This document shows, in pieces, positions 1 to 64,000 of a stretch of 64,000 nucleotides of DNA (within the stretch, counting starts at the first letter, position 1; each line of letters starts with the position of its first letter). A program made the position numbers and the translations under genes. The stretch comes from Gloeocapsopsis dulcis (GTDB lineage Bacteria > Cyanobacteriota > Cyanobacteriia > Cyanobacteriales > Chroococcidiopsidaceae), in the NCBI RefSeq assembly GCF_032163395.1, contig NZ_CP119968.1, positions 47,501 through 111,500 on the forward strand, read 5' to 3'. A model generated the notes under the pieces. That model was given only the letters and a program-made list of their open reading frames with translations, ran no database searches and was not told the origin of the DNA.

Positions 1-378
1 AAGCAAGATGCGATTTTCTACCCAAAACTCAACTAGCCCAAAGATGCTGTCTCCCTGATCGCGAGTCAAAACGCGCCACCCTTCCCGTTGTCCAATCTGC
101 TCAATCTGCTGCTGAGTTGTGGGAACTGAAATGGCGGCATGGATAGCTACCAAATCAGTAGATGTGGACGGTAGCAACTGCGCTGGTTTGGTATTAGTAC
201 CTGGAATCCACACAGTCCCTTGAGGAAACACTACGATACCTGTGCCATAGCTGTCAAAAGGCATTACGTTGTAACTGCCAGGATAAAAGAAGTGGTAGGC
301 TTTACCCTTCAAGATTTCTGCTAGGACGCTAGCAACTTGCAATGGATTGTAAGCATCGATCGAGATGTGGTGAATCAT
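1..378 (-). CDS. VOC (glyoxalase-like) family protein, C-terminus cut by window edge
   Basis: The minus-strand frame is open from an ATG at 378 to the window edge, giving 126 codons without a stop. The protein starts MIHHISIDAYNP, and near the window edge has FGLVEFWVEN. An N-terminal HH-I pattern with a late 'F-W-V-E-N' strand is typical of vicinal-oxygen-chelate fold proteins, which often bind a metal through the first His and a late Glu. I infer that fold from pattern only. No substrate can be named. The C-terminus lies outside the window. The 180 bases between this start and the next gene hold no recognisable gene. Confidence 0.55.
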   Translation of the reverse strand, partial: MIHHISIDAYNPLQVASVLAEILKGKAYHFFYPGSYNVMPFDSYGTGIVVFPQGTVWIPGTNTKPAQLLPSTSTDLVAIHAAISVPTTQQQIEQIGQREGWRVLTRDQGDSIFGLVEFWVENRILL

Positions 379-560
379 GAAAGCAACTCCATTTAATTGA
401 AAGGTCTTTATTTATGCTCAGAATAAATGGCGATTTCAAAATCGTCAGCCAGATAAGGTCGGAAAAAGTTTGAGCTTAAGTAAAAGAAGATTGAATCTGT
501 GATCGCTCCCCCAGTAGCAGTGCAGCTGTTCGAGATTATCTACTAAAACTACTCAAAAAA

Positions 561-1304
561 TTAATCACTCGTTAGTACTGAGGCAAGAAGGCCAGGATGC
601 GACAAATGTGGGCAATGTCCAGAAGCTAGCTCAATTGCCTCGACTCCTAAGCGCTTGCGTGCAGCATAGCGCGACCATGTAGAAGATATGATGCGGTCAT
701 TGGTACAAACAATATATTTACGCTCAACCTTTGGCAAAGCTTTGAGAGGATTCGGTTCAAAAATATATGCCAGAGATTGTTGCGAACGACTATTCGAGAT
801 TGCCCATTGTGTGACTTCCAGTGGACAATCATCATAGAAAAAATCCTTTAATACTGCTTCGTCTGAAAAATCTTTCCCTACCGAAGCTGGTTCATACATA
901 TTAGGCTCATCGTGGAACTGTTCGAGTTTCCTTGGGTCTTTTGGCTGGTAATTGAGTGATTTGAGTGTATCAGAATCAAGATGATGCGAAAATTGGTCGA
1001 GTGTACTGGTTCCAGGATACGGGAGCAACGCAGCAATAAATACGAGTTGACGCACATTTACCGCTTGGGCAACTAGGGGAATGATAGTACCAGCCATTGA
1101 GTGACCAACTAGTACAATATCATCATCAGTTTTTGGCAGCGCTTGAATGACTGCATCTGCAAATTGCGATAAAGTTGCCGATGCATTTTCAATTGGCAAA
1201 TCCATTGCTATAGTTTTGTGACCTTGCGCCTCCAAGTAAGGAATTAGTAAATCCCAACACCAAGTGCCTTGGAAGGCTCCGTGAACGAGACAAAAAACAC
1301 TCAT
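561..1304 (-). CDS. alpha/beta hydrolase (esterase / hydroxynitrile-lyase-like)
   Basis: A 247-residue alpha/beta hydrolase. It begins MSVFCLVHGAF, where VHGA is the oxyanion-hole strand. The nucleophile elbow is VGHSMAG (Ser), and a late catalytic His sits in ASGHCPHLSHP near the C-terminus. This order and the length of about 250 residues match the salicylate-esterase / hydroxynitrile-lyase branch, which acts on small ester or cyanohydrin substrates in the cytoplasm. The frame extends upstream to a GTG at 1403, but residues before MSVF look nothing like the family, so I use the ATG at 1304 (another ATG lies at 1319). No Shine-Dalgarno is visible. It stands alone, next to a pseudogene. Confidence 0.8.
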   Translation of the reverse strand: MSVFCLVHGAFQGTWCWDLLIPYLEAQGHKTIAMDLPIENASATLSQFADAVIQALPKTDDDIVLVGHSMAGTIIPLVAQAVNVRQLVFIAALLPYPGTSTLDQFSHHLDSDTLKSLNYQPKDPRKLEQFHDEPNMYEPASVGKDFSDEAVLKDFFYDDCPLEVTQWAISNSRSQQSLAYIFEPNPLKALPKVERKYIVCTNDRIISSTWSRYAARKRLGVEAIELASGHCPHLSHPGLLASVLTSD

Positions 1305-1377
1305 ATTAATTGCATGCATTGTGTCATGGTAAACACGGCTACTTGCTTGATTTTTTTTGCAGACTCTAATTCGGACT

Positions 1378-1747
1378 CTAACTTCTACACTTTGCAACTC
1401 CACTATTCTTGAATAAAAGCCGCACTCTTAGTAATTCTTTACTATTGGAATTAAATAATGCCCAACGGAAGTCCTCAATCGTATAATCTCCTTCGTATCC
1501 ATTTTTTGTTAGGACACTGATTATTTCAGACCAATTCAAATACCCAACTTGGATAGGAGACCAGTTCCAGAATGCTTTGGTATGGTTGAAACTCCAGATC
1601 ACATTCTTGACATGAATATATAGACTTATGCCCTTGGGGATGAACTTTTAGCTCAATACGCTTTAATCCCGATTGAGTTGCGATGTCGATTACTTCCCCG
1701 AGGGGAAATCGTGCTAACGCAGATGAACAAATATTAAATGGATACAT
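1378..1747 (-). pseudogene. remnant of a sugar-phosphate isomerase/epimerase (TIM barrel)
   Basis: Two minus-strand fragments in different frames look like the two ends of one xylose-isomerase-like TIM-barrel protein. From the ATG at 1747 about 42 residues resemble an N-terminus (MYPFNICSSALARFPLGE, then SGLKRIELK). From about 1570 to 1378 another frame gives VGYLNWSEIISVL followed by GYEGDYTIEDF, the usual C-terminal pattern of this family, where the final Glu-Asp strand ends the barrel. An intact member has about 270 residues, so most of the middle is missing and the ends are out of frame. I infer an internal deletion plus frameshift. The short reverse-strand stretch at 1800-1890 also reads open but I cannot assign it. 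Confidence 0.65.
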
Positions 1748-1901
1748 TGATATACCTTGTGCTAAAATAAAGTAAGTTTTCAAAACTATCCAAGCCATAC
1801 TGATGCACTATCTGGATCTCTGAAGTCATCCTGTGGAGATCTAGCAAAGAGACACAGCGGTAACTCCCTTCCAGTGCATTTAAGAAACAGCGACGCTCAA
1901 C

Positions 1902-2528
1902 CTAGACATAGGTGAAGACATCTGCACCGACTATATTGATATCCTCAACAATGCCGATGATGTCACTAGGGTTGGATGCCGAACGGATAATTGTGTCTTT
2001 AATCAACGGGTTGTTTGAACCGCTCATTGTTCCTAGGGAAGAGCGGTCTTCGTACGTGAATTTGTACTGGCTAGCAGAACCGCCTAAGAGGATTCTGTCT
2101 CCAGACGAGCTGAATCTGTCAGCACCGTTAAAGTCAGTAATCATGGCAAATACAGCTTTTTGATAGTACATCGGATATCCGCTAAAGCCTAGACCAAAGG
2201 TGTCTTGTCCATCACCAAAGATATTCAGACTGCTACCCGTTAATACATCGTACTCCTTGCTAAATGCATTACCGGAATAGCCGTCAAGGTAATCATTACC
2301 GCCACCACCATGAAGATCGTCATTACCAGCCCAACCATAGAGAGTATCATTGCCCCTATCACCGAAGAAAACATCATTGCCACTGTTAGGACCGCTCGAA
2401 TCTTCGATGAAGTCGTTGCCTCCGTTGCCGAAAACGGTATCGTCGCCATCTAGAGCATTGATGTAGTTATCTAAGTTATCACCAAAAATGAGGTCGGGTC
2501 CATTGATTGGGTTTCCTTGAAGAGCCAT
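1902..2528 (-). CDS. small RTX-type calcium-binding repeat protein
   Basis: A 208-residue protein. Residues about 15-85 hold hemolysin-type nonapeptide repeats with the G-G-x-G-N-D-x-L/F pattern (for example GNGGNDFIED, GDRGNDTLYG, GGGGNDYLDG), which form a calcium-loaded parallel beta roll. The C-terminal 100 residues, with DRILLGGSASQY and ending VFTYV, resemble the non-repeat tail found after RTX repeats in many cyanobacterial proteins and may carry the type I secretion signal. There is no N-terminal signal peptide, which fits ABC-type secretion. No protease or lipase domain is attached and no exporter gene is nearby, so the role (surface or matrix protein) is unknown. Confidence 0.8.
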   Translation of the reverse strand: MALQGNPINGPDLIFGDNLDNYINALDGDDTVFGNGGNDFIEDSSGPNSGNDVFFGDRGNDTLYGWAGNDDLHGGGGNDYLDGYSGNAFSKEYDVLTGSSLNIFGDGQDTFGLGFSGYPMYYQKAVFAMITDFNGADRFSSSGDRILLGGSASQYKFTYEDRSSLGTMSGSNNPLIKDTIIRSASNPSDIIGIVEDINIVGADVFTYV

Positions 2529-2802
2529 AGTTTTGTTTTGTTGGTTGTGGGTTTACAATGTAATCTGCTATCCATGACAGCGATCGCTTCAGCAAGAAAC
2601 CATCCGCGACGTACTGACTACAGCAGCCGGAATGAAGTTATAAAGCTGGCACAAATATCAAGTCACAATTCAGTTAGTCTTGACGATCAAGTGAGCGCTG
2701 AATGGATTGCTGATACCATCTAGCTTAGAGAAACCCATCACGATTGGCAGTAAGAAAAGATCGGATCAAATGTCGGAAATGATCGGATCGTTGTTCAAAT
2801 AT

Positions 2803-2853
2803 CCTTGGGTAATGGGTATATAGATATTCTTTCCAATTACCAATTACCAGTTA
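2803..2853. repeat. short tandem heptamer repeat (GGGTAAT / ATTACCA type), inverted pair
   Basis: GGGTAATGGGTA is followed after a short spacer by TTACCAATTACCAGTTAC. The two arms are versions of the same heptamer in opposite orientation and could pair as a hairpin. The same heptamer family recurs at about 17.69, 35.56, 42.90, 48.46 and 60.12 kb. It lies downstream of the minus-strand DUF2993 gene. Confidence 0.5.
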
Positions 2854-2859
2854 CTAATT

Positions 2860-3612
2860 TTAGGGCAGCACATTGATGCGACCACAACACAGCAACTGAC
2901 CTGAGGTTAAAGTCAGTTTCTCGATCGCAACTTCTGAGCCAAGATCGATCTGAAAATGGTCGATATTGAATAATTCTGTGTCGAAATGAATTTGCAGTTC
3001 TTTTAGCTCTAATTTTTGACCATCGATTAATTCTAATCGCGTGTCCAGCATGAGTGGTGTTTTGCGATCGCTCGTGATTGTACCGTGAATTGTCACGCGA
3101 TCGCTTGACAAGATGACTTGCTCCCAGGTTACTGATTGCTGCGTAATACTACTGTCTGGAAGAAAAGATTTAAGTAAGTGAGTCAGCGCTTCTGCAAGTA
3201 AAGGAGATTTTAAGGAAGCATTTAAGTCAGCTTCATCAAGTCGTACTTCGCCAAAAATTGGTACAGGTTCAAGTAATCGTAGTGGTTGACCGCGCAACAC
3301 CCCGCCCAAATTTGTCCGAATGCTTTTGCCTTTGAGTTCCAGTTGTGTGAGATACAATCCTTGATAGATCGCGTTTTGGGCTGATATTGATACGTGAGGA
3401 ATATAGCCAGTCAAAATTTGGCGATCGCTTCCTGAAATTTGGACATCGAGATGCGAGACTTGCTGAACTTGCGATCGCAGCCACAGGCGTACAGCAGGTG
3501 AGAACACTTTGGTGATTATGCGACTTTGTTTAGAATGCTTGTCTGAACTCATTTCTTCTAGGATCGATGTGCTGTTGTGTTCCGCTTCCAATTCTGTCTT
3601 TTGACTCTCCAC
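2860..3612 (-). CDS. DUF2993 (LmeA-like) lipid-binding protein
   Basis: A 250-residue protein with the pattern of DUF2993: a segment VRLWLRSQVQQVSHLDVQI (about residues 42-60), then alternating beta strands such as LTGYIPHVSISAQNAIYQG and QLELKGKSIRTNL, ending with a short strand region LLCCGRINVLP. DUF2993/LmeA proteins are thought to bind phospholipids at the cell envelope. Here there is no clear signal peptide, and the first 35 residues are polar. The start is a GTG at 3612 preceded by a GAGG-type ribosome site; an internal ATG at residue 21 is an alternative. It is transcribed divergently from the pseudouridine synthase gene. Confidence 0.75.
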   Translation of the reverse strand: MESQKTELEAEHNSTSILEEMSSDKHSKQSRIITKVFSPAVRLWLRSQVQQVSHLDVQISGSDRQILTGYIPHVSISAQNAIYQGLYLTQLELKGKSIRTNLGGVLRGQPLRLLEPVPIFGEVRLDEADLNASLKSPLLAEALTHLLKSFLPDSSITQQSVTWEQVILSSDRVTIHGTITSDRKTPLMLDTRLELIDGQKLELKELQIHFDTELFNIDHFQIDLGSEVAIEKLTLTSGQLLCCGRINVLP

Positions 3613-3728
3613 GTTCTCGCCTCTAGCTCTTATGATTGAACCCGTAGTTATTCTTTAATATTTGTACATAATTTGTGACGGACAATGACAAGGTTTTGTA
3701 TAGGCAGAAAGTATTAATTTTTTTTATC

Positions 3729-4502
3729 ATGGAGGAAAGAATCCAAAAAATTCTCTCCCAGTGGGGAGTTGCGTCACGGCGACAAGCAGAAGAGATGATT
3801 CGGCTGGGACGGGTGCAGTGCAATGGAAAAGTCATTGAGTTAGGACAAAAAGCCGATCCCCAAGTTGATGCAATTACAGTTGATGGCAAGCTGATACAAC
3901 AGCGATCGCGTCCGCAACCAGTTTATCTCTTACTCAACAAACCAGCTGGAGTTATTTCTACTCGTCACGATCCCCAAGGACGCCGCACTGTTATGGATCT
4001 CCTGTCACCAGAATTACGTGTTGGTCAAGGCATTCATCCTGTTGGACGCTTGGATGCGGATTCTACAGGAGCATTACTTCTGACTAACGATGGAAACCTG
4101 ACACTCGCACTGACACATCCTAGGCACAATATTACGAAAACTTATCATGTTTGGGTTGAAGGTCATCCACCACTAACGGTATTGCAACAATGGCGTCGCG
4201 GCGTGATTTTAGATGGTCGTAAAACTCGACCAGCTGTAGTGAGTGCGATCTCGCGAAGTAAAGCTTATACTTGCTTAGAGGTTATTCTACGAGAAGGGAG
4301 AAATCGACAAATTCGACGTATTGCTCAGCAGTTAGGATATCCCGTACATCAGTTACAGCGTACGGCGATTGGCTTGATTCGATTACAACCGCCGCCCTTA
4401 TCTGAGGGTTGCTATCGTCCTTTAAAAGACTTTGAACTGCAATTTTTGCAGGATCAAATCGACAGTATACGTGTTGAAGAATCAGGTGCAATCAAGGAGT
4501 GA
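3729..4502 (+). CDS. rRNA pseudouridine synthase, RsuA/RluB family
   Basis: A 257-residue enzyme that isomerises uridine to pseudouridine in rRNA. It has an N-terminal S4 RNA-binding domain (residues 1-60, MEERIQKILSQWGVASRRQA) followed by the catalytic domain with the signature GRLDADSTG, whose Asp is the nucleophile. Later family motifs are present: LLLTNDG, REGRNRQIRRI and the LQRTAIG segment. The ATG at 3729 starts exactly at the S4 domain, so the upstream in-frame GTG at 3675 is rejected. Six bases separate it from the following RodZ-like gene, suggesting cotranscription. The exact target uridine cannot be read from the sequence. Confidence 0.92.
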   Translation: MEERIQKILSQWGVASRRQAEEMIRLGRVQCNGKVIELGQKADPQVDAITVDGKLIQQRSRPQPVYLLLNKPAGVISTRHDPQGRRTVMDLLSPELRVGQGIHPVGRLDADSTGALLLTNDGNLTLALTHPRHNITKTYHVWVEGHPPLTVLQQWRRGVILDGRKTRPAVVSAISRSKAYTCLEVILREGRNRQIRRIAQQLGYPVHQLQRTAIGLIRLQPPPLSEGCYRPLKDFELQFLQDQIDSIRVEESGAIKE

Positions 4503-4508
4503 CAAATT

Positions 4509-5273
4509 ATGAAGTGGTGTAGGAAACAAAAAAAGATTGAGATTGAATCTTCGCTGGAACAACGAAGCGCAGAAAAATTACTAGAGATAGGTGCGCAATT
4601 GCGTCAAGCTCGTCAAGCCCAAGCTTTATCCTTGGAAGGAGCAGAGGCAAAAACTATGATTCAACGGCGTGTGTTGCGGGCGATTGAAGCAGGTTGCCGA
4701 GAAGAACTCCCAGAACCAATTTATATTCAGAGTTTTATTAAGCAATATGCTAATGCACTTGGTCTAGATGGAGCCGAGTTGGCAAGCAAATTCCCTAGAG
4801 AAGATCAGCAATTACAGTTCAAACCATCGGTACGAATCCCAGCAGCACAATTACGACCAGTTCATCTTTACTTGTTATATTTATTTGTAGTTTTCTGGGC
4901 AGTAAATGCTTTATCTCACACCTTAAGTCGTGGAGAATTACAAGCAAGTAATCTTCAAACTAAAAAGCAGTTATCGTCTACACAAATAAAGTCTATCAGT
5001 GCTGCCGAAAATACTGAAAACGGCAAACCAGTAAGAGTTAGTGTAACTTTGAAAGCACAATCGTGGTTGCGGATTACTGCTGATGGGAAAACTGAGTTTG
5101 AAGGAACTTTACCTCAAGGAACTCAACGTTCTTGGGAAGCCCAAGAAGAACTCACACTCAGAACAGAAAATGCAGGCGGCGTGCTAGTACAGTTTAACCA
5201 GGAAAAAGCCAAGCAGATAGGCAATCCTGGTCAAATGCAAGAAGTTACCTTTGCAGCAAATCAGCGACTCTGA
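4509..5273 (+). CDS. RodZ-like helix-turn-helix membrane protein
   Basis: A 254-residue protein with the RodZ architecture. A cytoplasmic helix-turn-helix domain lies at residues 24-95 (IGAQLRQARQAQALSLEGAE, then ELPEPIYIQSFIKQYANALG), a single transmembrane segment at 117-136 (VHLYLLYLFVVFWAVNAL), and a DUF4115-type beta domain at about 172-250 (VSVTLKAQSWLRITADGK). RodZ links MreB to the envelope and supports cell shape in rods; in cyanobacteria its role is less defined. The gene follows the pseudouridine synthase by 6 bases. A dispersed repeat starts 7 bases after its stop and probably contributes to the 3' end. Confidence 0.85.
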   Translation: MKWCRKQKKIEIESSLEQRSAEKLLEIGAQLRQARQAQALSLEGAEAKTMIQRRVLRAIEAGCREELPEPIYIQSFIKQYANALGLDGAELASKFPREDQQLQFKPSVRIPAAQLRPVHLYLLYLFVVFWAVNALSHTLSRGELQASNLQTKKQLSSTQIKSISAAENTENGKPVRVSVTLKAQSWLRITADGKTEFEGTLPQGTQRSWEAQEELTLRTENAGGVLVQFNQEKAKQIGNPGQMQEVTFAANQRL

Positions 5274-5280
5274 CTAATCA

Positions 5281-5358
5281 CTCGCTCCTCGCTCCGGACT
5301 TCGTCCCGCTAAATGCTAGATGCTTTGCTACACTACGTGAACGCTAACGCCCCTACTC
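5281..5358. repeat. dispersed repeat, copy A (matches 23487-23590)
   Basis: The segments CGCTCCGGACTTCGTCCC, GCTACACTACGTGAACGCTA and ACGCCCCT occur in the same order here and at 23487-23590, with a few substitutions and a length difference in the middle. It lies between convergent genes, and its last bases include the stop codon of malQ. The arms TTCGTCC/GGAC and the TAGCxTCTAGC stretch could form hairpins. A partial related end, in opposite orientation, is seen near 13.9 kb. Confidence 0.75.
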
Positions 5359-6864
5359 CCTTCTTACAGGAGCGCGACCGTATAATTCTGTAAGAGATTT
5401 TAGGCGATCGCTTAACTCTGAAGTCAAATCGCTAGAAGAGTAGCGCCATTCCCAGTTGCCTTCGGGTTTACTAGGATAGTTCATTCTCGCTTCTGTTGGT
5501 AATCCTAGTAAATCTTGCAGTGGAATCAGTGTTTGGTCTGCTACTGAACTTAAAGCTAAACGAATTAAATCCCAATGGATACCGTCAGAACTTAGACAAC
5601 CCAAGTAACGCAACAATCTTTCTTTTTCGTACTCGGAAGCACTATTAAACCAACCTACAGTTGTATCGTTATCATGCGTTCCTGTATAAACAACACAGTT
5701 ACGGGGAAAATTGAATGGTAAGAAAGGATTAGCCGCATCCGAACCGAACGCAAACTGCAAAATTTTCATTCCAGGAAATTCAAACTGATCGCGCAACGCC
5801 TCAACTTCGGGTGTAATTACGCCTAAATCTTCGGCTAGAACAGGAAGCTTGCCCAACTGTGCGTTGATTGCATAAAATAACGCTTCTCCTGGTGCTTCGA
5901 TCCACTCTCCATTCATCGCGGTAGTTTCTCCTTGTTCCACCGCCCAGTAAGCTTGAAATCCCCGAAAGTGATCAATCCGAATAATATCAACGTAATCAAG
6001 GATTGCTTGAAAACGCTGCACCCACCACTTAAAATCCAGTTGCTGTAATTTTTCCCAATTATATACAGGATTACCCCACAACTGACCAGTGTCACTAAAG
6101 TAATCTGGAGGGACTCCTGCCATTAAAGCTGCTTCGCCTGTTTCTTCATTCAAACAAAAAATCTCTGGGTTCGCCCAGACATCAGCACTATCATGCGCTA
6201 CATAAATAGGAATATCACCAATGATGACAATACCATGCTTGTTAGCGTAGTGTTTTAGCTCATTCCACTGACGGAAAAACTCAAACTGCACAAATTTGTG
6301 GTAAAAAACTTCTGCTTCGAGTTGTTGGCGCGATCGCTCCAATGCCTCTGGATGACGGCGTGCGATTTCTGGTTCCCATTGATACCAACTCGTTCCCTCA
6401 TTTGTATCTTTCAGCGCCATGAACAATGCATAATCATCCAACCAATAGGCTTTAGCAGTACAAAATTGGATAAATTCTTGTTGCTGCTGTGATGTTGCTT
6501 TTGTCCTAAAGTTTTCGCAGGCTTTCTTAAGTAAAGGAATCTTGGTTTGTACAACTTGGTCAAAATCAACCTTGTTGTAAGGAAACTCTAATAAATTGAC
6601 AAAGTCATCCGGTGTCAGTAACTCTTGTGTTACCAATCTTTCAGGACTGATCAACAGAGGATTACCTGCCATTGCTGAATAAGAAGCATAAGGAGAGTTA
6701 CCATAACCTGTAGGTCCTAGTGGTAAAACCTGCCACAACTGTTGAGCGCTTTGCACTAAAAAATCAATAAAAGAATAGGCTGATTCGCCAAGATCGCCGA
6801 CACCAAATTTACTCGGGAAGGAGGTGGGATGTAGCAATATACCACTAGCTCTGGGAAAAGGCAT
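5353..6864 (-). CDS. malQ: 4-alpha-glucanotransferase (amylomaltase, GH77)
   Basis: A 503-residue enzyme of full family length that transfers alpha-1,4-glucan segments between chains in glycogen and maltodextrin metabolism. It begins MPFPRASGILLHPTSFPS, typical of plant and cyanobacterial disproportionating enzyme. Catalytic landmarks are DIIRIDHFRGF (nucleophile Asp), PVLAEDLGVITPEV (acid/base Glu) and GTHDNDTTVGW (transition-state Asp). The glucan-binding GNSPYASYSAMAGNPLLI is near the N-terminus. The last residues (VRRE) and the stop are encoded at the edge of a dispersed repeat, so the C-terminal tail may have been altered by repeat insertion. It is a single-gene unit, convergent with the RodZ-like gene. 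Confidence 0.96.
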   Translation of the reverse strand: MPFPRASGILLHPTSFPSKFGVGDLGESAYSFIDFLVQSAQQLWQVLPLGPTGYGNSPYASYSAMAGNPLLISPERLVTQELLTPDDFVNLLEFPYNKVDFDQVVQTKIPLLKKACENFRTKATSQQQQEFIQFCTAKAYWLDDYALFMALKDTNEGTSWYQWEPEIARRHPEALERSRQQLEAEVFYHKFVQFEFFRQWNELKHYANKHGIVIIGDIPIYVAHDSADVWANPEIFCLNEETGEAALMAGVPPDYFSDTGQLWGNPVYNWEKLQQLDFKWWVQRFQAILDYVDIIRIDHFRGFQAYWAVEQGETTAMNGEWIEAPGEALFYAINAQLGKLPVLAEDLGVITPEVEALRDQFEFPGMKILQFAFGSDAANPFLPFNFPRNCVVYTGTHDNDTTVGWFNSASEYEKERLLRYLGCLSSDGIHWDLIRLALSSVADQTLIPLQDLLGLPTEARMNYPSKPEGNWEWRYSSSDLTSELSDRLKSLTELYGRAPVRRE

Positions 6865-7085
6865 ATTTAATCTAAATTATTAAGAGCAGTCGCAATGAAT
6901 TTACCATGCTGCATCCTTACTTAAAACCTACCTGTGGTTATGAAGCCCAAACGATCTTCTTTTGTCTGTTTGCTACAGTTCCTTAGTAACCAGTTGTACT
7001 TAACACAGCGGCACTTTACTAAATTTCACCGAGAATGACTCTATAATATTTTTCAAAACTTCAATTTATTCTGAGGTCGTCATTT

Positions 7086-7952
7086 ATGTATTTACGACAA
7101 GCACTCAAGACTATCGTTCCTGAACCTATACTAAAGAAAATCAGAGCTAACTACAATAAACATAAAAAATATAGTAACGAGATTCAATTACTCAAAGGTA
7201 AAAGAATTTCTCAAAGTTGTGAAAAAAGCGTGGTTTTTTTTACAACGCGCAAATGCGCTTCTACTTATATGGATAAATGTATTGAGTATCTCAATGAGAA
7301 ATATTTAAAGTTAACTCAAGTTAACTTAGAGTCCTATATATGGCAGTACTCTAATCAAGATATGTATCAAGTTTTAGAAGAAAAATTGATGGCTTTTCAA
7401 TCTCAAGGTGTCTTGTACGCTCCGCTGCGCAACTATATTCCTATTAAAGATATAGAAAATTATCGCATATTATTAATGCTGAGAGACCCGCGTGACGTTA
7501 TTGTATCAAACTATTATTCTTTAGGTTTTAGTCATTCATTACCTCTTGATGAAGAACGTAGGAAGGAGTTTTTAGAGTTTCGGGGAAGAATTCAAAAACA
7601 AACTGTAGATGAGTATGTTATTGAACGGGCTGATCGTTTTTATCGTATGTACGATGAATACTGCAACTTAATTAAAGCTCAAAATCTTCAATGGCTGCGA
7701 TATGAAGACTTTATGCAAGACTTTGATCTCTGGGTAAAACAATTAGGAGAGTGCCTTCAAATTTCAATCAATGAACAAGATAAAAGTACATTATTTGAAA
7801 TGAAAGGAGGCGGTCAACAGGTAGAAGAAAATAAGCTTAAACATATCAGAAAAGCTACTCCAGGCGATCACAAAGAGAAATTAAGTAAAGAGACTCAAGA
7901 TTTTCTTAATATGAAATTTAAAGATTTACTTTTAATATTAAAATATGAATAA
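7086..7952 (+). CDS. sulfotransferase-family protein
   Basis: A 288-residue protein with the two PAPS-binding elements of sulfotransferases. VVFFTTRKCASTYMDK (about residues 49-64) corresponds to the 5'-phosphosulfate loop, and ILLMLRDPRDVIVSNYYS (about 128-145) to the 3'-phosphate site. The segment WLRYEDFMQDF further on is also typical. Such enzymes move sulfate from PAPS to hydroxyl groups on small molecules or glycans; the acceptor is unknown. The gene is more AT-rich than its neighbours. A TATAAT -10-like hexamer at 7042-7047 lies upstream. The remnant of a second sulfotransferase lies immediately downstream, so the pair may have arrived together. Confidence 0.8.
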   Translation: MYLRQALKTIVPEPILKKIRANYNKHKKYSNEIQLLKGKRISQSCEKSVVFFTTRKCASTYMDKCIEYLNEKYLKLTQVNLESYIWQYSNQDMYQVLEEKLMAFQSQGVLYAPLRNYIPIKDIENYRILLMLRDPRDVIVSNYYSLGFSHSLPLDEERRKEFLEFRGRIQKQTVDEYVIERADRFYRMYDEYCNLIKAQNLQWLRYEDFMQDFDLWVKQLGECLQISINEQDKSTLFEMKGGGQQVEENKLKHIRKATPGDHKEKLSKETQDFLNMKFKDLLLILKYE

Positions 7953-8005
7953 CTGTAGATGGTTTAGTGTATAAATTAATAGAGTAAAAGAGTAGGTATG
8001 CGCGC

Positions 8006-8275
8006 GGATTATTATTTTCTACTCATGACTCGCTTGATGATAAGATTAAACATTTAGTCTTTGGTAAATACTACAATCGCCCATATCTTTTTCCTAGAGT
8101 GGCTTGTAATGAAACTTACTTAATATCTTTCCCAAGATCTGGTAACACTTAGCTACGACGTTTACTAACTGCGTTAATTCATCAGAAAAAAGCTGGCTGG
8201 CAGCTAACAGAGAGGGCAGTAGCTGATATTTATAAATACAAGTTTTGGAGATATACCCGCAAAAGTACTCAATGA
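8006..8275 (+). pseudogene. sulfotransferase N-terminal remnant with in-frame TAG
   Basis: One frame reads YLISFPRSGNT, then TAG (8150-8152), then LRRLLTALIHQKKAGWQL, then stops at 8273. In intact sulfotransferases this loop is PRSGNTWLR, so TAG stands exactly where the conserved Trp (TGG) is expected; one G-to-A change would do it. About 48 open codons precede the motif (for example FGKYYNRPYLFPRVACNETY). The rest of the enzyme, about 200 residues with the second PAPS site, is absent because the next gene starts here. I infer a dead fragment. Its last four bases overlap the NUDIX start codon. Confidence 0.7.
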
Positions 8276-8706
8276 ACTACCGCAATCCTGTACCTACTGT
8301 TGATATAATTATTGAGTTAGTTGATAAGCCGCATCGACCGATTATCTTAATTGAACGCCATAATTCACCGTTAGGCTGGGCAATTCCTGGTGGGTTTGTT
8401 GACTATGGCGAATCTGTAGAATCAGCTGCCCAACGCGAAGCACAAGAAGAAATCGGCTTGCAAGTAGAACTGATAGAACAATTTCAAGTATATTCCGATC
8501 CACAGCGCGATCCACGTCAGCACACGCTTAGTGTAGTCTTTTTAGCGACAGCAACAGGTGAACCACAAGCTGGAGATGATGCGAAGAACTTGGGAATCTT
8601 TGAATCTTGGCGGATTCCAACTAATCTTTGCTTTGACCACGATCGCATCTTGCGAGATTATTGGCGTTATCGCCATTATGGTATCCGACCTCGTTTATCT
8701 TATTAA
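8272..8706 (+). CDS. NUDIX hydrolase
   Basis: A 144-residue single-domain NUDIX protein. The Nudix box G-x5-E-x7-R-E-U-x-E-E-x-G is complete in [19 protein letters not shown] plus EEIGLQ, providing the metal-binding glutamates. The N-terminal strand VDIIIEL and the following [20 protein letters not shown] are typical of ADP-ribose pyrophosphatase-like members that hydrolyse nucleoside diphosphates linked to another group. I start it at the ATG at 8272, because upstream residues belong to the sulfotransferase remnant. Fourteen bases separate it from ridA, so the two are probably cotranscribed. Confidence 0.9.
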
Positions 8707-8720
8707 GAATTAAATACACA

Positions 8721-9113
8721 ATGACACGCAAAATTATTCGTACAGACCATGCGCCTGCGCCTGTAGGACCATACAATCAAGCGATCGCGGCGAGTGGTCA
8801 AATAGTCTTTGTTGCTGGTCAAATCCCGTTAGATCCTCAGTCAAATGCCATTGTTGGTGAAGATGTGACAGCGCAAACCCAGCAAGTTATGGCAAATCTC
8901 AAGGCAATTTTAGAAGCTGCTGAGGCAACGTTTCAAGATGTGGTAAAAACAACCGTATTTCTTGCGGATATGAATGATTTTGCAGCGATGAATGCAGTGT
9001 ACTCGCAATATTTTGATGAAGCAACCGCGCCCGCCCGTGCGTGTGTCGAGATATCGCGTTTACCGAAAGATGTGTTGGTAGAGGTTGAGTGTATTGCGGT
9101 GATTTCGGGTTAA
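8721..9113 (+). CDS. ridA: RidA family enamine/imine deaminase
   Basis: A 130-residue protein of normal RidA length. RidA hydrolyses reactive enamine/imine intermediates, such as 2-aminoacrylate made by PLP enzymes, and so protects other PLP enzymes. Family signatures are PVGPYNQAI near the N-terminus, VAGQIPLDP, and the C-terminal [20 protein letters not shown], in which the Arg binds the substrate carboxylate and the following Glu is near the active site. The ATG at 8721 gives a clean family N-terminus. It follows the NUDIX gene closely and ends before a hairpin shared with the convergent symporter gene. Confidence 0.95.
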
Positions 9114-9142
9114 AGGGCAATTGCTGTTATTGACTGTGATAA

Positions 9143-9166
9143 AAGGGCGATTAATCAGTCGCCCTT
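9143..9166. terminator. hairpin between convergent ridA and symporter genes
   Basis: AAGGGCGA (9143-9150) and TCGCCCTT (9159-9166) form a perfect 8-bp stem with an 8-base loop. It lies between two convergent stop codons (9113 and 9175) and would work as a bidirectional terminator, though no strong T run follows. Confidence 0.6.
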
Positions 9167-9174
9167 GATGAGTT

Positions 9175-10848
9175 TTAATGTACGGCTTCGGGTGGTAATT
9201 CTCCTGATGGCGATCGCAAATCCTCAACCATTTCTTGCACCGCTAATGGTGGTGGTGGTGTGAGACGCGAGACAACTATGGTAACGATAAAGTTAATAAT
9301 CATCCCCAAAGTACCGATACCTTCGGCAGAAACACCAAAGAACCACGGTGTCATTCCAGAGAATTTAACGCCGACAATGTAGAAAATTGTAAAGAGTAAG
9401 CCTGTTACCATTCCCGCGATTGCACCTTCGCGGTTTGTCCGTTTATCAAAAATGCCGAGAATAATAACGGGGAAAAAGCTTGCAGCTGCTAAACCAAATG
9501 CAAAAGCGACTACTTGTGCTACAAATCCTGGTGGATTAATCCCAAAGTAACCTGCTAGTGCCACAGCAAAACCTACCATGATGCGCCCAACAAACACTCT
9601 TTGCGATTCTGTTGCATCTGGTTTAATAATGCGGTAGTAAATGTCGTGGGCAACCGAACTAGAAATCACCAACAGTAAGCCTGACGCGGTAGATAACGCT
9701 GCTGCTAACCCTCCAGCCGCCACAATCGCAATTACCCAAGGCGCGAGTCTTGCAACTTCTGGAGTAGAAAGCACAATAATATCAGGATCAATCGTAATTT
9801 CGTTGGTTGTCTGATCCGGCGTTAACTCAAAACGTCCGTTGTTGTTCTTATCATCAAAAGCAAGTAACTTGGTTCGTTCCCACTTGTTCGCCCAATCAAG
9901 CTGACGGACTTCCTCAATTGTCTGATTGTGCAACGAGTTAATCAGGTTATATCGCGCAAAAGTTGCTAATGCGGGGGCGCTGGTATAGAGTAACGCAATA
10001 AATAGTAATGCCCAACCAGCCGAATAACGTGCTGCGCGGACATCAGGAACTGTGTAAAAACGGACAATGACGTGAGGTAATCCGGCGGTTCCTACCATCA
10101 AGGCAATAGTGATAAACAGTACATCTAGCTGGGTTTTATTTGCAAACGGCTGCGTGTATTCCTGAAAGCCTAAATCGAGTTGAACTTGGTTCAAATTGGC
10201 AACAATATCACTAAACGTAAATGCTAATTGCGGAATTGGATTTCCCGTAAGTAAAAGCGCGATCGCCGATGCCGGAATCAAAAACGCAACGATTAATACA
10301 CAGTATTGTGCTACTTGTGTCCAAGTAATTCCTTTCATTCCTCCCAACACTGAAAAGAATGCCACAATCACCATCCCGATAATCACGCCCGTGGCGACAT
10401 CTACCTGCAAAAAGCGGCTAAACACAATACCCACACCGCGCATTTGTCCCGCAACATACGTCAACGAAACAAACAAAGCTGCAACAACCGCAACCAAACG
10501 GGCAATGTTGGAATAATAGCGATCGCCGACGAAGTCCGGCACGGTATATTTACCAAATTTCCGTAGATATGGGGCTAAAAGTAACGCTAATAAGACATAA
10601 CCCCCTGTCCAACCCATTAAATAAATTGAACCGTCATAACCCAAAAACGAAATCAGCCCCGCCATCGAAATAAACGAAGCCGCCGACATCCAATCTGCCG
10701 CTGTTGCTGCACCATTTGCGATTGGGGGAACACCTTGCCCTGCAACATAAAAACCGGAACTATCTCGAACGCGCGATCGCCAACCAATATACAGGTACAA
10801 AGCAAAAGTCAGGGCAACAAATCCAATCGTCCAAAGTTCAACTGACAT
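9175..10848 (-). CDS. sodium:solute symporter large subunit (VC_2705-type SSS family)
   Basis: A 557-residue membrane protein of the sodium:solute symporter superfamily, with about 13 hydrophobic segments. Family features include SSGFYVAGQGVPPIANGAAT near TM2 and ADWMSAASFISMAGLISFLG, where small and Ser residues line the Na+ site. The partner DUF4212 protein lies just upstream, as in the two-component VC_2705/TIGR03648 branch related to acetate and other carboxylate permeases. The substrate cannot be read from sequence. Residues 331-346 (FDDKNNNGRFELTPDQ), outside the membrane core, resemble an EF-hand or dockerin calcium loop. It is translated 9 bases after the small subunit. Confidence 0.88.
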   Translation of the reverse strand: MSVELWTIGFVALTFALYLYIGWRSRVRDSSGFYVAGQGVPPIANGAATAADWMSAASFISMAGLISFLGYDGSIYLMGWTGGYVLLALLLAPYLRKFGKYTVPDFVGDRYYSNIARLVAVVAALFVSLTYVAGQMRGVGIVFSRFLQVDVATGVIIGMVIVAFFSVLGGMKGITWTQVAQYCVLIVAFLIPASAIALLLTGNPIPQLAFTFSDIVANLNQVQLDLGFQEYTQPFANKTQLDVLFITIALMVGTAGLPHVIVRFYTVPDVRAARYSAGWALLFIALLYTSAPALATFARYNLINSLHNQTIEEVRQLDWANKWERTKLLAFDDKNNNGRFELTPDQTTNEITIDPDIIVLSTPEVARLAPWVIAIVAAGGLAAALSTASGLLLVISSSVAHDIYYRIIKPDATESQRVFVGRIMVGFAVALAGYFGINPPGFVAQVVAFAFGLAAASFFPVIILGIFDKRTNREGAIAGMVTGLLFTIFYIVGVKFSGMTPWFFGVSAEGIGTLGMIINFIVTIVVSRLTPPPPLAVQEMVEDLRSPSGELPPEAVH

Positions 10849-10857
10849 GGTTTACCC

Positions 10858-11112
10858 TCACTTTCTAATTCCGTATTTGCGATCCAACCGATCCATCTGG
10901 ACAGCATAGATAAAAATCAGCACGACAAACGTTAAAATTGAGCCTTGTTGTGCCATCCAAAAACCAAGGGGAACTCGACCAAGTTGGATCGCATTTAATG
11001 GTTCAACGAGTAAAATGCTGAAAATAAGTGATACTAGCGCCCAGACAATCAAAAGATTGCGGATTAAAGCTGTATTAGCCCGCCAGTAAGCTTGACTTTT
11101 ATCTCTATCCAT
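10858..11112 (-). CDS. DUF4212 symporter small subunit
   Basis: An 84-residue protein with two transmembrane helices (LIRNLLIVWALVSLIFSILL and GFWMAQQGSILTFVVLIFIY) and the ending DRLDRKYGIRK, typical of DUF4212. This family is always paired with an SSS-type symporter and probably stabilises it in the plasma membrane. I use the ATG at 11112 (MDRDKSQAYWR); the frame extends to a TTG at 11133, but the extra residues are not family-like. The gap to the large subunit is 9 bases, so they form one operon. The 270-base divergent region to recQ should hold both promoters. Confidence 0.88.
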   Translation of the reverse strand: MDRDKSQAYWRANTALIRNLLIVWALVSLIFSILLVEPLNAIQLGRVPLGFWMAQQGSILTFVVLIFIYAVQMDRLDRKYGIRK

Positions 11113-11386
11113 TTTTCTCAAAAGTAAATTCAATATTTACGTACAAACACACTCTTGACAAACCACATTGACAAACTAGGTGTTCAACAGTCTTGTCGTT
11201 TTGAATATGTTATGAGCAAGACAAAATATTGTATCAGTTGGATTGAGAGAAAGGAATTTTGTTAAGTTAGTAAATTTTCAGTTACCAACTGCTTAGCACT
11301 TTTATTGTTGTTTGTGGGCAAACTTAAAAGGACATACGACAGCAGTTCTCGCTGGAATAAGCTAGACTCCTACTACCTTTTTATTG

Positions 11387-12808
11387 ATGAATCAGTCAAA
11401 CGCGATCGCTACTAAAAAACTGCGAGACACCTTACAAAAAATCTGGGGATATTCAGAGTTCCGCAAACCCCAGGAAGAAATTATCTGTAGTTTATTATCG
11501 CAGCGAGACACTCTCATTATCATGCCTACAGGCGGCGGTAAATCAATTTGCTTTCAATTACCTGCATTACTCCAACCTGGTTTAACGCTAGTTGTATCAC
11601 CGTTAGTCGCTTTGATGGAAAATCAAGTCAAAGAATTACGCGATCGCCGCATATCAGCTGCCTTGTTACACAGCGAATTGCTAACGTATCAACGAAAGCA
11701 AATCTTACAACAGTTAGAACGACAACAGCTAAAGTTACTTTATCTCTCACCCGAAACACTTCTTAGCGCACCTGTGTGGGAACGCTTGTGTCAACCGCAA
11801 GTAAAAATCAACAGCCTGATTCTTGATGAAGCGCATTGTTTAGTCCAGTGGGGAGATACCTTTCGCCCAGCATACCGCCGTTTGGGAGCAGTACGCCCAG
11901 CACTGTTACAATCAAAGCCAAAAGGAACAAAGATTGCGATCGCTGCATTTACCGCCACCGCCGATCCAACTGCCCAAACGACAATTCAACAAGTTTTACA
12001 ACTCCAACAGCCCCAAGTTTTTCGACAAAATCCCTATCGTTCAAATCTGTACCTCAAAGTCCAAACCGTGTGGACACCGCGCGGAAGACGGCAACAGGTG
12101 TTAAAGTTCATTCAAGCCAAACCCAAACAAGCTGGATTAATTTATGTGCGTACGCGCAGAGATAGTGAAAGTTTAACCCAATGGTTGAACCAACAAGGAT
12201 ATACTACCGCTGCTTACCATGCCGGATTAAGTCCAGAAGAACGTCGAGGAATTGAAAATCACTGGTTAAGTGGCAAAATACCGTTTGTGATTTGTACTTC
12301 AGCGTTCGGAATGGGAATTAACAAGCCTGATGTCCGTTGGGTAATTCACTTTCATGCACCATTGCTACTTTCAGAATATGTACAAGAAATTGGACGCGCA
12401 GGGCGTGATGGTAAACCAAGCATTGCGTTAACACTCGTTAGCGAACCGACAGGATGGCTAGATCCTGAAGATAAGCAACGTCAAGAATTTTTTACTGCAT
12501 CGCTGCGATCGCAATACATCAAAGCCCAGCAGTTAGCTAAAAAATTACCTAAAAAAGGCGAAGTTCCGCGAGATACTGATAGTGCGATCGCCCTTGCCCT
12601 ACTGCACAGTAATGGTCAACTCGAATGGCAAGACCCATTTCACTACATTATTCATCAAACACACTTACAATCTCCAGGAAAACTTAATTTTGGTCATCAG
12701 ATCAACGAATATCTCAATAATCGTGGGTGTCGCTGGCAGTTTCTCTTAAGTGCGTTTGGCTTTGACAAAGCAGCATTTAAGTGTGGACATTGCGATCGCT
12801 GCAATTAG
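11387..12808 (+). CDS. recQ: RecQ-family ATP-dependent DNA helicase, short form
   Basis: A 473-residue 3'-5' DNA helicase. Motifs are MPTGGGKSICFQLPAL (Walker A), LILDEAHCLVQWG (DEAH), AFTATADPTAQTTI, GMGINKPDVRWVIH and QEIGRAGRDGKP (Arg finger region). After the helicase core only a short segment remains, ending FKCGHCDRCN, so part of the zinc-binding region is present while the winged-helix RQC and HRDC domains of the roughly 600-residue E. coli type are absent. Short RecQ proteins like this are seen in cyanobacteria, so I treat it as functional. The ATG at 11387 is preferred over the TTG just before it. Its stop is 8 bases from the convergent pheS stop. Confidence 0.88.
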   Translation: MNQSNAIATKKLRDTLQKIWGYSEFRKPQEEIICSLLSQRDTLIIMPTGGGKSICFQLPALLQPGLTLVVSPLVALMENQVKELRDRRISAALLHSELLTYQRKQILQQLERQQLKLLYLSPETLLSAPVWERLCQPQVKINSLILDEAHCLVQWGDTFRPAYRRLGAVRPALLQSKPKGTKIAIAAFTATADPTAQTTIQQVLQLQQPQVFRQNPYRSNLYLKVQTVWTPRGRRQQVLKFIQAKPKQAGLIYVRTRRDSESLTQWLNQQGYTTAAYHAGLSPEERRGIENHWLSGKIPFVICTSAFGMGINKPDVRWVIHFHAPLLLSEYVQEIGRAGRDGKPSIALTLVSEPTGWLDPEDKQRQEFFTASLRSQYIKAQQLAKKLPKKGEVPRDTDSAIALALLHSNGQLEWQDPFHYIIHQTHLQSPGKLNFGHQINEYLNNRGCRWQFLLSAFGFDKAAFKCGHCDRCN

Positions 12809-12816
12809 ATCGCATT

Positions 12817-13818
12817 TTAAAATTGTTGTAAAAAGCGGAGATCGCTGTTGTAGAAACGACGAATATCATCAATTTCGTGCAATACCATCGCCAATCTTTC
12901 CACACCCATTCCTGCAGCAAATCCTGTATAAGTTTCAGGATCGTAACCCACAGCTTTAAGCACATTTGGGTCAACCATCCCACAGCCCATAACTTCCAGC
13001 CAACGACCTTTCCATTGCACGTCTACTTCGGCTGAAGGTTCGGTAAAAGGGAAATAACTTGCACGGAAGCGAATTGGTGCATCGCCAAATAACTCTTGCA
13101 AAAATATTTTAACTGTTCCTTTAAGGTCAGTAAACGTCAAGCCTTCATCGATTGCTAAAATTTCGATTTGATGAAACACTGCTGCATGAGTAGCATCTAC
13201 AGTATCGCGACGGTAACAACGGCCTGGAATTGCGACTCGCACTGGTGGATCGTTGTCTTCCATGTAGTGAATTTGCACGTTGGAAGTATGCGTCCGCAAT
13301 AAATTTCCATCAGGGAGAAATAGAGTGTCCTGCATATCACGTGCAGGGTGATCGGGCTGGAAATTGAGTGCTTCAAAGTTATAGTAATCAGTTTCCATTT
13401 CTGGTCCTTGAGCCATAGTGTAGCCTAGACCAACAAAGATATCCAGCACGCGATCCATCGTACTGTGGAGTGGATGAACGCGACCAAGCGGGCGATAAAC
13501 ACCAGGCATTGTGACATCAATTGTTTCCGATTCTAACTGCGCCTGAATCGCCGCTGCTTGTAACTTTTGATGCTGGTTTTCTAATTCCGCTTGTAAAGCT
13601 TCTTTAACGATATTGGCGATCGCCCCAATTTGGGGACGTTCTTCAGCACTTAATTGCCCCATGCTGCGCAATAATCCTGATAACTGACCCTTCTTACCGA
13701 GGTAAACTACTCGAAGTTCCTCTAAACGATCTAAGGAATCAGCAGCAGCGATCGCGCTTATGCCTTCTTGTCGTAAAGTTTCCAGTTGAGCCTTTAAAGT
13801 GCTAGGCTGATTGCTCAT
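12817..13818 (-). CDS. pheS: phenylalanyl-tRNA synthetase alpha subunit
   Basis: A 333-residue class II synthetase subunit that charges tRNA-Phe as an alpha2-beta2 tetramer. The N-terminal 90 residues form the tRNA-binding coiled coil ([20 protein letters not shown]). The catalytic core shows [39 protein letters not shown] and motif 3 [18 protein letters not shown]. The [11 protein letters not shown] segment is also conserved. The length is standard. The pheT gene is not adjacent, as is common in cyanobacteria. It starts at the ATG at 13818. Confidence 0.97.
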
Positions 13819-13892
13819 GCTTGTCGTGTTTAACAGTAATTCTATGAAAGCCAGCTGTTCAAATCAATATTAAGTTTATCGTATTAGTTTAA

Positions 13893-13924
13893 AAGGGAGT
13901 AGGGGCGAGGAGTGAGGGGCGAGT
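13893..13924. repeat. partial copy of the GCCCCT-rich dispersed repeat end
   Basis: AGGGAGTAGGGGCGAGGAGT and the following GAGGGGCGAG match, in reverse orientation, the 3' ends of the repeats at 5281-5358 and 23487-23590 (CGCCCCTACTCCC, CGCCCCTCGCCCCTC). It lies in the intergenic region between divergent pheS and surE. Short similarity only. Confidence 0.4.
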
Positions 13925-13989
13925 GAAGAGTGATTAATGACTGTAAGAAATCATAACCCTGACGTCTGACCTCCGACCTCTGAAACTTC

Positions 13990-14802
13990 ATGAAACTACT
14001 TATTTGTAACGACGATGGTATTTACGCGCTAGGGATTCGTACTCTAGCCGATACTTTAGCAGCAGCCGGACACGAAGTTGCTGTTGTTTGTCCAGATCGC
14101 GAGCGATCGGCAACTGGACATGGATTAACATTACATCAACCGATTCGTGCGGAACTTGTCGAGTCAGTATTCCACTCTAGTATCAAAGCTTGGGCGTGTT
14201 CTGGAACGCCTGCGGACTGCGTAAAGCTAGCTTTATGGGCATTGCTCGATAGTCCACCAGATGTTGTGCTTTCTGGTATCAATCAGGGCGCAAATTTAGG
14301 CACGGATATTCTTTATTCTGGTACAGTCTCTGCCGCAATGGAGGGTATCATTGAGGGAATTCCTAGTGTGGCGCTATCGCTGACAAGTTTTACTTCTAAA
14401 GCTTTTCAACCCGCTGCGACATTTGCAGTTCATTTACTCGACAAGATCGCAAATCACCCCTTACCTGAAGTCATGTTACTTAACGTTAATATTCCTGCGG
14501 TCGAGTTAGCAGACCTTGCGGGAGTAAAAGTGACGCGCCAGGGAATTCGTCGCTATGTTGATGTCTTTGAAAAGCGCGTCGATCCTCGTGGTAAAACTTA
14601 TTATTGGTTGGCTGGGGAGTTACTTGAAGATGTCACACCAGCAAAACAAGGCTTGGATCTACCACAAGATATTCCAACTGATGTTGAGGCAATTCGTCAC
14701 AATTACATTACAATTACACCTCTACACTACAATTTGTCTTATCTTGATGCGCTGCATCCGTTGTCCAAATGGGAATTTGACTTTCCATGCCCTCCTGCAT
14801 AG
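13990..14802 (+). CDS. surE: 5'/3'-nucleotidase SurE
   Basis: A 270-residue metal-dependent phosphatase that removes 5' or 3' phosphate from nucleotides. The metal site NDDGIYALG is at the N-terminus, followed by APD-like [17 protein letters not shown] and the active-site segment [17 protein letters not shown], then TVSAAMEG. The length is normal for the long bacterial form. ATG at 13990. It is followed 60 bases later by ribF on the same strand; cotranscription is possible. Confidence 0.96.
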
Positions 14803-14862
14803 AGCGTGGCAACGAGTGTTGTTTTTCGTTACCATTGACCTATTTATGTCAAAATGTAAAGC

Positions 14863-15921
14863 GTGTGGGTTACTTCTTCTCTAACTAATGCTTTGACACC
14901 AACTACGGTTGCCTTGGGAAACTTTGATGGCATTCACCTTGGGCATCAGGAGGTTATTCGTCCGATTTTGCATCGCATTAAAAGCCAGGAAGCGGAAACT
15001 TGCGTGGGCGGTTCCGACTTGAGCAAAGTTTCCCAGACAGAAGTAAGAACTTTACTGTCTTACCCTTTATCAGTTACGGCTGACACGCAACAAGCATTAC
15101 CTAGTAGCGATCGCCCCGAACACGTCTATAGTACGGTCGTCACTTTTAATCCACATCCGCAAGAGTTTTTTACAGGAAAAAAGCGATCGCTGTTGACACC
15201 TGTAGAGGAAAAGGTGCAGCAACTCCAGGCTTTGGGTGTAGAACAACTAGTGCGAGTACCGTTTACAAGAGATTTAGCTTCATTAAGTCCGCAAGACTTT
15301 GTGGAAAGAATTCTTATTCAACAGTTATGTTGTCAAGCAATTAGTGTTGGAGAAAACTTTTGTTTTGGCAAGCAGCGTTGTGGTACTGCAAAAGATTTGC
15401 AAGCGATCGCGGCGAGTTTTGGTATCCCTGTAACAATTGTCCCAATTCATGCGCGTGCCGGCGATCGCATTAGTAGTTCTGCAATTCGTCAAGCACTCGA
15501 ACACGGCGATTTGCAACGTGCCCAAGAATTATTAGGACGCCCCTACACTCTCACAGGAACTGTAGTTCAAGGACAGCAGTTAGGTAGAACAATTGGTTTT
15601 CCTACTGCCAATGTTGCAGTACCACCTGAAAAATTTCTTCCAGGTAAAGGAGTTTACGCAGTCCAGGTTTTTATTCAGGGTGCAGATAGTTATCAAGGCG
15701 TGATGAACATTGGTATCCGTCCCACTGTTAACGGTACGCATCCATCTGTAGAGGTATATTTATTTGATTGGTCGGGAGATTTATATAATCAAACATTAAC
15801 CGTACAGCTAGAAAAATTTTTACGCCCAGAACAGAAATTTGCTTCATTAGACGAATTAAAAGCACAAATTCAACTTGACTGCACTGCTGCAAAAGAAGCA
15901 TTACAAGGGAACAATAAGTGA
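14863..15921 (+). CDS. ribF: bifunctional riboflavin kinase / FAD synthetase
   Basis: A 352-residue enzyme that converts riboflavin to FMN and FMN to FAD. The N-terminal adenylyltransferase domain has GNFDGIHLGHQ (HxGH-type) and SSSAIRQALEHGDL; the C-terminal kinase domain has GRTIGFPTANVAVP and GVYAVQV. The start is a GTG at 14863, giving the N-terminus MWVTSSLTNALTPTTVALGN, common in cyanobacterial homologues. Residues about 41-88 form an extra stretch (SQEAETCVGG onward) between the HxGH helix and the next core strand TVVTFNPHPQEFF. It is not part of the usual domain and looks like inserted repeat-type sequence that stayed in frame. Confidence 0.94.
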   Translation: MWVTSSLTNALTPTTVALGNFDGIHLGHQEVIRPILHRIKSQEAETCVGGSDLSKVSQTEVRTLLSYPLSVTADTQQALPSSDRPEHVYSTVVTFNPHPQEFFTGKKRSLLTPVEEKVQQLQALGVEQLVRVPFTRDLASLSPQDFVERILIQQLCCQAISVGENFCFGKQRCGTAKDLQAIAASFGIPVTIVPIHARAGDRISSSAIRQALEHGDLQRAQELLGRPYTLTGTVVQGQQLGRTIGFPTANVAVPPEKFLPGKGVYAVQVFIQGADSYQGVMNIGIRPTVNGTHPSVEVYLFDWSGDLYNQTLTVQLEKFLRPEQKFASLDELKAQIQLDCTAAKEALQGNNK

Positions 15922-15996
15922 TGAACTGTCGAGTGTAGGTGCTACAAGGTCATTCTTGATCCTCAACACTCTGATTTAAAAAACTTACGGTAGTGC

Positions 15997-16902
15997 ATGA
16001 AAAAAATTGAGATTCTGACGCAGAACTTAGGTCGTACGATTGTTGGTAAAGCTGAACCAATTCGCTTAGTGTTAGTTTCCTTACTTGCTGGAGGTCATGT
16101 ACTGCTAGAAGATGTTCCTGGGGTAGGTAAAACTCTACTAGCAAAATCATTAGCGCGTTCAGTTGCGGGTAAGTTTCAGCGCTTACAATGCACTCCTGAC
16201 TTACTACCGACAGATATTACCGGAACCAACATCTGGCATCCTAAAACAGGGGAGTTTGAATATCTTCCAGGTCCAATATTTACAAATGTGCTACTAGCAG
16301 ATGAAATTAACCGTGCAACACCACGTACGCAATCGGCGCTATTAGAAGTGATGGAAGAGGGACAAGTCACCGTTGATGGAGTTTCGCGTCATGTTCCGAG
16401 TCCTTTTTTTGTGATTGCGACACAAAACCCAATTGAGTATCAAGGGACTTTTCCCTTACCCGAAGCACAAATGGATCGCTTTACTTTGTCTTTGAGCTTG
16501 GGTTATCCAAGCGAAGCAGAAGAATTATCTATGCTGCAACGGTTACAAGCAGACGTTACAGTAGCTGATTTACAACCTTGCATTACACTAGCGGAAGTTG
16601 CAGAATTACGCCGTAGTTGTGCGGCTGTCAAAGTAGAAAAATCGTTACAACGCTATATGCTCGATCTCGTACGCGCAACGCGGGAAGATGAAGATATCAT
16701 GCTAGGGGTGAGTCCGCGTGGTACGGTAGCATTACACAAAGCAACACAGGCTTTAGCTTTTTTGTGCGATCGCACTTACGCTATTCCTGATGATGTCAAG
16801 TATCTAGCACCCCATGTTTTGTGTCATCGCCTCATCCCATCTGGTGGGCGCAAAGCTAAATCTGTTATAGAAAGGCTATTGCGGTCGGTTCCAATTCCCT
16901 AA
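15997..16902 (+). CDS. MoxR-type AAA+ ATPase
   Basis: A 301-residue MoxR-family AAA+ ATPase. Walker A is EDVPGVGKTLLAKSLAR, Walker B is VLLADEINRATP with the MoxR-specific NRATPRTQSALLEVMEE segment, and sensor 1 is FFVIATQNP. The C-terminal lid starts at about residue 220. MoxR proteins act as chaperones that help cofactor insertion or complex assembly, often with von Willebrand A domain proteins. No such partner lies next to it here, and the next gene, 8 bases downstream, is a methyltransferase. ATG at 15997. Confidence 0.92.
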   Translation: MKKIEILTQNLGRTIVGKAEPIRLVLVSLLAGGHVLLEDVPGVGKTLLAKSLARSVAGKFQRLQCTPDLLPTDITGTNIWHPKTGEFEYLPGPIFTNVLLADEINRATPRTQSALLEVMEEGQVTVDGVSRHVPSPFFVIATQNPIEYQGTFPLPEAQMDRFTLSLSLGYPSEAEELSMLQRLQADVTVADLQPCITLAEVAELRRSCAAVKVEKSLQRYMLDLVRATREDEDIMLGVSPRGTVALHKATQALAFLCDRTYAIPDDVKYLAPHVLCHRLIPSGGRKAKSVIERLLRSVPIP

Positions 16903-16910
16903 ATTAAGTT

Positions 16911-17642
16911 ATGTCTGAATTCGATTTTACCGCTTTATTCAGTGAAGATTATTTATACTTCTATGAACCGCATTTAACACCAGAACGCAACGAGCGTGAA
17001 GTCAATTTAATTTGGAATTTGTTGCAACTGCAAGCCGGAATGACGGTACTCGACTTAGCCTGTGGACATGGAAGGATTGCAAATCTACTTGCACAGCGCG
17101 GCTGTAGTGTCACAGGATTGGATGCTACACCATTGTTTTTAGAAAAAGCGCGTCAAGAGGCTCAAGTAGGTATTAATGTTGAATACATTCAAGGAGATAT
17201 GCGATCGCTGCCTTGGACAGAACACTTTGATTGCATTATTAACTGGTTCACTGCTTTCGGCTATTTTGACGATGAAGACAATCGTCAGGTACTAGCAGAA
17301 GCTTACCGCGCTCTCAAACCAGGTGGTAAGTTGTTAATAGAATTGCTAAATTTGTACCGAATTTTGAAAGAATTTCGGGCTGATGCTGTGACTGAGCGTG
17401 ATAGTAATTATCAGATTGATCGTATTCGGTTTGATGTGTGTACTAATCGAACATACGCTGAGCGTACTGTAATTCGTGATGGACAAGTGCGGCGGATGAA
17501 TTACTTTGTCCGTCACTTTACTTTTACTGAATTACAAGAGTGGTTATTACAAATGGGTTTTCAAGAAGTACAAGGCTATGGAAATGACGGTGAACTACTA
17601 ACGCTGGATAGCCGCCGAATGATTGTACTAGCAATCAAGTAA
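16911..17642 (+). CDS. class I SAM-dependent methyltransferase
   Basis: A 243-residue methyltransferase with the Rossmann-type SAM site: motif I VLDLACGHGRIANLLAQRG (residues about 45-63), the acidic end of strand 2 in VTGLDATPLFL, motif II/III around YIQGDMRSLPW, and CIINWFTAFGYFDDEDNRQV, a pattern common in small-molecule methyltransferases. The motif YFVRHFTFTELQEWLLQMGF near the C-terminus is also typical. The substrate is unknown. It lies 8 bases after moxR and is probably cotranscribed. Confidence 0.88.
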   Translation: MSEFDFTALFSEDYLYFYEPHLTPERNEREVNLIWNLLQLQAGMTVLDLACGHGRIANLLAQRGCSVTGLDATPLFLEKARQEAQVGINVEYIQGDMRSLPWTEHFDCIINWFTAFGYFDDEDNRQVLAEAYRALKPGGKLLIELLNLYRILKEFRADAVTERDSNYQIDRIRFDVCTNRTYAERTVIRDGQVRRMNYFVRHFTFTELQEWLLQMGFQEVQGYGNDGELLTLDSRRMIVLAIK

Positions 17643-17686
17643 ACTCCTCAAAAATATAATTAGATATCACACTCGTTGAGGTTAAG

Positions 17687-17735
17687 TAATGGGTAATGGG
17701 TGAAAAATATTCTTACAATTACCAGCCCTTAAGTT
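17687..17735. repeat. heptamer repeat copy (GGGTAAT type)
   Basis: TAATGGGTAATGGGTG is followed about 15 bases on by ACAATTACCAG, a direct pair plus an opposite-strand arm. It belongs to the same dispersed heptamer family as at 2.8, 35.6, 42.9, 48.5 and 60.1 kb. It lies just after the methyltransferase stop and may help end its transcript. Confidence 0.5.
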
Positions 17736-17796
17736 AAGTTTATTCTTACCCACTTGCTTACTATTACTATATGTGTTGAGGATGTGATAGAAAGAT

Positions 17797-18339
17797 ATGA
17801 TGCAACGACGCAATAAAACGCGGAAGCGATCGCAAGTCGTTTTTCTACTAGTCATTTTACTATGGAGTATCGCGATGGGTTGGGGGCTAGCGATCGCCAC
17901 CAATGCCCAGCCTTCTCCTAAACAAGATGCAGCCAGCGAAATTGGTACTGTGGATATCGTGCCGTCACGCTTTCAATTAGGACAAGAACTTTATCTAGAA
18001 AATTGTGCGACTTGCCATATTGCCTTACCACCCGCAGTTATGCCTACACAAACTTGGCAGCGGTTATTGCAAGATCCGCAGCACTACGGTGTCACGCTTC
18101 CTCAACTAGTCGATCCACCACGTTTACTAATTTGGAACTATCTACGTAATTTCTCGCGTCCTTTACTTAAGGAAGAACCTACGCCGTACCGCGTTGGTGA
18201 ATCGCGTTATTTTAAAGCCTTGCATCCTAACGTTAAACTACCCCGTCCTGTTGATGTGAGTAGCTGTGTTAGTTGTCATTCTAGTGCAACAGAATATAAT
18301 TTCCGGCGTCTATCACCTGAGTGGGAAGCAACACAGTAA
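17797..18339 (+). CDS. secreted diheme c-type cytochrome
   Basis: A 180-residue protein with an N-terminal membrane anchor or signal (VVFLLVILLWSIAMGWGLAI, residues about 14-33) preceded by Arg/Lys-rich residues. Two heme-attachment motifs follow: CATCH in ENCATCHIALPP and CVSCH in SSCVSCHSSATEYN. The mature part would lie on the lumenal or periplasmic side with two covalently bound hemes. Cyanobacteria carry a conserved diheme cytochrome like this whose electron partners are not settled. ATG at 17797 (a second ATG follows at once). It is followed by a small inverted repeat. Confidence 0.87.
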   Translation: MMQRRNKTRKRSQVVFLLVILLWSIAMGWGLAIATNAQPSPKQDAASEIGTVDIVPSRFQLGQELYLENCATCHIALPPAVMPTQTWQRLLQDPQHYGVTLPQLVDPPRLLIWNYLRNFSRPLLKEEPTPYRVGESRYFKALHPNVKLPRPVDVSSCVSCHSSATEYNFRRLSPEWEATQ

Positions 18340-18355
18340 GCAGTATTATGCGCAG

Positions 18356-18374
18356 GGCAGGCAAGATGCCTGAA
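18356..18374. repeat. GGCAGGCA...TGCCTG inverted repeat, possible terminator
   Basis: CAGGCA (18358-18363), a 3-base loop, then TGCCTG (18367-18372). A similar arrangement, GGTAGGCA-TAT-TGCCTGCC, occurs at 61794-61813. The stem lies 17 bases after the diheme cytochrome stop and could end its transcript. Confidence 0.5.
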
Positions 18375-18442
18375 GTACCACATCTAAATTTTTATTACTT
18401 CAACTTGCTTAAAATCAAAAATTGTGATGAGGAGTGTGAAAT

Positions 18443-18823
18443 ATGAAAAGAATTAAAGAAATTTTAGCAACTTCAGCTTTAGTTGTGTTTGCCGCACCTA
18501 CTCCAGTCAATGCGCAATTGATTCCTCAACCATGGGTTTCTGTAGGTGGGAAAGATGGTGATGTAACCTTTTCTGTAGGAGCAAGAGCCTTTGATTTGGG
18601 TGTTGAATTAGGTAGAGGACCAGATAATTCTTCTGGCGTGGATGTGCTCAAATTTTTTGGCTTACCAGTGATTTCTCCTTACGTTGGCATTGGGCTATAT
18701 TCTGACGATCAAGGTGTAGCTTTATCTGGTGGTTTACAGGTAGACACAGCTAATAACCTAGTTGTCGGTATTGGTTATAACTCAGTTAGAGGAGTCAACG
18801 GTCAAGTAGGAATTCGATTTTAG
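18443..18823 (+). CDS. small secreted protein of unknown function, beta-rich
   Basis: A 126-residue protein not recognised as a named family. It has a clear signal peptide (MKRIKEILATSALVVFAAPT, with probable cleavage after VNA) and a mature part rich in Gly and alternating hydrophobic residues: FSVGARAFDLGVELGRG, SPYVGIGLYSDDQGVALSGG and VVGIGYNSVRGVNGQVGIRF. The final Phe and amphipathic strands suggest a small beta-barrel or beta-sheet domain at the outer membrane; this is inference. A GAGGAG ribosome site lies about 12 bases before the ATG. It appears to be a single gene. Confidence 0.75.
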   Translation: MKRIKEILATSALVVFAAPTPVNAQLIPQPWVSVGGKDGDVTFSVGARAFDLGVELGRGPDNSSGVDVLKFFGLPVISPYVGIGLYSDDQGVALSGGLQVDTANNLVVGIGYNSVRGVNGQVGIRF

Positions 18824-19089
18824 TTGCAGGGCGATCCACACCTTAATTACAACCCTAGCTTAAATCAAGATGATACGATGGATATAGTCTAAACTTAGAG
18901 CGTCTAGTTAAGACAGACTGTAAGATGTTTGAGTTTTTAGTCGTGCTTCACTTGTAATGTCTACTCAACTTGGATGAGAAGCGAGCGATCGCATTCATTT
19001 TTACTCAAAAATCAAGTGATTGCACCCTAACAAACTCCATCTGTATGCTCAAAAATAAGAATAATTTTTAAAGTTTCCCGAACCCTACC

Positions 19090-21885
19090 ATGCTGAAAAA
19101 CTTGCTGGGCGACCCTAACGCTCGTAAGCTCAAAAAATCCCAACCTTACGTCACAGAAGTCAACCTTCTTGAGGAAGATATTCAAACACTTTCCGATCAG
19201 CAACTTAGTAGCAAAACAGCAGAGTTTAAGCAGCGGTTAGATAAAGGCGAAACCTTGGACGATCTGCTGCCAGAAGCGTTTGCGGTAGTTCGAGAAAGTG
19301 GAAGGCGAGTGCTAGGAATGCGCCACTTTGATGTTCAAATTCTCGGTGGGGCAATCCTGCATCAAGGTCAAATCGCCGAAATGAAAACTGGAGAAGGCAA
19401 AACGTTGGTATCAACGCTTCCTGCCTACCTAAATGCTCTTTCAGGAAAAGGCGTACACATTGTCACAGTTAACGACTACTTGGCACGCCGTGACGCTGAG
19501 TGGATGGGTCAAATCCATCGTTTTTTGGGGCTGAGTGTCGGCTTGATTCAAGCAGGTATGGGACCATCGGAACGTAAGAAGAACTACGATTGTGACATTA
19601 CCTATGTCACAAATAGTGAGGTAGGCTTTGACTACTTACGCGATAACATGGCTTCTTCCATTCAGGAAGTGGTACAACGTCCCTTTAACTACTGTGTAAT
19701 TGACGAAGTTGATTCAATTCTCGTAGATGAAGCGCGGACGCCACTCATTATCTCTGGACAAGTTGAACGTCCAACAGAAAAATATCTGCAAGCTGCTCAA
19801 GTCGCAGGCGCATTACAGAAAGACGAACACTACGAAGTTGATGAGAAAGCTCATAACGTCATTTTAACGGATGAAGGTTTCGCGGCAGCAGAAGAAATGC
19901 TGCAAGTTAAAGATTTATACGATCCTAACGACCCTTGGGCACACTATATCTTTAATGCACTCAAAGCAAAAGAACTGTTTATCAAAGACGTTAAATATAT
20001 CGTCCGTAACGATGAAGTCATAATTGTGGATGAGTTCACAGGACGAGTTCTTCCAGGAAGACGCTGGAGTGATGGACTACACCAAGCAATTGAAGCAAAA
20101 GAAAGAGTCGAAATTCAGCCAGAAACACAAACTCTAGCAACAATTACTTATCAAAACTTGTTTTTGCTGTATCCCAAATTAGCAGGGATGACCGGAACAG
20201 CCAAAACCGAGGAAGCAGAGTTTGAAAGAATTTACAAGCTAGAAGTAACGATTATTCCTACGAATCGTCCTACCAGGCGTCAAGACTTATCTGACGTGGT
20301 GTACAAAACAGAGAGAGGGAAGTGGCAAGCGATCGCCGAAGAATGTGCCGAAATGCATGAGCAAGGACGCCCAGTCTTAGTAGGAACCACAAGCGTCGAA
20401 AAATCAGAATATCTGAGTGCATTATTAAGTCAACGCAACGTACCGCATAACTTACTCAACGCTAGACCAGAGAACGTCGAACGCGAGTCAGAAATTATTG
20501 CCCAAGCAGGACGTAAAGGCGCACTAACGATCGCCACAAATATGGCGGGTCGCGGAACTGATATTATTCTCGGTGGTAATGCGGATTACATGGCGCGACT
20601 TAAGCTCCGCGAATACTTTATGCCTCGGATTGTGCAACCCGAAGATGAAGATGTTTTTGCAGTAGAAAGGGCATCAGGTCTACCCGCATCGAGTAGTGGT
20701 AGTGGTCAAGGTTTTGTTCCTGGCAAGAAAGTAAAAACGTGGAAAGCCTCGCCGCAAATTTTCCCGACTCAGCTATCGCGGGAGTTAGAGCAACAACTTA
20801 AAACAGCAGTAGAATTTGCTGTGCGAGAGTACGGCGAACGCAGTCTACCTGAACTTGAAGCTGAAGATAAAGTCGCAGTTGCAGCAGAAAAAGCACCCAC
20901 TGACGATCCTGTTATTCAAAAGCTGCGGGAAGTTTACAATGCCCTGTTACGCGAATATGAGAAATTTACATCACGCGAACATGATGAAGTCGTGCAACTT
21001 GGTGGTTTACACGTTATTGGCACTGAACGCCATGAGTCACGACGTATTGATAACCAATTACGGGGACGTGCCGGAAGACAAGGCGACCCTGGTTCGACGC
21101 GCTTTTTCTTGAGTTTGGAAGATAACTTACTGCGGATTTTTGGAGGCGATCGCGTTGCAGGCTTGATGACTGCGTTCCAAGTTGAAGAAGATATGCCCAT
21201 TGAGTCTAAAATGCTCACCCGCAGTTTAGAAGGCGCACAAAAGAAAGTCGAAACTTACTACTACGACATCCGTAAGCAGGTGTTTGAGTACGACGAGGTA
21301 ATGAATAATCAGCGTCGGGCAATTTACGCCGAACGTCGCCGCGTTCTCGAAGGTCTAGACTTGAAGGAATTGGTGATTAAGTACGCCGAAAAAACGATGA
21401 ATGAAATTGTGGATTACTACATTAATCCCGATTTGCCATCAGAAGAGTGGGATCTGACGAATTTAGTGAGTAAGGTGAAAGAATTTGTTTATCTACTTGC
21501 TGATTTAGAACCAAATCAAATGGAAGATCTCTCCGTAAGTGAGATTAAAACTTTCCTCCACGAACAAGTGCGGATTGCTTATGATGTCAAGGAAGCGCAG
21601 GTCGATCAAATTCAGCCAGGATTAATGCGTCAAGCTGAGCGATTCTTTATTTTGCAGCAGATTGATACATTGTGGCGCGAACACTTACAACAAATGGATG
21701 CGCTGCGCGAATCGGTAGGACTGCGCGGCTACGGACAGAAAGACCCGCTAATCGAGTACAAGAGCGAAGGTTACGAGTTGTTCTTGGATATGATGACCAA
21801 CATTCGTCGGAATGTGGTTTACTCGTTGTTCCAATTCCAGCCACAAGTTCAACCAGCGATGCAAGCACCATCAGGAATGGTTTAA
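19090..21885 (+). CDS. secA: preprotein translocase ATPase SecA
   Basis: A 931-residue motor ATPase that drives proteins through SecYEG at the plasma and thylakoid membranes. It starts [16 protein letters not shown]. Motifs are [19 protein letters not shown] (Walker A), [20 protein letters not shown] (DEAD-like), [13 protein letters not shown], and the C-terminal helical scaffold with [20 protein letters not shown]. It ends QAPSGMV and lacks the C-terminal Cys zinc domain used for SecB binding, as in other cyanobacterial and chloroplast SecA proteins. The 266-base upstream region should hold its promoter, though I could not assign clear -35/-10 boxes. Confidence 0.98.
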
Positions 21886-21938
21886 ACCTATCAATGTGTT
21901 AGATGTTCTCAAACCGATGTGTTTTGGTTGTTGTGTTT

Positions 21939-22691
21939 CTAGCCTAGGTAAGCTTTTTTGACTTGTTCATTGTTGAGTAGGTTTGAGGCTTTGTCTGCAA
22001 GGGTGATACAGCCTGCTTCTAGAACGTAGCCGCGATCGGCGACTTGAAGGGCGAGGTTGGCGTTTTGTTCAACTAGGAGGATGGTAACGCCGGTAGTGCG
22101 GAGATTTTGGATGATAGAGAAAATTTCGCGAACGATCGCAGGGGCGAGTCCAAGGCTGGGTTCGTCTAAGAGTAATAGTTTGGGTTTACTCATTAAGGCA
22201 CGGGCGATCGCTAGCATTTGTTGTTCGCCACCACTAAGGGTTCCTGCAAGTTGATTGCGGCGTTCGGCTAAGCGTGGGAAAGTCTTGAATTGATGGTTAA
22301 TGTCGGCTTTGACGGTTGCTGAGTTGGGGCGGATGTATGCACCGAGTTCTAGATTATCGAGAACGGTTTGTCGGGCTAGTACTCGTCTTCCTTCAGGACA
22401 ATGCGCGATCCCACGTTGGACAACTTTGTAAGCAGGATAATGAGTCATGTTATGTCCTTCGTAGTAGATTTGTCCACTGCGACAATTTACAAGTCGGGAA
22501 ATTGCGCGTAATGTGGTACTTTTTCCTGCACCGTTTGCACCAATTAAAGTAACTACTTCACCTGAATTAACAACAATATCAATATTTTTTAATGCTTGAA
22601 TACCGCCGTAATTTACCGATAAGTTTTTGATTTCTAGCAAATAATCGGAATGATTAGAATAGATTACTTCTTTATGATTACCCAGGTTCAT
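21939..22691 (-). CDS. livF: branched-chain amino acid ABC transporter ATPase LivF
   Basis: A 250-residue ABC ATPase with Walker A IGANGAGKSTTLRAISRL, Q-loop region, signature LSGGEQQMLAIARALMSKP and Walker B LLLLDEPSLGLAPAIV. The stretch GIAHCPEGRRVLARQTV and the closing VKKAYLG are typical of LivF. With LivG and LivM it would form the cytoplasmic ATPase side of an uptake system for neutral or hydrophobic amino acids. Its start overlaps the livG stop by one base (TAATG), so they are translationally coupled. It is convergent with secA. Confidence 0.93.
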   Translation of the reverse strand: MNLGNHKEVIYSNHSDYLLEIKNLSVNYGGIQALKNIDIVVNSGEVVTLIGANGAGKSTTLRAISRLVNCRSGQIYYEGHNMTHYPAYKVVQRGIAHCPEGRRVLARQTVLDNLELGAYIRPNSATVKADINHQFKTFPRLAERRNQLAGTLSGGEQQMLAIARALMSKPKLLLLDEPSLGLAPAIVREIFSIIQNLRTTGVTILLVEQNANLALQVADRGYVLEAGCITLADKASNLLNNEQVKKAYLG

Positions 22692-23479
22692 TATTCTGCT
22701 CCTAGGTAAGCTTCTATAACAGATGGATCAGTTCTGACTTTTTCTGGTTGACCTAGTGCAATTAACTGACCAAAATCTAAAACGGCAATGCGATCGCATA
22801 ATCCCATAACAAGTGGTACGTGATGCTCAATTAAAATAATAGTTAAATTAAAATCTGTGGCAATTTGTCGAATAAATTTACTTAAATCTTGTTTTTCATT
22901 GGGGTTCATTCCTGCTGCTGGTTCATCTAGAAGTAGAATTTGGGGTTCTAAAGCTAATGCACGAGCAATTTCTAATCTTCGTTGATCGCCATAAGATAAA
23001 TTTCGGGCTTTTTCTGCAGCGCGATCGCTTAACCCAATTAAGGTAAGTAATTCTAGTGCTTTTTGTTTATTATTCTGCTCTTCTTTTGGTGCAGGTGGTA
23101 AACCTAAAACACCGGTAAATACATTACTACTAATATGAATATGTCTAGCAACAATAATATTTTCTATTGCTGTAAGTTCGCCAAATAACCGAATATTTTG
23201 AAATGTTCTAGCAATTCCTTTAGAGGCAATTTGATGGGGGCGTAGTTTAATAAGTTTCTTGCCACAATACAGGAGGTTTCCACTTGAAGGTTGAATTAAA
23301 CCTGTAATTAAGTTAAATAGTGTTGTTTTTCCTGCACCGTTAGGACCAATTAAACCAAAAATTTCATTTTTATTAACAGTAAATGAAACATTATTGACTG
23401 CAACTAAACCACCAAAACGCCGTGTTAGCTGCTGTGCTTCCAAAATAGGATGATTATCCTTTACTACCTCTTCATCCAC
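22691..23479 (-). CDS. livG: branched-chain amino acid ABC transporter ATPase LivG
   Basis: A 262-residue ABC ATPase of the LivG type. It shows QLTRRFGGLVAVNNVSFTV, Walker A IGPNGAGKTTLFNLITGL, the LivG-typical GIARTFQNIRLFGELTAIEN, signature LSYGDQRRLEIARALALEP, Walker B LLLDEPAAGMNP and C-terminal VIEAYLG. The start appears to be a GTG at 23479; a nearby ATG at 23475 is out of frame. A dispersed repeat (23487-23590) sits directly upstream, between livG and livM, and brings the start region close to repeat DNA. Confidence 0.93.
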   Translation of the reverse strand: MDEEVVKDNHPILEAQQLTRRFGGLVAVNNVSFTVNKNEIFGLIGPNGAGKTTLFNLITGLIQPSSGNLLYCGKKLIKLRPHQIASKGIARTFQNIRLFGELTAIENIIVARHIHISSNVFTGVLGLPPAPKEEQNNKQKALELLTLIGLSDRAAEKARNLSYGDQRRLEIARALALEPQILLLDEPAAGMNPNEKQDLSKFIRQIATDFNLTIILIEHHVPLVMGLCDRIAVLDFGQLIALGQPEKVRTDPSVIEAYLGAE

Positions 23480-23486
23480 GATCTTA

Positions 23487-23590
23487 CCCCTCGCTCCGGA
23501 CTTCGTCCCACTAAACGCTAGACGCTAGACGCTTCGCTACACTACGTGAACGCTACACTACGTGAACGCTAACGCCCCTCGCCCCTCATC
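23487..23590. repeat. dispersed repeat, copy B (matches 5281-5358)
   Basis: It shares CGCTCCGGACTTCGTCCC, GCTACACTACGTGAACGCTA and ACGCCCCT with the copy at 5281-5358. Here two short internal duplications are visible (ACGCTAGACGCTAGACGC and the CTACACTACGTGAACG unit twice), making it longer. It separates livM from livG and encodes the last residues of LivM (GMRGEGR and stop). Confidence 0.78.
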
Positions 23591-24501
23591 CCGCGTCCCT
23601 TAAATAATTCTGGCGTGATCAAGCCTTGAGGGAAAAATATTGTACCGATTACAATTAGTAGTCCAAATATAATTAAACGACCGTCACGGAGAAATTGCGC
23701 TAGGGCATTAGGTAATCCTACTGTATCGGCGATCGCTCTTAAGACTTCGGGTAATGCTGTAAATACCATACCGCCTAACACAGGTCCAATAAAGCTTCTT
23801 GAACCACCAATCAAAACAAAAGTTAGATAGATAATACTCGCATCAAATGTTCCTTGACGCGCATTCCAGGTATTGAGGAAATGGGCACTGATTGCGCCCA
23901 CCATTCCTGCTAAAATTGCACCTATGGTAAACGCTAGCACTTTGTAGTAAGTCGGATTAATCGCCATGGCATCAGCAGCAAGTTCATCTTCACGAATTGC
24001 AGCAAAAGCCCTCCCGACGCGAATTTTTTCTAAACGGTATAGAAAGAACATACTTACTAAGAGTAAAGGGACGGTAATCCACAGATACTCAAGTGCAGTT
24101 TGAAAAGGTTGAGGAATACCAAAAATACCTACCGCACCGCCAGTAATTTCGAGGTTAAGCGCAACAACCCGTAATATTTCCACAAAAGCAATCGTGGCAA
24201 TCGCTAAATAAATTCCGCGTAACCGCAGTGCGGGAATACCGACAATAACACCTAATATCCCACAGACTACACCAGCAATGAGCATTTCTAGAAGTAACAG
24301 TGGAATAGGGAATAAACCTTCTAGATTTGAAAATGCCTGCGTTGATAGAATTGCGGCAATGTAACCACCTAAAGCATAAAAGCCAGGACTGGCTAAAGAC
24401 AATTGTCCAGCCATGAGGGGTAAATACAGTGATAGTCCTAGCATTGCCCCAATAATCATTGAGACAATTAAAAACCCATAGGTATCAAAAAAACCGACCA
24501 T
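23569..24501 (-). CDS. livM: branched-chain amino acid ABC transporter permease LivM
   Basis: A 310-residue polytopic membrane protein of the LivM family. It shows GLSLYLPLMAGQLSLASPGF and YALGGYIAAILS near the N-terminus, LRLRGIYLAIATIAFVEILR, the cytoplasmic ATPase contact region RVGRAFAAIREDELAADAMA, and GGSRSFIGPVLGG. The last residues are encoded by a dispersed repeat, so the C-terminal tail is probably not native. The partner permease LivH and a binding protein are not in the window; a functional transporter needs them from elsewhere. It lies 50 bases after glcF on the same strand. Confidence 0.92.
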   Translation of the reverse strand: MVGFFDTYGFLIVSMIIGAMLGLSLYLPLMAGQLSLASPGFYALGGYIAAILSTQAFSNLEGLFPIPLLLLEMLIAGVVCGILGVIVGIPALRLRGIYLAIATIAFVEILRVVALNLEITGGAVGIFGIPQPFQTALEYLWITVPLLLVSMFFLYRLEKIRVGRAFAAIREDELAADAMAINPTYYKVLAFTIGAILAGMVGAISAHFLNTWNARQGTFDASIIYLTFVLIGGSRSFIGPVLGGMVFTALPEVLRAIADTVGLPNALAQFLRDGRLIIFGLLIVIGTIFFPQGLITPELFKGRGMRGEGR

Positions 24502-24551
24502 GAGTAATCATGCAATTGTTATATGAAGAGGTATTCTCCCATAAAAACTAG

Positions 24552-25928
24552 TTAAGCTACGCTAGTCTTAAAATGGATATCTAACTGAATTCCACGAATC
24601 GAGTAATCTAATAACTCCATTGGATGCATGACAGCAATCTTTTTACTTTGTGGTTGCATATGCTTGGTAATTTGCAGCGTACAGCCAGGGTTTGCAGAAG
24701 CAATTAATTCTGCACCGGTATTCAAGAGATTTTGGACTTTCTGCTTGCCTAACTCATCTGCGACTTCAGGTTGTAGCATATTGTAAACGCCTGCACTTCC
24801 ACAGCACAAAGCTGCATCAAGGGGTTCTCTTAGCTGTACTCCAGGAATTTGTCGGAGTAGCTGGCGTGGTTGGATGCTAATTTTTTGTCCGTGTAATAGA
24901 TGACAAGCATCTTGATAAACCAAGGTAAGCGGTTTTTCAGCTAAAGGTGAAAGTTTTGTTGTTAAACCAACAGTAGCGAGAAACTCTTGTGCATCTTTTA
25001 CATTTGCAGCAAAGTCTTTAGCTTTATCACAGTATTCTGGATCGTCTTGCAGTAAATGCCCGTATTCTTTTAAAGTATGACCACAGCCAGCAGCATTAAT
25101 AATCACTGCATCTACACCAGTATCTGCGAAGCTATCGATCATCTGACGTGCTAAGGCTTTAGCTTGTTCTTCTTGTCCTTGATGATGCGGTAATGCTGCA
25201 CAACAGCCTTGCGTTTTGGGAATAACAACTTCACAGTCATTTGCGGTTAAGACTCTTACAGTAGCTTCGTTGACTGGAGAGAAAAATAGTCGCTGTACGC
25301 AACCTAAAATCATACCCACGCGATAGCGTTTCTTCCCTTGGGCGGGAATAATGGTTGGGAGTTTGTCTTGAAATGAACTTAAGGTGATTTGCGGCAAGAT
25401 TGATTCCATCGCGGCGAGGCGAGGAGAAAAGCGTTGAAGTAAGTTTGTCGAACGGACAAGTTTTTGCACGCCTGATTTTTGATATAGCAGTAAGGGTGCA
25501 AGTAACACCCGCAGACGATTGGGATAGGGAAATAATGAAAAAATGAGTTGACGATATAAGCGATCGCCTAAATTACGCGGATAGTTGCGTTCTACTTGGG
25601 GACGTGTTGCAGAAATTAATTTATCATACTGTACGCCAGAAGGACACGTCGTGACACACGCAAGACATCCTAGACATGAATCAAAATGCTGTACGGTAGC
25701 TTTGCTAAGCGGAATTTCTCCTTCATTTACAGCATCCATGAGATAGATGCGTCCTCGAGGAGAATCCATTTCTTTGCCAATTACGCGGTAACTCGGACAG
25801 GTTGACAGACAAAATCCACAATGAACGCAAGTGTCAATTAACTTCGGATCGGGTGGATGTTCTGCATCAAAGCTATTTGCATGGCTTGAGGGTATTGCAT
25901 CTTTTGAAGAATTTTCTGAAGTTTGCAT
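24552..25928 (-). CDS. glcF: glycolate dehydrogenase iron-sulfur subunit GlcF
   Basis: A 458-residue subunit with two 4Fe-4S ferredoxin motifs near the N-terminus: CVHCGFCLSTCPSY and CLGCLACVTTCPSGVQYD. Two cysteine-rich CCG-type domains follow, with GCVQRLFFSPVNEATVRVL, QGCCAALPHHQGQ and AALCCGSAGVYNML. It passes electrons from the FAD subunits GlcD/GlcE to the membrane quinone pool during photorespiratory oxidation of glycolate to glyoxylate. All three subunits are encoded on this strand within 5 kb, with an Uma2 gene between glcE and glcF. Confidence 0.94.
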   Translation of the reverse strand: MQTSENSSKDAIPSSHANSFDAEHPPDPKLIDTCVHCGFCLSTCPSYRVIGKEMDSPRGRIYLMDAVNEGEIPLSKATVQHFDSCLGCLACVTTCPSGVQYDKLISATRPQVERNYPRNLGDRLYRQLIFSLFPYPNRLRVLLAPLLLYQKSGVQKLVRSTNLLQRFSPRLAAMESILPQITLSSFQDKLPTIIPAQGKKRYRVGMILGCVQRLFFSPVNEATVRVLTANDCEVVIPKTQGCCAALPHHQGQEEQAKALARQMIDSFADTGVDAVIINAAGCGHTLKEYGHLLQDDPEYCDKAKDFAANVKDAQEFLATVGLTTKLSPLAEKPLTLVYQDACHLLHGQKISIQPRQLLRQIPGVQLREPLDAALCCGSAGVYNMLQPEVADELGKQKVQNLLNTGAELIASANPGCTLQITKHMQPQSKKIAVMHPMELLDYSIRGIQLDIHFKTSVA

Positions 25929-25951
25929 TATATTATTGTTTCCTCAAACAA

Positions 25952-26530
25952 TTAATTCCAAATTTCTGCAAAATCTAAAATAAATTTTGGTAATATTTCT
26001 CCACCTGAAAGCGTTTGAGGAGAATTGATAGTTTCTATGTCCTGATTTTGTTTATATACTTCTACTTGTTGATTTTGTGGATCAATTAACCAACCTAAAG
26101 CCATACCATTGTCGAGGTATTCTTGCATCTTAGCGCGTAATTCTTTGAGGCTATCTGATTCTGATCTTAGCTCGATAATAAAATCTGGGCAGAGGGGAGG
26201 AAACTTTTTCTTTGATTCATCACTAAGCGATCGCCAGTGTTCTAGTTTTATCCATGCAGCGTCAGGAGAGCGATCGCCACCTAATGGTAATTTGAATTCA
26301 GTTGAAGAATCAAAGACAACTCCTAATTTTTTCTTTTTATTCCAGACAACTAATTGACTAATAATATCTGCATTTTTTCTTCCGGTTTCTCCCCCAGTAG
26401 GTGGCATAATAATCAGTTGACCTGCTCGATTCCTTTCTAATTTTAAATCAGGATGCTTTCGACATAATTCATAATATTGATCGTCGGTTAAATAAAGAAA
26501 AGGTTTTAGATCTAGAATAAAGTTACTCAT
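25952..26530 (-). CDS. Uma2-family (DUF820) putative nuclease
   Basis: A 192-residue member of the Uma2 family, a PD-(D/E)xK-fold group greatly expanded in cyanobacteria. Visible family features are LTDDQYYELCRKHPDLKLER, MPPTGGETG, the RSPDAAWI segment with the acidic residue, PDFIIELRSESDSL (active-site E) and LGWLIDPQNQQVEVY. Nuclease activity is a fold-based prediction, and the biological role is unknown. It sits inside the glc gene run, 55 bases from glcE and 23 from glcF, so it is likely cotranscribed with them, yet it has no evident link to glycolate metabolism. Confidence 0.9.
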   Translation of the reverse strand: MSNFILDLKPFLYLTDDQYYELCRKHPDLKLERNRAGQLIIMPPTGGETGRKNADIISQLVVWNKKKKLGVVFDSSTEFKLPLGGDRSPDAAWIKLEHWRSLSDESKKKFPPLCPDFIIELRSESDSLKELRAKMQEYLDNGMALGWLIDPQNQQVEVYKQNQDIETINSPQTLSGGEILPKFILDFAEIWN

Positions 26531-26585
26531 TTTAAAGAACCGAACTTCGGCGCAGAGGACACAGAGGAGAAAGAAGAGTTAAAGT

Positions 26586-27878
26586 TTAAATTCCTCCAAC
26601 AAAGCGGCGTGGACTCAAAATATTATTTGGGTCGAACTGTTGTTTAATCCGTTGCATCATTGCTAAAGCATTACCTTTATATCCCCAAACATCGATTGTT
26701 TCTTTTAGTGCTTGTGGGGCTGCTAAAACTGTGAAAAATCCTCCTTGAGACTGACAGAAATCTCGCATTTGGAAAATACTTTGCTTGTCTACCTCAGCAT
26801 CAAATTGCAATAAACCTAAACCACTACCAGTGTGAATCAAACCCATGTATGGATCGAATTGGGTAAGCGTTGCGACAACCTTTGTTGGTAATACCCCTAT
26901 TTTGCAAGTAATTGCAGTAGGTGTGGTAGGCGATCGCATTTGTTGTTGTAATTTCTGCCATAACTCAGTCTCATCATCTGCATAGACTGTGCCTTGTAAA
27001 TTTAACTGTTGTCCTAACTCTAAAAGTGATGTAGCTTGTTGTTGAACGCTGGCAGTAAGACTTTGAAACCGAACAACCAAGCCTAAACCTTGACCGATAT
27101 CTAAATTTGCGACTAATTGCTTGGAAAGTAAATCAGACGCAACTGGAGTTAAAGCTGAGGTGCGTAAACTTGTGACGGCTTGGGCGATCGCATCTGCATT
27201 TCCAGTCAATACCACTGTACGAGAAGCTTCTGGAATGGGATAAACGCGAAATGTGACGGATGTAATTATTCCCAACGTACCATACGAGCCAGTAAACAAC
27301 TTCATCAAGTCGTAACCAGCAACATTTTTAACAACTCTTCCTCCGGCTTTAGCAATTTTGCCATCGGCACGGACAAAACTAATTCCCAGCAGTTGATCGC
27401 GCACTCCTCCGTAACGCTGACGCAATGAACCAGTATCGGCGGTGGCAACAATTCCTCCTAACGTAGCTGATTCAGGTGTAGTGGGATCGAAGGCGAGAAA
27501 TTGTCCTGCAGTTGCTAAGGTTGCTTGTAAATCTGCAAACTTGATTCCCGCTTCTGCTGTTATAGTTAAATCGCCAACGGCGTGTTCAATCAATTGGTGA
27601 ATGCGTTCGGTACTGATAACAATTTGTATGCCTTGTGCTAATCCACCCCAATCGAGTTTAGTCGTGCTTCCACAAGGTAAGATTTTCCATTGATTTTGGT
27701 AAGCACAGGTAACAACTGCTGCAAGTTCTGCTTGAGTTTCAGGATATACAAGGCAAGGATAATTTTCTATTGCGATCGCCTGTTGTATCCGTTTGCGACG
27801 CGTAGCTTCGATATTGTCCCATGCTACAACTCCAGGAGTACCGACAATGGTTTCTAATTTTTGGGCGATCGCATTCAT
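26586..27878 (-). CDS. glcE: glycolate dehydrogenase FAD-binding subunit GlcE
   Basis: A 430-residue FAD-linked oxidase subunit (PCMH-type fold). It shows YPETQAELAAVVTCAYQNQW, the FAD-binding GSTTKLDWGG, then LTITAEAGIKFADLQATLA, GGIVATADTGSLRQRYGGVR, GGRVVKNVAGYDLMKLFTGS and the ending FDPNNILSPRRF. It is shorter than GlcD, as expected. I use the ATG at 27878 rather than the TTG at 27887. It lies 96 bases after glcD and forms the GlcDEF complex with its neighbours. Confidence 0.93.
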   Translation of the reverse strand: MNAIAQKLETIVGTPGVVAWDNIEATRRKRIQQAIAIENYPCLVYPETQAELAAVVTCAYQNQWKILPCGSTTKLDWGGLAQGIQIVISTERIHQLIEHAVGDLTITAEAGIKFADLQATLATAGQFLAFDPTTPESATLGGIVATADTGSLRQRYGGVRDQLLGISFVRADGKIAKAGGRVVKNVAGYDLMKLFTGSYGTLGIITSVTFRVYPIPEASRTVVLTGNADAIAQAVTSLRTSALTPVASDLLSKQLVANLDIGQGLGLVVRFQSLTASVQQQATSLLELGQQLNLQGTVYADDETELWQKLQQQMRSPTTPTAITCKIGVLPTKVVATLTQFDPYMGLIHTGSGLGLLQFDAEVDKQSIFQMRDFCQSQGGFFTVLAAPQALKETIDVWGYKGNALAMMQRIKQQFDPNNILSPRRFVGGI

Positions 27879-27974
27879 ACTGCTCAAGTGGCTATGATCG
27901 GTATTACTTTTAACGTAGATTGACTGATGTAATACTTAGATAAGATCAAAGTATCTTGTTTGCTTAATTTATAA

Positions 27975-29447
27975 TTAAAATCGCTCCACTGATTCAAAAT
28001 TCTTTGCTGTTACAGCCCTTGCCGCTTCTCCGCAAGTACGAGGTGTCGGAAATATTTTTCCAGGATTTGCTAATCCTTGTGGATTAAATGCTTGACGAAT
28101 ATATTGCATTGTTTCTAAATCGGTTTCTGTAAACATATCAGGCATATAGCACCGTTTATCAGCACCGATACCGTGTTCGCCCGAAATACTTCCACCAACC
28201 TTAACACAAAGCTTGAGAATCTCCCCACCTAATTCTTCAACTTTTTCTAATGCACCAGGAACGGAGTTGTTATACAAAATTAAAGGATGAAGATTGCCAT
28301 CACCGGCATGAAACACATTAGCAATACGATAACCATATTGTTTGCTTAAGTTTTCAATTTCTTGCAAGACAAAAGGTAATTGCGTACGGGGAATCACTCC
28401 ATCTTGAACATAATAATCGGGGCTAAGATGACCTGCGGCAGCAAAAGCTGCTTTACGACCTTTCCATAATTTTAAGCGTGTTTCTGGATCGTTTGCTGTA
28501 GTAATACCCCTCGCGCCATTTTGCTTGCAAATATCAGCAATTCGCTGTTTGTTTGCGGCAACTTCTACAACTAATCCATCAATTTCGACTAATAAAATAG
28601 CTTCTGCATCTCTAGGATAACAACCTGTCGCAACGACATCTTCGACAGCATTAATACTAAGATTATCCATCATTTCCATTCCAGCAGGAATAATTCCAGC
28701 GCTGATAATATCGGACACAGCGGCTCCTGCGGCTTCCACACTGGTAAAATCTGCTAAAAGAACGCAAATTGATTCGGCTGTTTTGAGAATCTTTAGTGTA
28801 ATTTCGGTTGCAATCCCAAGCGTACCTTCTGAACCGACAAATACACCTGTAAGGTCGTATCCAGGCATTTCTGGAACTTGTCCGCCGACTTCGGTAATTG
28901 TACCATCAGGAAGTACGAGTTTCAATCCGAGAACGTGATTTGTGGTTACGCCATATTTGAGACAGTGAACGCCACCCGAATTTTCTGCAACATTACCACC
29001 AATTGAGCAGATAATTTGACTTGAAGGATCGGGAGCGTAATAAAATCCAGCACCGCTGACAGTTTGCGTTACCCAGTTATTAATGACTCCAGGTTGGACA
29101 ACAACTTGCTGATTTTCCAAGTCTATCTTAAGAATTTGCCGCATCATTGCGGTGACAATTAGAACACAATCTTCAATTGGTAGCGCACCACCAGATAAAC
29201 CAGTACCAGATCCGCGTGCGATGAAGGGGATTGAATTGCGATCGCAGATTTTCACCACCTCCGCTACTTGTTCAGTCGTGCGCGGTAACACAACCACTGC
29301 AGGGCGCTGACGGTAGCTAGTTAAACCATCACACTCATAGGTAATCAATTCTTCCTTGCGCTGCACTACGCCATTTTTACTAAGAACAGCCTCAAATTGC
29401 TTGATAATTGGCTTCCATTTGCTGTGCTGCTGATTTTGAAGAAGCAT
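27975..29447 (-). CDS. glcD: glycolate dehydrogenase FAD-linked subunit GlcD
   Basis: A 490-residue catalytic subunit that oxidises glycolate to glyoxylate; D-lactate oxidation is common in the family. FAD-binding elements include RGSGTGLSGGALPIEDCVLI, YAPDPSSQIICSIGGNVAEN and VLGLKLVLPDGTITEVGG. The C-terminal domain shows ANVFHAGDGNLHPLILY (His near the active site) and GGSISGEHGIGADKRCYMP. It is the first gene of the minus-strand glc-liv run. The nearly 200-base region to the divergent Uma2 gene at 29646 should contain its promoter. Confidence 0.95.
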   Translation of the reverse strand: MLLQNQQHSKWKPIIKQFEAVLSKNGVVQRKEELITYECDGLTSYRQRPAVVVLPRTTEQVAEVVKICDRNSIPFIARGSGTGLSGGALPIEDCVLIVTAMMRQILKIDLENQQVVVQPGVINNWVTQTVSGAGFYYAPDPSSQIICSIGGNVAENSGGVHCLKYGVTTNHVLGLKLVLPDGTITEVGGQVPEMPGYDLTGVFVGSEGTLGIATEITLKILKTAESICVLLADFTSVEAAGAAVSDIISAGIIPAGMEMMDNLSINAVEDVVATGCYPRDAEAILLVEIDGLVVEVAANKQRIADICKQNGARGITTANDPETRLKLWKGRKAAFAAAGHLSPDYYVQDGVIPRTQLPFVLQEIENLSKQYGYRIANVFHAGDGNLHPLILYNNSVPGALEKVEELGGEILKLCVKVGGSISGEHGIGADKRCYMPDMFTETDLETMQYIRQAFNPQGLANPGKIFPTPRTCGEAARAVTAKNFESVERF

Positions 29448-29645
29448 AGGTGGTGTGTTGAACGAAGGGCTTTAAATAATATTCTGACAATATTTGTTGC
29501 TAATTCGTAATTCGCAACGCAATTATCTTTTTCCCCACTCCCCTATCCAAGAAGCCCAAGAAGCTCAGATATACTCTGCATGCATTTCCTCGGATTGCGG
29601 TTAATCAACTAATCTAGAAGTAGCGTTTCTCAAGTGATAGGTATC

Positions 29646-30332
29646 ATGGTTGAGCAAACTTTCGTCTGTGACGATGACTACTACGTACCAGATGCTAATC
29701 AGCTCATTACTGAAGACGACACACCTGTGGATAATTTCGCCTCTGCTAAACAACAACGCCTACTCGTTAGTTCACTTTACAGTGCATTAAAAACGCAAAC
29801 TTTCTTAACTGAAGCAAACGTTGGTGTATACTACACAGACTTGCAACCCGCGATTGTACCTGATGTCTTCCTTAGCTTTGACGTGCAGGTACCACAAAAT
29901 TGGTGGGAAAAGCAAAATCGTTGTTACATGGTGTGGCGTTTTGGGAAACCACCAGAAGTTGCGATTGAAATTGTTTCTAACAAAGATGGCGATGAACTGG
30001 GTAAGAAACTAAGAATCTACGAGCACATGCGTGTCAGCTACTATATTGTGTACGATCCTACTCAGCAGTATGGACAAGTGTTGCGGGTGTATGAACTTAG
30101 AGGAATGCGATATTCGGAAATTAGTGAAACTTGGCTCGAGCAAGTCGGACTGGGTATAACTATATGGCAAGGAGAATTTGAAGGCAGGCAAGATACATGG
30201 TTGCGCTGGTGTTATCAAAATGGCAATATTTTACTCACTGGAGATGAACGTGCTTCGCAAGCTGAACAACGCGCCCAATTACTCGCCGAACAACTCCGGA
30301 GTATGGGAATCGATCCTGATACTCTTGCTTAA
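29646..30332 (+). CDS. Uma2-family (DUF820) putative nuclease, long form
   Basis: A 228-residue Uma2-family protein of the longer type. It begins MVEQTFVCDDDYYVPDAN, with VPDVFLSFDV and GKPPEVAIEIVSNKDGDELG carrying the PD...ExV catalytic pattern, then KLRIYEHMRVSYYIVYDP. The C-terminal tail SQAEQRAQLLAEQLRSMGID is the short coiled coil common in cyanobacterial copies. I use the ATG at 29646, not the GTG at 29634. It is a different subtype from the gene at 25952 and not a recent duplicate. Confidence 0.9.
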   Translation: MVEQTFVCDDDYYVPDANQLITEDDTPVDNFASAKQQRLLVSSLYSALKTQTFLTEANVGVYYTDLQPAIVPDVFLSFDVQVPQNWWEKQNRCYMVWRFGKPPEVAIEIVSNKDGDELGKKLRIYEHMRVSYYIVYDPTQQYGQVLRVYELRGMRYSEISETWLEQVGLGITIWQGEFEGRQDTWLRWCYQNGNILLTGDERASQAEQRAQLLAEQLRSMGIDPDTLA

Positions 30333-30369
30333 GAATGTATTAGAGGGGTAGCAAATAGAAAATTGCCAA

Positions 30370-31296
30370 TCAAATATCATGCAAAAACTCCTGTACTCGC
30401 TGCCAAACTTGCTCAAATAAATCAGGCGCATCAGCATTAAACCATTCAATTTGAGGATACGCACGAAACCAGGTACGCTGTCGCTTGGCAAATTGCCGTG
30501 TATGCAAAACTGTTAATTCTTTCGCTTCATCAAGGGTAATTTCACCAGTAAGATACTGCTTGATCTCGTGATATCCCAAAGTATTCAACAATGGTAAATC
30601 AGCACCGTATTTGTGATACAGATATTCCACTTCAGCTACTAAGCCGTCTACAATCATTTGATCGGTGCGTTGAATAATGCGATCGCGCAAGCACTCTACA
30701 CTACAATCTAAACCAATCTGTAAAATTGGATAATTCGGTGGGTTCTCTCCTTGCTGTTGCGAAATTGGACGCCCTGTCACGTAAAATACTTCTAATGCCC
30801 GCAGTGTTCTAACCAAATCATTTGGGTGAATTTTTTGAGCAGCAATCGGATCAACCTGCTGCAAGATTTCATATAGTTGTGTTTGACCGAGGTATTCTAA
30901 CTGCGATCGCAACTCGCTATTTGGTGCGACGCGAGGAATCCTCAATCCTTGCACCACAGAACGAATATATAATCCAGTTCCGCCCACTAACAGCGGGATT
31001 TTCTCTTGCTGGTGAAACTGAGTAATCAAAGCTTGTGCTTGTGTTTGGTAATCTGCCACAGTGAGTGTCTCGGTAGGTGCGCAGATATCAATTAAATAAT
31101 GTGGTACTAAATTTTGTTCAGCAACAGATGGCTTGGCTGTGCCAATATTGAACTCGCGGTATACTTGGCGTGAATCTGCACTCAGAATCGTAGCGTTGAG
31201 TTGCGTTGCGAGTGCGATCGCCAGCCCTGATTTACCCGTTGCTGTCGCACCACAAATTGTGATTAAACAAAATCGATAAAAATTACTTGGGTGCAT
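30370..31296 (-). CDS. miaA: tRNA dimethylallyltransferase MiaA
   Basis: A 308-residue enzyme that adds a dimethylallyl group to A37 of tRNAs reading UNN codons. The P-loop ICGATATGKSGLAIALA is at the N-terminus, followed by LSADSRQVYREFNIGTAKPS, LLVGGTGLYIRSVVQGL, and the zinc-free insert and closing RQFAKRQRTWFRAYPQIEWF that binds the anticodon loop. Length and start (ATG at 31296) are normal. It is divergent from gyrB, with 132 bases between them. Confidence 0.96.
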   Translation of the reverse strand: MHPSNFYRFCLITICGATATGKSGLAIALATQLNATILSADSRQVYREFNIGTAKPSVAEQNLVPHYLIDICAPTETLTVADYQTQAQALITQFHQQEKIPLLVGGTGLYIRSVVQGLRIPRVAPNSELRSQLEYLGQTQLYEILQQVDPIAAQKIHPNDLVRTLRALEVFYVTGRPISQQQGENPPNYPILQIGLDCSVECLRDRIIQRTDQMIVDGLVAEVEYLYHKYGADLPLLNTLGYHEIKQYLTGEITLDEAKELTVLHTRQFAKRQRTWFRAYPQIEWFNADAPDLFEQVWQRVQEFLHDI

Positions 31297-31349
31297 CCCC
31301 CTAAAAAAAATCCTCTATAATCCCTCTGTAGCCGTCTTCAAGGCTTTTA

Positions 31350-31358
31350 TGCTACAAT
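31350..31358 (+). promoter_or_regulatory. extended -10 promoter element of gyrB
   Basis: TGCTACAAT (TGn plus TACAAT at 31353-31358) lies 71 bases before the gyrB ATG. The -35 position holds no good TTGACA match, which fits an extended -10 promoter. Sequence match only. Confidence 0.4.
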
Positions 31359-31428
31359 TTGGGAGTGTTTTTGTATTTTTTGAGTCAGATAGTGGCTCAA
31401 ACTTTAAATTTCGTGGAGAATACCTTGC

Positions 31429-34400
31429 ATGACTAGCAGTTACAGCGCCGATCAGATTCAAGTTCTGGAAGGTCTGGAACCGGTGCGCAAAAGACCGGGT
31501 ATGTACATTGGCTCCACTGGTCCGCGAGGACTTCATCATCTAGTTTACGAGGTTGTAGACAATTCGATCGATGAAGCTTTGGCGGGTTACTGTACTCATG
31601 TGGAGGTGGATTTAAATGCAGATGGTTCGGTAACAGTAACAGACGATGGTCGAGGCATTCCTACAGACACACACCCCCAAACTGGCAAATCAGCACTAGA
31701 AACAGTAATGACAGTATTACACGCCGGAGGAAAATTCGGTGGAGGTGGTTACAAAGTTTCTGGAGGATTGCACGGAGTCGGAATCTCGGTTGTTAATGCT
31801 TTATCAGAATGGATCGAAGTTACAGTGTGGCGTGACAAGCGCGTTCACGTTCAACGTTTCGAGCGTGGTATACCTGTTAGTGAGTTACAAGTCAAACCTT
31901 TTAATGAAAGTAGAACAGGAACCTCTGTCACCTTTCAACCTGATACAACAATTTTCACAACGGGAACCGAGTTCGATTATATTACTTTAGCTGGTCGTTT
32001 GCGCGAGTTAGCATACTTAAACGCTGGTGTCAAGATTACTTTCAGCGATCGCCGCTTAGAACTATTGAAAAGTAGCGAACCGAAAGTTGAGACATACGAG
32101 TATAAAGGCGGAATCAAAGAATATATTGCGTACATGAACCGCGAAAAGCAGCCCTTACATGAAGAAATCATCTTTGTGCAAGGAGAACGCAACAACGTCC
32201 AAGTCGAAGTTGCATTGCAATGGTCTGTTGACGCATACACTGATAATATATTAGGCTTCGCTAACAATATTCGCACTGTTGATGGTGGAACACATCTAGA
32301 AGGATTAAAAGCTGTACTGACACGTACACTCAATGCGATCGCTCGTAAACGCAACAAAATCAAGGAAAATGAACCTAATCTGAGTGGCGAACACGTCCGC
32401 GAAGGCTTGACAGGAGTTATCTCTGTCAAAGTCCCCGATCCGGAATTTGAGGGGCAAACAAAAACAAAGCTAGGCAATACCGAAGTTCGCGGTATTGTTG
32501 ATTCACTCGTTGGCGAAGTCCTCACCGAGTACTTAGATTTTCACCCTGGTGTTGCTGATTCTGTTCTAGATAAAGCAATCCAAGCATTCAAAGCTGCAGA
32601 AGCTGCACGTCATGCGCGGGAACTAGTACGACGCAAATCAGTATTAGAATCATCGCCTTTACCTGGTAAGTTAGCAGACTGTAGTTCTAGAGATGCTAGC
32701 GAGTCCGAAATCTTCATTGTAGAAGGAGATTCAGCGGGTGGATGTTTTCATGGAGATACACTCGTAGCATTAACAGACGGGCGCAACCTTAGTTTCAAAG
32801 ATATTGTAGCTGAGCAGGCGCTTGGGAAAGAGCATTTTTGCTACACCATCCGTAAAGACGGCACAATCGGCATTGAACGAATTATCAACCCCAGGATGAC
32901 AAAGGCAAACGCCGAAGTTATCCAAGTAACTTTAGACAACGGGGAAATAATTATCTGTACACCCGATCACCATTTTATGTTGCGTGATGGTAGTTACAAA
33001 GCAGCAGCACAACTGACACCAAATGATTCATTAATGCCTCTGTATCGCAGGCTGTCAGATAGCAATGAGCCGAGAATTACGATTGATGGCTACGAAATGG
33101 CATGGAACCCACGTTCCGATTCTTGGCTGTTTACTCACCTATTAGCAGACTGGTACAATCGCGCTTTTGGTGTTTATCAGTTAGAAGACGGCGATCATTG
33201 CCATCATCTTGATTTCAACAAGCGCAACAATAACCCTACAAATATTCAGCGCTTACCTGCACAGGTTCATCTAGCCTTACATCGGGAACACATCGAACAA
33301 ACACTACATCGCCAAGATGTCATTGATAAATGCCGAGAACTTCGTCAAAGCAAACAGTTTCGTAGCAAAATGAGCGAACGGATGCGGCAACCAGTAACGC
33401 GCCAGATTCTCTCACAACAGGCTAAAGCTCAGTGGTCTTCAGCTAAATACAAAGCTGATATGCTTGATCAGTGGCGCGAATTTTACAATAGCAACGATAA
33501 TTATCGTCAGCAAAACCGCGAACAACTCAGACAAGCACAACATGAGTATTGGAGTAATTCTACAAACCGTCTAGCTCAAGCAGAGAGAGTCAGGAATTAT
33601 TTTGCGAACCCTGAAGCACGAAACCTACACTCACAGCTAGCAAAACAACAGTGGCAAGATCCGGCATTGTTGAAGTGGCGGCAAGAAAAAACACAACAGC
33701 AATGGACACCTGAATTTCGTGCCCAACGTCTTGAGGCTTTGCACCAAACTTACTACCGTAAAACCATTGCAGCCCTCAAACAAGTCGAACTTCAGCAAGG
33801 ACAATTAGATTTAGATGCATATCGTGTTTACCGAATTGAAACGCGAGATAAATCCCTGTTAAAGTTTAAGACATTCTGCGATCGCTACTTTGATGGTGAT
33901 ACCAGCCGCGCCCGTGAAGCAGTGGCAAACTACAATCACCGCATTGTCTCTATCAAACGCTTAACCGAACGGGTAGACGTTTACGATATTGAAGTTCCTT
34001 ATACGCATAACTTTGCTTTGGCAAGTGGTGTTTTTGTACATAACAGTGCAAAACAAGGACGCGATCGCCGCTTTCAAGCAATCCTACCTTTGCGCGGTAA
34101 AATTCTCAATATTGAGAAAACTGACGATGCCAAAATTTACAAGAACACCGAAATCCAAGCCTTAATTACTGCATTAGGATTAGGGGTTAAAGGTGAAGAA
34201 TTTGATTCTTCGCAATTGCGGTATCACCGCATAGTAATTATGACTGACGCTGATGTTGATGGAGCGCACATCAGAACACTCTTGCTAACTTTCTTCTATC
34301 GCTATCAACGCGAACTGATCAATCAAGGTTACATATACATTGCTTGTCCTCCACTATACAAAGTAGAGCGCGGGCGCAACCACTATTACTGCTATAGCGA

Positions 34401-34671
34401 TCGCGAACTCCAAAACCTGATTCGGCATGAGTTTCCTGATAATGCCAACTACACAATTCAACGCTTTAAAGGTTTGGGTGAAATGATGCCCGAACAATTG
34501 TGGGCAACTACGATGAACCCAGAAACACGCACAATGAAACAAGTCGAGATTGAGGATGCAGCCGAAGCGGATCGCATTTTCACAATTTTGATGGGCGATC
34601 GCGTCGCCCCGCGTCGTGAATTCATCGAAACTTACGGTTCCCGCCTCAATCTTGCTGAACTTGATATCTAA
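31429..34671 (+). CDS. gyrB: DNA gyrase subunit B with in-frame intein
   Basis: The 1080-codon frame encodes a GyrB precursor; removal of residues 439-872 leaves a normal 646-residue gyrase B, which introduces negative supercoils with GyrA. GHKL ATPase motifs are VYEVVDNSIDEALAGYC, DDGRGIPTDTHPQTG and GGLHGVGISVVNAL. The TOPRIM domain begins EGDSAGG at residues 432-438 and resumes SAKQGRDRRFQAILPLRGK at 873, with the metal site MTDADVDGAHIRTLL later. The intein splits the TOPRIM active site, so activity depends on splicing. The gene ends at a strong terminator. Confidence 0.97.
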   Translation: MTSSYSADQIQVLEGLEPVRKRPGMYIGSTGPRGLHHLVYEVVDNSIDEALAGYCTHVEVDLNADGSVTVTDDGRGIPTDTHPQTGKSALETVMTVLHAGGKFGGGGYKVSGGLHGVGISVVNALSEWIEVTVWRDKRVHVQRFERGIPVSELQVKPFNESRTGTSVTFQPDTTIFTTGTEFDYITLAGRLRELAYLNAGVKITFSDRRLELLKSSEPKVETYEYKGGIKEYIAYMNREKQPLHEEIIFVQGERNNVQVEVALQWSVDAYTDNILGFANNIRTVDGGTHLEGLKAVLTRTLNAIARKRNKIKENEPNLSGEHVREGLTGVISVKVPDPEFEGQTKTKLGNTEVRGIVDSLVGEVLTEYLDFHPGVADSVLDKAIQAFKAAEAARHARELVRRKSVLESSPLPGKLADCSSRDASESEIFIVEGDSAGGCFHGDTLVALTDGRNLSFKDIVAEQALGKEHFCYTIRKDGTIGIERIINPRMTKANAEVIQVTLDNGEIIICTPDHHFMLRDGSYKAAAQLTPNDSLMPLYRRLSDSNEPRITIDGYEMAWNPRSDSWLFTHLLADWYNRAFGVYQLEDGDHCHHLDFNKRNNNPTNIQRLPAQVHLALHREHIEQTLHRQDVIDKCRELRQSKQFRSKMSERMRQPVTRQILSQQAKAQWSSAKYKADMLDQWREFYNSNDNYRQQNREQLRQAQHEYWSNSTNRLAQAERVRNYFANPEARNLHSQLAKQQWQDPALLKWRQEKTQQQWTPEFRAQRLEALHQTYYRKTIAALKQVELQQGQLDLDAYRVYRIETRDKSLLKFKTFCDRYFDGDTSRAREAVANYNHRIVSIKRLTERVDVYDIEVPYTHNFALASGVFVHNSAKQGRDRRFQAILPLRGKILNIEKTDDAKIYKNTEIQALITALGLGVKGEEFDSSQLRYHRIVIMTDADVDGAHIRTLLLTFFYRYQRELINQGYIYIACPPLYKVERGRNHYYCYSDRELQNLIRHEFPDNANYTIQRFKGLGEMMPEQLWATTMNPETRTMKQVEIEDAAEADRIFTILMGDRVAPRREFIETYGSRLNLAELDI
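32743..34044 (+). mobile_element. GyrB intein with HNH homing endonuclease domain
   Basis: A 434-residue intein, residues 439-872 of the precursor. It starts with Cys (CFHGDTLVALTDGR, block A), has block B around NGEIIICTPDHHFML, block F VDVYDIEVPYTHNFAL and block G GVFVHN, followed by the extein Ser (+1 nucleophile). Between the splicing blocks lies an endonuclease of the HNH type, with DHCHHLDFNKRNNNPTN, then VHLALH (intein residues about 151-180). A long helical, Gln/Arg-rich stretch follows, likely for DNA binding. From memory it closely resembles the Synechocystis GyrB intein at the same site. All expected splicing residues are present, so it is probably active. Confidence 0.95.
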
Positions 34672-34700
34672 GTTGCTAAATTAAGTAGCATTTTATACAC

Positions 34701-34737
34701 AAGGAGAAAAGCTTCAGAGAGCTTTCTCCTTTTTTTG
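34701..34737 (+). terminator. rho-independent terminator of gyrB
   Basis: AAGGAGAAA-A-GCT pairs with AGC-TTTCTCCTT around a short loop (34701-34732), directly followed by a T run. It starts 30 bases after the gyrB stop. Confidence 0.85.
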
Positions 34738-34799
34738 TTTCTTTGGTTTTCTTACGTAACTACATAACTGTTGAGTACTTTAATTCTGCGATAAAAGAC

Positions 34800-35450
34800 T
34801 CAGTAAGCACCTTTACCTGTAATGACAACAATAACAGTTTGCCAGATTATATATAAGTCCAGCCATAAAGACCAGCGCTCGCGATAAATCATATCTAAGT
34901 GCAGCATATACTCAAAGCTCACCTCACTACGTCCACTAATCTGCCATAAACCAGTTACACCAGGCATGAGTTCCAAACGTTTAATAAAAGTGTTGCGATG
35001 ATTTTCGACAGCTAAAGTACAATCGCGTAATTGTAGAGGACGTGGACCTACTAAACTCATATGACCTTGGACAACATTAAACAGTTGTGGCAATTCATCC
35101 AAGCTAGTACGTCGCAAGAATTTACCAACGCGAGTGACGCGGGGATCTTCTTTCATTTTAAAGAGTACTCCACCATCTGATTCGTTTAAATGCTCTAGGT
35201 CTTGCAAAAGTTGCTCAGCATTCACTACCATAGTGCGGAACTTCCAGATCAAGAAAGGTTGTCCACTACGTCCTAAGCGTTCTTGACGAAAGAAGATTGA
35301 TCCTTTTGAGTCTAGAGAAATTGCAAGTGCGATCGCCAGCAGCAAAGGGCTAAGTAGAAGTATTCCTACACCAGCACCTAAAATGTCAATAATTCGCTTA
35401 CCAACAAGTTGCAGCGTGTAACGTGGTTGACTGACAAAACTTAGTTGCAT
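34800..35450 (-). CDS. bacterial sugar transferase (polyprenyl-phosphate glycosyl-1-phosphate transferase)
   Basis: A 216-residue enzyme of the short type (catalytic domain only). An N-terminal membrane helix lies at about residues 22-45 (ILGAGVGILLLSPLLLAIAL). The family core includes GSIFFRQERLGRSGQPFLIW, KFRTMVVNAE, TRVGKFLRRTSLDELPQL, NVVQGHMSLVGPRPL and MPGVTGLWQISGRSEVSFE. These enzymes begin polysaccharide repeat synthesis by placing a sugar-1-phosphate on undecaprenyl phosphate at the cytoplasmic face. Genes downstream on the other strand (GT2, GT39, flippase) fit a surface-polysaccharide locus. It is transcribed toward the gyrB terminator. Confidence 0.93.
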   Translation of the reverse strand: MQLSFVSQPRYTLQLVGKRIIDILGAGVGILLLSPLLLAIALAISLDSKGSIFFRQERLGRSGQPFLIWKFRTMVVNAEQLLQDLEHLNESDGGVLFKMKEDPRVTRVGKFLRRTSLDELPQLFNVVQGHMSLVGPRPLQLRDCTLAVENHRNTFIKRLELMPGVTGLWQISGRSEVSFEYMLHLDMIYRERWSLWLDLYIIWQTVIVVITGKGAY

Positions 35451-35559
35451 AGTATAGCAAACCTCTAACAGTCTAATTAACGAAGCTCATTACCAAATAG
35501 CAGTATCAACGCTTGGCACAAGCTTGAGTAAATGAGTGAAAATAAACGTATTTTGAAAG

Positions 35560-35591
35560 TTGGTAATGGGTAATTGGTAAGTGGTAATTGA
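35560..35591. repeat. heptamer repeat copy (GGTAATT / GGGTAAT type)
   Basis: TTGGTAATGGGTAATTGGTA followed by AGTGGTAATTG, about four degenerate heptamers in direct orientation, between the sugar transferase start and the P450 remnant end. Same family as other copies in the window. Confidence 0.55.
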
Positions 35592-35620
35592 TAGCAACTA
35601 GCGCTCTTCTATCAACATCT

Positions 35621-36136
35621 TCAACTCAAAACTTTCTTAATTTGTGCTTGGAGACTATCTTGAAACTGAGAAGGCTGACGCACTGGTACAACTGCATTTG
35701 GTTCAGGTGACACAATCCAGTCGTAACGCAACAGCTTTGAGAGAATAATCTTCATTTCCATCTGAGCAAATTGCCAACCTAAGCAGCTGTGCGGACCACT
35801 ACCGAAGCCTACTAATGCAAAGGGGTGCTTTTTATCTTCTTCGCGAAGTGGGGCAAAACGGTCAGGATCAAAGCGATCAGGATCAGTATAGATTTCAGGT
35901 AAACGATGCGTTAACAGTGGGGAAATATCGACGTACCAGCCAGCGGGAATACAATAACCTGCGTAATAAATATCTTTGACAACACCACGCGAGATGTTTT
36001 GCACAGGAGGATACAACCGTTCTACCTCTTTGAGCGCGTAGCCCATTTGAGGAAGTTGTTTAAGATGAGACAAGTTAAGCGGTTCGTTACCAACAACTTG
36101 GGCGTATTCGCTGCGTAGGCGATCGCACCACTCAAG
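35621..36136 (-). pseudogene. cytochrome P450, C-terminal third only
   Basis: The open frame gives about 171 residues that match only the end of a P450. The K-helix ExxR motif is in ALKEVERLYPP, the meander PDRFDPDRFAP is present, and the heme-binding loop is FGSGPHSCLGWQFAQ, with the axial Cys. A complete P450 has about 440 residues. Upstream, homology continues to EWCDRLRSEYAQVVGNEPLN and then meets a stop (TAG, 36137-36139 on the minus strand). The lost N-terminal two thirds hold the I-helix oxygen-activation site, so the product cannot work. The break at about 36137 is also where the adjacent GT61 remnant begins. Confidence 0.8.
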
Positions 36137-36139
36137 CTA

Positions 36140-36932
36140 TAAAAAATTTATTCAATTACAATACCCCTCAAATAGATATAGCTTGTTCATTACTAAATGC
36201 CTGGAGCCAAAATTATTGGCACTGGATTATAGATTGTCTAACGCGACTCGAAGGAATTGAATTTTATCACCAACAAACTGGAATAAAACCTCAGTTGATT
36301 ATTGATGCTAACCCTACTTCATGGCAAATCGATTCTCTTAAACTTTTAGGGTATCAACCACAAGACTGGATTCAATGGAATAAGTCACAGATGCGAGTAA
36401 AAAAATTAATCGTATCATCATTCCGACGGCATTATGACAAAGTTTATAGCGTAGAGTCACCTTCAGCAAGCCGTTGGATTCGCGAACGGATGCTTAGTAA
36501 TCTTTCTGATAGTGAAAATACTGAACTTTTTTCACCAAAATATTTATCTCTCGCCGAAAGGCTGGAGGACGACGAATTATTAATGAAAATGCTGTCATAG
36601 CAACTCTAGCAAAATTTGGTTTTGTTTCCTATGTTTTAGAAGACATGAACTTGGCAGATGAAGTTAAATTATTTTCCCAAGCAAAAATAGTTATCGCACC
36701 TCATGGTGCAGGTTTGACAAATATCATTTTTTCCCAAAATCTAACTTTAATTGAATTATTTGGCTTATCTGTTTCACCATGTTTTGCTAACTTAGCACGA
36801 GGTTTAGGATTTCAGTATGGATACCTTCAATGTCAGTCGCCTCATACTGCACTTCGTTATCACGATAGCGACATGATAGTAGACACAATTCAATTGAATA
36901 AACTTTTGGTTCAAATGCTTACTTCTAGCTAG
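36140..36932 (+). pseudogene. glycosyltransferase family 61 protein, 5'-truncated and frameshifted
   Basis: In frame from about 36140 the translation reads SLLNAWSQNYWHWIIDCLTR and on through the family's PQLIIDANPTSWQIDSLKLL to WIRERMLSNL. Homology then moves to the -1 frame at the run of six T (36527-36532), continuing KIFISRRKAGGRRIINEN and VIAPHGAGLTNIIFSQNLTL to the end. These are classic GT61 (DUF563) motifs. The 5' part (about 150 residues) is absent at the breakpoint shared with the P450 remnant. GT61 enzymes add sugars to surface polysaccharides. One added T in the run would restore the frame from 36140 on, but not the missing N-terminus. Confidence 0.8.
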
Positions 36933-36968
36933 TTACAAAATTATTACGCGATCGCAATACTCAGATTT

Positions 36969-37937
36969 ATGCCAAAAGTAACCGTAGTAGTACCAGCATA
37001 CAACGCCGAACAAACAATCATCGCTACCATCGCCAGCGTTCAACAACAAACATATCAAGATTGGGAACTAATTGTGATAGATGATGGCTCAAGCGATCGC
37101 ACTTTAGAACTATTAAACCGCATCCGAGAACCACGACTGCAAGTATATCACTACAGCAACGCAGGGGTATCAGTAGCACGAAATCGCGGACTAGCACACG
37201 CCCAAGGCGAACTGATTGCATTTTTGGATGCAGATGATTTGTGGAGTGCAAACAAACTTGAACTGCAAGTCGCCGCCTTACAACAACATCCCCATGCAGC
37301 AGTAGCATACAGCTGGACATATTTCATGAATGCTACTGCAACAACGATTCATGCTGCACCAAGTGTTTGGTTTGAGGGGGATGTGTATCCACAACTATTG
37401 GTGCGCAACTTCCTCTACAGTGGTTCTAATCCATTAGTTCGCCGTGATGCACTTGTACTAGTGGGTGGGTTTGACCCGACGTTAACTCATGGTGAGGATT
37501 GGGAGTTGTTTGCCCGCTTAGCTGCTGTTGTACAGTTTGTTGTTGTTCCTGTTGCCCAAGTTTTCTATCGTCAATCTGCCACTTCAGCTTCGGCACAAGT
37601 GGAGTTGATGGAACAACGTATTCTACAGGTGATTGACTCTGTTTTCTCTTGTGCTTCTCCTCAGTTTCATCACTTTAAAAATGAAAGTTTAGCAAATTTC
37701 TATCAATATTTAACAGGTATACGCTTGGCTCAAGCTACTAGTGTTGAAGATGTTAAACAAGCTGGACAAAAGCTACAGATGGCAGTCCGTTTATCTCCAA
37801 AAATTTTACTTAATAAAACAACTCAACTTTATCTTGCAAAAATGTTTTTAATGAAACTCTTTTCACCTGGTATTACTAAAAAAAATAGCCAGCTTAGTAC
37901 AGCTTACCTTACGCAATTTAAGTTTAAACAAGTATGA
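36969..37937 (+). CDS. glycosyltransferase family 2
   Basis: A 322-residue GT-A fold glycosyltransferase. The N-terminus has VTVVVPAYNAEQTIIATIAS, the nucleotide-binding LIVIDDGSSDRTLELL, and VSVARNRGLAHAQGELIAFL leading into the metal-binding DADD. The later acidic motif is GFDPTLTHGEDWELFARLA. It transfers a sugar from a nucleotide donor, probably to a lipid-linked surface glycan intermediate. Donor and acceptor cannot be read. Its stop overlaps the GT39 start by 4 bases (ATGA), so the GT2, GT39 and flippase genes form one translationally coupled unit. Confidence 0.93.
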   Translation: MPKVTVVVPAYNAEQTIIATIASVQQQTYQDWELIVIDDGSSDRTLELLNRIREPRLQVYHYSNAGVSVARNRGLAHAQGELIAFLDADDLWSANKLELQVAALQQHPHAAVAYSWTYFMNATATTIHAAPSVWFEGDVYPQLLVRNFLYSGSNPLVRRDALVLVGGFDPTLTHGEDWELFARLAAVVQFVVVPVAQVFYRQSATSASAQVELMEQRILQVIDSVFSCASPQFHHFKNESLANFYQYLTGIRLAQATSVEDVKQAGQKLQMAVRLSPKILLNKTTQLYLAKMFLMKLFSPGITKKNSQLSTAYLTQFKFKQV

Positions 37938-39495
37938 GATTATATACAAGTAAAAACTTAACAGATAAGTTAAGAATACCGCAAAAAATACTTTTTTTAG
38001 TCATAGTTTTATTATTGATAGGAATTTTCTTTCGATTTACTAACCTCGATCGAAAAGTTTACTGGTACGATGAAACTATAACATCGTTAAGAGTTGCGGG
38101 TTACAGACAGACCGAAGTAGTTCAGCAAATATTTAATGCTAAGGAAATCAGCGTTCAAGCTTTACAGAAATACCAAAAAATTAATCTAAAAACAACGTTA
38201 CTTGCTACAACATATTCTTTAGCAACTGAAGCTCCACAGCATCCGCCTTTGTATTTCTTAGTTGCTCGATTCTGGACGCAATGGTTAGGTGATTCAGTTG
38301 CAACGATGAGAAGCTTATCTGCGTTGATTAGCATACTCATTTTCCCTTGTCTTTATTGGTTATGCCTAGAATTATTTAAAACTCCGCTGTTTGGATGGAT
38401 AGCTGTTGCATTAATGGCAGTCTCGCCATTCCATGTGTTGTATGCTCAAGAAGCAAGAGAGTATAGTTTATGGACAGTCACAACTTTACTTTCAAGCACA
38501 ACCTTACTTCGTGCAATACGGTTAAAGACTAAGTTGAGTTGGATAGTATATGCAGCAACAATAGTAGCAGGACTTTACTCATTTACATTTTCTCTATTCA
38601 TCATAATTGGACATAGCATATATATAGCAACTACTGAAAAATTTAGATTAACTAAAATAGTTAAATCATATTTATTTGCCTGCTTTATAGTTTTTTAGCT
38701 TTTTCTCCTTGGATTTTAATTATTGTTATTCACTTACTTGCAGTAGGTGATATAGCAGGTTGGACAGCCATTGATTTGCCTTTGTCATCTTTAATAAAGC
38801 AATGGATTATTAATTTTAGTTCAGTTTTTTTTGATTTAAATTTCAATCATACCAATGCTTACTTAACTATACCTATTCTAATTTTGGAGATATATTCGAT
38901 ATATTTTGTTTGCCAAAAATCTCCACAACAGGTTTGGCTATTTATTCTGACATTAGTTGGGTTTACAGCAATAGCTTTAGCCCTACCAGATTTACTTTGG
39001 GGAGGGCGAAGATCGAGCGTTAGTCGATATTTAATACCTTGCTATTTAGGTATTCATCTAGCTGTTGCTTACTTAATTACAACTCAAATAATTTCTGCTA
39101 GTTTTTCCCAACGAAAGATCTGGCAAATAATTACAGCTATGCTGATTTCAGGTGGAGTTATATCTTGTGCAATTAGTTCTCAAGCAGTAGTGTGGTGGAA
39201 TAAATACGATAGCTACGATAATCCACAAATAGCTCGCATAATTAATCAAGCCGATCATCCACTTTTAATCAGCGATCCTGGTGTAAGTTTTGGTTATATA
39301 TTATCGCTTAGTTATTTGCTGGTTCCGGAAGTGCAGTTGCTATTATTTTCAGAGCCAAGTGTAACAGAAATTTCTACTGATGCCCAAAATATTTTTTTAT
39401 ATAGACCTTCCCAAAAATTGCGAAACCAACTGGAGAAAAGGTATACGGTAGTGCCAATTCAAGAATATAATAACTTCTGGAGGTTGGAGAGATAG
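37934..39495 (+). pseudogene. GT39-like membrane glycosyltransferase, split by a T6 frameshift
   Basis: Two adjacent frames together encode about 520 residues of a polytopic glycosyltransferase of the Dol-P-Man/ArnT (GT39/GT-C) type. The first part has the GT-C acidic loop VYWYDETITSLRVAG and EAPQHPPLYFLVARFW, and stops TAG at 38696-38698. Homology continues without a gap in the -1 frame (SFLAFSPWILIIVIHLLAVG) to the end at 39495. The switch falls on TTTTTT (38691-38696), where GTT TTT TAG would become TTT TTA after a -1 slip. Whether it is dead, phase-variable or read by slippage cannot be told from sequence. It is coupled to GT2 (ATGA) and the flippase (TAGTG). Confidence 0.75.
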
Positions 39496-40766
39496 TGAGT
39501 TTTATCGAACAACCTATTAGTAAGCTAAAACAAAAGTTATCTAACCAGTTTATTTCTAATTTAGGCTGGCTCAGTAGTGCAGAAGTAGTTACTCGGGTTT
39601 TTCGTATAGGAATTACAGCTATTGTTGCACGATTTTTAACGCCATATGACTATGGTTTAATAGCAATTATTACAACAATTAATGAGTTTGCTAGGGTATT
39701 AATGGAGGTAGGTATTGGTGCAAAAATTATTCAGTCTGATTTTAAAGATTTAAAGCAGTTATGTAACTCAGCTTATTGGTTAAACTGGATTATCTATACA
39801 GGAATTTTTGTAATTCAGTGCTTAGCAGCTTTTCCTATTGCTTGGTTTTACCGTGACACGCAGTTGATTTTTCCAATCTGCGTAGCAGCAATACCCTATC
39901 TAATTTGGCCTATAGCTGCAATACAATGCGTTTTAATTCAGAAAGAAAACAAACTTAAGATTTTAGCAATTAGTAATACAATAAAAAATCTCGGCAGCTA
40001 TACTTTACTAGGAATATTTGCTGCTTTAGGTATGGGAGTATGGTCATTTGTCCTATCTTGGGTTTTAGTTGCTCCTATTGATGTATTTATCTACTATACT
40101 TATCACTCGTGGCGTCCAAACATAGAAATAAATACAAAATATTGGAAAGAGTTTTTTCGTTTTGGTAAAAATATTTTTGGCACTCATTTACTAAAAACAT
40201 TAAGAAATAATTTGGATTACTTAATTGTTGGTCGCTTTTTAGGAATTAAAGAATTAGGAATCTATTTTTTTGGTTTTAACGCAGGGCTAGGAATTAGCTT
40301 AAGTTTCATCTCTGTTCTTAATACAGCTTTATTCCCTCATCTGTGCGCAGCAAGCTCAAATCGGTTTGAGCTTAAGAAGCATTATTTGCACAGTCTTAAA
40401 GCTATTGCCGCAATTATTATGCCTTTAGTCTTACTACAGACAAGTTTAGCTCCTTTTTATGTCCCTATTGTGTTTGGACAAAAATGGGTAGTAGCTATTC
40501 CAATTTTAATGCTAATTTGCTTATCTGCAATTCCACGGGCTTTTGCAGATGCTGCTTCGCTATTATTAGTAGCTATAGGTAAACCTAACTTAGACTTATC
40601 CTGGAATGTAGTATTTACTACTATATTCACTACTGCATTACTTATTGGAATTCATGGACAAGCTATTGGAGTAGCTACAACTGTTTTCTTAGTTCATGTT
40701 GTCACTATACCTTTATTTATTTACTGGACTACAGCCTATGTATTTCACAGAACAAAGAACACTTAG
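39495..40766 (+). CDS. oligosaccharide flippase (Wzx-like)
   Basis: A 423-residue integral membrane protein of the polysaccharide transporter group, starting MSFIEQPISKLKQKLSNQFI and then NLGWLSSAEVVTRVFRIGIT. The core has FLTPYDYGLIAIITTI, IIQSDF, LDYLIVGRFLGIKELGIYFF and many hydrophobic helices. Such proteins move lipid-linked oligosaccharide repeats across the plasma membrane. The start is a GTG that overlaps the preceding stop (TAGTG). It is somewhat shorter than usual members (about 450-490), so the last helices may be missing. AT-rich codon use resembles the GT genes before it. Confidence 0.88.
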   Translation: MSFIEQPISKLKQKLSNQFISNLGWLSSAEVVTRVFRIGITAIVARFLTPYDYGLIAIITTINEFARVLMEVGIGAKIIQSDFKDLKQLCNSAYWLNWIIYTGIFVIQCLAAFPIAWFYRDTQLIFPICVAAIPYLIWPIAAIQCVLIQKENKLKILAISNTIKNLGSYTLLGIFAALGMGVWSFVLSWVLVAPIDVFIYYTYHSWRPNIEINTKYWKEFFRFGKNIFGTHLLKTLRNNLDYLIVGRFLGIKELGIYFFGFNAGLGISLSFISVLNTALFPHLCAASSNRFELKKHYLHSLKAIAAIIMPLVLLQTSLAPFYVPIVFGQKWVVAIPILMLICLSAIPRAFADAASLLLVAIGKPNLDLSWNVVFTTIFTTALLIGIHGQAIGVATTVFLVHVVTIPLFIYWTTAYVFHRTKNT

Positions 40767-41028
40767 CGATCGCACTTTCAATTTAACGAGAATTCTTACA
40801 GCTTATCCCCCTGAAGACAACTTTGTATCAAAAGCTGTTAGGGTTATAATATTTTATTTAAATATATATTAAAGATACGTATGCTATTACTGTTATCGGG
40901 GCACACCTCTTTTAATATATTTGCATAGCCTGTTTTTTGTTGCAGCTTCAAAAATTTTAACAAATTTCTTAGCCAAATCAGTCTAATGTAACGATTTAGT
41001 GGCACTATTTTAAGACTGGACTTTTAGC

Positions 41029-41745
41029 ATGAGCAATAATTTAGCGACCAAGTTACGTGAGGGTACAAAAAAAGCACACACAATGGCAGAGAATGTCGGT
41101 TTTGTGAAGTGCTTTCTCAAAGGAGTCGTAGAGAAAAGTTCTTATCGCAAGCTAGTCGGCAATTTTTACTACGTCTACTCGGCAATGGAAGAAGAAATGG
41201 AACGGCATTGCCAGCACCCAATTGTCTCCAAGATTTACTTTAAGGAACTTAACAGACAACGTAGCTTAGAACAAGATCTCAGTTATTACTACGGTGCTAA
41301 TTGGAAAGAGCAAATTGAGCTTACCCCAGCAGGCGAAGCTTACGTTAAGCGAATTCGCGAAGTTTCTAATACTGCACCAGAACTTCTAATCGCCCACTCT
41401 TACACCCGCTACATCGGTGATTTATCCGGCGGACAAATTCTCAAGAACATCGCGCAACGTGCCATGAACCTTTCTGAAGGACAGGGTGTTGCTTTCTACG
41501 AGTTCAAAGATATTCCTGATGAAAAAGCTTTCAAAGCAGGTTATCGTCAAGCTTTAAATGAAATCCCAATTGATGAAGCAACTGCAAACCAGATTGTTGA
41601 TGAGGCAAATGCAGCGTTTGGGTTAAATATGAAGTTGTTTAACGAGCTAGAAGGCAACTTAATCAAAGCAATCGGTCAAATGTTATTCAACACCCTAACA
41701 CGCCGTCGTACTCGCGGCAGCACCGAATTAGCGACTGCTGAGTAG
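41029..41745 (+). CDS. ho1: heme oxygenase (biliverdin-producing)
   Basis: A 238-residue enzyme that opens heme to biliverdin IX-alpha, iron and CO using reduced ferredoxin, the first step to phycobilins. It starts MSNNLATKLREGTKKAHTMA, with the proximal heme His in KKAHTMAEN, and has AHSYTRYIGDLSGGQILKNI over the distal helix. Length and sequence match cyanobacterial HO1. The 262-base AT-rich leader upstream holds its promoter. It opens a tetrapyrrole-themed stretch with cobW, a CpcT-like lyase and hemF. Confidence 0.96.
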   Translation: MSNNLATKLREGTKKAHTMAENVGFVKCFLKGVVEKSSYRKLVGNFYYVYSAMEEEMERHCQHPIVSKIYFKELNRQRSLEQDLSYYYGANWKEQIELTPAGEAYVKRIREVSNTAPELLIAHSYTRYIGDLSGGQILKNIAQRAMNLSEGQGVAFYEFKDIPDEKAFKAGYRQALNEIPIDEATANQIVDEANAAFGLNMKLFNELEGNLIKAIGQMLFNTLTRRRTRGSTELATAE

Positions 41746-41860
41746 AATAGACAATAGCGCATAATTAGTCTTATTTGGGGCAGTAGCCTTGAGGTTACTT
41801 GGATTTTAATTCAGGCGATCGCAAGGAGATTGCCCCACCATTGTCTCAACTAAAGTACAC

Positions 41861-42910
41861 ATGGCACCTAAAATCCCTGTCACTATCGTTACCGGCTTCT
41901 TAGGCAGCGGTAAAACAACTTTAATTCGTAACCTACTACAAAATAACCAAGGTAGACGGATCGCTGTTTTGGTCAATGAATTTGGCGAACTGGGCATTGA
42001 TGGTGAATTGTTGAAATCCTGTCAAATTTGCCCTGAAGACAGTGACAGCACCGATAATATTGTGGAATTAACTAATGGTTGCTTGTGCTGTACGGTACAG
42101 GAAGAGTTTTTACCGACAATGCAGCAGCTATTACAGCGGCGTGACAGCATTGACTGTATCCTAATTGAAACTTCAGGTTTAGCCTTACCCAAGCCCCTTG
42201 TTAAAGCTTTTCGTTGGCATGAAATCCGCAATGCTGCCACAGTGGATGCGGTAATCACAGTCGTAGATTGTGCCGCAGTCGCCGCTGGAACTTTCGCCAG
42301 CGATCCAGAAGCAGTCGAACGCGATCGCCAAGCCGATCCTAATTTAGAACACGAAACTCCCCTACAAGAATTATTTGAAGATCAGCTTGCTTGTGCTGAC
42401 TTGGTAATTCTCAATAAAACTGACTTGGTTGATACTGCAACACAAACCGAAATTATCGACTTAGTCCAACAAGAGTTATCCAGAGTCGTCAAAATCGTTT
42501 CTGCAACTCACGGACAACTTGACATCGATGTTCTCCTCGGATTTAATGCCGCAGTAGAAGATGATTTAGCTGCGCGTCCTAGTCATCATGATACCGAGGA
42601 ACACGACCACGATGATGAAATTACTTCGACTCACGTTATCCTAAACCGTAAATTTGAACCACAAAAGCTACAACAACAACTGCAAGCTTTGGTGCAAGAA
42701 CAAGAAATTTATCGTATCAAAGGCTTTGTCGCTGTACCGAATAAACCAATGCGTTTGGTCTTACAAGGAGTAGGAGGACGCTTTGAACAATTCTATGACC
42801 GGATGTGGCAACCAGAAGAACCGCAACAAACAAAGTTAGTTTTTATTGGGCGTAATTTGAAGACAGATGCAATTGAGTTGCACTTAAATGTGCTTAGCGG
42901 TAATAAGTAA
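41861..42910 (+). CDS. cobW: CobW-type GTPase (COG0523 metallochaperone)
   Basis: A 349-residue G3E GTPase. The P-loop is VTGFLGSGKTTLIRNLL, the metal-binding motif CLCC is in LTNGCLCCTVQEEF, the guanine motif is LNKTD, and LIETSGLALPKPLVKAFRW is typical of the CobW branch. A His/Asp-rich metal-binding stretch (HHDTEEHDHDDE, about residues 241-252) precedes the C-terminal domain. CobW-group proteins deliver metals, here perhaps cobalt for cobalamin synthesis. Zinc chaperones of the same family lack some CobW features, so I lean to CobW. No riboswitch is evident in the 115-base upstream gap. Confidence 0.88.
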   Translation: MAPKIPVTIVTGFLGSGKTTLIRNLLQNNQGRRIAVLVNEFGELGIDGELLKSCQICPEDSDSTDNIVELTNGCLCCTVQEEFLPTMQQLLQRRDSIDCILIETSGLALPKPLVKAFRWHEIRNAATVDAVITVVDCAAVAAGTFASDPEAVERDRQADPNLEHETPLQELFEDQLACADLVILNKTDLVDTATQTEIIDLVQQELSRVVKIVSATHGQLDIDVLLGFNAAVEDDLAARPSHHDTEEHDHDDEITSTHVILNRKFEPQKLQQQLQALVQEQEIYRIKGFVAVPNKPMRLVLQGVGGRFEQFYDRMWQPEEPQQTKLVFIGRNLKTDAIELHLNVLSGNK

Positions 42911-42950
42911 TTGGTAATGGGTGAATACAAGAACAACAAATTACCAATTC
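42903..42950. repeat. heptamer repeat hairpin (AATTGGTAAT / ATTACCAATT)
   Basis: AATTGGTAAT (about 42908-42917) and ATTACCAATT (about 42940-42949) form a perfect 10-bp inverted repeat with a 20-base loop, built from the window's heptamer family. It lies between cobW and the CpcT-like gene. Confidence 0.55.
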
Positions 42951-42957
42951 TCGAAAT

Positions 42958-43572
42958 ATGAATTTATCATCTGAGCTAACGGCACTAGCACAATACCTGA
43001 CAGGGGAATTTACGAATCAAGAACAAGCGATCGCTGAACCAGCTTGGTATGTTCACTTACGTCTTTGGCATCAACCAGTATCCTTGTTTACTGAAGACAG
43101 CTTTACGCTATTTGCCGAACAAGCCAATATACTAAAACTCGATCAACCCTATCGACAACGCTTGATCCGCATCCAACAGTTCCCTGGTAAGGCATCATTA
43201 CAAGTGCAATACTATATGCCGAAAAATCCTACTGCTTTACGCGGTGCAGGTGCTAACCCTGCAATTCTTAAAAGCCTTACACCCGATCAGTTTGAATTAC
43301 TTCCAGGCTGTCTTCTCGATGTCACTGCGAATCAATTAGAACGCGATTGCGCTTTTCTCAGCGCCGAAGGCGATCGCTATCACTTTAAAGCCACGCTACC
43401 ACCAGATCGCCGCTGCTGTTTTTCCTACGCTGGCAATACTGTACAAGTCTCAATCGGCTTTGAAGCTACTCCAGAAGAATTTTTAAGCTACGACAAAGGA
43501 ATTGACTCCACCACTGGTAAAGCCACCTGGGGAGCCATTCTTGGACCATATCGTTTTCGTAAAGTAAAATAA
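42958..43572 (+). CDS. chromophore lyase of the CpcT/CpeT family
   Basis: A 204-residue protein. The family attaches phycocyanobilin or related bilins to Cys155-type sites of beta phycobiliproteins. Visible features are LAQYLTGEFTNQEQAIAEPA with W-Y-V-H, LFTEDSFTLFAEQANIL, YRQRLIRIQQF and the closing ILGPYRFRKVK. It lies in the same orientation as ho1 and cobW. I do not assign a cpcT or cpeT symbol because paralogues differ in target. ATG at 42958. Confidence 0.88.
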   Translation: MNLSSELTALAQYLTGEFTNQEQAIAEPAWYVHLRLWHQPVSLFTEDSFTLFAEQANILKLDQPYRQRLIRIQQFPGKASLQVQYYMPKNPTALRGAGANPAILKSLTPDQFELLPGCLLDVTANQLERDCAFLSAEGDRYHFKATLPPDRRCCFSYAGNTVQVSIGFEATPEEFLSYDKGIDSTTGKATWGAILGPYRFRKVK

Positions 43573-43588
43573 AGAGGGGCGAGTGAAT

Positions 43589-43616
43589 AGTTTTGAGTTT
43601 TGAGTTTTGAGTTTTG
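43589..43616. repeat. tandem heptamer (AGTTTTG)x4
   Basis: Four perfect tandem copies of AGTTTTG, followed by decayed copies (AGTTTTAAGTTTTGAATT) to about 43645. About 50 bases further on, CATAACTCAACACTTC-type sequence looks like the opposite strand of the same element. It sits between convergent genes and is typical of cyanobacterial short tandem repeats. Confidence 0.8.
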
Positions 43617-43749
43617 AATTAAAAGAGTTTTAAGTTTTGAATTGAAGAATACATAACCTTTGTACGATTGGCTGAATACTCTTCTTTACTCATAACTCAA
43701 CACTTCACGACTCATAACTCCCTCAGCTCAAGAACAGCTCTTTAATCCT

Positions 43750-44778
43750 TTAGGTCTTCCAATTTGCCCAATCTTGCGGCTTTAAGAAGGTTTCATACAA
43801 CTTAGCTTCTGGAGTATTTGGTTCAGGTTCGTAGCAATATTCCCAACGTACTAATGGCGGTAGCGACATCAAAATTGACTCGGTACGCCCATTAGTTTGT
43901 AAACCAAAAATTGTACCTCGGTCATAGACTAAATTAAACTCTACATACCGACCTCGACGGTAGAGTTGGAAATTACGTTCGCGATCGCCATACTCTGTAT
44001 CTTTACGCCGCTTGACAATTGGCACATATGCTGATACAAAAGCATTGCCACAATCTTGCACAAAAGCAAAAAGCTCTTCCCAACTGCGTCGCGGTAAATC
44101 GCCTAAAGATTGACTATACGCAGCAGCTGCACCATCTGGGGCAGGACCGCGATACAACTGTCCTTGCCCATCTTGGTAGTCAAAAAAGATGCCACCAACT
44201 CCTCTTGTTTCCTGGCGATGTTTGAGATAAAAGTACTCATCACACCACTGCTTAAAGGTTGGGTAATATTCTGAGTGGTGAGCATCACAAGCTTGCTTGA
44301 GAGTCGTGTGAAAATGCTTAGCATCTTCAGCAAACGGGTAGTAAGGTGTTAAATCTGCACCGCCACCAAACCACCATACTGGACCTGCTTCAAAGTAACG
44401 ATAATTTAAGTGAACCGTGGGTACATAGGGATTTCGCGGATGCAACACCAATGAAGTACCTGTCGCAAACCATTTATGTCCTGCTGCTTCGGGACGCTGT
44501 GCCAAAATTGAAGGCGGTAGGTGTGAACCCCAAACTTCTGAAAAGCCAACGCCACCTTGTTCAAAAACTGCACCATCGCGCATCACCCGCGATCGCCCAC
44601 CGCCACCTTCTTCGCGATCCCAAGAATCTTCGCGAAACTTACCAATCCCATCCAGTTGCTCTAATTCCTGACAGATGTTATCTTGCAGATTCTGCATTAG
44701 CTGTTTAACTCTGGCTTTTGCATCTGCTGGTGGTGGAGATTGGGAGGAAGATATCTGAGGATTTAAAGCAGTCGTCAT
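43750..44778 (-). CDS. hemF: oxygen-dependent coproporphyrinogen III oxidase
   Basis: A 342-residue enzyme that converts coproporphyrinogen III to protoporphyrinogen IX using oxygen, a step shared by heme and chlorophyll synthesis. Family features are [59 protein letters not shown] and [20 protein letters not shown]. The length is typical. It is on the opposite strand to ho1, cobW and the lyase, so functional grouping is by neighbourhood and not by operon. The ATG at 44778 faces a long divergent region. Confidence 0.97.
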
Positions 44779-45275
44779 AAGTCAACTTAGTTTCTTAAAA
44801 GCGGATATTTCCAGGTTTTTTGTGCCAGTTTGAGACAATAAAAAGTTTTATCCTACATCACATCTATAAACTAAGGCACAAATAACAATTGTGCCTTGTT
44901 CTGTGCATTCAGTTTTAAAATGCAACAATTCTTTCCACGAATTCTTGTTGTAAAGCGAGGTCGTGTGATTGTGTTGTTACTAAAGCTCACGCTCTATACT
45001 GTTTCCTTTGCTACCAATCGCTAGCTGTACTTGATTTATATTTATTCTTTATCAAATTCCTCCGTTTGGGGGAAGACAGGCACTGATTTTCTTTGTACAG
45101 TCTGACTAAAAAACTTATTAATAATCCTTAAAGATAGCAGGAATTGAAATTTCGCAACAAACATACTAGATTTTAGCGAAGTAGTTTATAAAATAGGCTA
45201 CATTGAGCGCTCAAACCCAGTAGCGATCGCCAACAACTATTCTGGCAAAGCGCTACAGACAGGAGGATTAGAAAA
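44779..45275. other. divergent intergenic region, hemF / SRPBCC
   Basis: About 500 bases between divergent starts, presumably with both promoters. No convincing intact gene is seen. On the minus strand at 44915-44986 a short open piece translates TTQSHDLALQQEFVERIV and stops; it resembles the C-terminal end of MutS- or ABC-type ATPases and may be a tiny remnant (weak). A HIP1 site lies near 45224. Confidence 0.4.
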
Positions 45276-45800
45276 ATGCGAGGCTGGTTGTCCAAAATTA
45301 TTCACCGCAAAGGTCGCCGGTTTCAATGTTCTTTAGTACGAACATACCGAGAAATTAGTTCTGCCTCGGTGGATGAACTTTGGCAAAAAGTCGTAAACTT
45401 AGCAGATGTTTCCTGGCACCCGTTGCTTACTAGCACTAATGTACCCAATGGTTTAGTCCCCAAACCAGGTCTCATTTTTCAAGCAGTAACGCGCCTTGGT
45501 CCGATTCCAATTAAGATTTTTGTCGAGCGCGTAAATCCTGGAGAAATGATGAGTGTAAGAGTGTTATCTATTCCAGGTGTTGAAGAACGAGTCATTTACA
45601 GAGTCGAGTCAACAGTCTGTGGCACTTGTGTATCTTATTCTGTGACATTGAGTGGTTGGTTATCACCTTTGATCTGGTCTTTAATTAAACCCCGTGCAGC
45701 AAAAGTTGCGGCTGCTTTGGCAGCTGCTACCGAACAGGCAGCAAATAATGCATTATCATCAAAACCAAAGTCTTTGAAAAATAGTTGTTTTGACTTTTAA
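45276..45800 (+). CDS. SRPBCC (START-like) family protein
   Basis: A 174-residue protein of the SRPBCC/polyketide-cyclase type: a helix-grip fold that often binds hydrophobic ligands. Residues 24-145 fit the fold, with TYREISSASVDELWQKVVNL, LLTSTNVPNGLVPKPGLIFQ, and a long C-terminal helix LIKPRAAKVAAALAAATEQA. There is no signal peptide. A good AGGAGG ribosome site (45261-45266) lies 9 bases before the ATG. Ligand and role are unknown. Confidence 0.8.
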   Translation: MRGWLSKIIHRKGRRFQCSLVRTYREISSASVDELWQKVVNLADVSWHPLLTSTNVPNGLVPKPGLIFQAVTRLGPIPIKIFVERVNPGEMMSVRVLSIPGVEERVIYRVESTVCGTCVSYSVTLSGWLSPLIWSLIKPRAAKVAAALAAATEQAANNALSSKPKSLKNSCFDF

Positions 45801-46026
45801 CAAAAGTACTTAGCTTGTCTTCGGTTGCTCCAGTCTCCGCCTAATTAGCATTTCAACTTCTTCAACCTCAGCATTTGGTAGGGAGGCGTAGAATTACCAA
45901 TTCACCACTTGGAGGTCTTAGTTTCTAGTTTCTAATCCTTCACTAAGTACAGCACTTGCCCGTTAAGATCTAGGCAGGAGGCAATTTCATTGCCACAGTT
46001 GCGCCTTGCGTGAGAGTAAACCAACT

Positions 46027-47097
46027 ATGTTAGAAACACTCAACTCCAGTTCCATCTTAGAAGTTTTGCGTCCCGTGCAAGATCCAGAACTTCGCAAAAG
46101 TTTGGTGGAACTGAATATGATTCGTAATGTCAAGATTGACAATGGCAAGGTCAGCTTCACATTAGTTTTAACAACTCCAGCTTGTCCATTACGTGAATTC
46201 ATTGTTGAAGACTGTCAAAAAGCCGTTAAACAGTTACCTGGTGTAACGGATGTTGCTGTGGATGTGACAGCCGAAACCCCACAACAAAAAAGCTTACCTG
46301 ACCGTACTGGAATTTCTGGTGTCAAAAATATTTTGGCAGTTTCTAGTGGTAAAGGAGGGGTAGGAAAGAGTACCGTTGCCGTTAATATTGCCGTTGCCCT
46401 TGCCCAGACAGGAGCAAAAGTTGGGTTACTCGATGCTGATATTTATGGACCAAATGCGCCAACAATGCTAGGACTTGGAGAAACTCAAGTCATGGTACGG
46501 CAAGGTCAACAAGGTGAAGTGCTAGAACCTGCATTCAATCACGGTGTAAAACTGGTATCAATGGGATTTTTGATCGACCGCGATCAACCCGTGATTTGGC
46601 GAGGACCAATGCTCAATGGTATTATTCGCCAATTTTTGTATCAAGTTGAGTGGGGAGAACTTGACTATCTGATTGTTGATATGCCTCCAGGAACAGGAGA
46701 TGCCCAGTTGACACTAACTCAAGCTGTACCAATGGCAGGTGCAGTAATTGTCACGACACCCCAAAATGTGGCATTACTTGATTCGCGTAAAGGCTTGCGG
46801 ATGTTTCAACAAATGCAAGTATCTGTGTTGGGCATTGTAGAAAACATGAGCTACTTTATTCCCCCAGATATGCCAGACAAGCAATATGACATTTTTGGTT
46901 CTGGTGGTGGAGAAAAAACTGCAGCAGAACTTGGCGTACCCTTACTTGGATGCGTACCGCTAGAAATATCTCTGCGTCAAGGTGGCGATCGCGGTGTCCC
47001 AATCGTTGTTGCACAACCCGATTCTGCCTCTGCCAAAGCCCTAAAAGCGATCGCACTTAGTATTGCTGGTAAAGTCTCCGTCGCGGCTTTAACTTAG
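46027..47097 (+). CDS. mrp: Mrp/ApbC-type iron-sulfur carrier ATPase
   Basis: A 356-residue P-loop ATPase that binds and passes on Fe-S clusters. An N-terminal MIP18/DUF59 domain (ILEVLRPVQDPELRKSLVEL) is followed by the deviant Walker A motif SSGKGGVGKSTVAVNIAVAL, LLDADIYGPNAPTMLGL, and LDYLIVDMPPGTGDAQLTLT. Start at ATG 46027; the GTG at 46006 adds residues outside the family. It lies upstream of rodA and psaC. The link to psaC, which needs two 4Fe-4S clusters, is suggestive but the genes are not in one operon. Confidence 0.94.
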   Translation: MLETLNSSSILEVLRPVQDPELRKSLVELNMIRNVKIDNGKVSFTLVLTTPACPLREFIVEDCQKAVKQLPGVTDVAVDVTAETPQQKSLPDRTGISGVKNILAVSSGKGGVGKSTVAVNIAVALAQTGAKVGLLDADIYGPNAPTMLGLGETQVMVRQGQQGEVLEPAFNHGVKLVSMGFLIDRDQPVIWRGPMLNGIIRQFLYQVEWGELDYLIVDMPPGTGDAQLTLTQAVPMAGAVIVTTPQNVALLDSRKGLRMFQQMQVSVLGIVENMSYFIPPDMPDKQYDIFGSGGGEKTAAELGVPLLGCVPLEISLRQGGDRGVPIVVAQPDSASAKALKAIALSIAGKVSVAALT

Positions 47098-47171
47098 AGA
47101 TCAGGACGCTTGGGTGAAAACTAAGTACACTGGGTTAGCTTACCAAAATTCCCTAACCCTGATCCCTTCCT

Positions 47172-48425
47172 ATGTTGCGAATCTTATCTCCTCTGCGCTG
47201 GAAATATTGGCTAGCACCGTGGCAACAAGTTGACTGGTTGTTACTTGTTGCTGTTGTTGGCTTAACTGTGTTTGGTGGAGTTATGATCCGCAGTGCAGAA
47301 TTAAATCAAGGATTGACTGATTGGTGGCAGCATTGGCTTGTAGGTGGTATTGGTCTGATGCTGGCGCTATTTATTGCGCGTTGTCGCTACGAAAACTTAT
47401 TGCAGTGGCATTGGGTAACTTATGCCCTAACCAATATTTCGCTGTTGATTGTGATTTTGATTGGTACTACAGCCAAAGGTGCGCAACGTTGGATCGCTAT
47501 TGGTGGCTTTAATATTCAGCCTTCAGAGTTTGCCAAAATTGGAGCGATCGTGACCTTAGCAGCACTTCTACACTCACGAACCGCAGCAACCATTCCGGCT
47601 GTGATTAGAGTGTTAGCCGTAACTGCGATTCCTTGGTTGTTAGTGTTTATCCAACCTGATTTAGGCACATCGCTTGTTTTTGGTGCGATTACGCTAGGAA
47701 TGCTTTATTGGGGTAATGCTAATCCTGGTTGGTTGGTGTTACTAGTTTCTCCAATTGTCGCCGTTATTTTATTTAGTGTCTATCTACCTGCGTGGTTTGT
47801 CTGGGCTGCAACTATGAGTTTTATAGCTTGGCGAACTTTGCCTTGGCACTGGTTAGGGGCATTAGGTGCGATCGCCGTTAATTTTGCAGCTGGTCAATTA
47901 GGTCATGTCCTGTGGGGATTGTTACAAGAGTACCAAAAAGATCGCTTGATTTTGTTCCTCAACCCCGAAAAAGATCCGCTTGGTGGTGGCTACCATCTGA
48001 TTCAATCGCGGATTACAATTGGCGCAGGCAAATTGTGGGGACAGGGTTTATATCAAGGAACGCAAACACAACTTAATTTTGTCCCAGAACAACACACAGA
48101 CTTTATTTTCTCAGCAATTGGAGAAGAATTCGGCTTTGTTGGTGGTTTAGCAGTGTTATTTGTATTTTGGTTAATTTGCCTACGCTTGGTGCATATTGCT
48201 CAAACCGCTAAAGACAACTTTGGGTCTTTATTGGCTATTGGTGTTCTATCAATGGTTGTTTTCCAGGCGATCGTCAACATTGCTATGACTATTGGTCTTG
48301 CGCCTGTCACCGGAATTCCTTTACCCTGGCTGAGTTACGGACGCTCGGCATTACTCACCAACTTTATCGCAATTGGTATCGTTGAATCTGTCGCTAACTA
48401 TCGCCAAAAACGAATTAAATTTTAA
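47172..48425 (+). CDS. rodA: RodA-type SEDS glycosyltransferase
   Basis: A 417-residue polytopic membrane protein of the SEDS family, which polymerises peptidoglycan glycan strands together with a class B PBP. Signatures include GGFNIQPSEFAKIGAIVTLA, IQPDLGTSLVFGAI, FVPEQHTDFIFSAIGEEFGF and GIPLPWLSYGRSALLTNFIA. The last two are SEDS hallmarks, with the catalytic Asp in the FIQPDLGTS loop region. The RodA rather than FtsW assignment rests on overall resemblance. It lies 74 bases after mrp. Confidence 0.93.
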   Translation: MLRILSPLRWKYWLAPWQQVDWLLLVAVVGLTVFGGVMIRSAELNQGLTDWWQHWLVGGIGLMLALFIARCRYENLLQWHWVTYALTNISLLIVILIGTTAKGAQRWIAIGGFNIQPSEFAKIGAIVTLAALLHSRTAATIPAVIRVLAVTAIPWLLVFIQPDLGTSLVFGAITLGMLYWGNANPGWLVLLVSPIVAVILFSVYLPAWFVWAATMSFIAWRTLPWHWLGALGAIAVNFAAGQLGHVLWGLLQEYQKDRLILFLNPEKDPLGGGYHLIQSRITIGAGKLWGQGLYQGTQTQLNFVPEQHTDFIFSAIGEEFGFVGGLAVLFVFWLICLRLVHIAQTAKDNFGSLLAIGVLSMVVFQAIVNIAMTIGLAPVTGIPLPWLSYGRSALLTNFIAIGIVESVANYRQKRIKF

Positions 48426-48461
48426 TAAGCTATGAGCTAGGTAAGTTATTTGATTAAGGCT

Positions 48462-48489
48462 GGTAATTGGTAACGGGTAATAGGTAATC
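48462..48489. repeat. heptamer repeat copy (GGTAATT / GGGTAAT)
   Basis: Degenerate direct copies GGTAATTGGTAACGGGTAAT and AGGTAAT lie 37 bases after the rodA stop. The 290-base gap from rodA to psaC also holds CCCTAACCCCTGACCCC, a motif seen near 47150 and 61985 too. Confidence 0.55.
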
Positions 48490-48676
48490 CTTAATCGCTA
48501 CTAGTCTCTATAACGTGCTCGCTCCTGATCTGTAAAGAATTCTGGTAAGACTAATGTAGACTTTCGGTTCGAGTAATTCCCTAACCCCTGACCCCTTTCT
48601 ATTACAGAATTTAAAGTTCTGTAGCCTTTTGCTGAAAGCGACTCAAACAGTGCGGTAAACTATGCCTTGAATATGA

Positions 48677-48964
<288 letters not shown>

Positions 48965-49071
48965 GAAGTTCCCTTGAATTTCTCTTGTGACGAAATCAAG
49001 TTTAATAGCAAGCATCTTAACGAAGCCTGCCTTTTACTTGATTTGTATTATCCAAATGCAATTCAGCAGTC

Positions 49072-49094
49072 GGGGAAGTTTTATTCCCCTTTTT
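49072..49094 (+). terminator. rho-independent terminator after psaC
   Basis: GGGGAA (49072-49077), a 6-base loop, TTCCCC (49084-49089), then TTTTT (49090-49094). The stem is 6 bp. It lies 108 bases after the psaC stop and before glmS. Confidence 0.75.
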
Positions 49095-49231
49095 CTGTCT
49101 TAAGGTAGAAGCTACTTCATAAAAATTATGGCATCCGTAAAAACTCTGTTTGGATAAAACTCAATTCTTGACGATTTAAAATAGGTTATGTACGTTTGAG
49201 AGACAAAGCATTAAAGAGAGTGGTGGTGTAA

Positions 49232-51118
49232 ATGTGCGGGATTGTTGGCTATATTGGCACTCAAGCAGCTACAGAAATTTTACTTTCTGGTCTAGAAAAA
49301 CTAGAGTATCGGGGCTATGATTCCGCAGGAATTGCCACAGTCTTTGAAGGCGAGATTCATTGCGTGCGAGCAAAAGGTAAGCTTCACAACCTACGAGAAA
49401 AACTAGCACAAATTGAGAATCCTGCACAAATTGGCATTGGACACACGCGCTGGGCAACACATGGGAAACCTGAAGAGTACAACGCTCATCCACATATGGA
49501 TATGGCAAGGCGTGTGGCAGTTGTGCAAAACGGCATTATTGAAAACTACCGCGAGTTACGCGAAGAACTCAAACAACTCGGACACGAGTTTCGCTCAGAA
49601 ACTGATACCGAAGTTATTCCACACCTGATTGCGCAGTTTCTCAAAGACCAAAAGCCACATGCCTCACCACTATTAGAAGCTGTGAGGCAAGCAGTCAATA
49701 AACTGGAAGGGGCATTTGCGATCGCAGTGATTTCTGCCGACTACCCCGACGAACTGATCGTCGCCCGACAACAAGCACCGCTAGCAATCGGTTTTGGTCA
49801 AGGGGAATTTTTCTGCGCCTCTGATACTCCAGCTTTAGTACCACACACCTGTGCAGTGCTGGCACTAGGAAATGGCGAAGTCGCAAAGTTAACACCCTTA
49901 GGAGTAGAAGTATATAATTTTTCAGGCGATCGCTTGAAAAAACAACCTCGTAGGCTTAACTGGAATCCAGTCATGGTAGAAAAGCAAGGATTCCGTCACT
50001 TCATGCTCAAGGAAATCTACGAGCAACCTGGAGTAGTCAGAACCTTCATTGAAGCTTATCTCAAACCTAATTGGACTCCTGACAACGCTACAGAAACACC
50101 AATCAAGCTCAATCTCCCAGAGCATCTATACGCTGACTTAGAGCAAGTTCAAATTGTTGCTTGTGGTACAAGTTGGCACGCTAGTTTAATTGGTAAATAT
50201 TTACTCGAGCAACTGGCAGGAATTCCCACAATAGTGCAATACTCCTCAGAATTTCGCTATGCACCACCACCCTTGACAGCAAATACACTGATGATTGGTG
50301 TCACTCAATCAGGAGAAACTGCTGATACTCTAGCAGCGTTGGCAATGGAAAAAGAACGCCGTCAAGAGGCATCACCAGAGTATCAAGTCAGATTATTAGG
50401 AATTACCAACCGCCTCGATAGTTCAATTGCAACAGTTGCTTCTCATTTAATTGATACCCACGCAGGTATTGAAATCGGTGTTGCGGCAACAAAAAGTTTT
50501 ATTTCTCAGTTGTTGGCGTTTTACTGCTTGGCTTTAGATTTGGGATTTCGGCGCAAAACATTATCTCCACACCGATTGCATGAAATTCTCACAGGGATAC
50601 GCCAGTTACCTGCGCAGATTGAATTAATTTTAGAAAGCCAAGAACGCTATATCCAAGATTTAACGCATCAATTTAATGACACGCAAGACTTTATTTTTAT
50701 TGGACGCGGTATCAATTTCCCCATTGCTTTAGAAGCAGCACTGAAGTTAAAAGAAATCAGCTACATTCACGCGGAAGGATATCCTGCTGGAGAACTCAAA
50801 CATGGTCCAATTGCGTTACTAGATGCTAAGGTACCTGTTGTTGCGATCGCGATGCCAGGTTCAGTCTATGAAAAAGTCCTCTCTAATGCTCAAGAAGCCA
50901 AAGCCCGCGATTCTCAGTTAATTGGAGTTGCTGCTATGAATGATGCTCAAGCGGCTGAAACTTTTGACGATCTAATTCCAATTCCTGAGGTAGAAGAATT
51001 ACTTTCCCCGATTCTGTCAGTAATTCCCTTACAGTTATTGGCTTATCACATTGCGGCGCGTCGAGGTTTGGATGTCGATCAGCCGCGCAATCTAGCGAAA
51101 TCTGTCACTGTAGAATAG
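49232..51118 (+). CDS. glmS: glutamine-fructose-6-phosphate aminotransferase
   Basis: A 628-residue enzyme that makes glucosamine-6-phosphate for peptidoglycan and LPS. The N-terminal glutaminase starts MCGIVGYIG, with catalytic Cys exposed after Met removal, then GHTRWATHGKPEEYNAHPH. Two SIS domains follow (CGTSWHASLIGKYL and FIGRGINFPIALEAALKLKE), with the closing DQPRNLAKSVTVE loop at the active site. Length is normal. A TTGACG box at 49168-49173 is a possible -35; the -10 is not clear. No riboswitch or ribozyme is seen. Confidence 0.97.
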   Translation: MCGIVGYIGTQAATEILLSGLEKLEYRGYDSAGIATVFEGEIHCVRAKGKLHNLREKLAQIENPAQIGIGHTRWATHGKPEEYNAHPHMDMARRVAVVQNGIIENYRELREELKQLGHEFRSETDTEVIPHLIAQFLKDQKPHASPLLEAVRQAVNKLEGAFAIAVISADYPDELIVARQQAPLAIGFGQGEFFCASDTPALVPHTCAVLALGNGEVAKLTPLGVEVYNFSGDRLKKQPRRLNWNPVMVEKQGFRHFMLKEIYEQPGVVRTFIEAYLKPNWTPDNATETPIKLNLPEHLYADLEQVQIVACGTSWHASLIGKYLLEQLAGIPTIVQYSSEFRYAPPPLTANTLMIGVTQSGETADTLAALAMEKERRQEASPEYQVRLLGITNRLDSSIATVASHLIDTHAGIEIGVAATKSFISQLLAFYCLALDLGFRRKTLSPHRLHEILTGIRQLPAQIELILESQERYIQDLTHQFNDTQDFIFIGRGINFPIALEAALKLKEISYIHAEGYPAGELKHGPIALLDAKVPVVAIAMPGSVYEKVLSNAQEAKARDSQLIGVAAMNDAQAAETFDDLIPIPEVEELLSPILSVIPLQLLAYHIAARRGLDVDQPRNLAKSVTVE

Positions 51119-51209
51119 CTTGCAAGCAGAAGTTCAACAAGTGGCTTCTCTGGAGCCTTGGTTTACCATCAAACTTAAAACACTACCTAGTCAAGTAGCG
51201 ACAAACGAT

Positions 51210-51758
51210 TTAGTTTCTGAATAAGTCGGTTGTCAGTGTCTGCATCGTGCGCTGAAAGGGAGTAGTGTCATCTAGCCCTCGCGCTAACACCAAAGCACCT
51301 TGAATTCGCAAGACGGCATCTTCAGCGCGACGTCTGGCTAATTGAGACTCCAATCCAACCTCCTCAAGTACGGCTGCAATCGCATCAATCCATTGTGATA
51401 GCGCCAACTTAATTTGGCTGTGGAAGAGATCGTTGCTTGATCGTTCTAAGGCTAAAACAGCCCATAGACAGGAATTTTGTCCTTCATTAAAAAACTTGCT
51501 CACTTGATCGCACATCGCCTGTAACTTGTCGATCGGCGCTGCCTTACTTCTGAGAGGCTGCAAAATGCAGGTCTCCAACCACGTATTCACCCGCTCCAGT
51601 GCTGCCTTAGCCATCTCCTCCTTGCCGCCTGGGAAATAGTGGTAGAGATTAGTTTTGCCCAACCCCGTCACCTTTGCCAGACATGACAAACTTGCCCCGT
51701 CGTAGCCGTATAGCCGAAATGCATCAATTAACTGACTAACAAGCTTTTCTCTAGACAT
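51210..51758 (-). CDS. TetR/AcrR family regulator
   Basis: A 182-residue repressor. The helix-turn-helix is at residues 8-55: LIDAFRLYGYDGASLSCLAK, then VTGLGKTNLYHYFPGGKEEM, the typical TetR DNA-recognition pattern. The C-terminal ligand domain is of the YxaF/LmrA-like type with VLRIQGALVLARGLDDTTPF. It lies divergent from the DJ-1 gene with a 93-base gap containing two copies of a palindrome. Both genes look more GC-rich than surroundings, suggesting arrival as a unit. The regulator probably controls both genes. Confidence 0.9.
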   Translation of the reverse strand: MSREKLVSQLIDAFRLYGYDGASLSCLAKVTGLGKTNLYHYFPGGKEEMAKAALERVNTWLETCILQPLRSKAAPIDKLQAMCDQVSKFFNEGQNSCLWAVLALERSSNDLFHSQIKLALSQWIDAIAAVLEEVGLESQLARRRAEDAVLRIQGALVLARGLDDTTPFQRTMQTLTTDLFRN

Positions 51759-51793
51759 TGTTTGAGGTTGTGATTGCTATTGCTTGACATTTT

Positions 51794-51834
51794 AACGAAC
51801 ATTCAGTAGTTTTGGTTTGACGAACGTTCAGTAG
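51794..51834. promoter_or_regulatory. two operator-like palindromes between tetR-type and DJ-1 genes
   Basis: AACGAACATTCAGTAG (51794-51809) and GACGAACGTTCAGTAG (51819-51834) share CGAAC(A/G)TTCAGTAG; the second centres on the perfect palindrome GAACGTTC. Centres are 25 bp apart. The first lies between a TTGACA box (51784-51789) and a TAGTTT (51807-51812) at 17-bp spacing, so binding would block the + strand promoter. Confidence 0.7.
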
Positions 51835-51851
51835 CCTTGTTAGGAGTAGTT

Positions 51852-52544
51852 ATGGCTCAAAAAATTGCAGGCTTTCGCCTGGGGATCTACGTCTTTAAGG
51901 ATGCAGAGGTGATTGACTATGCGGCTCCCTACGGCGTGTTTTCGGTAGCGCGGCGCTTTGACCCTGAATTGGATGTCTTTTTGATTGGTGAAACCCTACG
52001 CCCGACTCAAACCCAGGCAGGATTCACCGTGCTACCGAACTATGGCTTTAATGATCGCCCGTCGATGAATGCGTTTTTGATTCCCGGCGGGTTTGGAACT
52101 CGGCAGGAGCTACACAATGGCAACTTGCATCACTTCATTCGGCAACTACCAGAGTCTTGCTTGCTCACCAGTGTCTGCACAGGCTCCTGGATCTACGGCA
52201 AGATGGACTTGTTGGATGGGCTGCCTGCTACCAACCGTAAAGAACCCGATCGCCTCGAAGCCTCGAACTTTGGCAAAGTGCCGATTGATCGGCTGGCAGA
52301 AATTGCCCCGACCTGTCGCATCAGTCGATCGCGCGTCGTCGATGCCGGACGCATCATCACCGCAGGCGGAATTGCTTCAGGGATGGAAATGGGTTTCTAC
52401 TTACTCAAACGAGCCGGATACGATGATGCATTCGTGAATGAAGTTGCGCGAACGATGGAATATCAAAAAGCCTATGACCTTTACCGCACTGACATCGAAG
52501 TGGCTAGGCATGAGGCAGTCACAGCAGACAGCGATGCCGCATAA
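51852..52544 (+). CDS. DJ-1/PfpI family protein
   Basis: A 230-residue DJ-1/PfpI-superfamily protein, similar to AraC-type regulator N-domains but with no DNA-binding part. It has IYVFKDAEVIDYAAPYGVFS, the region FLIPGGFGTRQ (oxyanion Gly-Gly), and the nucleophile elbow SVCTGSWIYGK with the conserved Cys. Near the end ITAGGIASGMEMGFYLLKRA is the usual closing motif. Members include chaperones, glyoxalases and isonitrile hydratases, so the activity is undecided. ATG at 51852; the TTG at 51837 lies in the operator region. Base composition is more GC-rich than neighbours. Divergent TetR-type regulator next door. Confidence 0.88.
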   Translation: MAQKIAGFRLGIYVFKDAEVIDYAAPYGVFSVARRFDPELDVFLIGETLRPTQTQAGFTVLPNYGFNDRPSMNAFLIPGGFGTRQELHNGNLHHFIRQLPESCLLTSVCTGSWIYGKMDLLDGLPATNRKEPDRLEASNFGKVPIDRLAEIAPTCRISRSRVVDAGRIITAGGIASGMEMGFYLLKRAGYDDAFVNEVARTMEYQKAYDLYRTDIEVARHEAVTADSDAA

Positions 52545-52612
52545 AACCAAGCTTCCAAGATTTTGATCTGACGCTTGATCGCTATCATTCACCATACAGA
52601 GAATGCCAACTC

Positions 52613-52768
52613 ATGATTAAGCTTTACGGTCACAAGGATGAAAACGGCAACTCAATAATGTTCAATTGCTCATCCAACCATTTATCTTCTTTTGCTCAAT
52701 CAAGCCTTGGCTCAGGGTGTTTGAAATTCCTCGTTTACAATGCAACTTCAAATTTGTGCATCAACTAG
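52613..52768 (+). CDS. 51-codon open frame, possible glutathione S-transferase start remnant
   Basis: An ATG at 52613 opens MIKLYGHKDENGNSI and runs 51 codons to 52768, overlapping the end of the opposite gene by 8 bases. MIKLYGH is typical of the first strand of glutathione S-transferases, but what follows is not like the family. Either a decayed fragment or chance. No ribosome site seen. Confidence 0.2.
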   Translation: MIKLYGHKDENGNSIMFNCSSNHLSSFAQSSLGSGCLKFLVYNATSNLCIN

Positions 52769-53981
52769 CTTCTGTATTTGAAGTATACTCACCTAACTGA
52801 CCAGGTACGCTTTTCCACCGTCCTTGTTTAGCACCACTCCAGAGGATTTTGCCAACTTTCGCTTTAGCTTCGGTCAACTCCTTTCCCGCGATTTCACCAT
52901 ATAAGATTCGTGCCACTTTTTCAGGAGTTAAAATCTCACCAGCGTTTTCCTGTACCACAGTCGCAACTGCTGCAGTAAAACTCATATTTTGATAACGCGT
53001 TAGTAATTGCTCATTCGATTTGTTTGGATGTTTTTGTGTTCTAGGTTGATTGTTCTGATCTTTGTTCAAGCTAGAGTCTGACTCAGTGAGCTTCAGGTCA
53101 ATCGTGTAGCAACCAGGAGAGTCTGGTACTTTCTCCCATAGTCCTTTTTCTACTCCTTTGCGTAAAGTATCATTCATCCTTAACTTTTCTGCTTTAAGGT
53201 CTTGTACATCAATTTCTCCATGCACAGCACGAATAATGTAATCTAAGTGCAAGATACTTCCTTCATTTTCTTGCAATAGTTGCTCCACTGCTTCAGATTT
53301 ACTCAAGTGCTGATACTGTGGCAGCAGTGGTGTTTTGAGAAATCGCGATTGTTGAGGAGAGTGCGTTGGGCGGGCAAAGTCTCGACTTGAAGCAACTGTC
53401 TGGTGAGGATCTCGAAAGGTTGAATGCTCTGTATCTAGTGACTGAATAGGTAACTCAGATTCAGAATCTAGTTCTTCCACAGAAGTAGGGGTTTGCGGTT
53501 CAGGTTGTGGAAGTGATGCTTCTTCTATGTTTTGTTCCTCTGACTGTTCCAGATTGTCTAATAAGTCTGATTGCTGTTGCGATTCTCCCTTGCTGTTCGC
53601 AAATACATTAAGATTCTGCTTTTCAGTTGGGCTTGGAACAATAGTCTGTAGTTCGTTGTGCTGGAGAACTATTTGGTCGGCAAGGAGGGCGTTGATATGC
53701 GCGATCTGTTCTTTAGCATTTTGGGCTTTTGACTGTTGTTGCGCGTGTAGTGTTTGGTAGTGCGCTCTGAGTTGAACCAAATTTTCGACAAACTGCTGAT
53801 TTTCCACCAACTGATCCGCTAACAAAGCATTAATGTGATTAAGCTGTTCTGTTGTATGGGAAATAGCGCGATCGCACTTTTGTTGCAGTGTTTGGTAGCG
53901 ATCGCGCAGTTCAATTAAGTTGTGAATGAAGTGTTGAAATTGATCCATCTTTTGAGTTTGAGTGTCTACTGTGGCTAGCAT
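52761..53981 (-). CDS. unrecognised coiled-coil protein with two winged-helix-like repeats
   Basis: A 406-residue protein I do not recognise as a named family. Residues 12-60 and 64-105 are two copies of a coiled-coil unit sharing NL-(x)2-LR-(x)2-YQTL and HINALLADQ. Residues 110-220 are polar and low-complexity (rich in Q, S, E). Residues 225-295 and 332-402 are a duplicated domain of about 71 residues sharing AV, QEN-G-IL, GEI, K...L and G-W-VP-G-YT; the layout (three helices, then a hairpin) resembles HARE-HTH-type winged helices, predicted to bind DNA. A DNA-binding or nucleoid role is my inference. It is divergent from a small zinc-ribbon gene only 31 bases away. Confidence 0.75.
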   Translation of the reverse strand: MLATVDTQTQKMDQFQHFIHNLIELRDRYQTLQQKCDRAISHTTEQLNHINALLADQLVENQQFVENLVQLRAHYQTLHAQQQSKAQNAKEQIAHINALLADQIVLQHNELQTIVPSPTEKQNLNVFANSKGESQQQSDLLDNLEQSEEQNIEEASLPQPEPQTPTSVEELDSESELPIQSLDTEHSTFRDPHQTVASSRDFARPTHSPQQSRFLKTPLLPQYQHLSKSEAVEQLLQENEGSILHLDYIIRAVHGEIDVQDLKAEKLRMNDTLRKGVEKGLWEKVPDSPGCYTIDLKLTESDSSLNKDQNNQPRTQKHPNKSNEQLLTRYQNMSFTAAVATVVQENAGEILTPEKVARILYGEIAGKELTEAKAKVGKILWSGAKQGRWKSVPGQLGEYTSNTEAS

Positions 53982-54012
53982 ATTATTTACAGCAGTGTCA
54001 TATTTCTAGGTT

Positions 54013-54255
54013 ATGCCATCTAAGCAAGTTCATGTTCGAGAATACACAGTAAGGGCACACGAGCGAGTGATCCATACCCGCTTGTACAAGTTTATCTGTA
54101 AGCAATGTAACAAAGATGTTGAGCGCGAAACTTATGGTCCACGTCCGTTGTACTGCGATCGCTGCCGACCAAGTATGACTCGCACCGAGATGGGTAAGAA
54201 GAAAAAACCTAGACCTGTGTTAGTCAAGCAGCAAAAACGCCGTAACGCTAGCTAA
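54013..54255 (+). CDS. small basic zinc-ribbon protein of unknown function
   Basis: An 80-residue protein. Cys29 and Cys32 (FICKQCNKD) and Cys48 and Cys51 (LYCDRCRPS) form a four-Cys zinc ribbon. The flanks are strongly basic ([20 protein letters not shown] at the C-terminus), suggesting nucleic-acid or ribosome binding; this is inference. The N-terminus ([20 protein letters not shown]) is also basic. It looks like a conserved cyanobacterial protein, from its compact form and clean codon use. Divergent from the coiled-coil protein, with only 31 bases between starts, so their promoters must overlap coding DNA. Confidence 0.72.
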
Positions 54256-54277
54256 TATAATAGCCTTTGGTTGGCTT

Positions 54278-54385
54278 ATAAGTATCTATAAACTGCCATC
54301 TAAAGCGACACAAATATGATTTTGTTTACCTCTTTTTTGTGCCGTTCTTAAGGATATGAGTTGAGCCACAACTAGGGCATTGCAT
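54278..54385 (-). mobile_element. remnant of IS1-family InsA
   Basis: On the minus strand from the ATG at 54385 the translation is MQCPSCGSTHILKNGTKKR, a stop, then TKSYLCRFRWQFIDTY. This follows the InsA zinc-finger pattern of IS1 elements (CPxCxS-x-I-KNG, K-x-YxC, QFIDxY), with a stop codon and a lost second Cys pair. The rest of the element is missing; the remnant ends near the zinc-ribbon gene. From 54386 to 54770 I see no gene; a 65-codon frame starting at a GTG at 54546 looks like chance. Confidence 0.6.
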
Positions 54386-54770
54386 TCTCAACCACTTTCT
54401 GCAACACAATTTTTACTCTAGCTTAGGGCTTACACTGGTTCCTTTAGTTCTTTAACGTAAGGTTATCAGTGAGACAATGCTGCAAAGCGATCAATGAGAG
54501 AATTATGCCTTGGGGAACTCTGAAAGGTGAGATTTATTTTCAGTAGTGATAGAGCATAAATTAGCTTATGCCGGATATGTACATGGCTATTCAACAACGG
54601 TGATGAGCTGTTGGTTTTTATTTCAGTCGTATTGCCCACTGATGCAGAGATTAATTTATGTTGATAGGAAATTTTATAATTTTCTATTCCTAACCATTCA
54701 ATTCTACAAGCTGTTTTCGACAGTGTGTGATTTCAAATATTAGGTGAAGTAGAAAAGGCACTTTAGATAT

Positions 54771-55160
54771 ATGAAACTGTTGGTTCAATATCTTTATCAA
54801 CTAAAGTTAGATAAAACAATTCTTTGGTGCTATTTTATTTGGTATGTTGTAGTCGTTTATTTCTATTTTGATCCGTCGTCTAAGATATGGATTAATGCTG
54901 TTGGTATCAGTGCTGTAATTGGCACAGCGTTAGTATTAAGTGTTTCTTCTGGAAAGGGTGGCAAACGAGATTATTGGCAAACATTCAGGTTATATCTCAT
55001 GCCATTCTGTGTCTCAAGCTTTTCTGCTTTGATTAAAGAACAGGGATTTATTGTAGTTATATCTCCAAAGATTAAAGAAACACTAGTAGCTGTATCATGC
55101 TGCGCTCTGTTTCTGTGCGTTGTTTTAGTAATAAAACGAACTAAAAATAAAATTGCCTAG
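54771..55160 (+). CDS. small integral membrane protein of unknown function
   Basis: A 129-residue protein with about four hydrophobic segments: ILWCYFIWYVVVVYFYF (residues about 17-33), WINAVGISAVIGTALVLSVS (about 41-60), FRLYLMPFCVSSFSALI and LVAVSCCALFLCVVLVIKR. A Lys/Gly-rich loop, SSGKGGKRDY, lies between the second and third. No known family is recognised. It lies amid remnants of two transposase types and may itself be accessory DNA. ATG at 54771. Confidence 0.6.
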   Translation: MKLLVQYLYQLKLDKTILWCYFIWYVVVVYFYFDPSSKIWINAVGISAVIGTALVLSVSSGKGGKRDYWQTFRLYLMPFCVSSFSALIKEQGFIVVISPKIKETLVAVSCCALFLCVVLVIKRTKNKIA

Positions 55161-55188
55161 TAACTGCAAAAGTATCACCAATCAACAA

Positions 55189-55353
55189 GTAAAACTCACG
55201 GCAAAACGCAATAACCACGTCAGAGACTACCTGTACAAGACGGCACGCTTGATCGCGAACCACTGTATCCAAAACAGTATTTCCAACTTAACTTTTAGGT
55301 ATAGTTCTGGTATCAAATTAGGGCAAGCAAACTTAAAAACTGGTGGTTTCTAA
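55189..55353 (+). mobile_element. remnant of an IS200/IS605-type TnpB
   Basis: The open piece KLTAKRNNHVRDYLYKTAR plus LIANHCIQNSIS and YSSGIKLGQANL matches the middle of TnpB (OrfB) proteins, where R-N-(x)3-DYLHK-x-AR, a strand, then GIKQG-NLG is usual. After GQANL the frame leaves the family and ends. No catalytic DED triad or zinc finger remains, and no TnpA is nearby. It is a short dead fragment, starting about 30 bases after the membrane-protein gene. Confidence 0.65.
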
Positions 55354-55478
55354 AAGTGAGATGCAGGTCCTCAACCGTAACGAAGCTGGTACTTGATGCG
55401 AACCATATCATTAACTTACATTAAAAATCTCTGGGCATTGAGTGAGCCGACATCTTGCTTATTTATACGTAGTAGCTT

Positions 55479-55601
55479 ATGAATCGTGACTTAATTCCTT
55501 TTCTTGTTGGTGTTAGTCTGCTTGTTGTTTATCTGATTTTTTCGGCAAAGACGGAGATGGGAACTAAACTTTTCTGGAAAAAGAAGCCGCCAACACGTTA
55601 A
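55479..55601 (+). CDS. 40-residue single-pass membrane peptide
   Basis: An ATG at 55479 opens 40 codons: a short N-terminus MNRDLIP, one hydrophobic helix FLVGVSLLVVYLIFSA (residues about 8-23), and a basic tail FWKKKPPTR. The size and plan resemble small thylakoid or membrane-complex subunits, but I recognise no family. It lies 31 bases upstream of an aminotransferase gene in the same orientation. No clear ribosome site. The regular helix-plus-basic-tail plan makes it more than chance. Confidence 0.45.
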   Translation: MNRDLIPFLVGVSLLVVYLIFSAKTEMGTKLFWKKKPPTR

Positions 55602-55632
55602 ATTTGGGAAACTAACGCACAAATTGTCAAAA

Positions 55633-56796
55633 ATGAAAACTATGACGACGTCGCGGATGCAGGTTGTACAGTCGCCAGTTATTCCGATTGTGGGAGAACT
55701 GATTCGTAATTTTCCTGGCACAATTTCTTTAGGGCAAGGTGTTGTATACTATCCACCACCACCTGAAGCGACTGATCTCACTAAATTTTTTGCCGATCCG
55801 ACAAATCATCAATACAAAGCCATTGAAGGTATTGCTCCTTTAATTGCAGCAATCAAAGCAAAACTGCAAACTTTTAATGGCATTGAGCTTGACAAGCAAT
55901 GCATTATGGTGACGGCTGGTAGTAATATGGGGTTTATGAATGCACTGCTGGCAATAACTTCAGTAGGTGATGAAGTTATTCTCCAGACACCCTACTATTT
56001 CAATCATGAAATGGCGATCCAAATTGCAGGGTGTCATTCAGTATTTGTACTTACTGATGAAAACTATCAACTGCGCCCCGAGGCGATCGCACAAGCAATT
56101 ACGTCTAAAACCAAAGCCGTAGTGACAATTTCACCCAATAACCCAACGGGTGCAGTTTATTCTCAAGAAGCCTTACGCGAAGTCAATCAACTTTGTCGCG
56201 ATCGCGGAATTTACCACATTAGTGATGAAGCCTACGAATACTTTACCTACGACGGCATCAACCACGTTTCCCCTGGTGGGTTTCCTCAAAGTCATGCCCA
56301 AACAATTTCGCTATACAGTCTTTCTAAAGCTTATGGATTTGCAAGTTGGCGAATTGGCTACATGGTGATTCCGGAACACTTACTCGTTCCCATCAAAAAA
56401 GTTCAAGATACGAATTTGATTTGTCCACCCGTCATTTCGCAATATGCTGCGTTAGGTGCATTACAAACGGGATTTGATTATTGCCGAAGTCATATTCAAG
56501 CGATCGCCAGGGTACGCCAACTTGTTTTGCGATCGCTCAACTCACTGCAAGGATTGTGTACAATTGCACCTGCTCATGGTGCTTTTTACTTTTTCCTAAA
56601 GGTGCATACTCAATTAGATGCTTTTGAATTAACCGAACGCCTCATCCGCGAACATCGAGTTGCAGTGCTTCCAGGAACAGCGTTTGGTATGGATCGCGGG
56701 TGTTATCTGCGTGTTGCTTATGGTGCATTACAAGAATCCACAGCTAAAGAGGGTATGGAACGTTTAGTAAAAGGCTTACAAACAATTTTGACTTGA
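55633..56796 (+). CDS. class I/II PLP-dependent aminotransferase
   Basis: A 387-residue fold-type I aminotransferase. Motifs are NFPGTISLGQGVVYYPPPPE, MVTAGSNMGFMNALLAI, VVTISPNNPTGAVYSQEAL, HISDEAYEYFTY and the PLP lysine in SLYSLSKAYGFASWRIGYMV, with the substrate-carboxylate Arg in YLRVAYGAL near the end. It is of the Asp/aromatic/methionine group; the substrate cannot be fixed. I use the ATG at 55633 rather than the TTG at 55624; another ATG is at 55642. Convergent with the MocR-type gene at 56845. Confidence 0.9.
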   Translation: MKTMTTSRMQVVQSPVIPIVGELIRNFPGTISLGQGVVYYPPPPEATDLTKFFADPTNHQYKAIEGIAPLIAAIKAKLQTFNGIELDKQCIMVTAGSNMGFMNALLAITSVGDEVILQTPYYFNHEMAIQIAGCHSVFVLTDENYQLRPEAIAQAITSKTKAVVTISPNNPTGAVYSQEALREVNQLCRDRGIYHISDEAYEYFTYDGINHVSPGGFPQSHAQTISLYSLSKAYGFASWRIGYMVIPEHLLVPIKKVQDTNLICPPVISQYAALGALQTGFDYCRSHIQAIARVRQLVLRSLNSLQGLCTIAPAHGAFYFFLKVHTQLDAFELTERLIREHRVAVLPGTAFGMDRGCYLRVAYGALQESTAKEGMERLVKGLQTILT

Positions 56797-56844
56797 CATC
56801 TTCTTGATTGTGTGCATAGAGTTTTTGTTTGCTGGGCAACTCAA

Positions 56845-58317
56845 TTATGACAAGTACGCTTGCACTAATTCGCTCAACACTGAAATACCCCGATCAATCT
56901 TCTCTGGAGATAGAGTAAAATTGAGACGCAATGCAGGATAACCCTGTTGTCCAGGAAAAAACGGTGTTCCTTCAGCAACAAAAACCCCGCGCGACAAAGC
57001 TTGCTGACAAATTTCGGACATTGGTAAACCCACTGGCATTTGTACCCACAAAAAAGCACCACCATTAGGAACTGTCCACGATGCTGAGGGTGGAAAATAC
57101 TTGTGCAACGCACCTAACATAGCATTTTGACTTTGACGATGTTGAGCTTGTAAGTGTGCTAAGTGATGACGGTAGTGTCCTGAGGCAAGATACTCACTCA
57201 CAATTGCTTGAGACACTGTAGAAACATGAAGATCGTCAAGTAACTTACGTTCGACTAACGGTTGATAATGCTTTCCTGTGACTACCAAGTAACCAACTCG
57301 GATACCTGGCATTAAGGTTTTAGAAAAAGTCCCTACATAAGTCGCAATATCTTTGCGATCTAAAGCTTTGATTGGGGCGGGGACAGGTTCAAAGTTCAAC
57401 CCTTCATAAGCATTATCTTCTAGAATTACGCAGTCATAACGTTCTGCAAGTTGTAGCAATTGTTGACGATGCGATTGGGAAGTTGTAATTCCTGTAGGAT
57501 TATGCAAAGTGCTAACAGTAAATATCAGCTTTGGGCGATATGTGTGAAGATTTTTCTCCAATAACTCAAGATTCATTCCTGCGGCTGTCATGGGAATACC
57601 AATTACCCTTGCTCCCATGCTGTATAACAGTGATAGCATTCCGTGCCAGGTAGGGCTTTCAACAATTACCCAATCGCCTGGTTTAACGTAATAATGAACG
57701 ACTAACGATAACCCTTGTTTAGAACCATTGGTAATAATGAGATTCTCTGGTGTAACATTCATACCATGTTGCTGTACTAGCATCCGGCTAATTTGCTGCC
57801 GCAGCATCAACTGTCCTTGCGGATTGTCATAGTTAAATAAACTACCAGTGACTTGCTTGACAGCCCTTCTGGCAATGCGTGGTAGATCGTCTAAACCTGA
57901 ATCAGAGGGAAAACCGCTACTTAAGTCAATCATCCCTGGTGAAGAACGCGCTTGCAATGATGCCATGTAGAGATTAAAAAACGCACCACCCTTGGCTTCC
58001 TCAAATAGAAATGGCGGTGGTTGTTCGGAGACAATAACATCTTGAGGGGGCGCAAAATTGGAAATGGACTTGCGATGGACTGGGGGATTGACAAAATACC
58101 CTGAACCTTGACGCGCTGCAATTAATCCGTCGGCTTCGAGAACGTTGTAGGCTTCGATAACCGTTAATTTATTAACACCTGTACTCTCAGCTAAAGCGCG
58201 AATTGAGGGCAGTTTGTCGCCTGTTTGCAAAGCTCCTGTTTCAATTAAACGACGAATGCGATCGCGAATTTGTAAATAAACTGCTTTGGATGAATGCCGC
58301 TCTAAAGGAATTCTCAC
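56845..58317 (-). CDS. MocR-type GntR/aminotransferase fusion regulator
   Basis: A 490-residue MocR protein: an N-terminal GntR winged helix (residues about 10-75: YLQIRDRIRRLIETGALQTG, then LPSIRALAESTGVNKLTVIE) fused to a fold-type I aminotransferase domain that binds PLP. The PLP lysine is in GTFSKTLMPGIRVGYLV, with NPTGIT and EDNAYEGLNF before it. MocR proteins sense PLP or amino-compound levels to regulate transcription. The frame extends to TTG at 58344, but GTG at 58317 has a strong ribosome site 7 bases upstream and gives the family N-terminus. Binding partner genes are not evident. Confidence 0.88.
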   Translation of the reverse strand: MRIPLERHSSKAVYLQIRDRIRRLIETGALQTGDKLPSIRALAESTGVNKLTVIEAYNVLEADGLIAARQGSGYFVNPPVHRKSISNFAPPQDVIVSEQPPPFLFEEAKGGAFFNLYMASLQARSSPGMIDLSSGFPSDSGLDDLPRIARRAVKQVTGSLFNYDNPQGQLMLRQQISRMLVQQHGMNVTPENLIITNGSKQGLSLVVHYYVKPGDWVIVESPTWHGMLSLLYSMGARVIGIPMTAAGMNLELLEKNLHTYRPKLIFTVSTLHNPTGITTSQSHRQQLLQLAERYDCVILEDNAYEGLNFEPVPAPIKALDRKDIATYVGTFSKTLMPGIRVGYLVVTGKHYQPLVERKLLDDLHVSTVSQAIVSEYLASGHYRHHLAHLQAQHRQSQNAMLGALHKYFPPSASWTVPNGGAFLWVQMPVGLPMSEICQQALSRGVFVAEGTPFFPGQQGYPALRLNFTLSPEKIDRGISVLSELVQAYLS

Positions 58318-58324
58318 GGTTCCG

Positions 58325-58332
58325 TCCTTCTT
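58325..58332 (-). promoter_or_regulatory. ribosome-binding site fixing the MocR start
   Basis: AAGAAGGA on the minus strand, 7 bases before GTG 58317. It decides between this start and the TTG at 58344, which has no such site. Confidence 0.55.
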
Positions 58333-58529
58333 GAAGAATGACAATCCGATGATGTTTTGTCATCATAAATGATTCTTCAATAAATGTCCTAGTACACTTC
58401 TACTTTATTTATCTAGAACAGTTGATATTGAATAAAACTGTACTATTTAAAAAAAAATAATTTGTACCTTCTCTTTAAGAAAGATATATAGGAAAACTAA
58501 AGGAAGAACTAAATTAATCCCACAAATTG

Positions 58530-58775
58530 ATGAAAAATTCTAGTTCATCCTATAGTTTTTTGCCAAAGAAGTACAGTAAAAAAAATCTATTTAGAGTGAT
58601 TCTATTAGATTTACTTCAATTTTTAATAAGCAGCGATCGCATACAAGTTCGTCAAAAAAAAGATCGCTATGGTCGTTCTTATTGGCAAGCTTATGATCCA
58701 GCTTCCGAAAGCAAAATTACCCTTGCTTCAGAAGCAGAAATGCGAATTTGGATTGAACAACACTATTATAAATAA
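58530..58775 (+). CDS. small protein of unknown function
   Basis: An 81-residue protein. A basic N-terminus (FLPKKYSKKNLFR) leads to a helix ILLDLLQFLISSDRIQVRQK, then YGRSYWQAYDPASESKITLA and an acidic helix SEAEMRIWIEQHYY. It is not membrane-spanning. I do not recognise a named family, but the compact fold-like pattern suggests a real small cyanobacterial protein. ATG at 58530 (TTG just before). It is followed 2 bases later by a second small gene, so they are probably one unit. Confidence 0.62.
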   Translation: MKNSSSSYSFLPKKYSKKNLFRVILLDLLQFLISSDRIQVRQKKDRYGRSYWQAYDPASESKITLASEAEMRIWIEQHYYK

Positions 58776-58777
58776 TC

Positions 58778-58942
58778 ATGGAACCCATAGTTTATTTTCT
58801 AACTTATGGATGTTGGTTAGTTTATTGTTGGTTATTGACTAATGCTAAGAATCAACCACTTCCTCCCCCATCACGTTTTGAGCGTAAGTATGGTTCTGAT
58901 AAACCAAATATTCGTCTTTATTACCAAAAACTTTGGTTTTAA
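58778..58942 (+). CDS. 54-residue membrane-anchored peptide
   Basis: ATG at 58778, 2 bases after the preceding stop. The protein has one hydrophobic helix (IVYFLTYGCWLVYCWLL, about residues 4-20) and a short tail with NQPLPPPSRFERKYGSD and ending YYQKLWF. Proline-rich and aromatic. No family recognised. The tight spacing to the upstream gene supports expression. Followed by a 100-base gap to the convergent modBC. Confidence 0.5.
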   Translation: MEPIVYFLTYGCWLVYCWLLTNAKNQPLPPPSRFERKYGSDKPNIRLYYQKLWF

Positions 58943-59043
58943 AAAACTAGATCTAGATATCAAAAACAATAGAGAGTACCTAGTGTAAGTAAGCCAACTC
59001 AATTAAATGTAAGATAGCTGTTGAGTTTGGGAAGATAAAAGCT

Positions 59044-60858
59044 TCACTCCTGCATCAAAATCAGCCGTAAGGGATCTAGACGCACGTACCAGGGAAAAGG
59101 ACTCTCTTTGAGAGTTGCCCATTTTTCCTTAAAAACTTCAGCTTGCAGGTGGTAGTCATTGGGATGTAGCGGGCGATCGCACAATTTAAGATATAGTGTC
59201 ATGCGATGTGGCGTTTCTCCTGTTTGCGCTAACCAGCAAGGGAAAGTATTTTCAGCATGAGGGTCATTAGTAAAGATGAGTTGATGGGCGCGAATTCCCA
59301 GATAATTTAGCTGTTCTGGGATCGGTTCAATAACTTGCAGTTTTACTCCCCACTCAAGTGCTGTAACTTCACCAGGGGTACTACTAATTTGAGCGCGAGA
59401 GAAGTTTTTGCACCCTGTCAGTTGGGCAATGTTAACAGTATGTGGTCGCTCAAAAATTTCATACTTAGAACCAGAAGCGATCGCCTTACCACTTGCCAAC
59501 ACCAACAAATCGCGACAAACGCGGTAAGCTTCTTCTAAATTGTGTGTGACAAATAGAGTTACACCAGGATAAGTCGAGAGCGTTAGAATTAACTGCTTTT
59601 CTAGCTGACTGCGTAAGTGAGTATCCAGTGCGGAAAAAGGTTCATCCAACAACAGTGCTTCAGGTTGACTTGCCAAAGCCCTTGCTAATGCTACCCTTTG
59701 CTGTTGTCCGCCAGAAAGTTGGTGCGGATAGCGGTTTTCTATTCCTGGCAATTGCACGGCTGTGAGGTGTGCTACTATTTGCTGCTTAATTTGTGCTTTA
59801 GGTGTATGTTTGGGTAAACCGAAGGCAATATTCTCACCCACTGTTAGATGCGGGAACAAAGCGTAATTTTGGAAGAGGAAAGCAATACGGCGATCGCGTG
59901 CGGGAATATTAATGCGGTGTTCGGAGTCAAATAGTACCCTCCCGTTCAATTCAATACGTCCTTTTGTTGGTGTTTCTATGCCAGCAATGCACTGCAAAAT
60001 CATACTTTTACCAGCACCAGAAGCCCCCAGCATTCCCAACGCCTGCTGATTATTTGTACTAAAAGTCACATTCAACTGAAAGTTACCCAGTTGCTTTTGA
60101 ATGTCTGCAATCAGCCCAGAAGGGGTAATGGGTAAGGGGTAATGGGTAAGGGGTAATGGGTAATTAGAAATTCTGCCGCTGTTCCTCTGTTTTCCTCTCT
60201 TTCTCGCGAATTCTTGCCAAAAATTGACTGCGCTGATTGCAGAAAGCGAAATTGCTAGAATTACCAATGACCACAGCCAGGCTTCATTCATGGCTCCTGC
60301 TTCCACAGCAAAATAAATTGCCATGGGTAGCGTCTGAGTTTCTCCAGGAATGTTGCCAGCTAACATTAAAGTTGCCCCAAATTCGCCCAAAGCACGGGCA
60401 AAAGCTAGAGTTGTTCCTGCTAAGATTCCTTGGTTAGCTAGGGGCAAAGTAATTCGCCAAAACACTGTCAATTCAGAGGCACCAAGAGTTCTAGCTGCCC
60501 TTTGCAGATTTGGATCGATTTGTTCAAAGGCTCCCAGCGCTGTTTTGTACATTAAGGGAAAAGATACAACTGTAGCTGTAATAACAGCGGCATACCAAGT
60601 GAATACAATACTAATATTTAGGTATTCTAATAGTTTTCCTAAAACACCATTTTTGCCAAACAACAATAGCAACAAAAAACCAACAACTGTGGGTGGTAAA
60701 ATCAAGGGTGAAACAAAAAATCCCTCAATTAATGATTTCCACTTTCCCCGATATTCCAGCATCCAATAAGCAGCCGCAATACCGACAAAAAAAGTAATCA
60801 ATGTAGCAAATAAAGCTGTTTTTAAAGATATCCATAATGGGGACATATCAACTAACAT
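59044..60858 (-). CDS. modBC: molybdate ABC transporter permease-ATPase fusion (ModB-ModC)
   Basis: A 604-residue fusion. Residues 1-225 are the permease ModB, with about five helices and the ABC-contact loop DPNLQRAARTLGASELTVFW. Residues about 248-470 are the ATPase ModC, with Walker A LGASGAGKSMILQ, signature LSGGQQQRVALARALAS and Walker B LLLDEPFSALDTHL; a molybdate-binding-type C-terminal part follows. Such a fusion is known in cyanobacteria. The linker (residues 232-246, YPLPLTHYPLPITP) is encoded by a tandem heptamer repeat, so repeat DNA has been accepted into the coding sequence. Coupled 13 bases after modA on the same strand. Confidence 0.93.
   Translation of the reverse strand: MLVDMSPLWISLKTALFATLITFFVGIAAAYWMLEYRGKWKSLIEGFFVSPLILPPTVVGFLLLLLFGKNGVLGKLLEYLNISIVFTWYAAVITATVVSFPLMYKTALGAFEQIDPNLQRAARTLGASELTVFWRITLPLANQGILAGTTLAFARALGEFGATLMLAGNIPGETQTLPMAIYFAVEAGAMNEAWLWSLVILAISLSAISAVNFWQEFARKRGKQRNSGRISNYPLPLTHYPLPITPSGLIADIQKQLGNFQLNVTFSTNNQQALGMLGASGAGKSMILQCIAGIETPTKGRIELNGRVLFDSEHRINIPARDRRIAFLFQNYALFPHLTVGENIAFGLPKHTPKAQIKQQIVAHLTAVQLPGIENRYPHQLSGGQQQRVALARALASQPEALLLDEPFSALDTHLRSQLEKQLILTLSTYPGVTLFVTHNLEEAYRVCRDLLVLASGKAIASGSKYEIFERPHTVNIAQLTGCKNFSRAQISSTPGEVTALEWGVKLQVIEPIPEQLNYLGIRAHQLIFTNDPHAENTFPCWLAQTGETPHRMTLYLKLCDRPLHPNDYHLQAEVFKEKWATLKESPFPWYVRLDPLRLILMQE
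60123..60164. repeat. six tandem heptamers inside modBC coding sequence
   Basis: Six GGGTAAT/GGGTAAG heptamers in alternating order over 42 bases, with almost no decay. On the coding (minus) strand CTTACCCATTACCC is stop-free in all three frames. It encodes the ModB-ModC linker. Confidence 0.9.
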
Positions 60859-60871
60859 CGGGATGATTTCT

Positions 60872-61681
60872 TTATGTTGCTATACCAAAACCATATTTTT
60901 TAAATATAGATATTGCTTGCTTATTATTTAAAAACTGGATATATTGTTTGGCAGAATCAGGTTTTTTACTACTACTGACAACTGCAACAGGGTAAACAAT
61001 CGGAGAATGTAAATTTTCAAAAGCTGTAGCTACTACTCGAACTTTATCAGATAACTTGGCATCTGTGGTGTAGACAATCCCTGCATCAGCATTACCACTT
61101 TCTACAGCAGCTAGCACATTACGAACGTTATTACCAAACACTAATTTTGGTTTAACTTGCGCTAAAATTTCTAAGTTCTTGCATAATTCCTCGGAATATT
61201 GCCCTACGGGTACGCTACGAAATTCGCCTACCGCAATTCGCTTGACATCATTACCTGTTAATTGACGGAAGCTATTGATTTTCAAGCGAGAATTACTTGG
61301 TACAATCAAGACGAGGCGATTAGTTAATAGATTAAGACGGGTATTAGGAAGTATTAGATTCTTCTCCTGCAATGCATTCATTTGCTTTGTGGCGGCAGAA
61401 AAAAAGATGTCGGCTGGCGCACCTTGTTCTATTTGTTGCTGTAAGGCACCCGAAGCACCAAAGTTATAATTAACTTTAATATTTGACTGGGTTTGTTGAA
61501 AAAGTGGCTGAATTTCTTGCAAGGCATCTTGTAGACTAGCCGCAGCAGATACAAGTAATGTTGTATTTGCTTGTGCCACAATTGAAGGTATAGTAAGCCA
61601 CTTTAAACTAATCACTAAAATAAGCGTAGTAACTACTCCACAAATAAAGATAAATTTTTTTCTTTTCATAGAGTCTTTCAT
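60872..61681 (-). CDS. modA: molybdate-binding protein ModA
   Basis: A 269-residue periplasmic binding protein of the ModA type. A signal peptide (FIFICGVVTTLILVISLKWL) precedes SAAASLQDALQEIQPLFQQ, NYNFGASGALQQQIEQGAPA, DIFFSAATKQMNAL and later the GNADAGIVYTTDAKL segment. The small SAAASL and GASGAL loops bind the oxyanion. It delivers molybdate to the ModBC fusion next door. Two ATGs (61681 and 61669) are possible starts. The upstream 270 bases, AT-rich, should contain its promoter; no ModE-type site is assigned. Confidence 0.93.
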   Translation of the reverse strand: MKDSMKRKKFIFICGVVTTLILVISLKWLTIPSIVAQANTTLLVSAAASLQDALQEIQPLFQQTQSNIKVNYNFGASGALQQQIEQGAPADIFFSAATKQMNALQEKNLILPNTRLNLLTNRLVLIVPSNSRLKINSFRQLTGNDVKRIAVGEFRSVPVGQYSEELCKNLEILAQVKPKLVFGNNVRNVLAAVESGNADAGIVYTTDAKLSDKVRVVATAFENLHSPIVYPVAVVSSSKKPDSAKQYIQFLNNKQAISIFKKYGFGIAT

Positions 61682-61793
61682 TAACTATCTATGTTGTTCG
61701 CAAAAAAAAACTAGCCATATATAATAGTACTTATAGCAAATAAATTTTGCAGAAAAACGTATTAAACTATGCACGAAAAACAATAACAATAGA

Positions 61794-61813
61794 GGTAGGC
61801 ATATTGCCTGCCC
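61794..61813. repeat. GGTAGGCA...TGCCTGCC inverted repeat
   Basis: Two arms pair with one G-T wobble around a 3-base loop. It is similar to the hairpin after the diheme cytochrome gene at 18356-18374. It lies between divergent modA and the convergent end of the methyltransferase gene. Confidence 0.45.
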
Positions 61814-61951
61814 ATTAATAAGAAAATGCTGTGAATTATGGCAATGGTCAATAGGCTGAGAATTCTATAGGATCTCAGAATCATTGTCTTGTAAAGTTTG
61901 CTTAACGAAGAAAACCTCCGCACGCAACTTTCCGCTGCCCAAATCTCGCTT

Positions 61952-62953
61952 TTAACCCTGAACCGCAGGTCTGTGCCAGTGTCCCCTGACCCCTGCTATA
62001 GTTATACAAATTGGCTCTTGCTGACAAAGAAGTTTGTTGTAGAGAGTAACAACATCTTGATTTTGGTTTTTGCTTAAAAAGCGAAAAGCCGAAGCAGCTA
62101 AATACGGTAATTCTTCTTCAAAAGCTATCCATTTTCTTGCTAGCTCTTCAGCTACAAAGCCCGTAGTGTTTGAACCAGCAAATATATCTAAAACTGTATC
62201 TCCAGGTTCAGTTAAAAAATTAATAAAAAACAGCGGTAGCTTCTGAGGAAATCTTGCTGGATGTGGAGAGATAGCAACAGATTTACAGAGTTGAATATAC
62301 TGAGAATTACTTTCGGTATTGGGAATTTCTAGTAAGTTTGAAGGAATAGCACCACCATTATCAGTGGCAAAGCTTGTACTAATATCATGTCCTGAAGGTC
62401 TTTCTTTTGGTTTATAGTACTTTTGAGGATTAGCTTGTAGCTTCTTCATCCGATCCGAGTAGGGAACTAAAACATTACTGACATTGGCTTTAGGATGGTC
62501 GGTTTTTGACAACCACCAAACTGTGTTTACAGCATCTTTAGCGCGGATCTTACGCTTGTTTACCCACTCAATTGGGGAAGGGAGTTTTGCAGGATTAAAC
62601 CAAAAGAACTCTTGTGCAAGTCTAAACTCTAACTCGTCACAAAGTTTAATCAGAATCCGGTAATTATGGAGCGATCGCACTGGACGTTTACTTTGATATG
62701 CTCCACCCAAATCAAGTACAAAACTACCAGTTGGCGAAAGAACTCGATAAATCTTCTTGCAAAACGCAAGTAACCACTCTACATAATCTGCTTGTTCAAC
62801 ATTACCGTAAGTTTTTTGACGTTGTAGGGCAAAAGGTGGTGAAGTCAATACTAAATCGATAGAATTAGGTTCAATCTGATCTAGCAGTAAAAGTGAATCA
62901 CCAACATATGCTGCGCCGTAGTTTGTGGTGTATAGAGGAGCTAGGACCATCAT
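61952..62953 (-). CDS. DNA methyltransferase of the beta-type N4-cytosine/N6-adenine class
   Basis: A 333-residue DNA methyltransferase. The catalytic motif IV is LVLTSPPFALQRQKTYGN and motif I comes late in GDTVLDIFAGSNTTGFVAEE; this order is the beta class. TSPPF is more usual for N4-cytosine enzymes. The middle of the protein holds a target-recognition region (RKIRAKDAVNTVWWLSKTDH). There is no restriction partner next to it. From memory it resembles the conserved cyanobacterial GGCC-type m4C methyltransferase of Synechocystis, but I cannot verify that. The last residues (HWHRPAVQG) are encoded in CCCCTGACCCC-type repeat sequence, so the C-terminus may be non-native. Confidence 0.85.
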   Translation of the reverse strand: MMVLAPLYTTNYGAAYVGDSLLLLDQIEPNSIDLVLTSPPFALQRQKTYGNVEQADYVEWLLAFCKKIYRVLSPTGSFVLDLGGAYQSKRPVRSLHNYRILIKLCDELEFRLAQEFFWFNPAKLPSPIEWVNKRKIRAKDAVNTVWWLSKTDHPKANVSNVLVPYSDRMKKLQANPQKYYKPKERPSGHDISTSFATDNGGAIPSNLLEIPNTESNSQYIQLCKSVAISPHPARFPQKLPLFFINFLTEPGDTVLDIFAGSNTTGFVAEELARKWIAFEEELPYLAASAFRFLSKNQNQDVVTLYNKLLCQQEPICITIAGVRGHWHRPAVQG

Positions 62954-63004
62954 TAGGTTAGGACTTGTTTTGTACTATTACGCTGCGCGATCGCCCTTTT
63001 GAAG

Positions 63005-64000
63005 CTACATAATCGTAAAATCAGGGACATCTACCCAACTACCACTATTGTGGGAAATATGACTGAGATCCATCAGTAATTGTGAGTAAACACCTTCTTT
63101 TAAAGATGGTGTCAAAGACTTACCTGCATCAATTCCTTGTATCCAACGATCCACTACTCGAATAAACGGCGCAATGCGACCATCAGGATAAGTTCGAGGA
63201 AAGTCCAAACGTTGAGGAATTTCTACTTCAGTTAGTGATTCACCTGCAGGGGCAGCCCAAAGGCGAAAACCATGCACGTAATCTTTTTGATTGTCGCTTC
63301 CTAGAACTAAAGTACCGCGATCGCCATAAACTTCAATCCAGTGTCCCCGCCCTTGAAATGTACTGGCACTAATACACACGTTGCAGGGAGTCCCATCTGC
63401 TAATTCTAATAGCAGTAGACAAGTATCATCTGCATCAACAGGCTTCATCGCTCCAGTATTGTCTGGACGCAGGGAAACTGCTGTACTTAAATGAGCAAAT
63501 AGCCGCTGTACGGAACCAAATAGCCAACTCACATAATCAAAAGTATGAGAAGCTAAAGCACCCAAAGCACCACCACCTTTCTCTTTTTGAGAGTACCAAT
63601 TCCACGGTCGCGAAGCATCCGCACGGCTAGAAACAAGCCAATCAATTTTTACTAAACGTTTGTTACCAACATATCCTTCACTGAGTAGTTCTGCAAAACG
63701 TTGCCATGCAGGAACAAAACGAAATTCAAAATCAAGTGCAGTCACAACGCGGTTAGCTTGCGCGAGTTGATGCAACTCTTGTGCTTCTGTAACAGCAAGC
63801 GTCGTTGGTTTTTCGAGTAACAGATGTTTTCCAGCTTGGATGACAGACTTTGCCATTTCGTAGTGGAGAAATGGTGGTGTAGCGATGCTGACAGCTTGTA
63901 CTTCTGGTAATGAAACAACTTCTGCAATTGATTGACAAGTATGAGGGATATTGTGAGATTGTGCGATCGCTTTGGCTTTATCGCGATCGCGATGATAAAC
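63005..64000 (-). CDS. Gfo/Idh/MocA family oxidoreductase, 5' end outside window
   Basis: The frame is open from the window edge through 331 residues to the stop at 63005. The visible part contains LPEVQAVSIATPPFLHYEMA, the family signature AGKHLLLEKPTTLAVTEAQE, and a second domain with KGGGALGALASHTFDYVSWL carrying the usual G-G-(x)-L-x-D/H pattern. The end is NSGSWVDVP. These NAD(P)-dependent enzymes oxidise sugars and related compounds. The N-terminal Rossmann GxGxxG is missing only because it lies past the edge. The substrate is not identifiable. Confidence 0.9.
   Translation of the reverse strand, partial: VYHRDRDKAKAIAQSHNIPHTCQSIAEVVSLPEVQAVSIATPPFLHYEMAKSVIQAGKHLLLEKPTTLAVTEAQELHQLAQANRVVTALDFEFRFVPAWQRFAELLSEGYVGNKRLVKIDWLVSSRADASRPWNWYSQKEKGGGALGALASHTFDYVSWLFGSVQRLFAHLSTAVSLRPDNTGAMKPVDADDTCLLLLELADGTPCNVCISASTFQGRGHWIEVYGDRGTLVLGSDNQKDYVHGFRLWAAPAGESLTEVEIPQRLDFPRTYPDGRIAPFIRVVDRWIQGIDAGKSLTPSLKEGVYSQLLMDLSHISHNSGSWVDVPDFTIM

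Follow-up and report, generated by a model that had tools for sequence, protein, structure and literature searches.

The window analysed here is a 64,000-nucleotide stretch of Gloeocapsopsis dulcis DNA, situated on a 5.3-Mb contig of a near-complete cyanobacterial genome. Among its genes is one encoding a 406 amino acid protein, here called Q (52761..53981, minus strand, ATG start), in which a coiled coil is followed by two predicted winged-helix domains; it was characterised through its open reading frame, homologs, AlphaFold2 model and dN/dS values. A divergent gap of 31 bp (53982..54012) separates it from gene Z (54013..54255, plus strand), recognised by its open reading frame, homologs, charge and linkage to Q, which specifies an 80 amino acid basic protein (net charge +15). 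Both lie within a variable segment of about 4.35 kb (51127..55473) between glmS and an aminotransferase gene, together with a putative TetR-like gene and a putative DJ-1/GATase-like gene, both named from sequence. The open reading frame of Q, and a gap of this length to a small basic zinc-ribbon gene, are as the original prediction had described them.

The two internal duplications claimed for Q proved to lie far above the level of shuffled sequences. Self-alignment revealed coiled-coil units at residues 16–59 (53805..53936, minus strand) and 62–105 (53667..53798, minus strand), both within a modelled helix spanning residues 5–113, with 22 of 44 positions identical and no gaps; their score of 112 compares with a mean of 26.6 and a maximum of 51 among 1000 shuffles, none of which scored as high. 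The C-terminal domains, residues 225–297 (53091..53309, minus strand) and 331–403 (52773..52991, minus strand), are identical at 28 of 75 positions (score 130, shuffle maximum 43, 0/1000 as high), were related by profile-profile comparison with a probability of 99.8%, and both contain the motifs QEN-G-IL, GEI and G-W-VP-G-YT that had been read in them. The linker between the coil and these domains (residues 114–214; 53340..53642, minus strand) is acidic, with a net charge of -13, and predicted to be disordered (pLDDT <50 over residues 115–213). Homologs of Q were present in 23 of 60 near relatives. The dN/dS values were 0.06–0.09 for domain 1, the most conserved part, 0.10–0.18 for domain 2, 0.16–0.18 for the coil and 0.40–0.66 for the linker; since these values are low, Q is a real gene of a family under purifying selection.

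The architecture varies among cyanobacteria. A variant in genome G008 (L013 1183-2664) has three winged-helix domains per chain, and the linker of another in G041 (L021 694-1815) holds apparently two copies of a different HTH-like segment. A looser family (L172, L173, L175, L177, L178) comprises proteins of about 220 amino acids with an N-terminal coil and a single winged helix, which matched no named family; a Z gene adjoins the paralog at L177 too.

The full-length protein was modelled using AlphaFold2 with an alignment of 50 family members, giving the N-terminal helix, disorder over residues 115–213 and two domains at pLDDT >90. In each domain the secondary structure runs helix-strand-helix-helix-strand-strand, so that helix 3, the last of the three, is followed by a beta wing, and domain 1 modelled alone reached a mean pLDDT of 92.4. 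The fold matches were almost all winged helices, among them the C-terminal domain of LACTB2 (VIA Z 10.2, rmsd 2.8 over 74 residues) and Zalpha domains (Z about 8.5–8.7, rmsd 1.5–1.6 over 57–58 residues). On these models we are confident that both C-terminal domains are winged helices in fold, as had been supposed from the sequence. No Foldseek match of the Q models reached E ≤0.001, and the result therefore speaks to fold and not to kinship: generic winged-helix domains (LACTB2 C-terminal, Zalpha, Fur and cullin WHB) are 12–20% identical to Q and have nothing but the fold in common with it. A Zalpha-like, Z-DNA-binding reading of the fold matches was dropped, the residues of helix 3 being variable across the family. 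Among the high Foldseek rows for the full model were tandem winged-helix KITE subunits such as JetB and MukE, which were covered over both domains (8as8_C, E 5e-3; 3euh_C). Their domains are arranged differently relative to each other (target TM-score about 0.26 or less, rmsd >10), and no SMC or kleisin genes were noted near Q.

For Q and Z, nothing but matches below threshold or attributable to chance came out of scans against Pfam, NCBIfam, PHROGs and PADLOC, and searches of the PDB by sequence and by profile found no relative. The PADLOC match to DrmC (8.5e-4) was taken as chance, as it was confined to 66 residues of domain 2 against a model of 256 positions and was absent from the Nostoc homolog. 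No phage relatives were found, with one viral-contig match among 29 candidates. A literature search, which reached few subscription journals, found no published description of the pair.

The suggestion that Q belongs to the HARE-HTH family (PF05066; RNA polymerase delta, ASXL), which would make it a reader of modified DNA, did not survive these comparisons. Both are winged-helix-type domains of about 70 residues and the C-terminal motif is superficially similar, but there is no match in sequence: the PF05066 profile had no match in the whole genome, the family was absent from those listed for 50 Q family members, and hhalign of the domain profile against Bacillus subtilis delta, a classic HARE-HTH member, returned 0.1%. 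The solved delta-subunit domain was not among the fold matches listed, an absence that by itself excludes nothing. HARE-HTH domains have an extra helix inside the HTH (PMC11037411, published in 2024); in the domain-1 model of Q a four-residue loop joins helices 33–41 and 46–65 where it would be expected. Membership was dropped because of the missing profile match, the 0.1% hhalign value and this loop. Nothing pointed to sensing of modified DNA, no restriction/modification genes were noted beside the pair, and such a function is now highly improbable.

Z contains a core of the form CxxC...CxxC (Cys 29, 32, 48 and 51; 54097..54165, plus strand), in which C29, C32 and C51 are invariant in the alignment and C48 is present in most rows. 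The two CxxC knuckles mark it as a putative zinc ribbon; no curated zinc-ribbon family matched it above cut-off. Its dN/dS values were 0.07–0.09. Within the divergent gap, a probable shared control region, the 8 Q-Z loci that were aligned agree at every position of the block TACAGCAGT once its first base is set aside, and the 31-bp length is retained in the closest plasmid homologs.

An earlier scan of genome contigs with a single protein as query returned no matches; the zinc-ribbon alignment of Z did find relatives, 332 in all, and 81 loci (80 plus one on a viral contig) were examined, 64 of which also held Q. Z homologs adjoin Q in most Q loci. Adjacency was seen in 78 distinct loci, 61 with Z then Q on the same strand (median gap 10 bp) and 17 divergent (median 56 bp). 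Among 146 cyanobacterial genomes Q was present in 23 and Z in 21, none of the latter lacking Q; in the two genomes that have Q alone the matches were weak and to a single domain. Pairwise distances of Q and Z are correlated over 32 loci (r = 0.74, 0/2000 permutations as high), a figure to which shared descent contributes. The neighbouring zinc-ribbon gene is thus conserved, a test on which the idea of a functional pair had been staked, and the linkage is much stronger than had been guessed. Q and Z are probably an undescribed DNA-organising or DNA-regulating pair.

The segment holding the pair is absent from three relatives, in which about 77 bp separate glmS from the aminotransferase gene. 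One relative belonging to the same genus is Gloeocapsopsis crepidinum LEGE 06123 (G001; L046 is the same 51,439-bp contig). A sibling species, G002, has about 7 kb of different DNA at this junction. Positions 54404-55170, within the variable segment, match a G002 contig that is plasmid-like and has its own Q and parAB. In the tree the window Q clusters with parAB-linked copies (support 100/95), separate from the chromosomal clade of the relatives. A second copy of the pair lies on the 307-kb contig C3 of the same genome (C3:166000-182000, about 6182-8439 of that segment), with transposase ORFs near; its Z is intact and 93% identical to that of the window, and its Q is interrupted by an IS-like element that leaves about the first 28 residues. 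The chromosomal Q may perhaps be the only working one in the genome. ParB matches above the curated cut-off occur only on C3, the chromosome having one weak 87-amino acid fragment. Because the segment is absent from relatives, its Q groups with parAB-linked copies and C3 carries both ParB and a second copy, the most fitting interpretation of the window pair is a chromosomal copy of plasmid origin.

A recurrent arrangement on plasmids and plasmid-like contigs of Chroococcidiopsidaceae is Z, then divergent Q, parA and parB, and the ParA and ParB proteins beside the pair were confirmed as genuine by family scan. In plasmids of Chroococcidiopsis and Nostoc a Z on its own comes immediately after parB; elsewhere it lies just before parA. 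Plasmid pGLO7428.02 carries two Z genes, one adjoining Q and another, diverged to 59% identity, immediately behind parB (L032 9535-9753). The association was counted in 25 plasmid records picked by matches to Z or Q, not by parB, with the best Z place used for each record. In 15 of the 23 records having both Z and parB the two lie within 5.5 kb, where 1.1 were expected; the P value of 3e-15 assumes independent records and, as the records are related, is overstated and rough. The other eight plasmid Z copies lie away from parB. No iteron-like arrays or centromere repeats were found around Q, Z and parAB.

The reading that we favour, with some reserve and at rather less than even probability, is that Q and Z are a DNA-binding pair of the large-plasmid backbone serving maintenance near parAB, the window copy being plasmid-derived and still under selection. 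Q protomers would be joined through the N-terminal coil into an oligomer, from which the acidic disordered tether would lead to the winged helices; the two domains of each chain may bind to DNA and perhaps also to one another or to a partner. Domain 1 may bind protein rather than DNA, since it is slightly acidic overall by charge computation. Z would work together with Q, its strong positive charge suiting it to pair with DNA or with the acidic tether. As a backbone component of large cyanobacterial plasmids, the pair would probably bind a control or centromere region near parAB, may help to hold or position the partition complex, and may regulate its own promoter region. DNA bridging by Q is plausible from its architecture.

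The nearest functional parallel is KfrA. This plasmid protein binds DNA, contains a coiled coil, controls its own expression, contacts segrosome proteins and contributes to maintenance; it interacts with ParA/ParB homologs, and KfrA of RA3 contacts KorB and IncC (PMC7783346). KfrA-type proteins (RK2, R751, RA3) resemble Q in being plasmid-encoded, with a coiled coil of repeated units, an HTH-type DNA-binding part and a gene near the partition operon; KfrA genes adjoin partition genes on conjugative plasmids, and plasmid copies of Q likewise lie beside partition genes, whereas the window copy does not. By this comparison Q is not itself a KfrA, because the order of domains is reversed (KfrA has an N-terminal HTH and then a long coiled coil, Q a coil at the N-terminus and its DNA-binding part at the C-terminus) and the KfrA Pfam model matched neither Q nor the scanned family members. 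Q further differs in having two winged helices instead of one HTH, a zinc-ribbon partner and chromosomal copies.

Partition cannot be the sole role, since most Z-Q operons of Nostocales lie on contigs or chromosomes with no parAB in the vicinity. A transcriptional role is kept as a possibility by the linkage to sigma-70 genes: in 13 of 20 plasmid records a sigma-70 domain lies no more than 5.5 kb from Z (1.25 expected, a rough comparison as the records are related), and in 12 of 20 a sigma-70 gene lies within 3 kb of it (0.7 expected). Nostoc plasmid copies of Z are often flanked by a sigma-70 factor and a RecD-like helicase, the order RecD-sigma-Z with a gap of about 90 bp being repeated on several of these plasmids, and the sigma factor was assigned to TIGR02997, which is the RpoD/SigA family of cyanobacteria. 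Transcription regulation is a common function of winged helices. The pair might accordingly regulate transcription together with a sigma-70 factor dedicated to the plasmid; one partner could, for instance, shape promoter architecture and the zinc-ribbon protein serve as an RNA-polymerase adaptor, and the linkage to parAB would reflect no more than a common plasmid control region. We consider this rather unlikely, though a serious alternative; the sigma gene does not adjoin Q-Z in Chroococcidiopsidaceae or, among the loci read, on Nostocales chromosomes, and known co-factor families do not match the pair.

The many Nostocales genomes that carry the operon, nearly complete chromosomes included, could instead point to a host chromosome-organising or regulatory system of Nostocales and Chroococcidiopsidales, whose plasmid copies do the same DNA-architectural job. 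In three genomes (G014, G010, G004) the chromosomal copies occupy one conserved site beside an antiporter-like cluster; however, the flanking genes on Nostocales chromosomes vary, and the window copy resembles those of plasmids and is a recent arrival at its position, which leaves this an unlikely explanation. That Q is a plasmid replication initiator would suit its tandem winged helices and parAB neighbourhood, but is very doubtful given that chromosomal copies persist in many genomes, that no iteron array was found, that the large plasmids of cyanobacteria use Rep proteins of other families (PMC10899382) and that pGLO7428.02 has its own typed replicon.

Beyond the plasmid-maintenance pair that we favour, a bolder possibility, which we hold to be improbable though worth stating, is that Q and Z form an undescribed segregation or nucleoid-bridging apparatus, acting with ParAB on plasmids and without it on the chromosomes of Nostocales and relatives by means of a tethered double winged helix and a zinc-ribbon partner. 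Little is understood of how DNA is distributed in cyanobacteria that have both numerous chromosome copies and several large plasmids. The conserved Q-Z module is linked to parAB, occurs in many genomes of Nostocales and has no model in Pfam or NCBIfam; it offers a concrete handle on plasmid inheritance or nucleoid order; if the proposal is true, hundreds of "hypothetical protein" annotations would become one named system.
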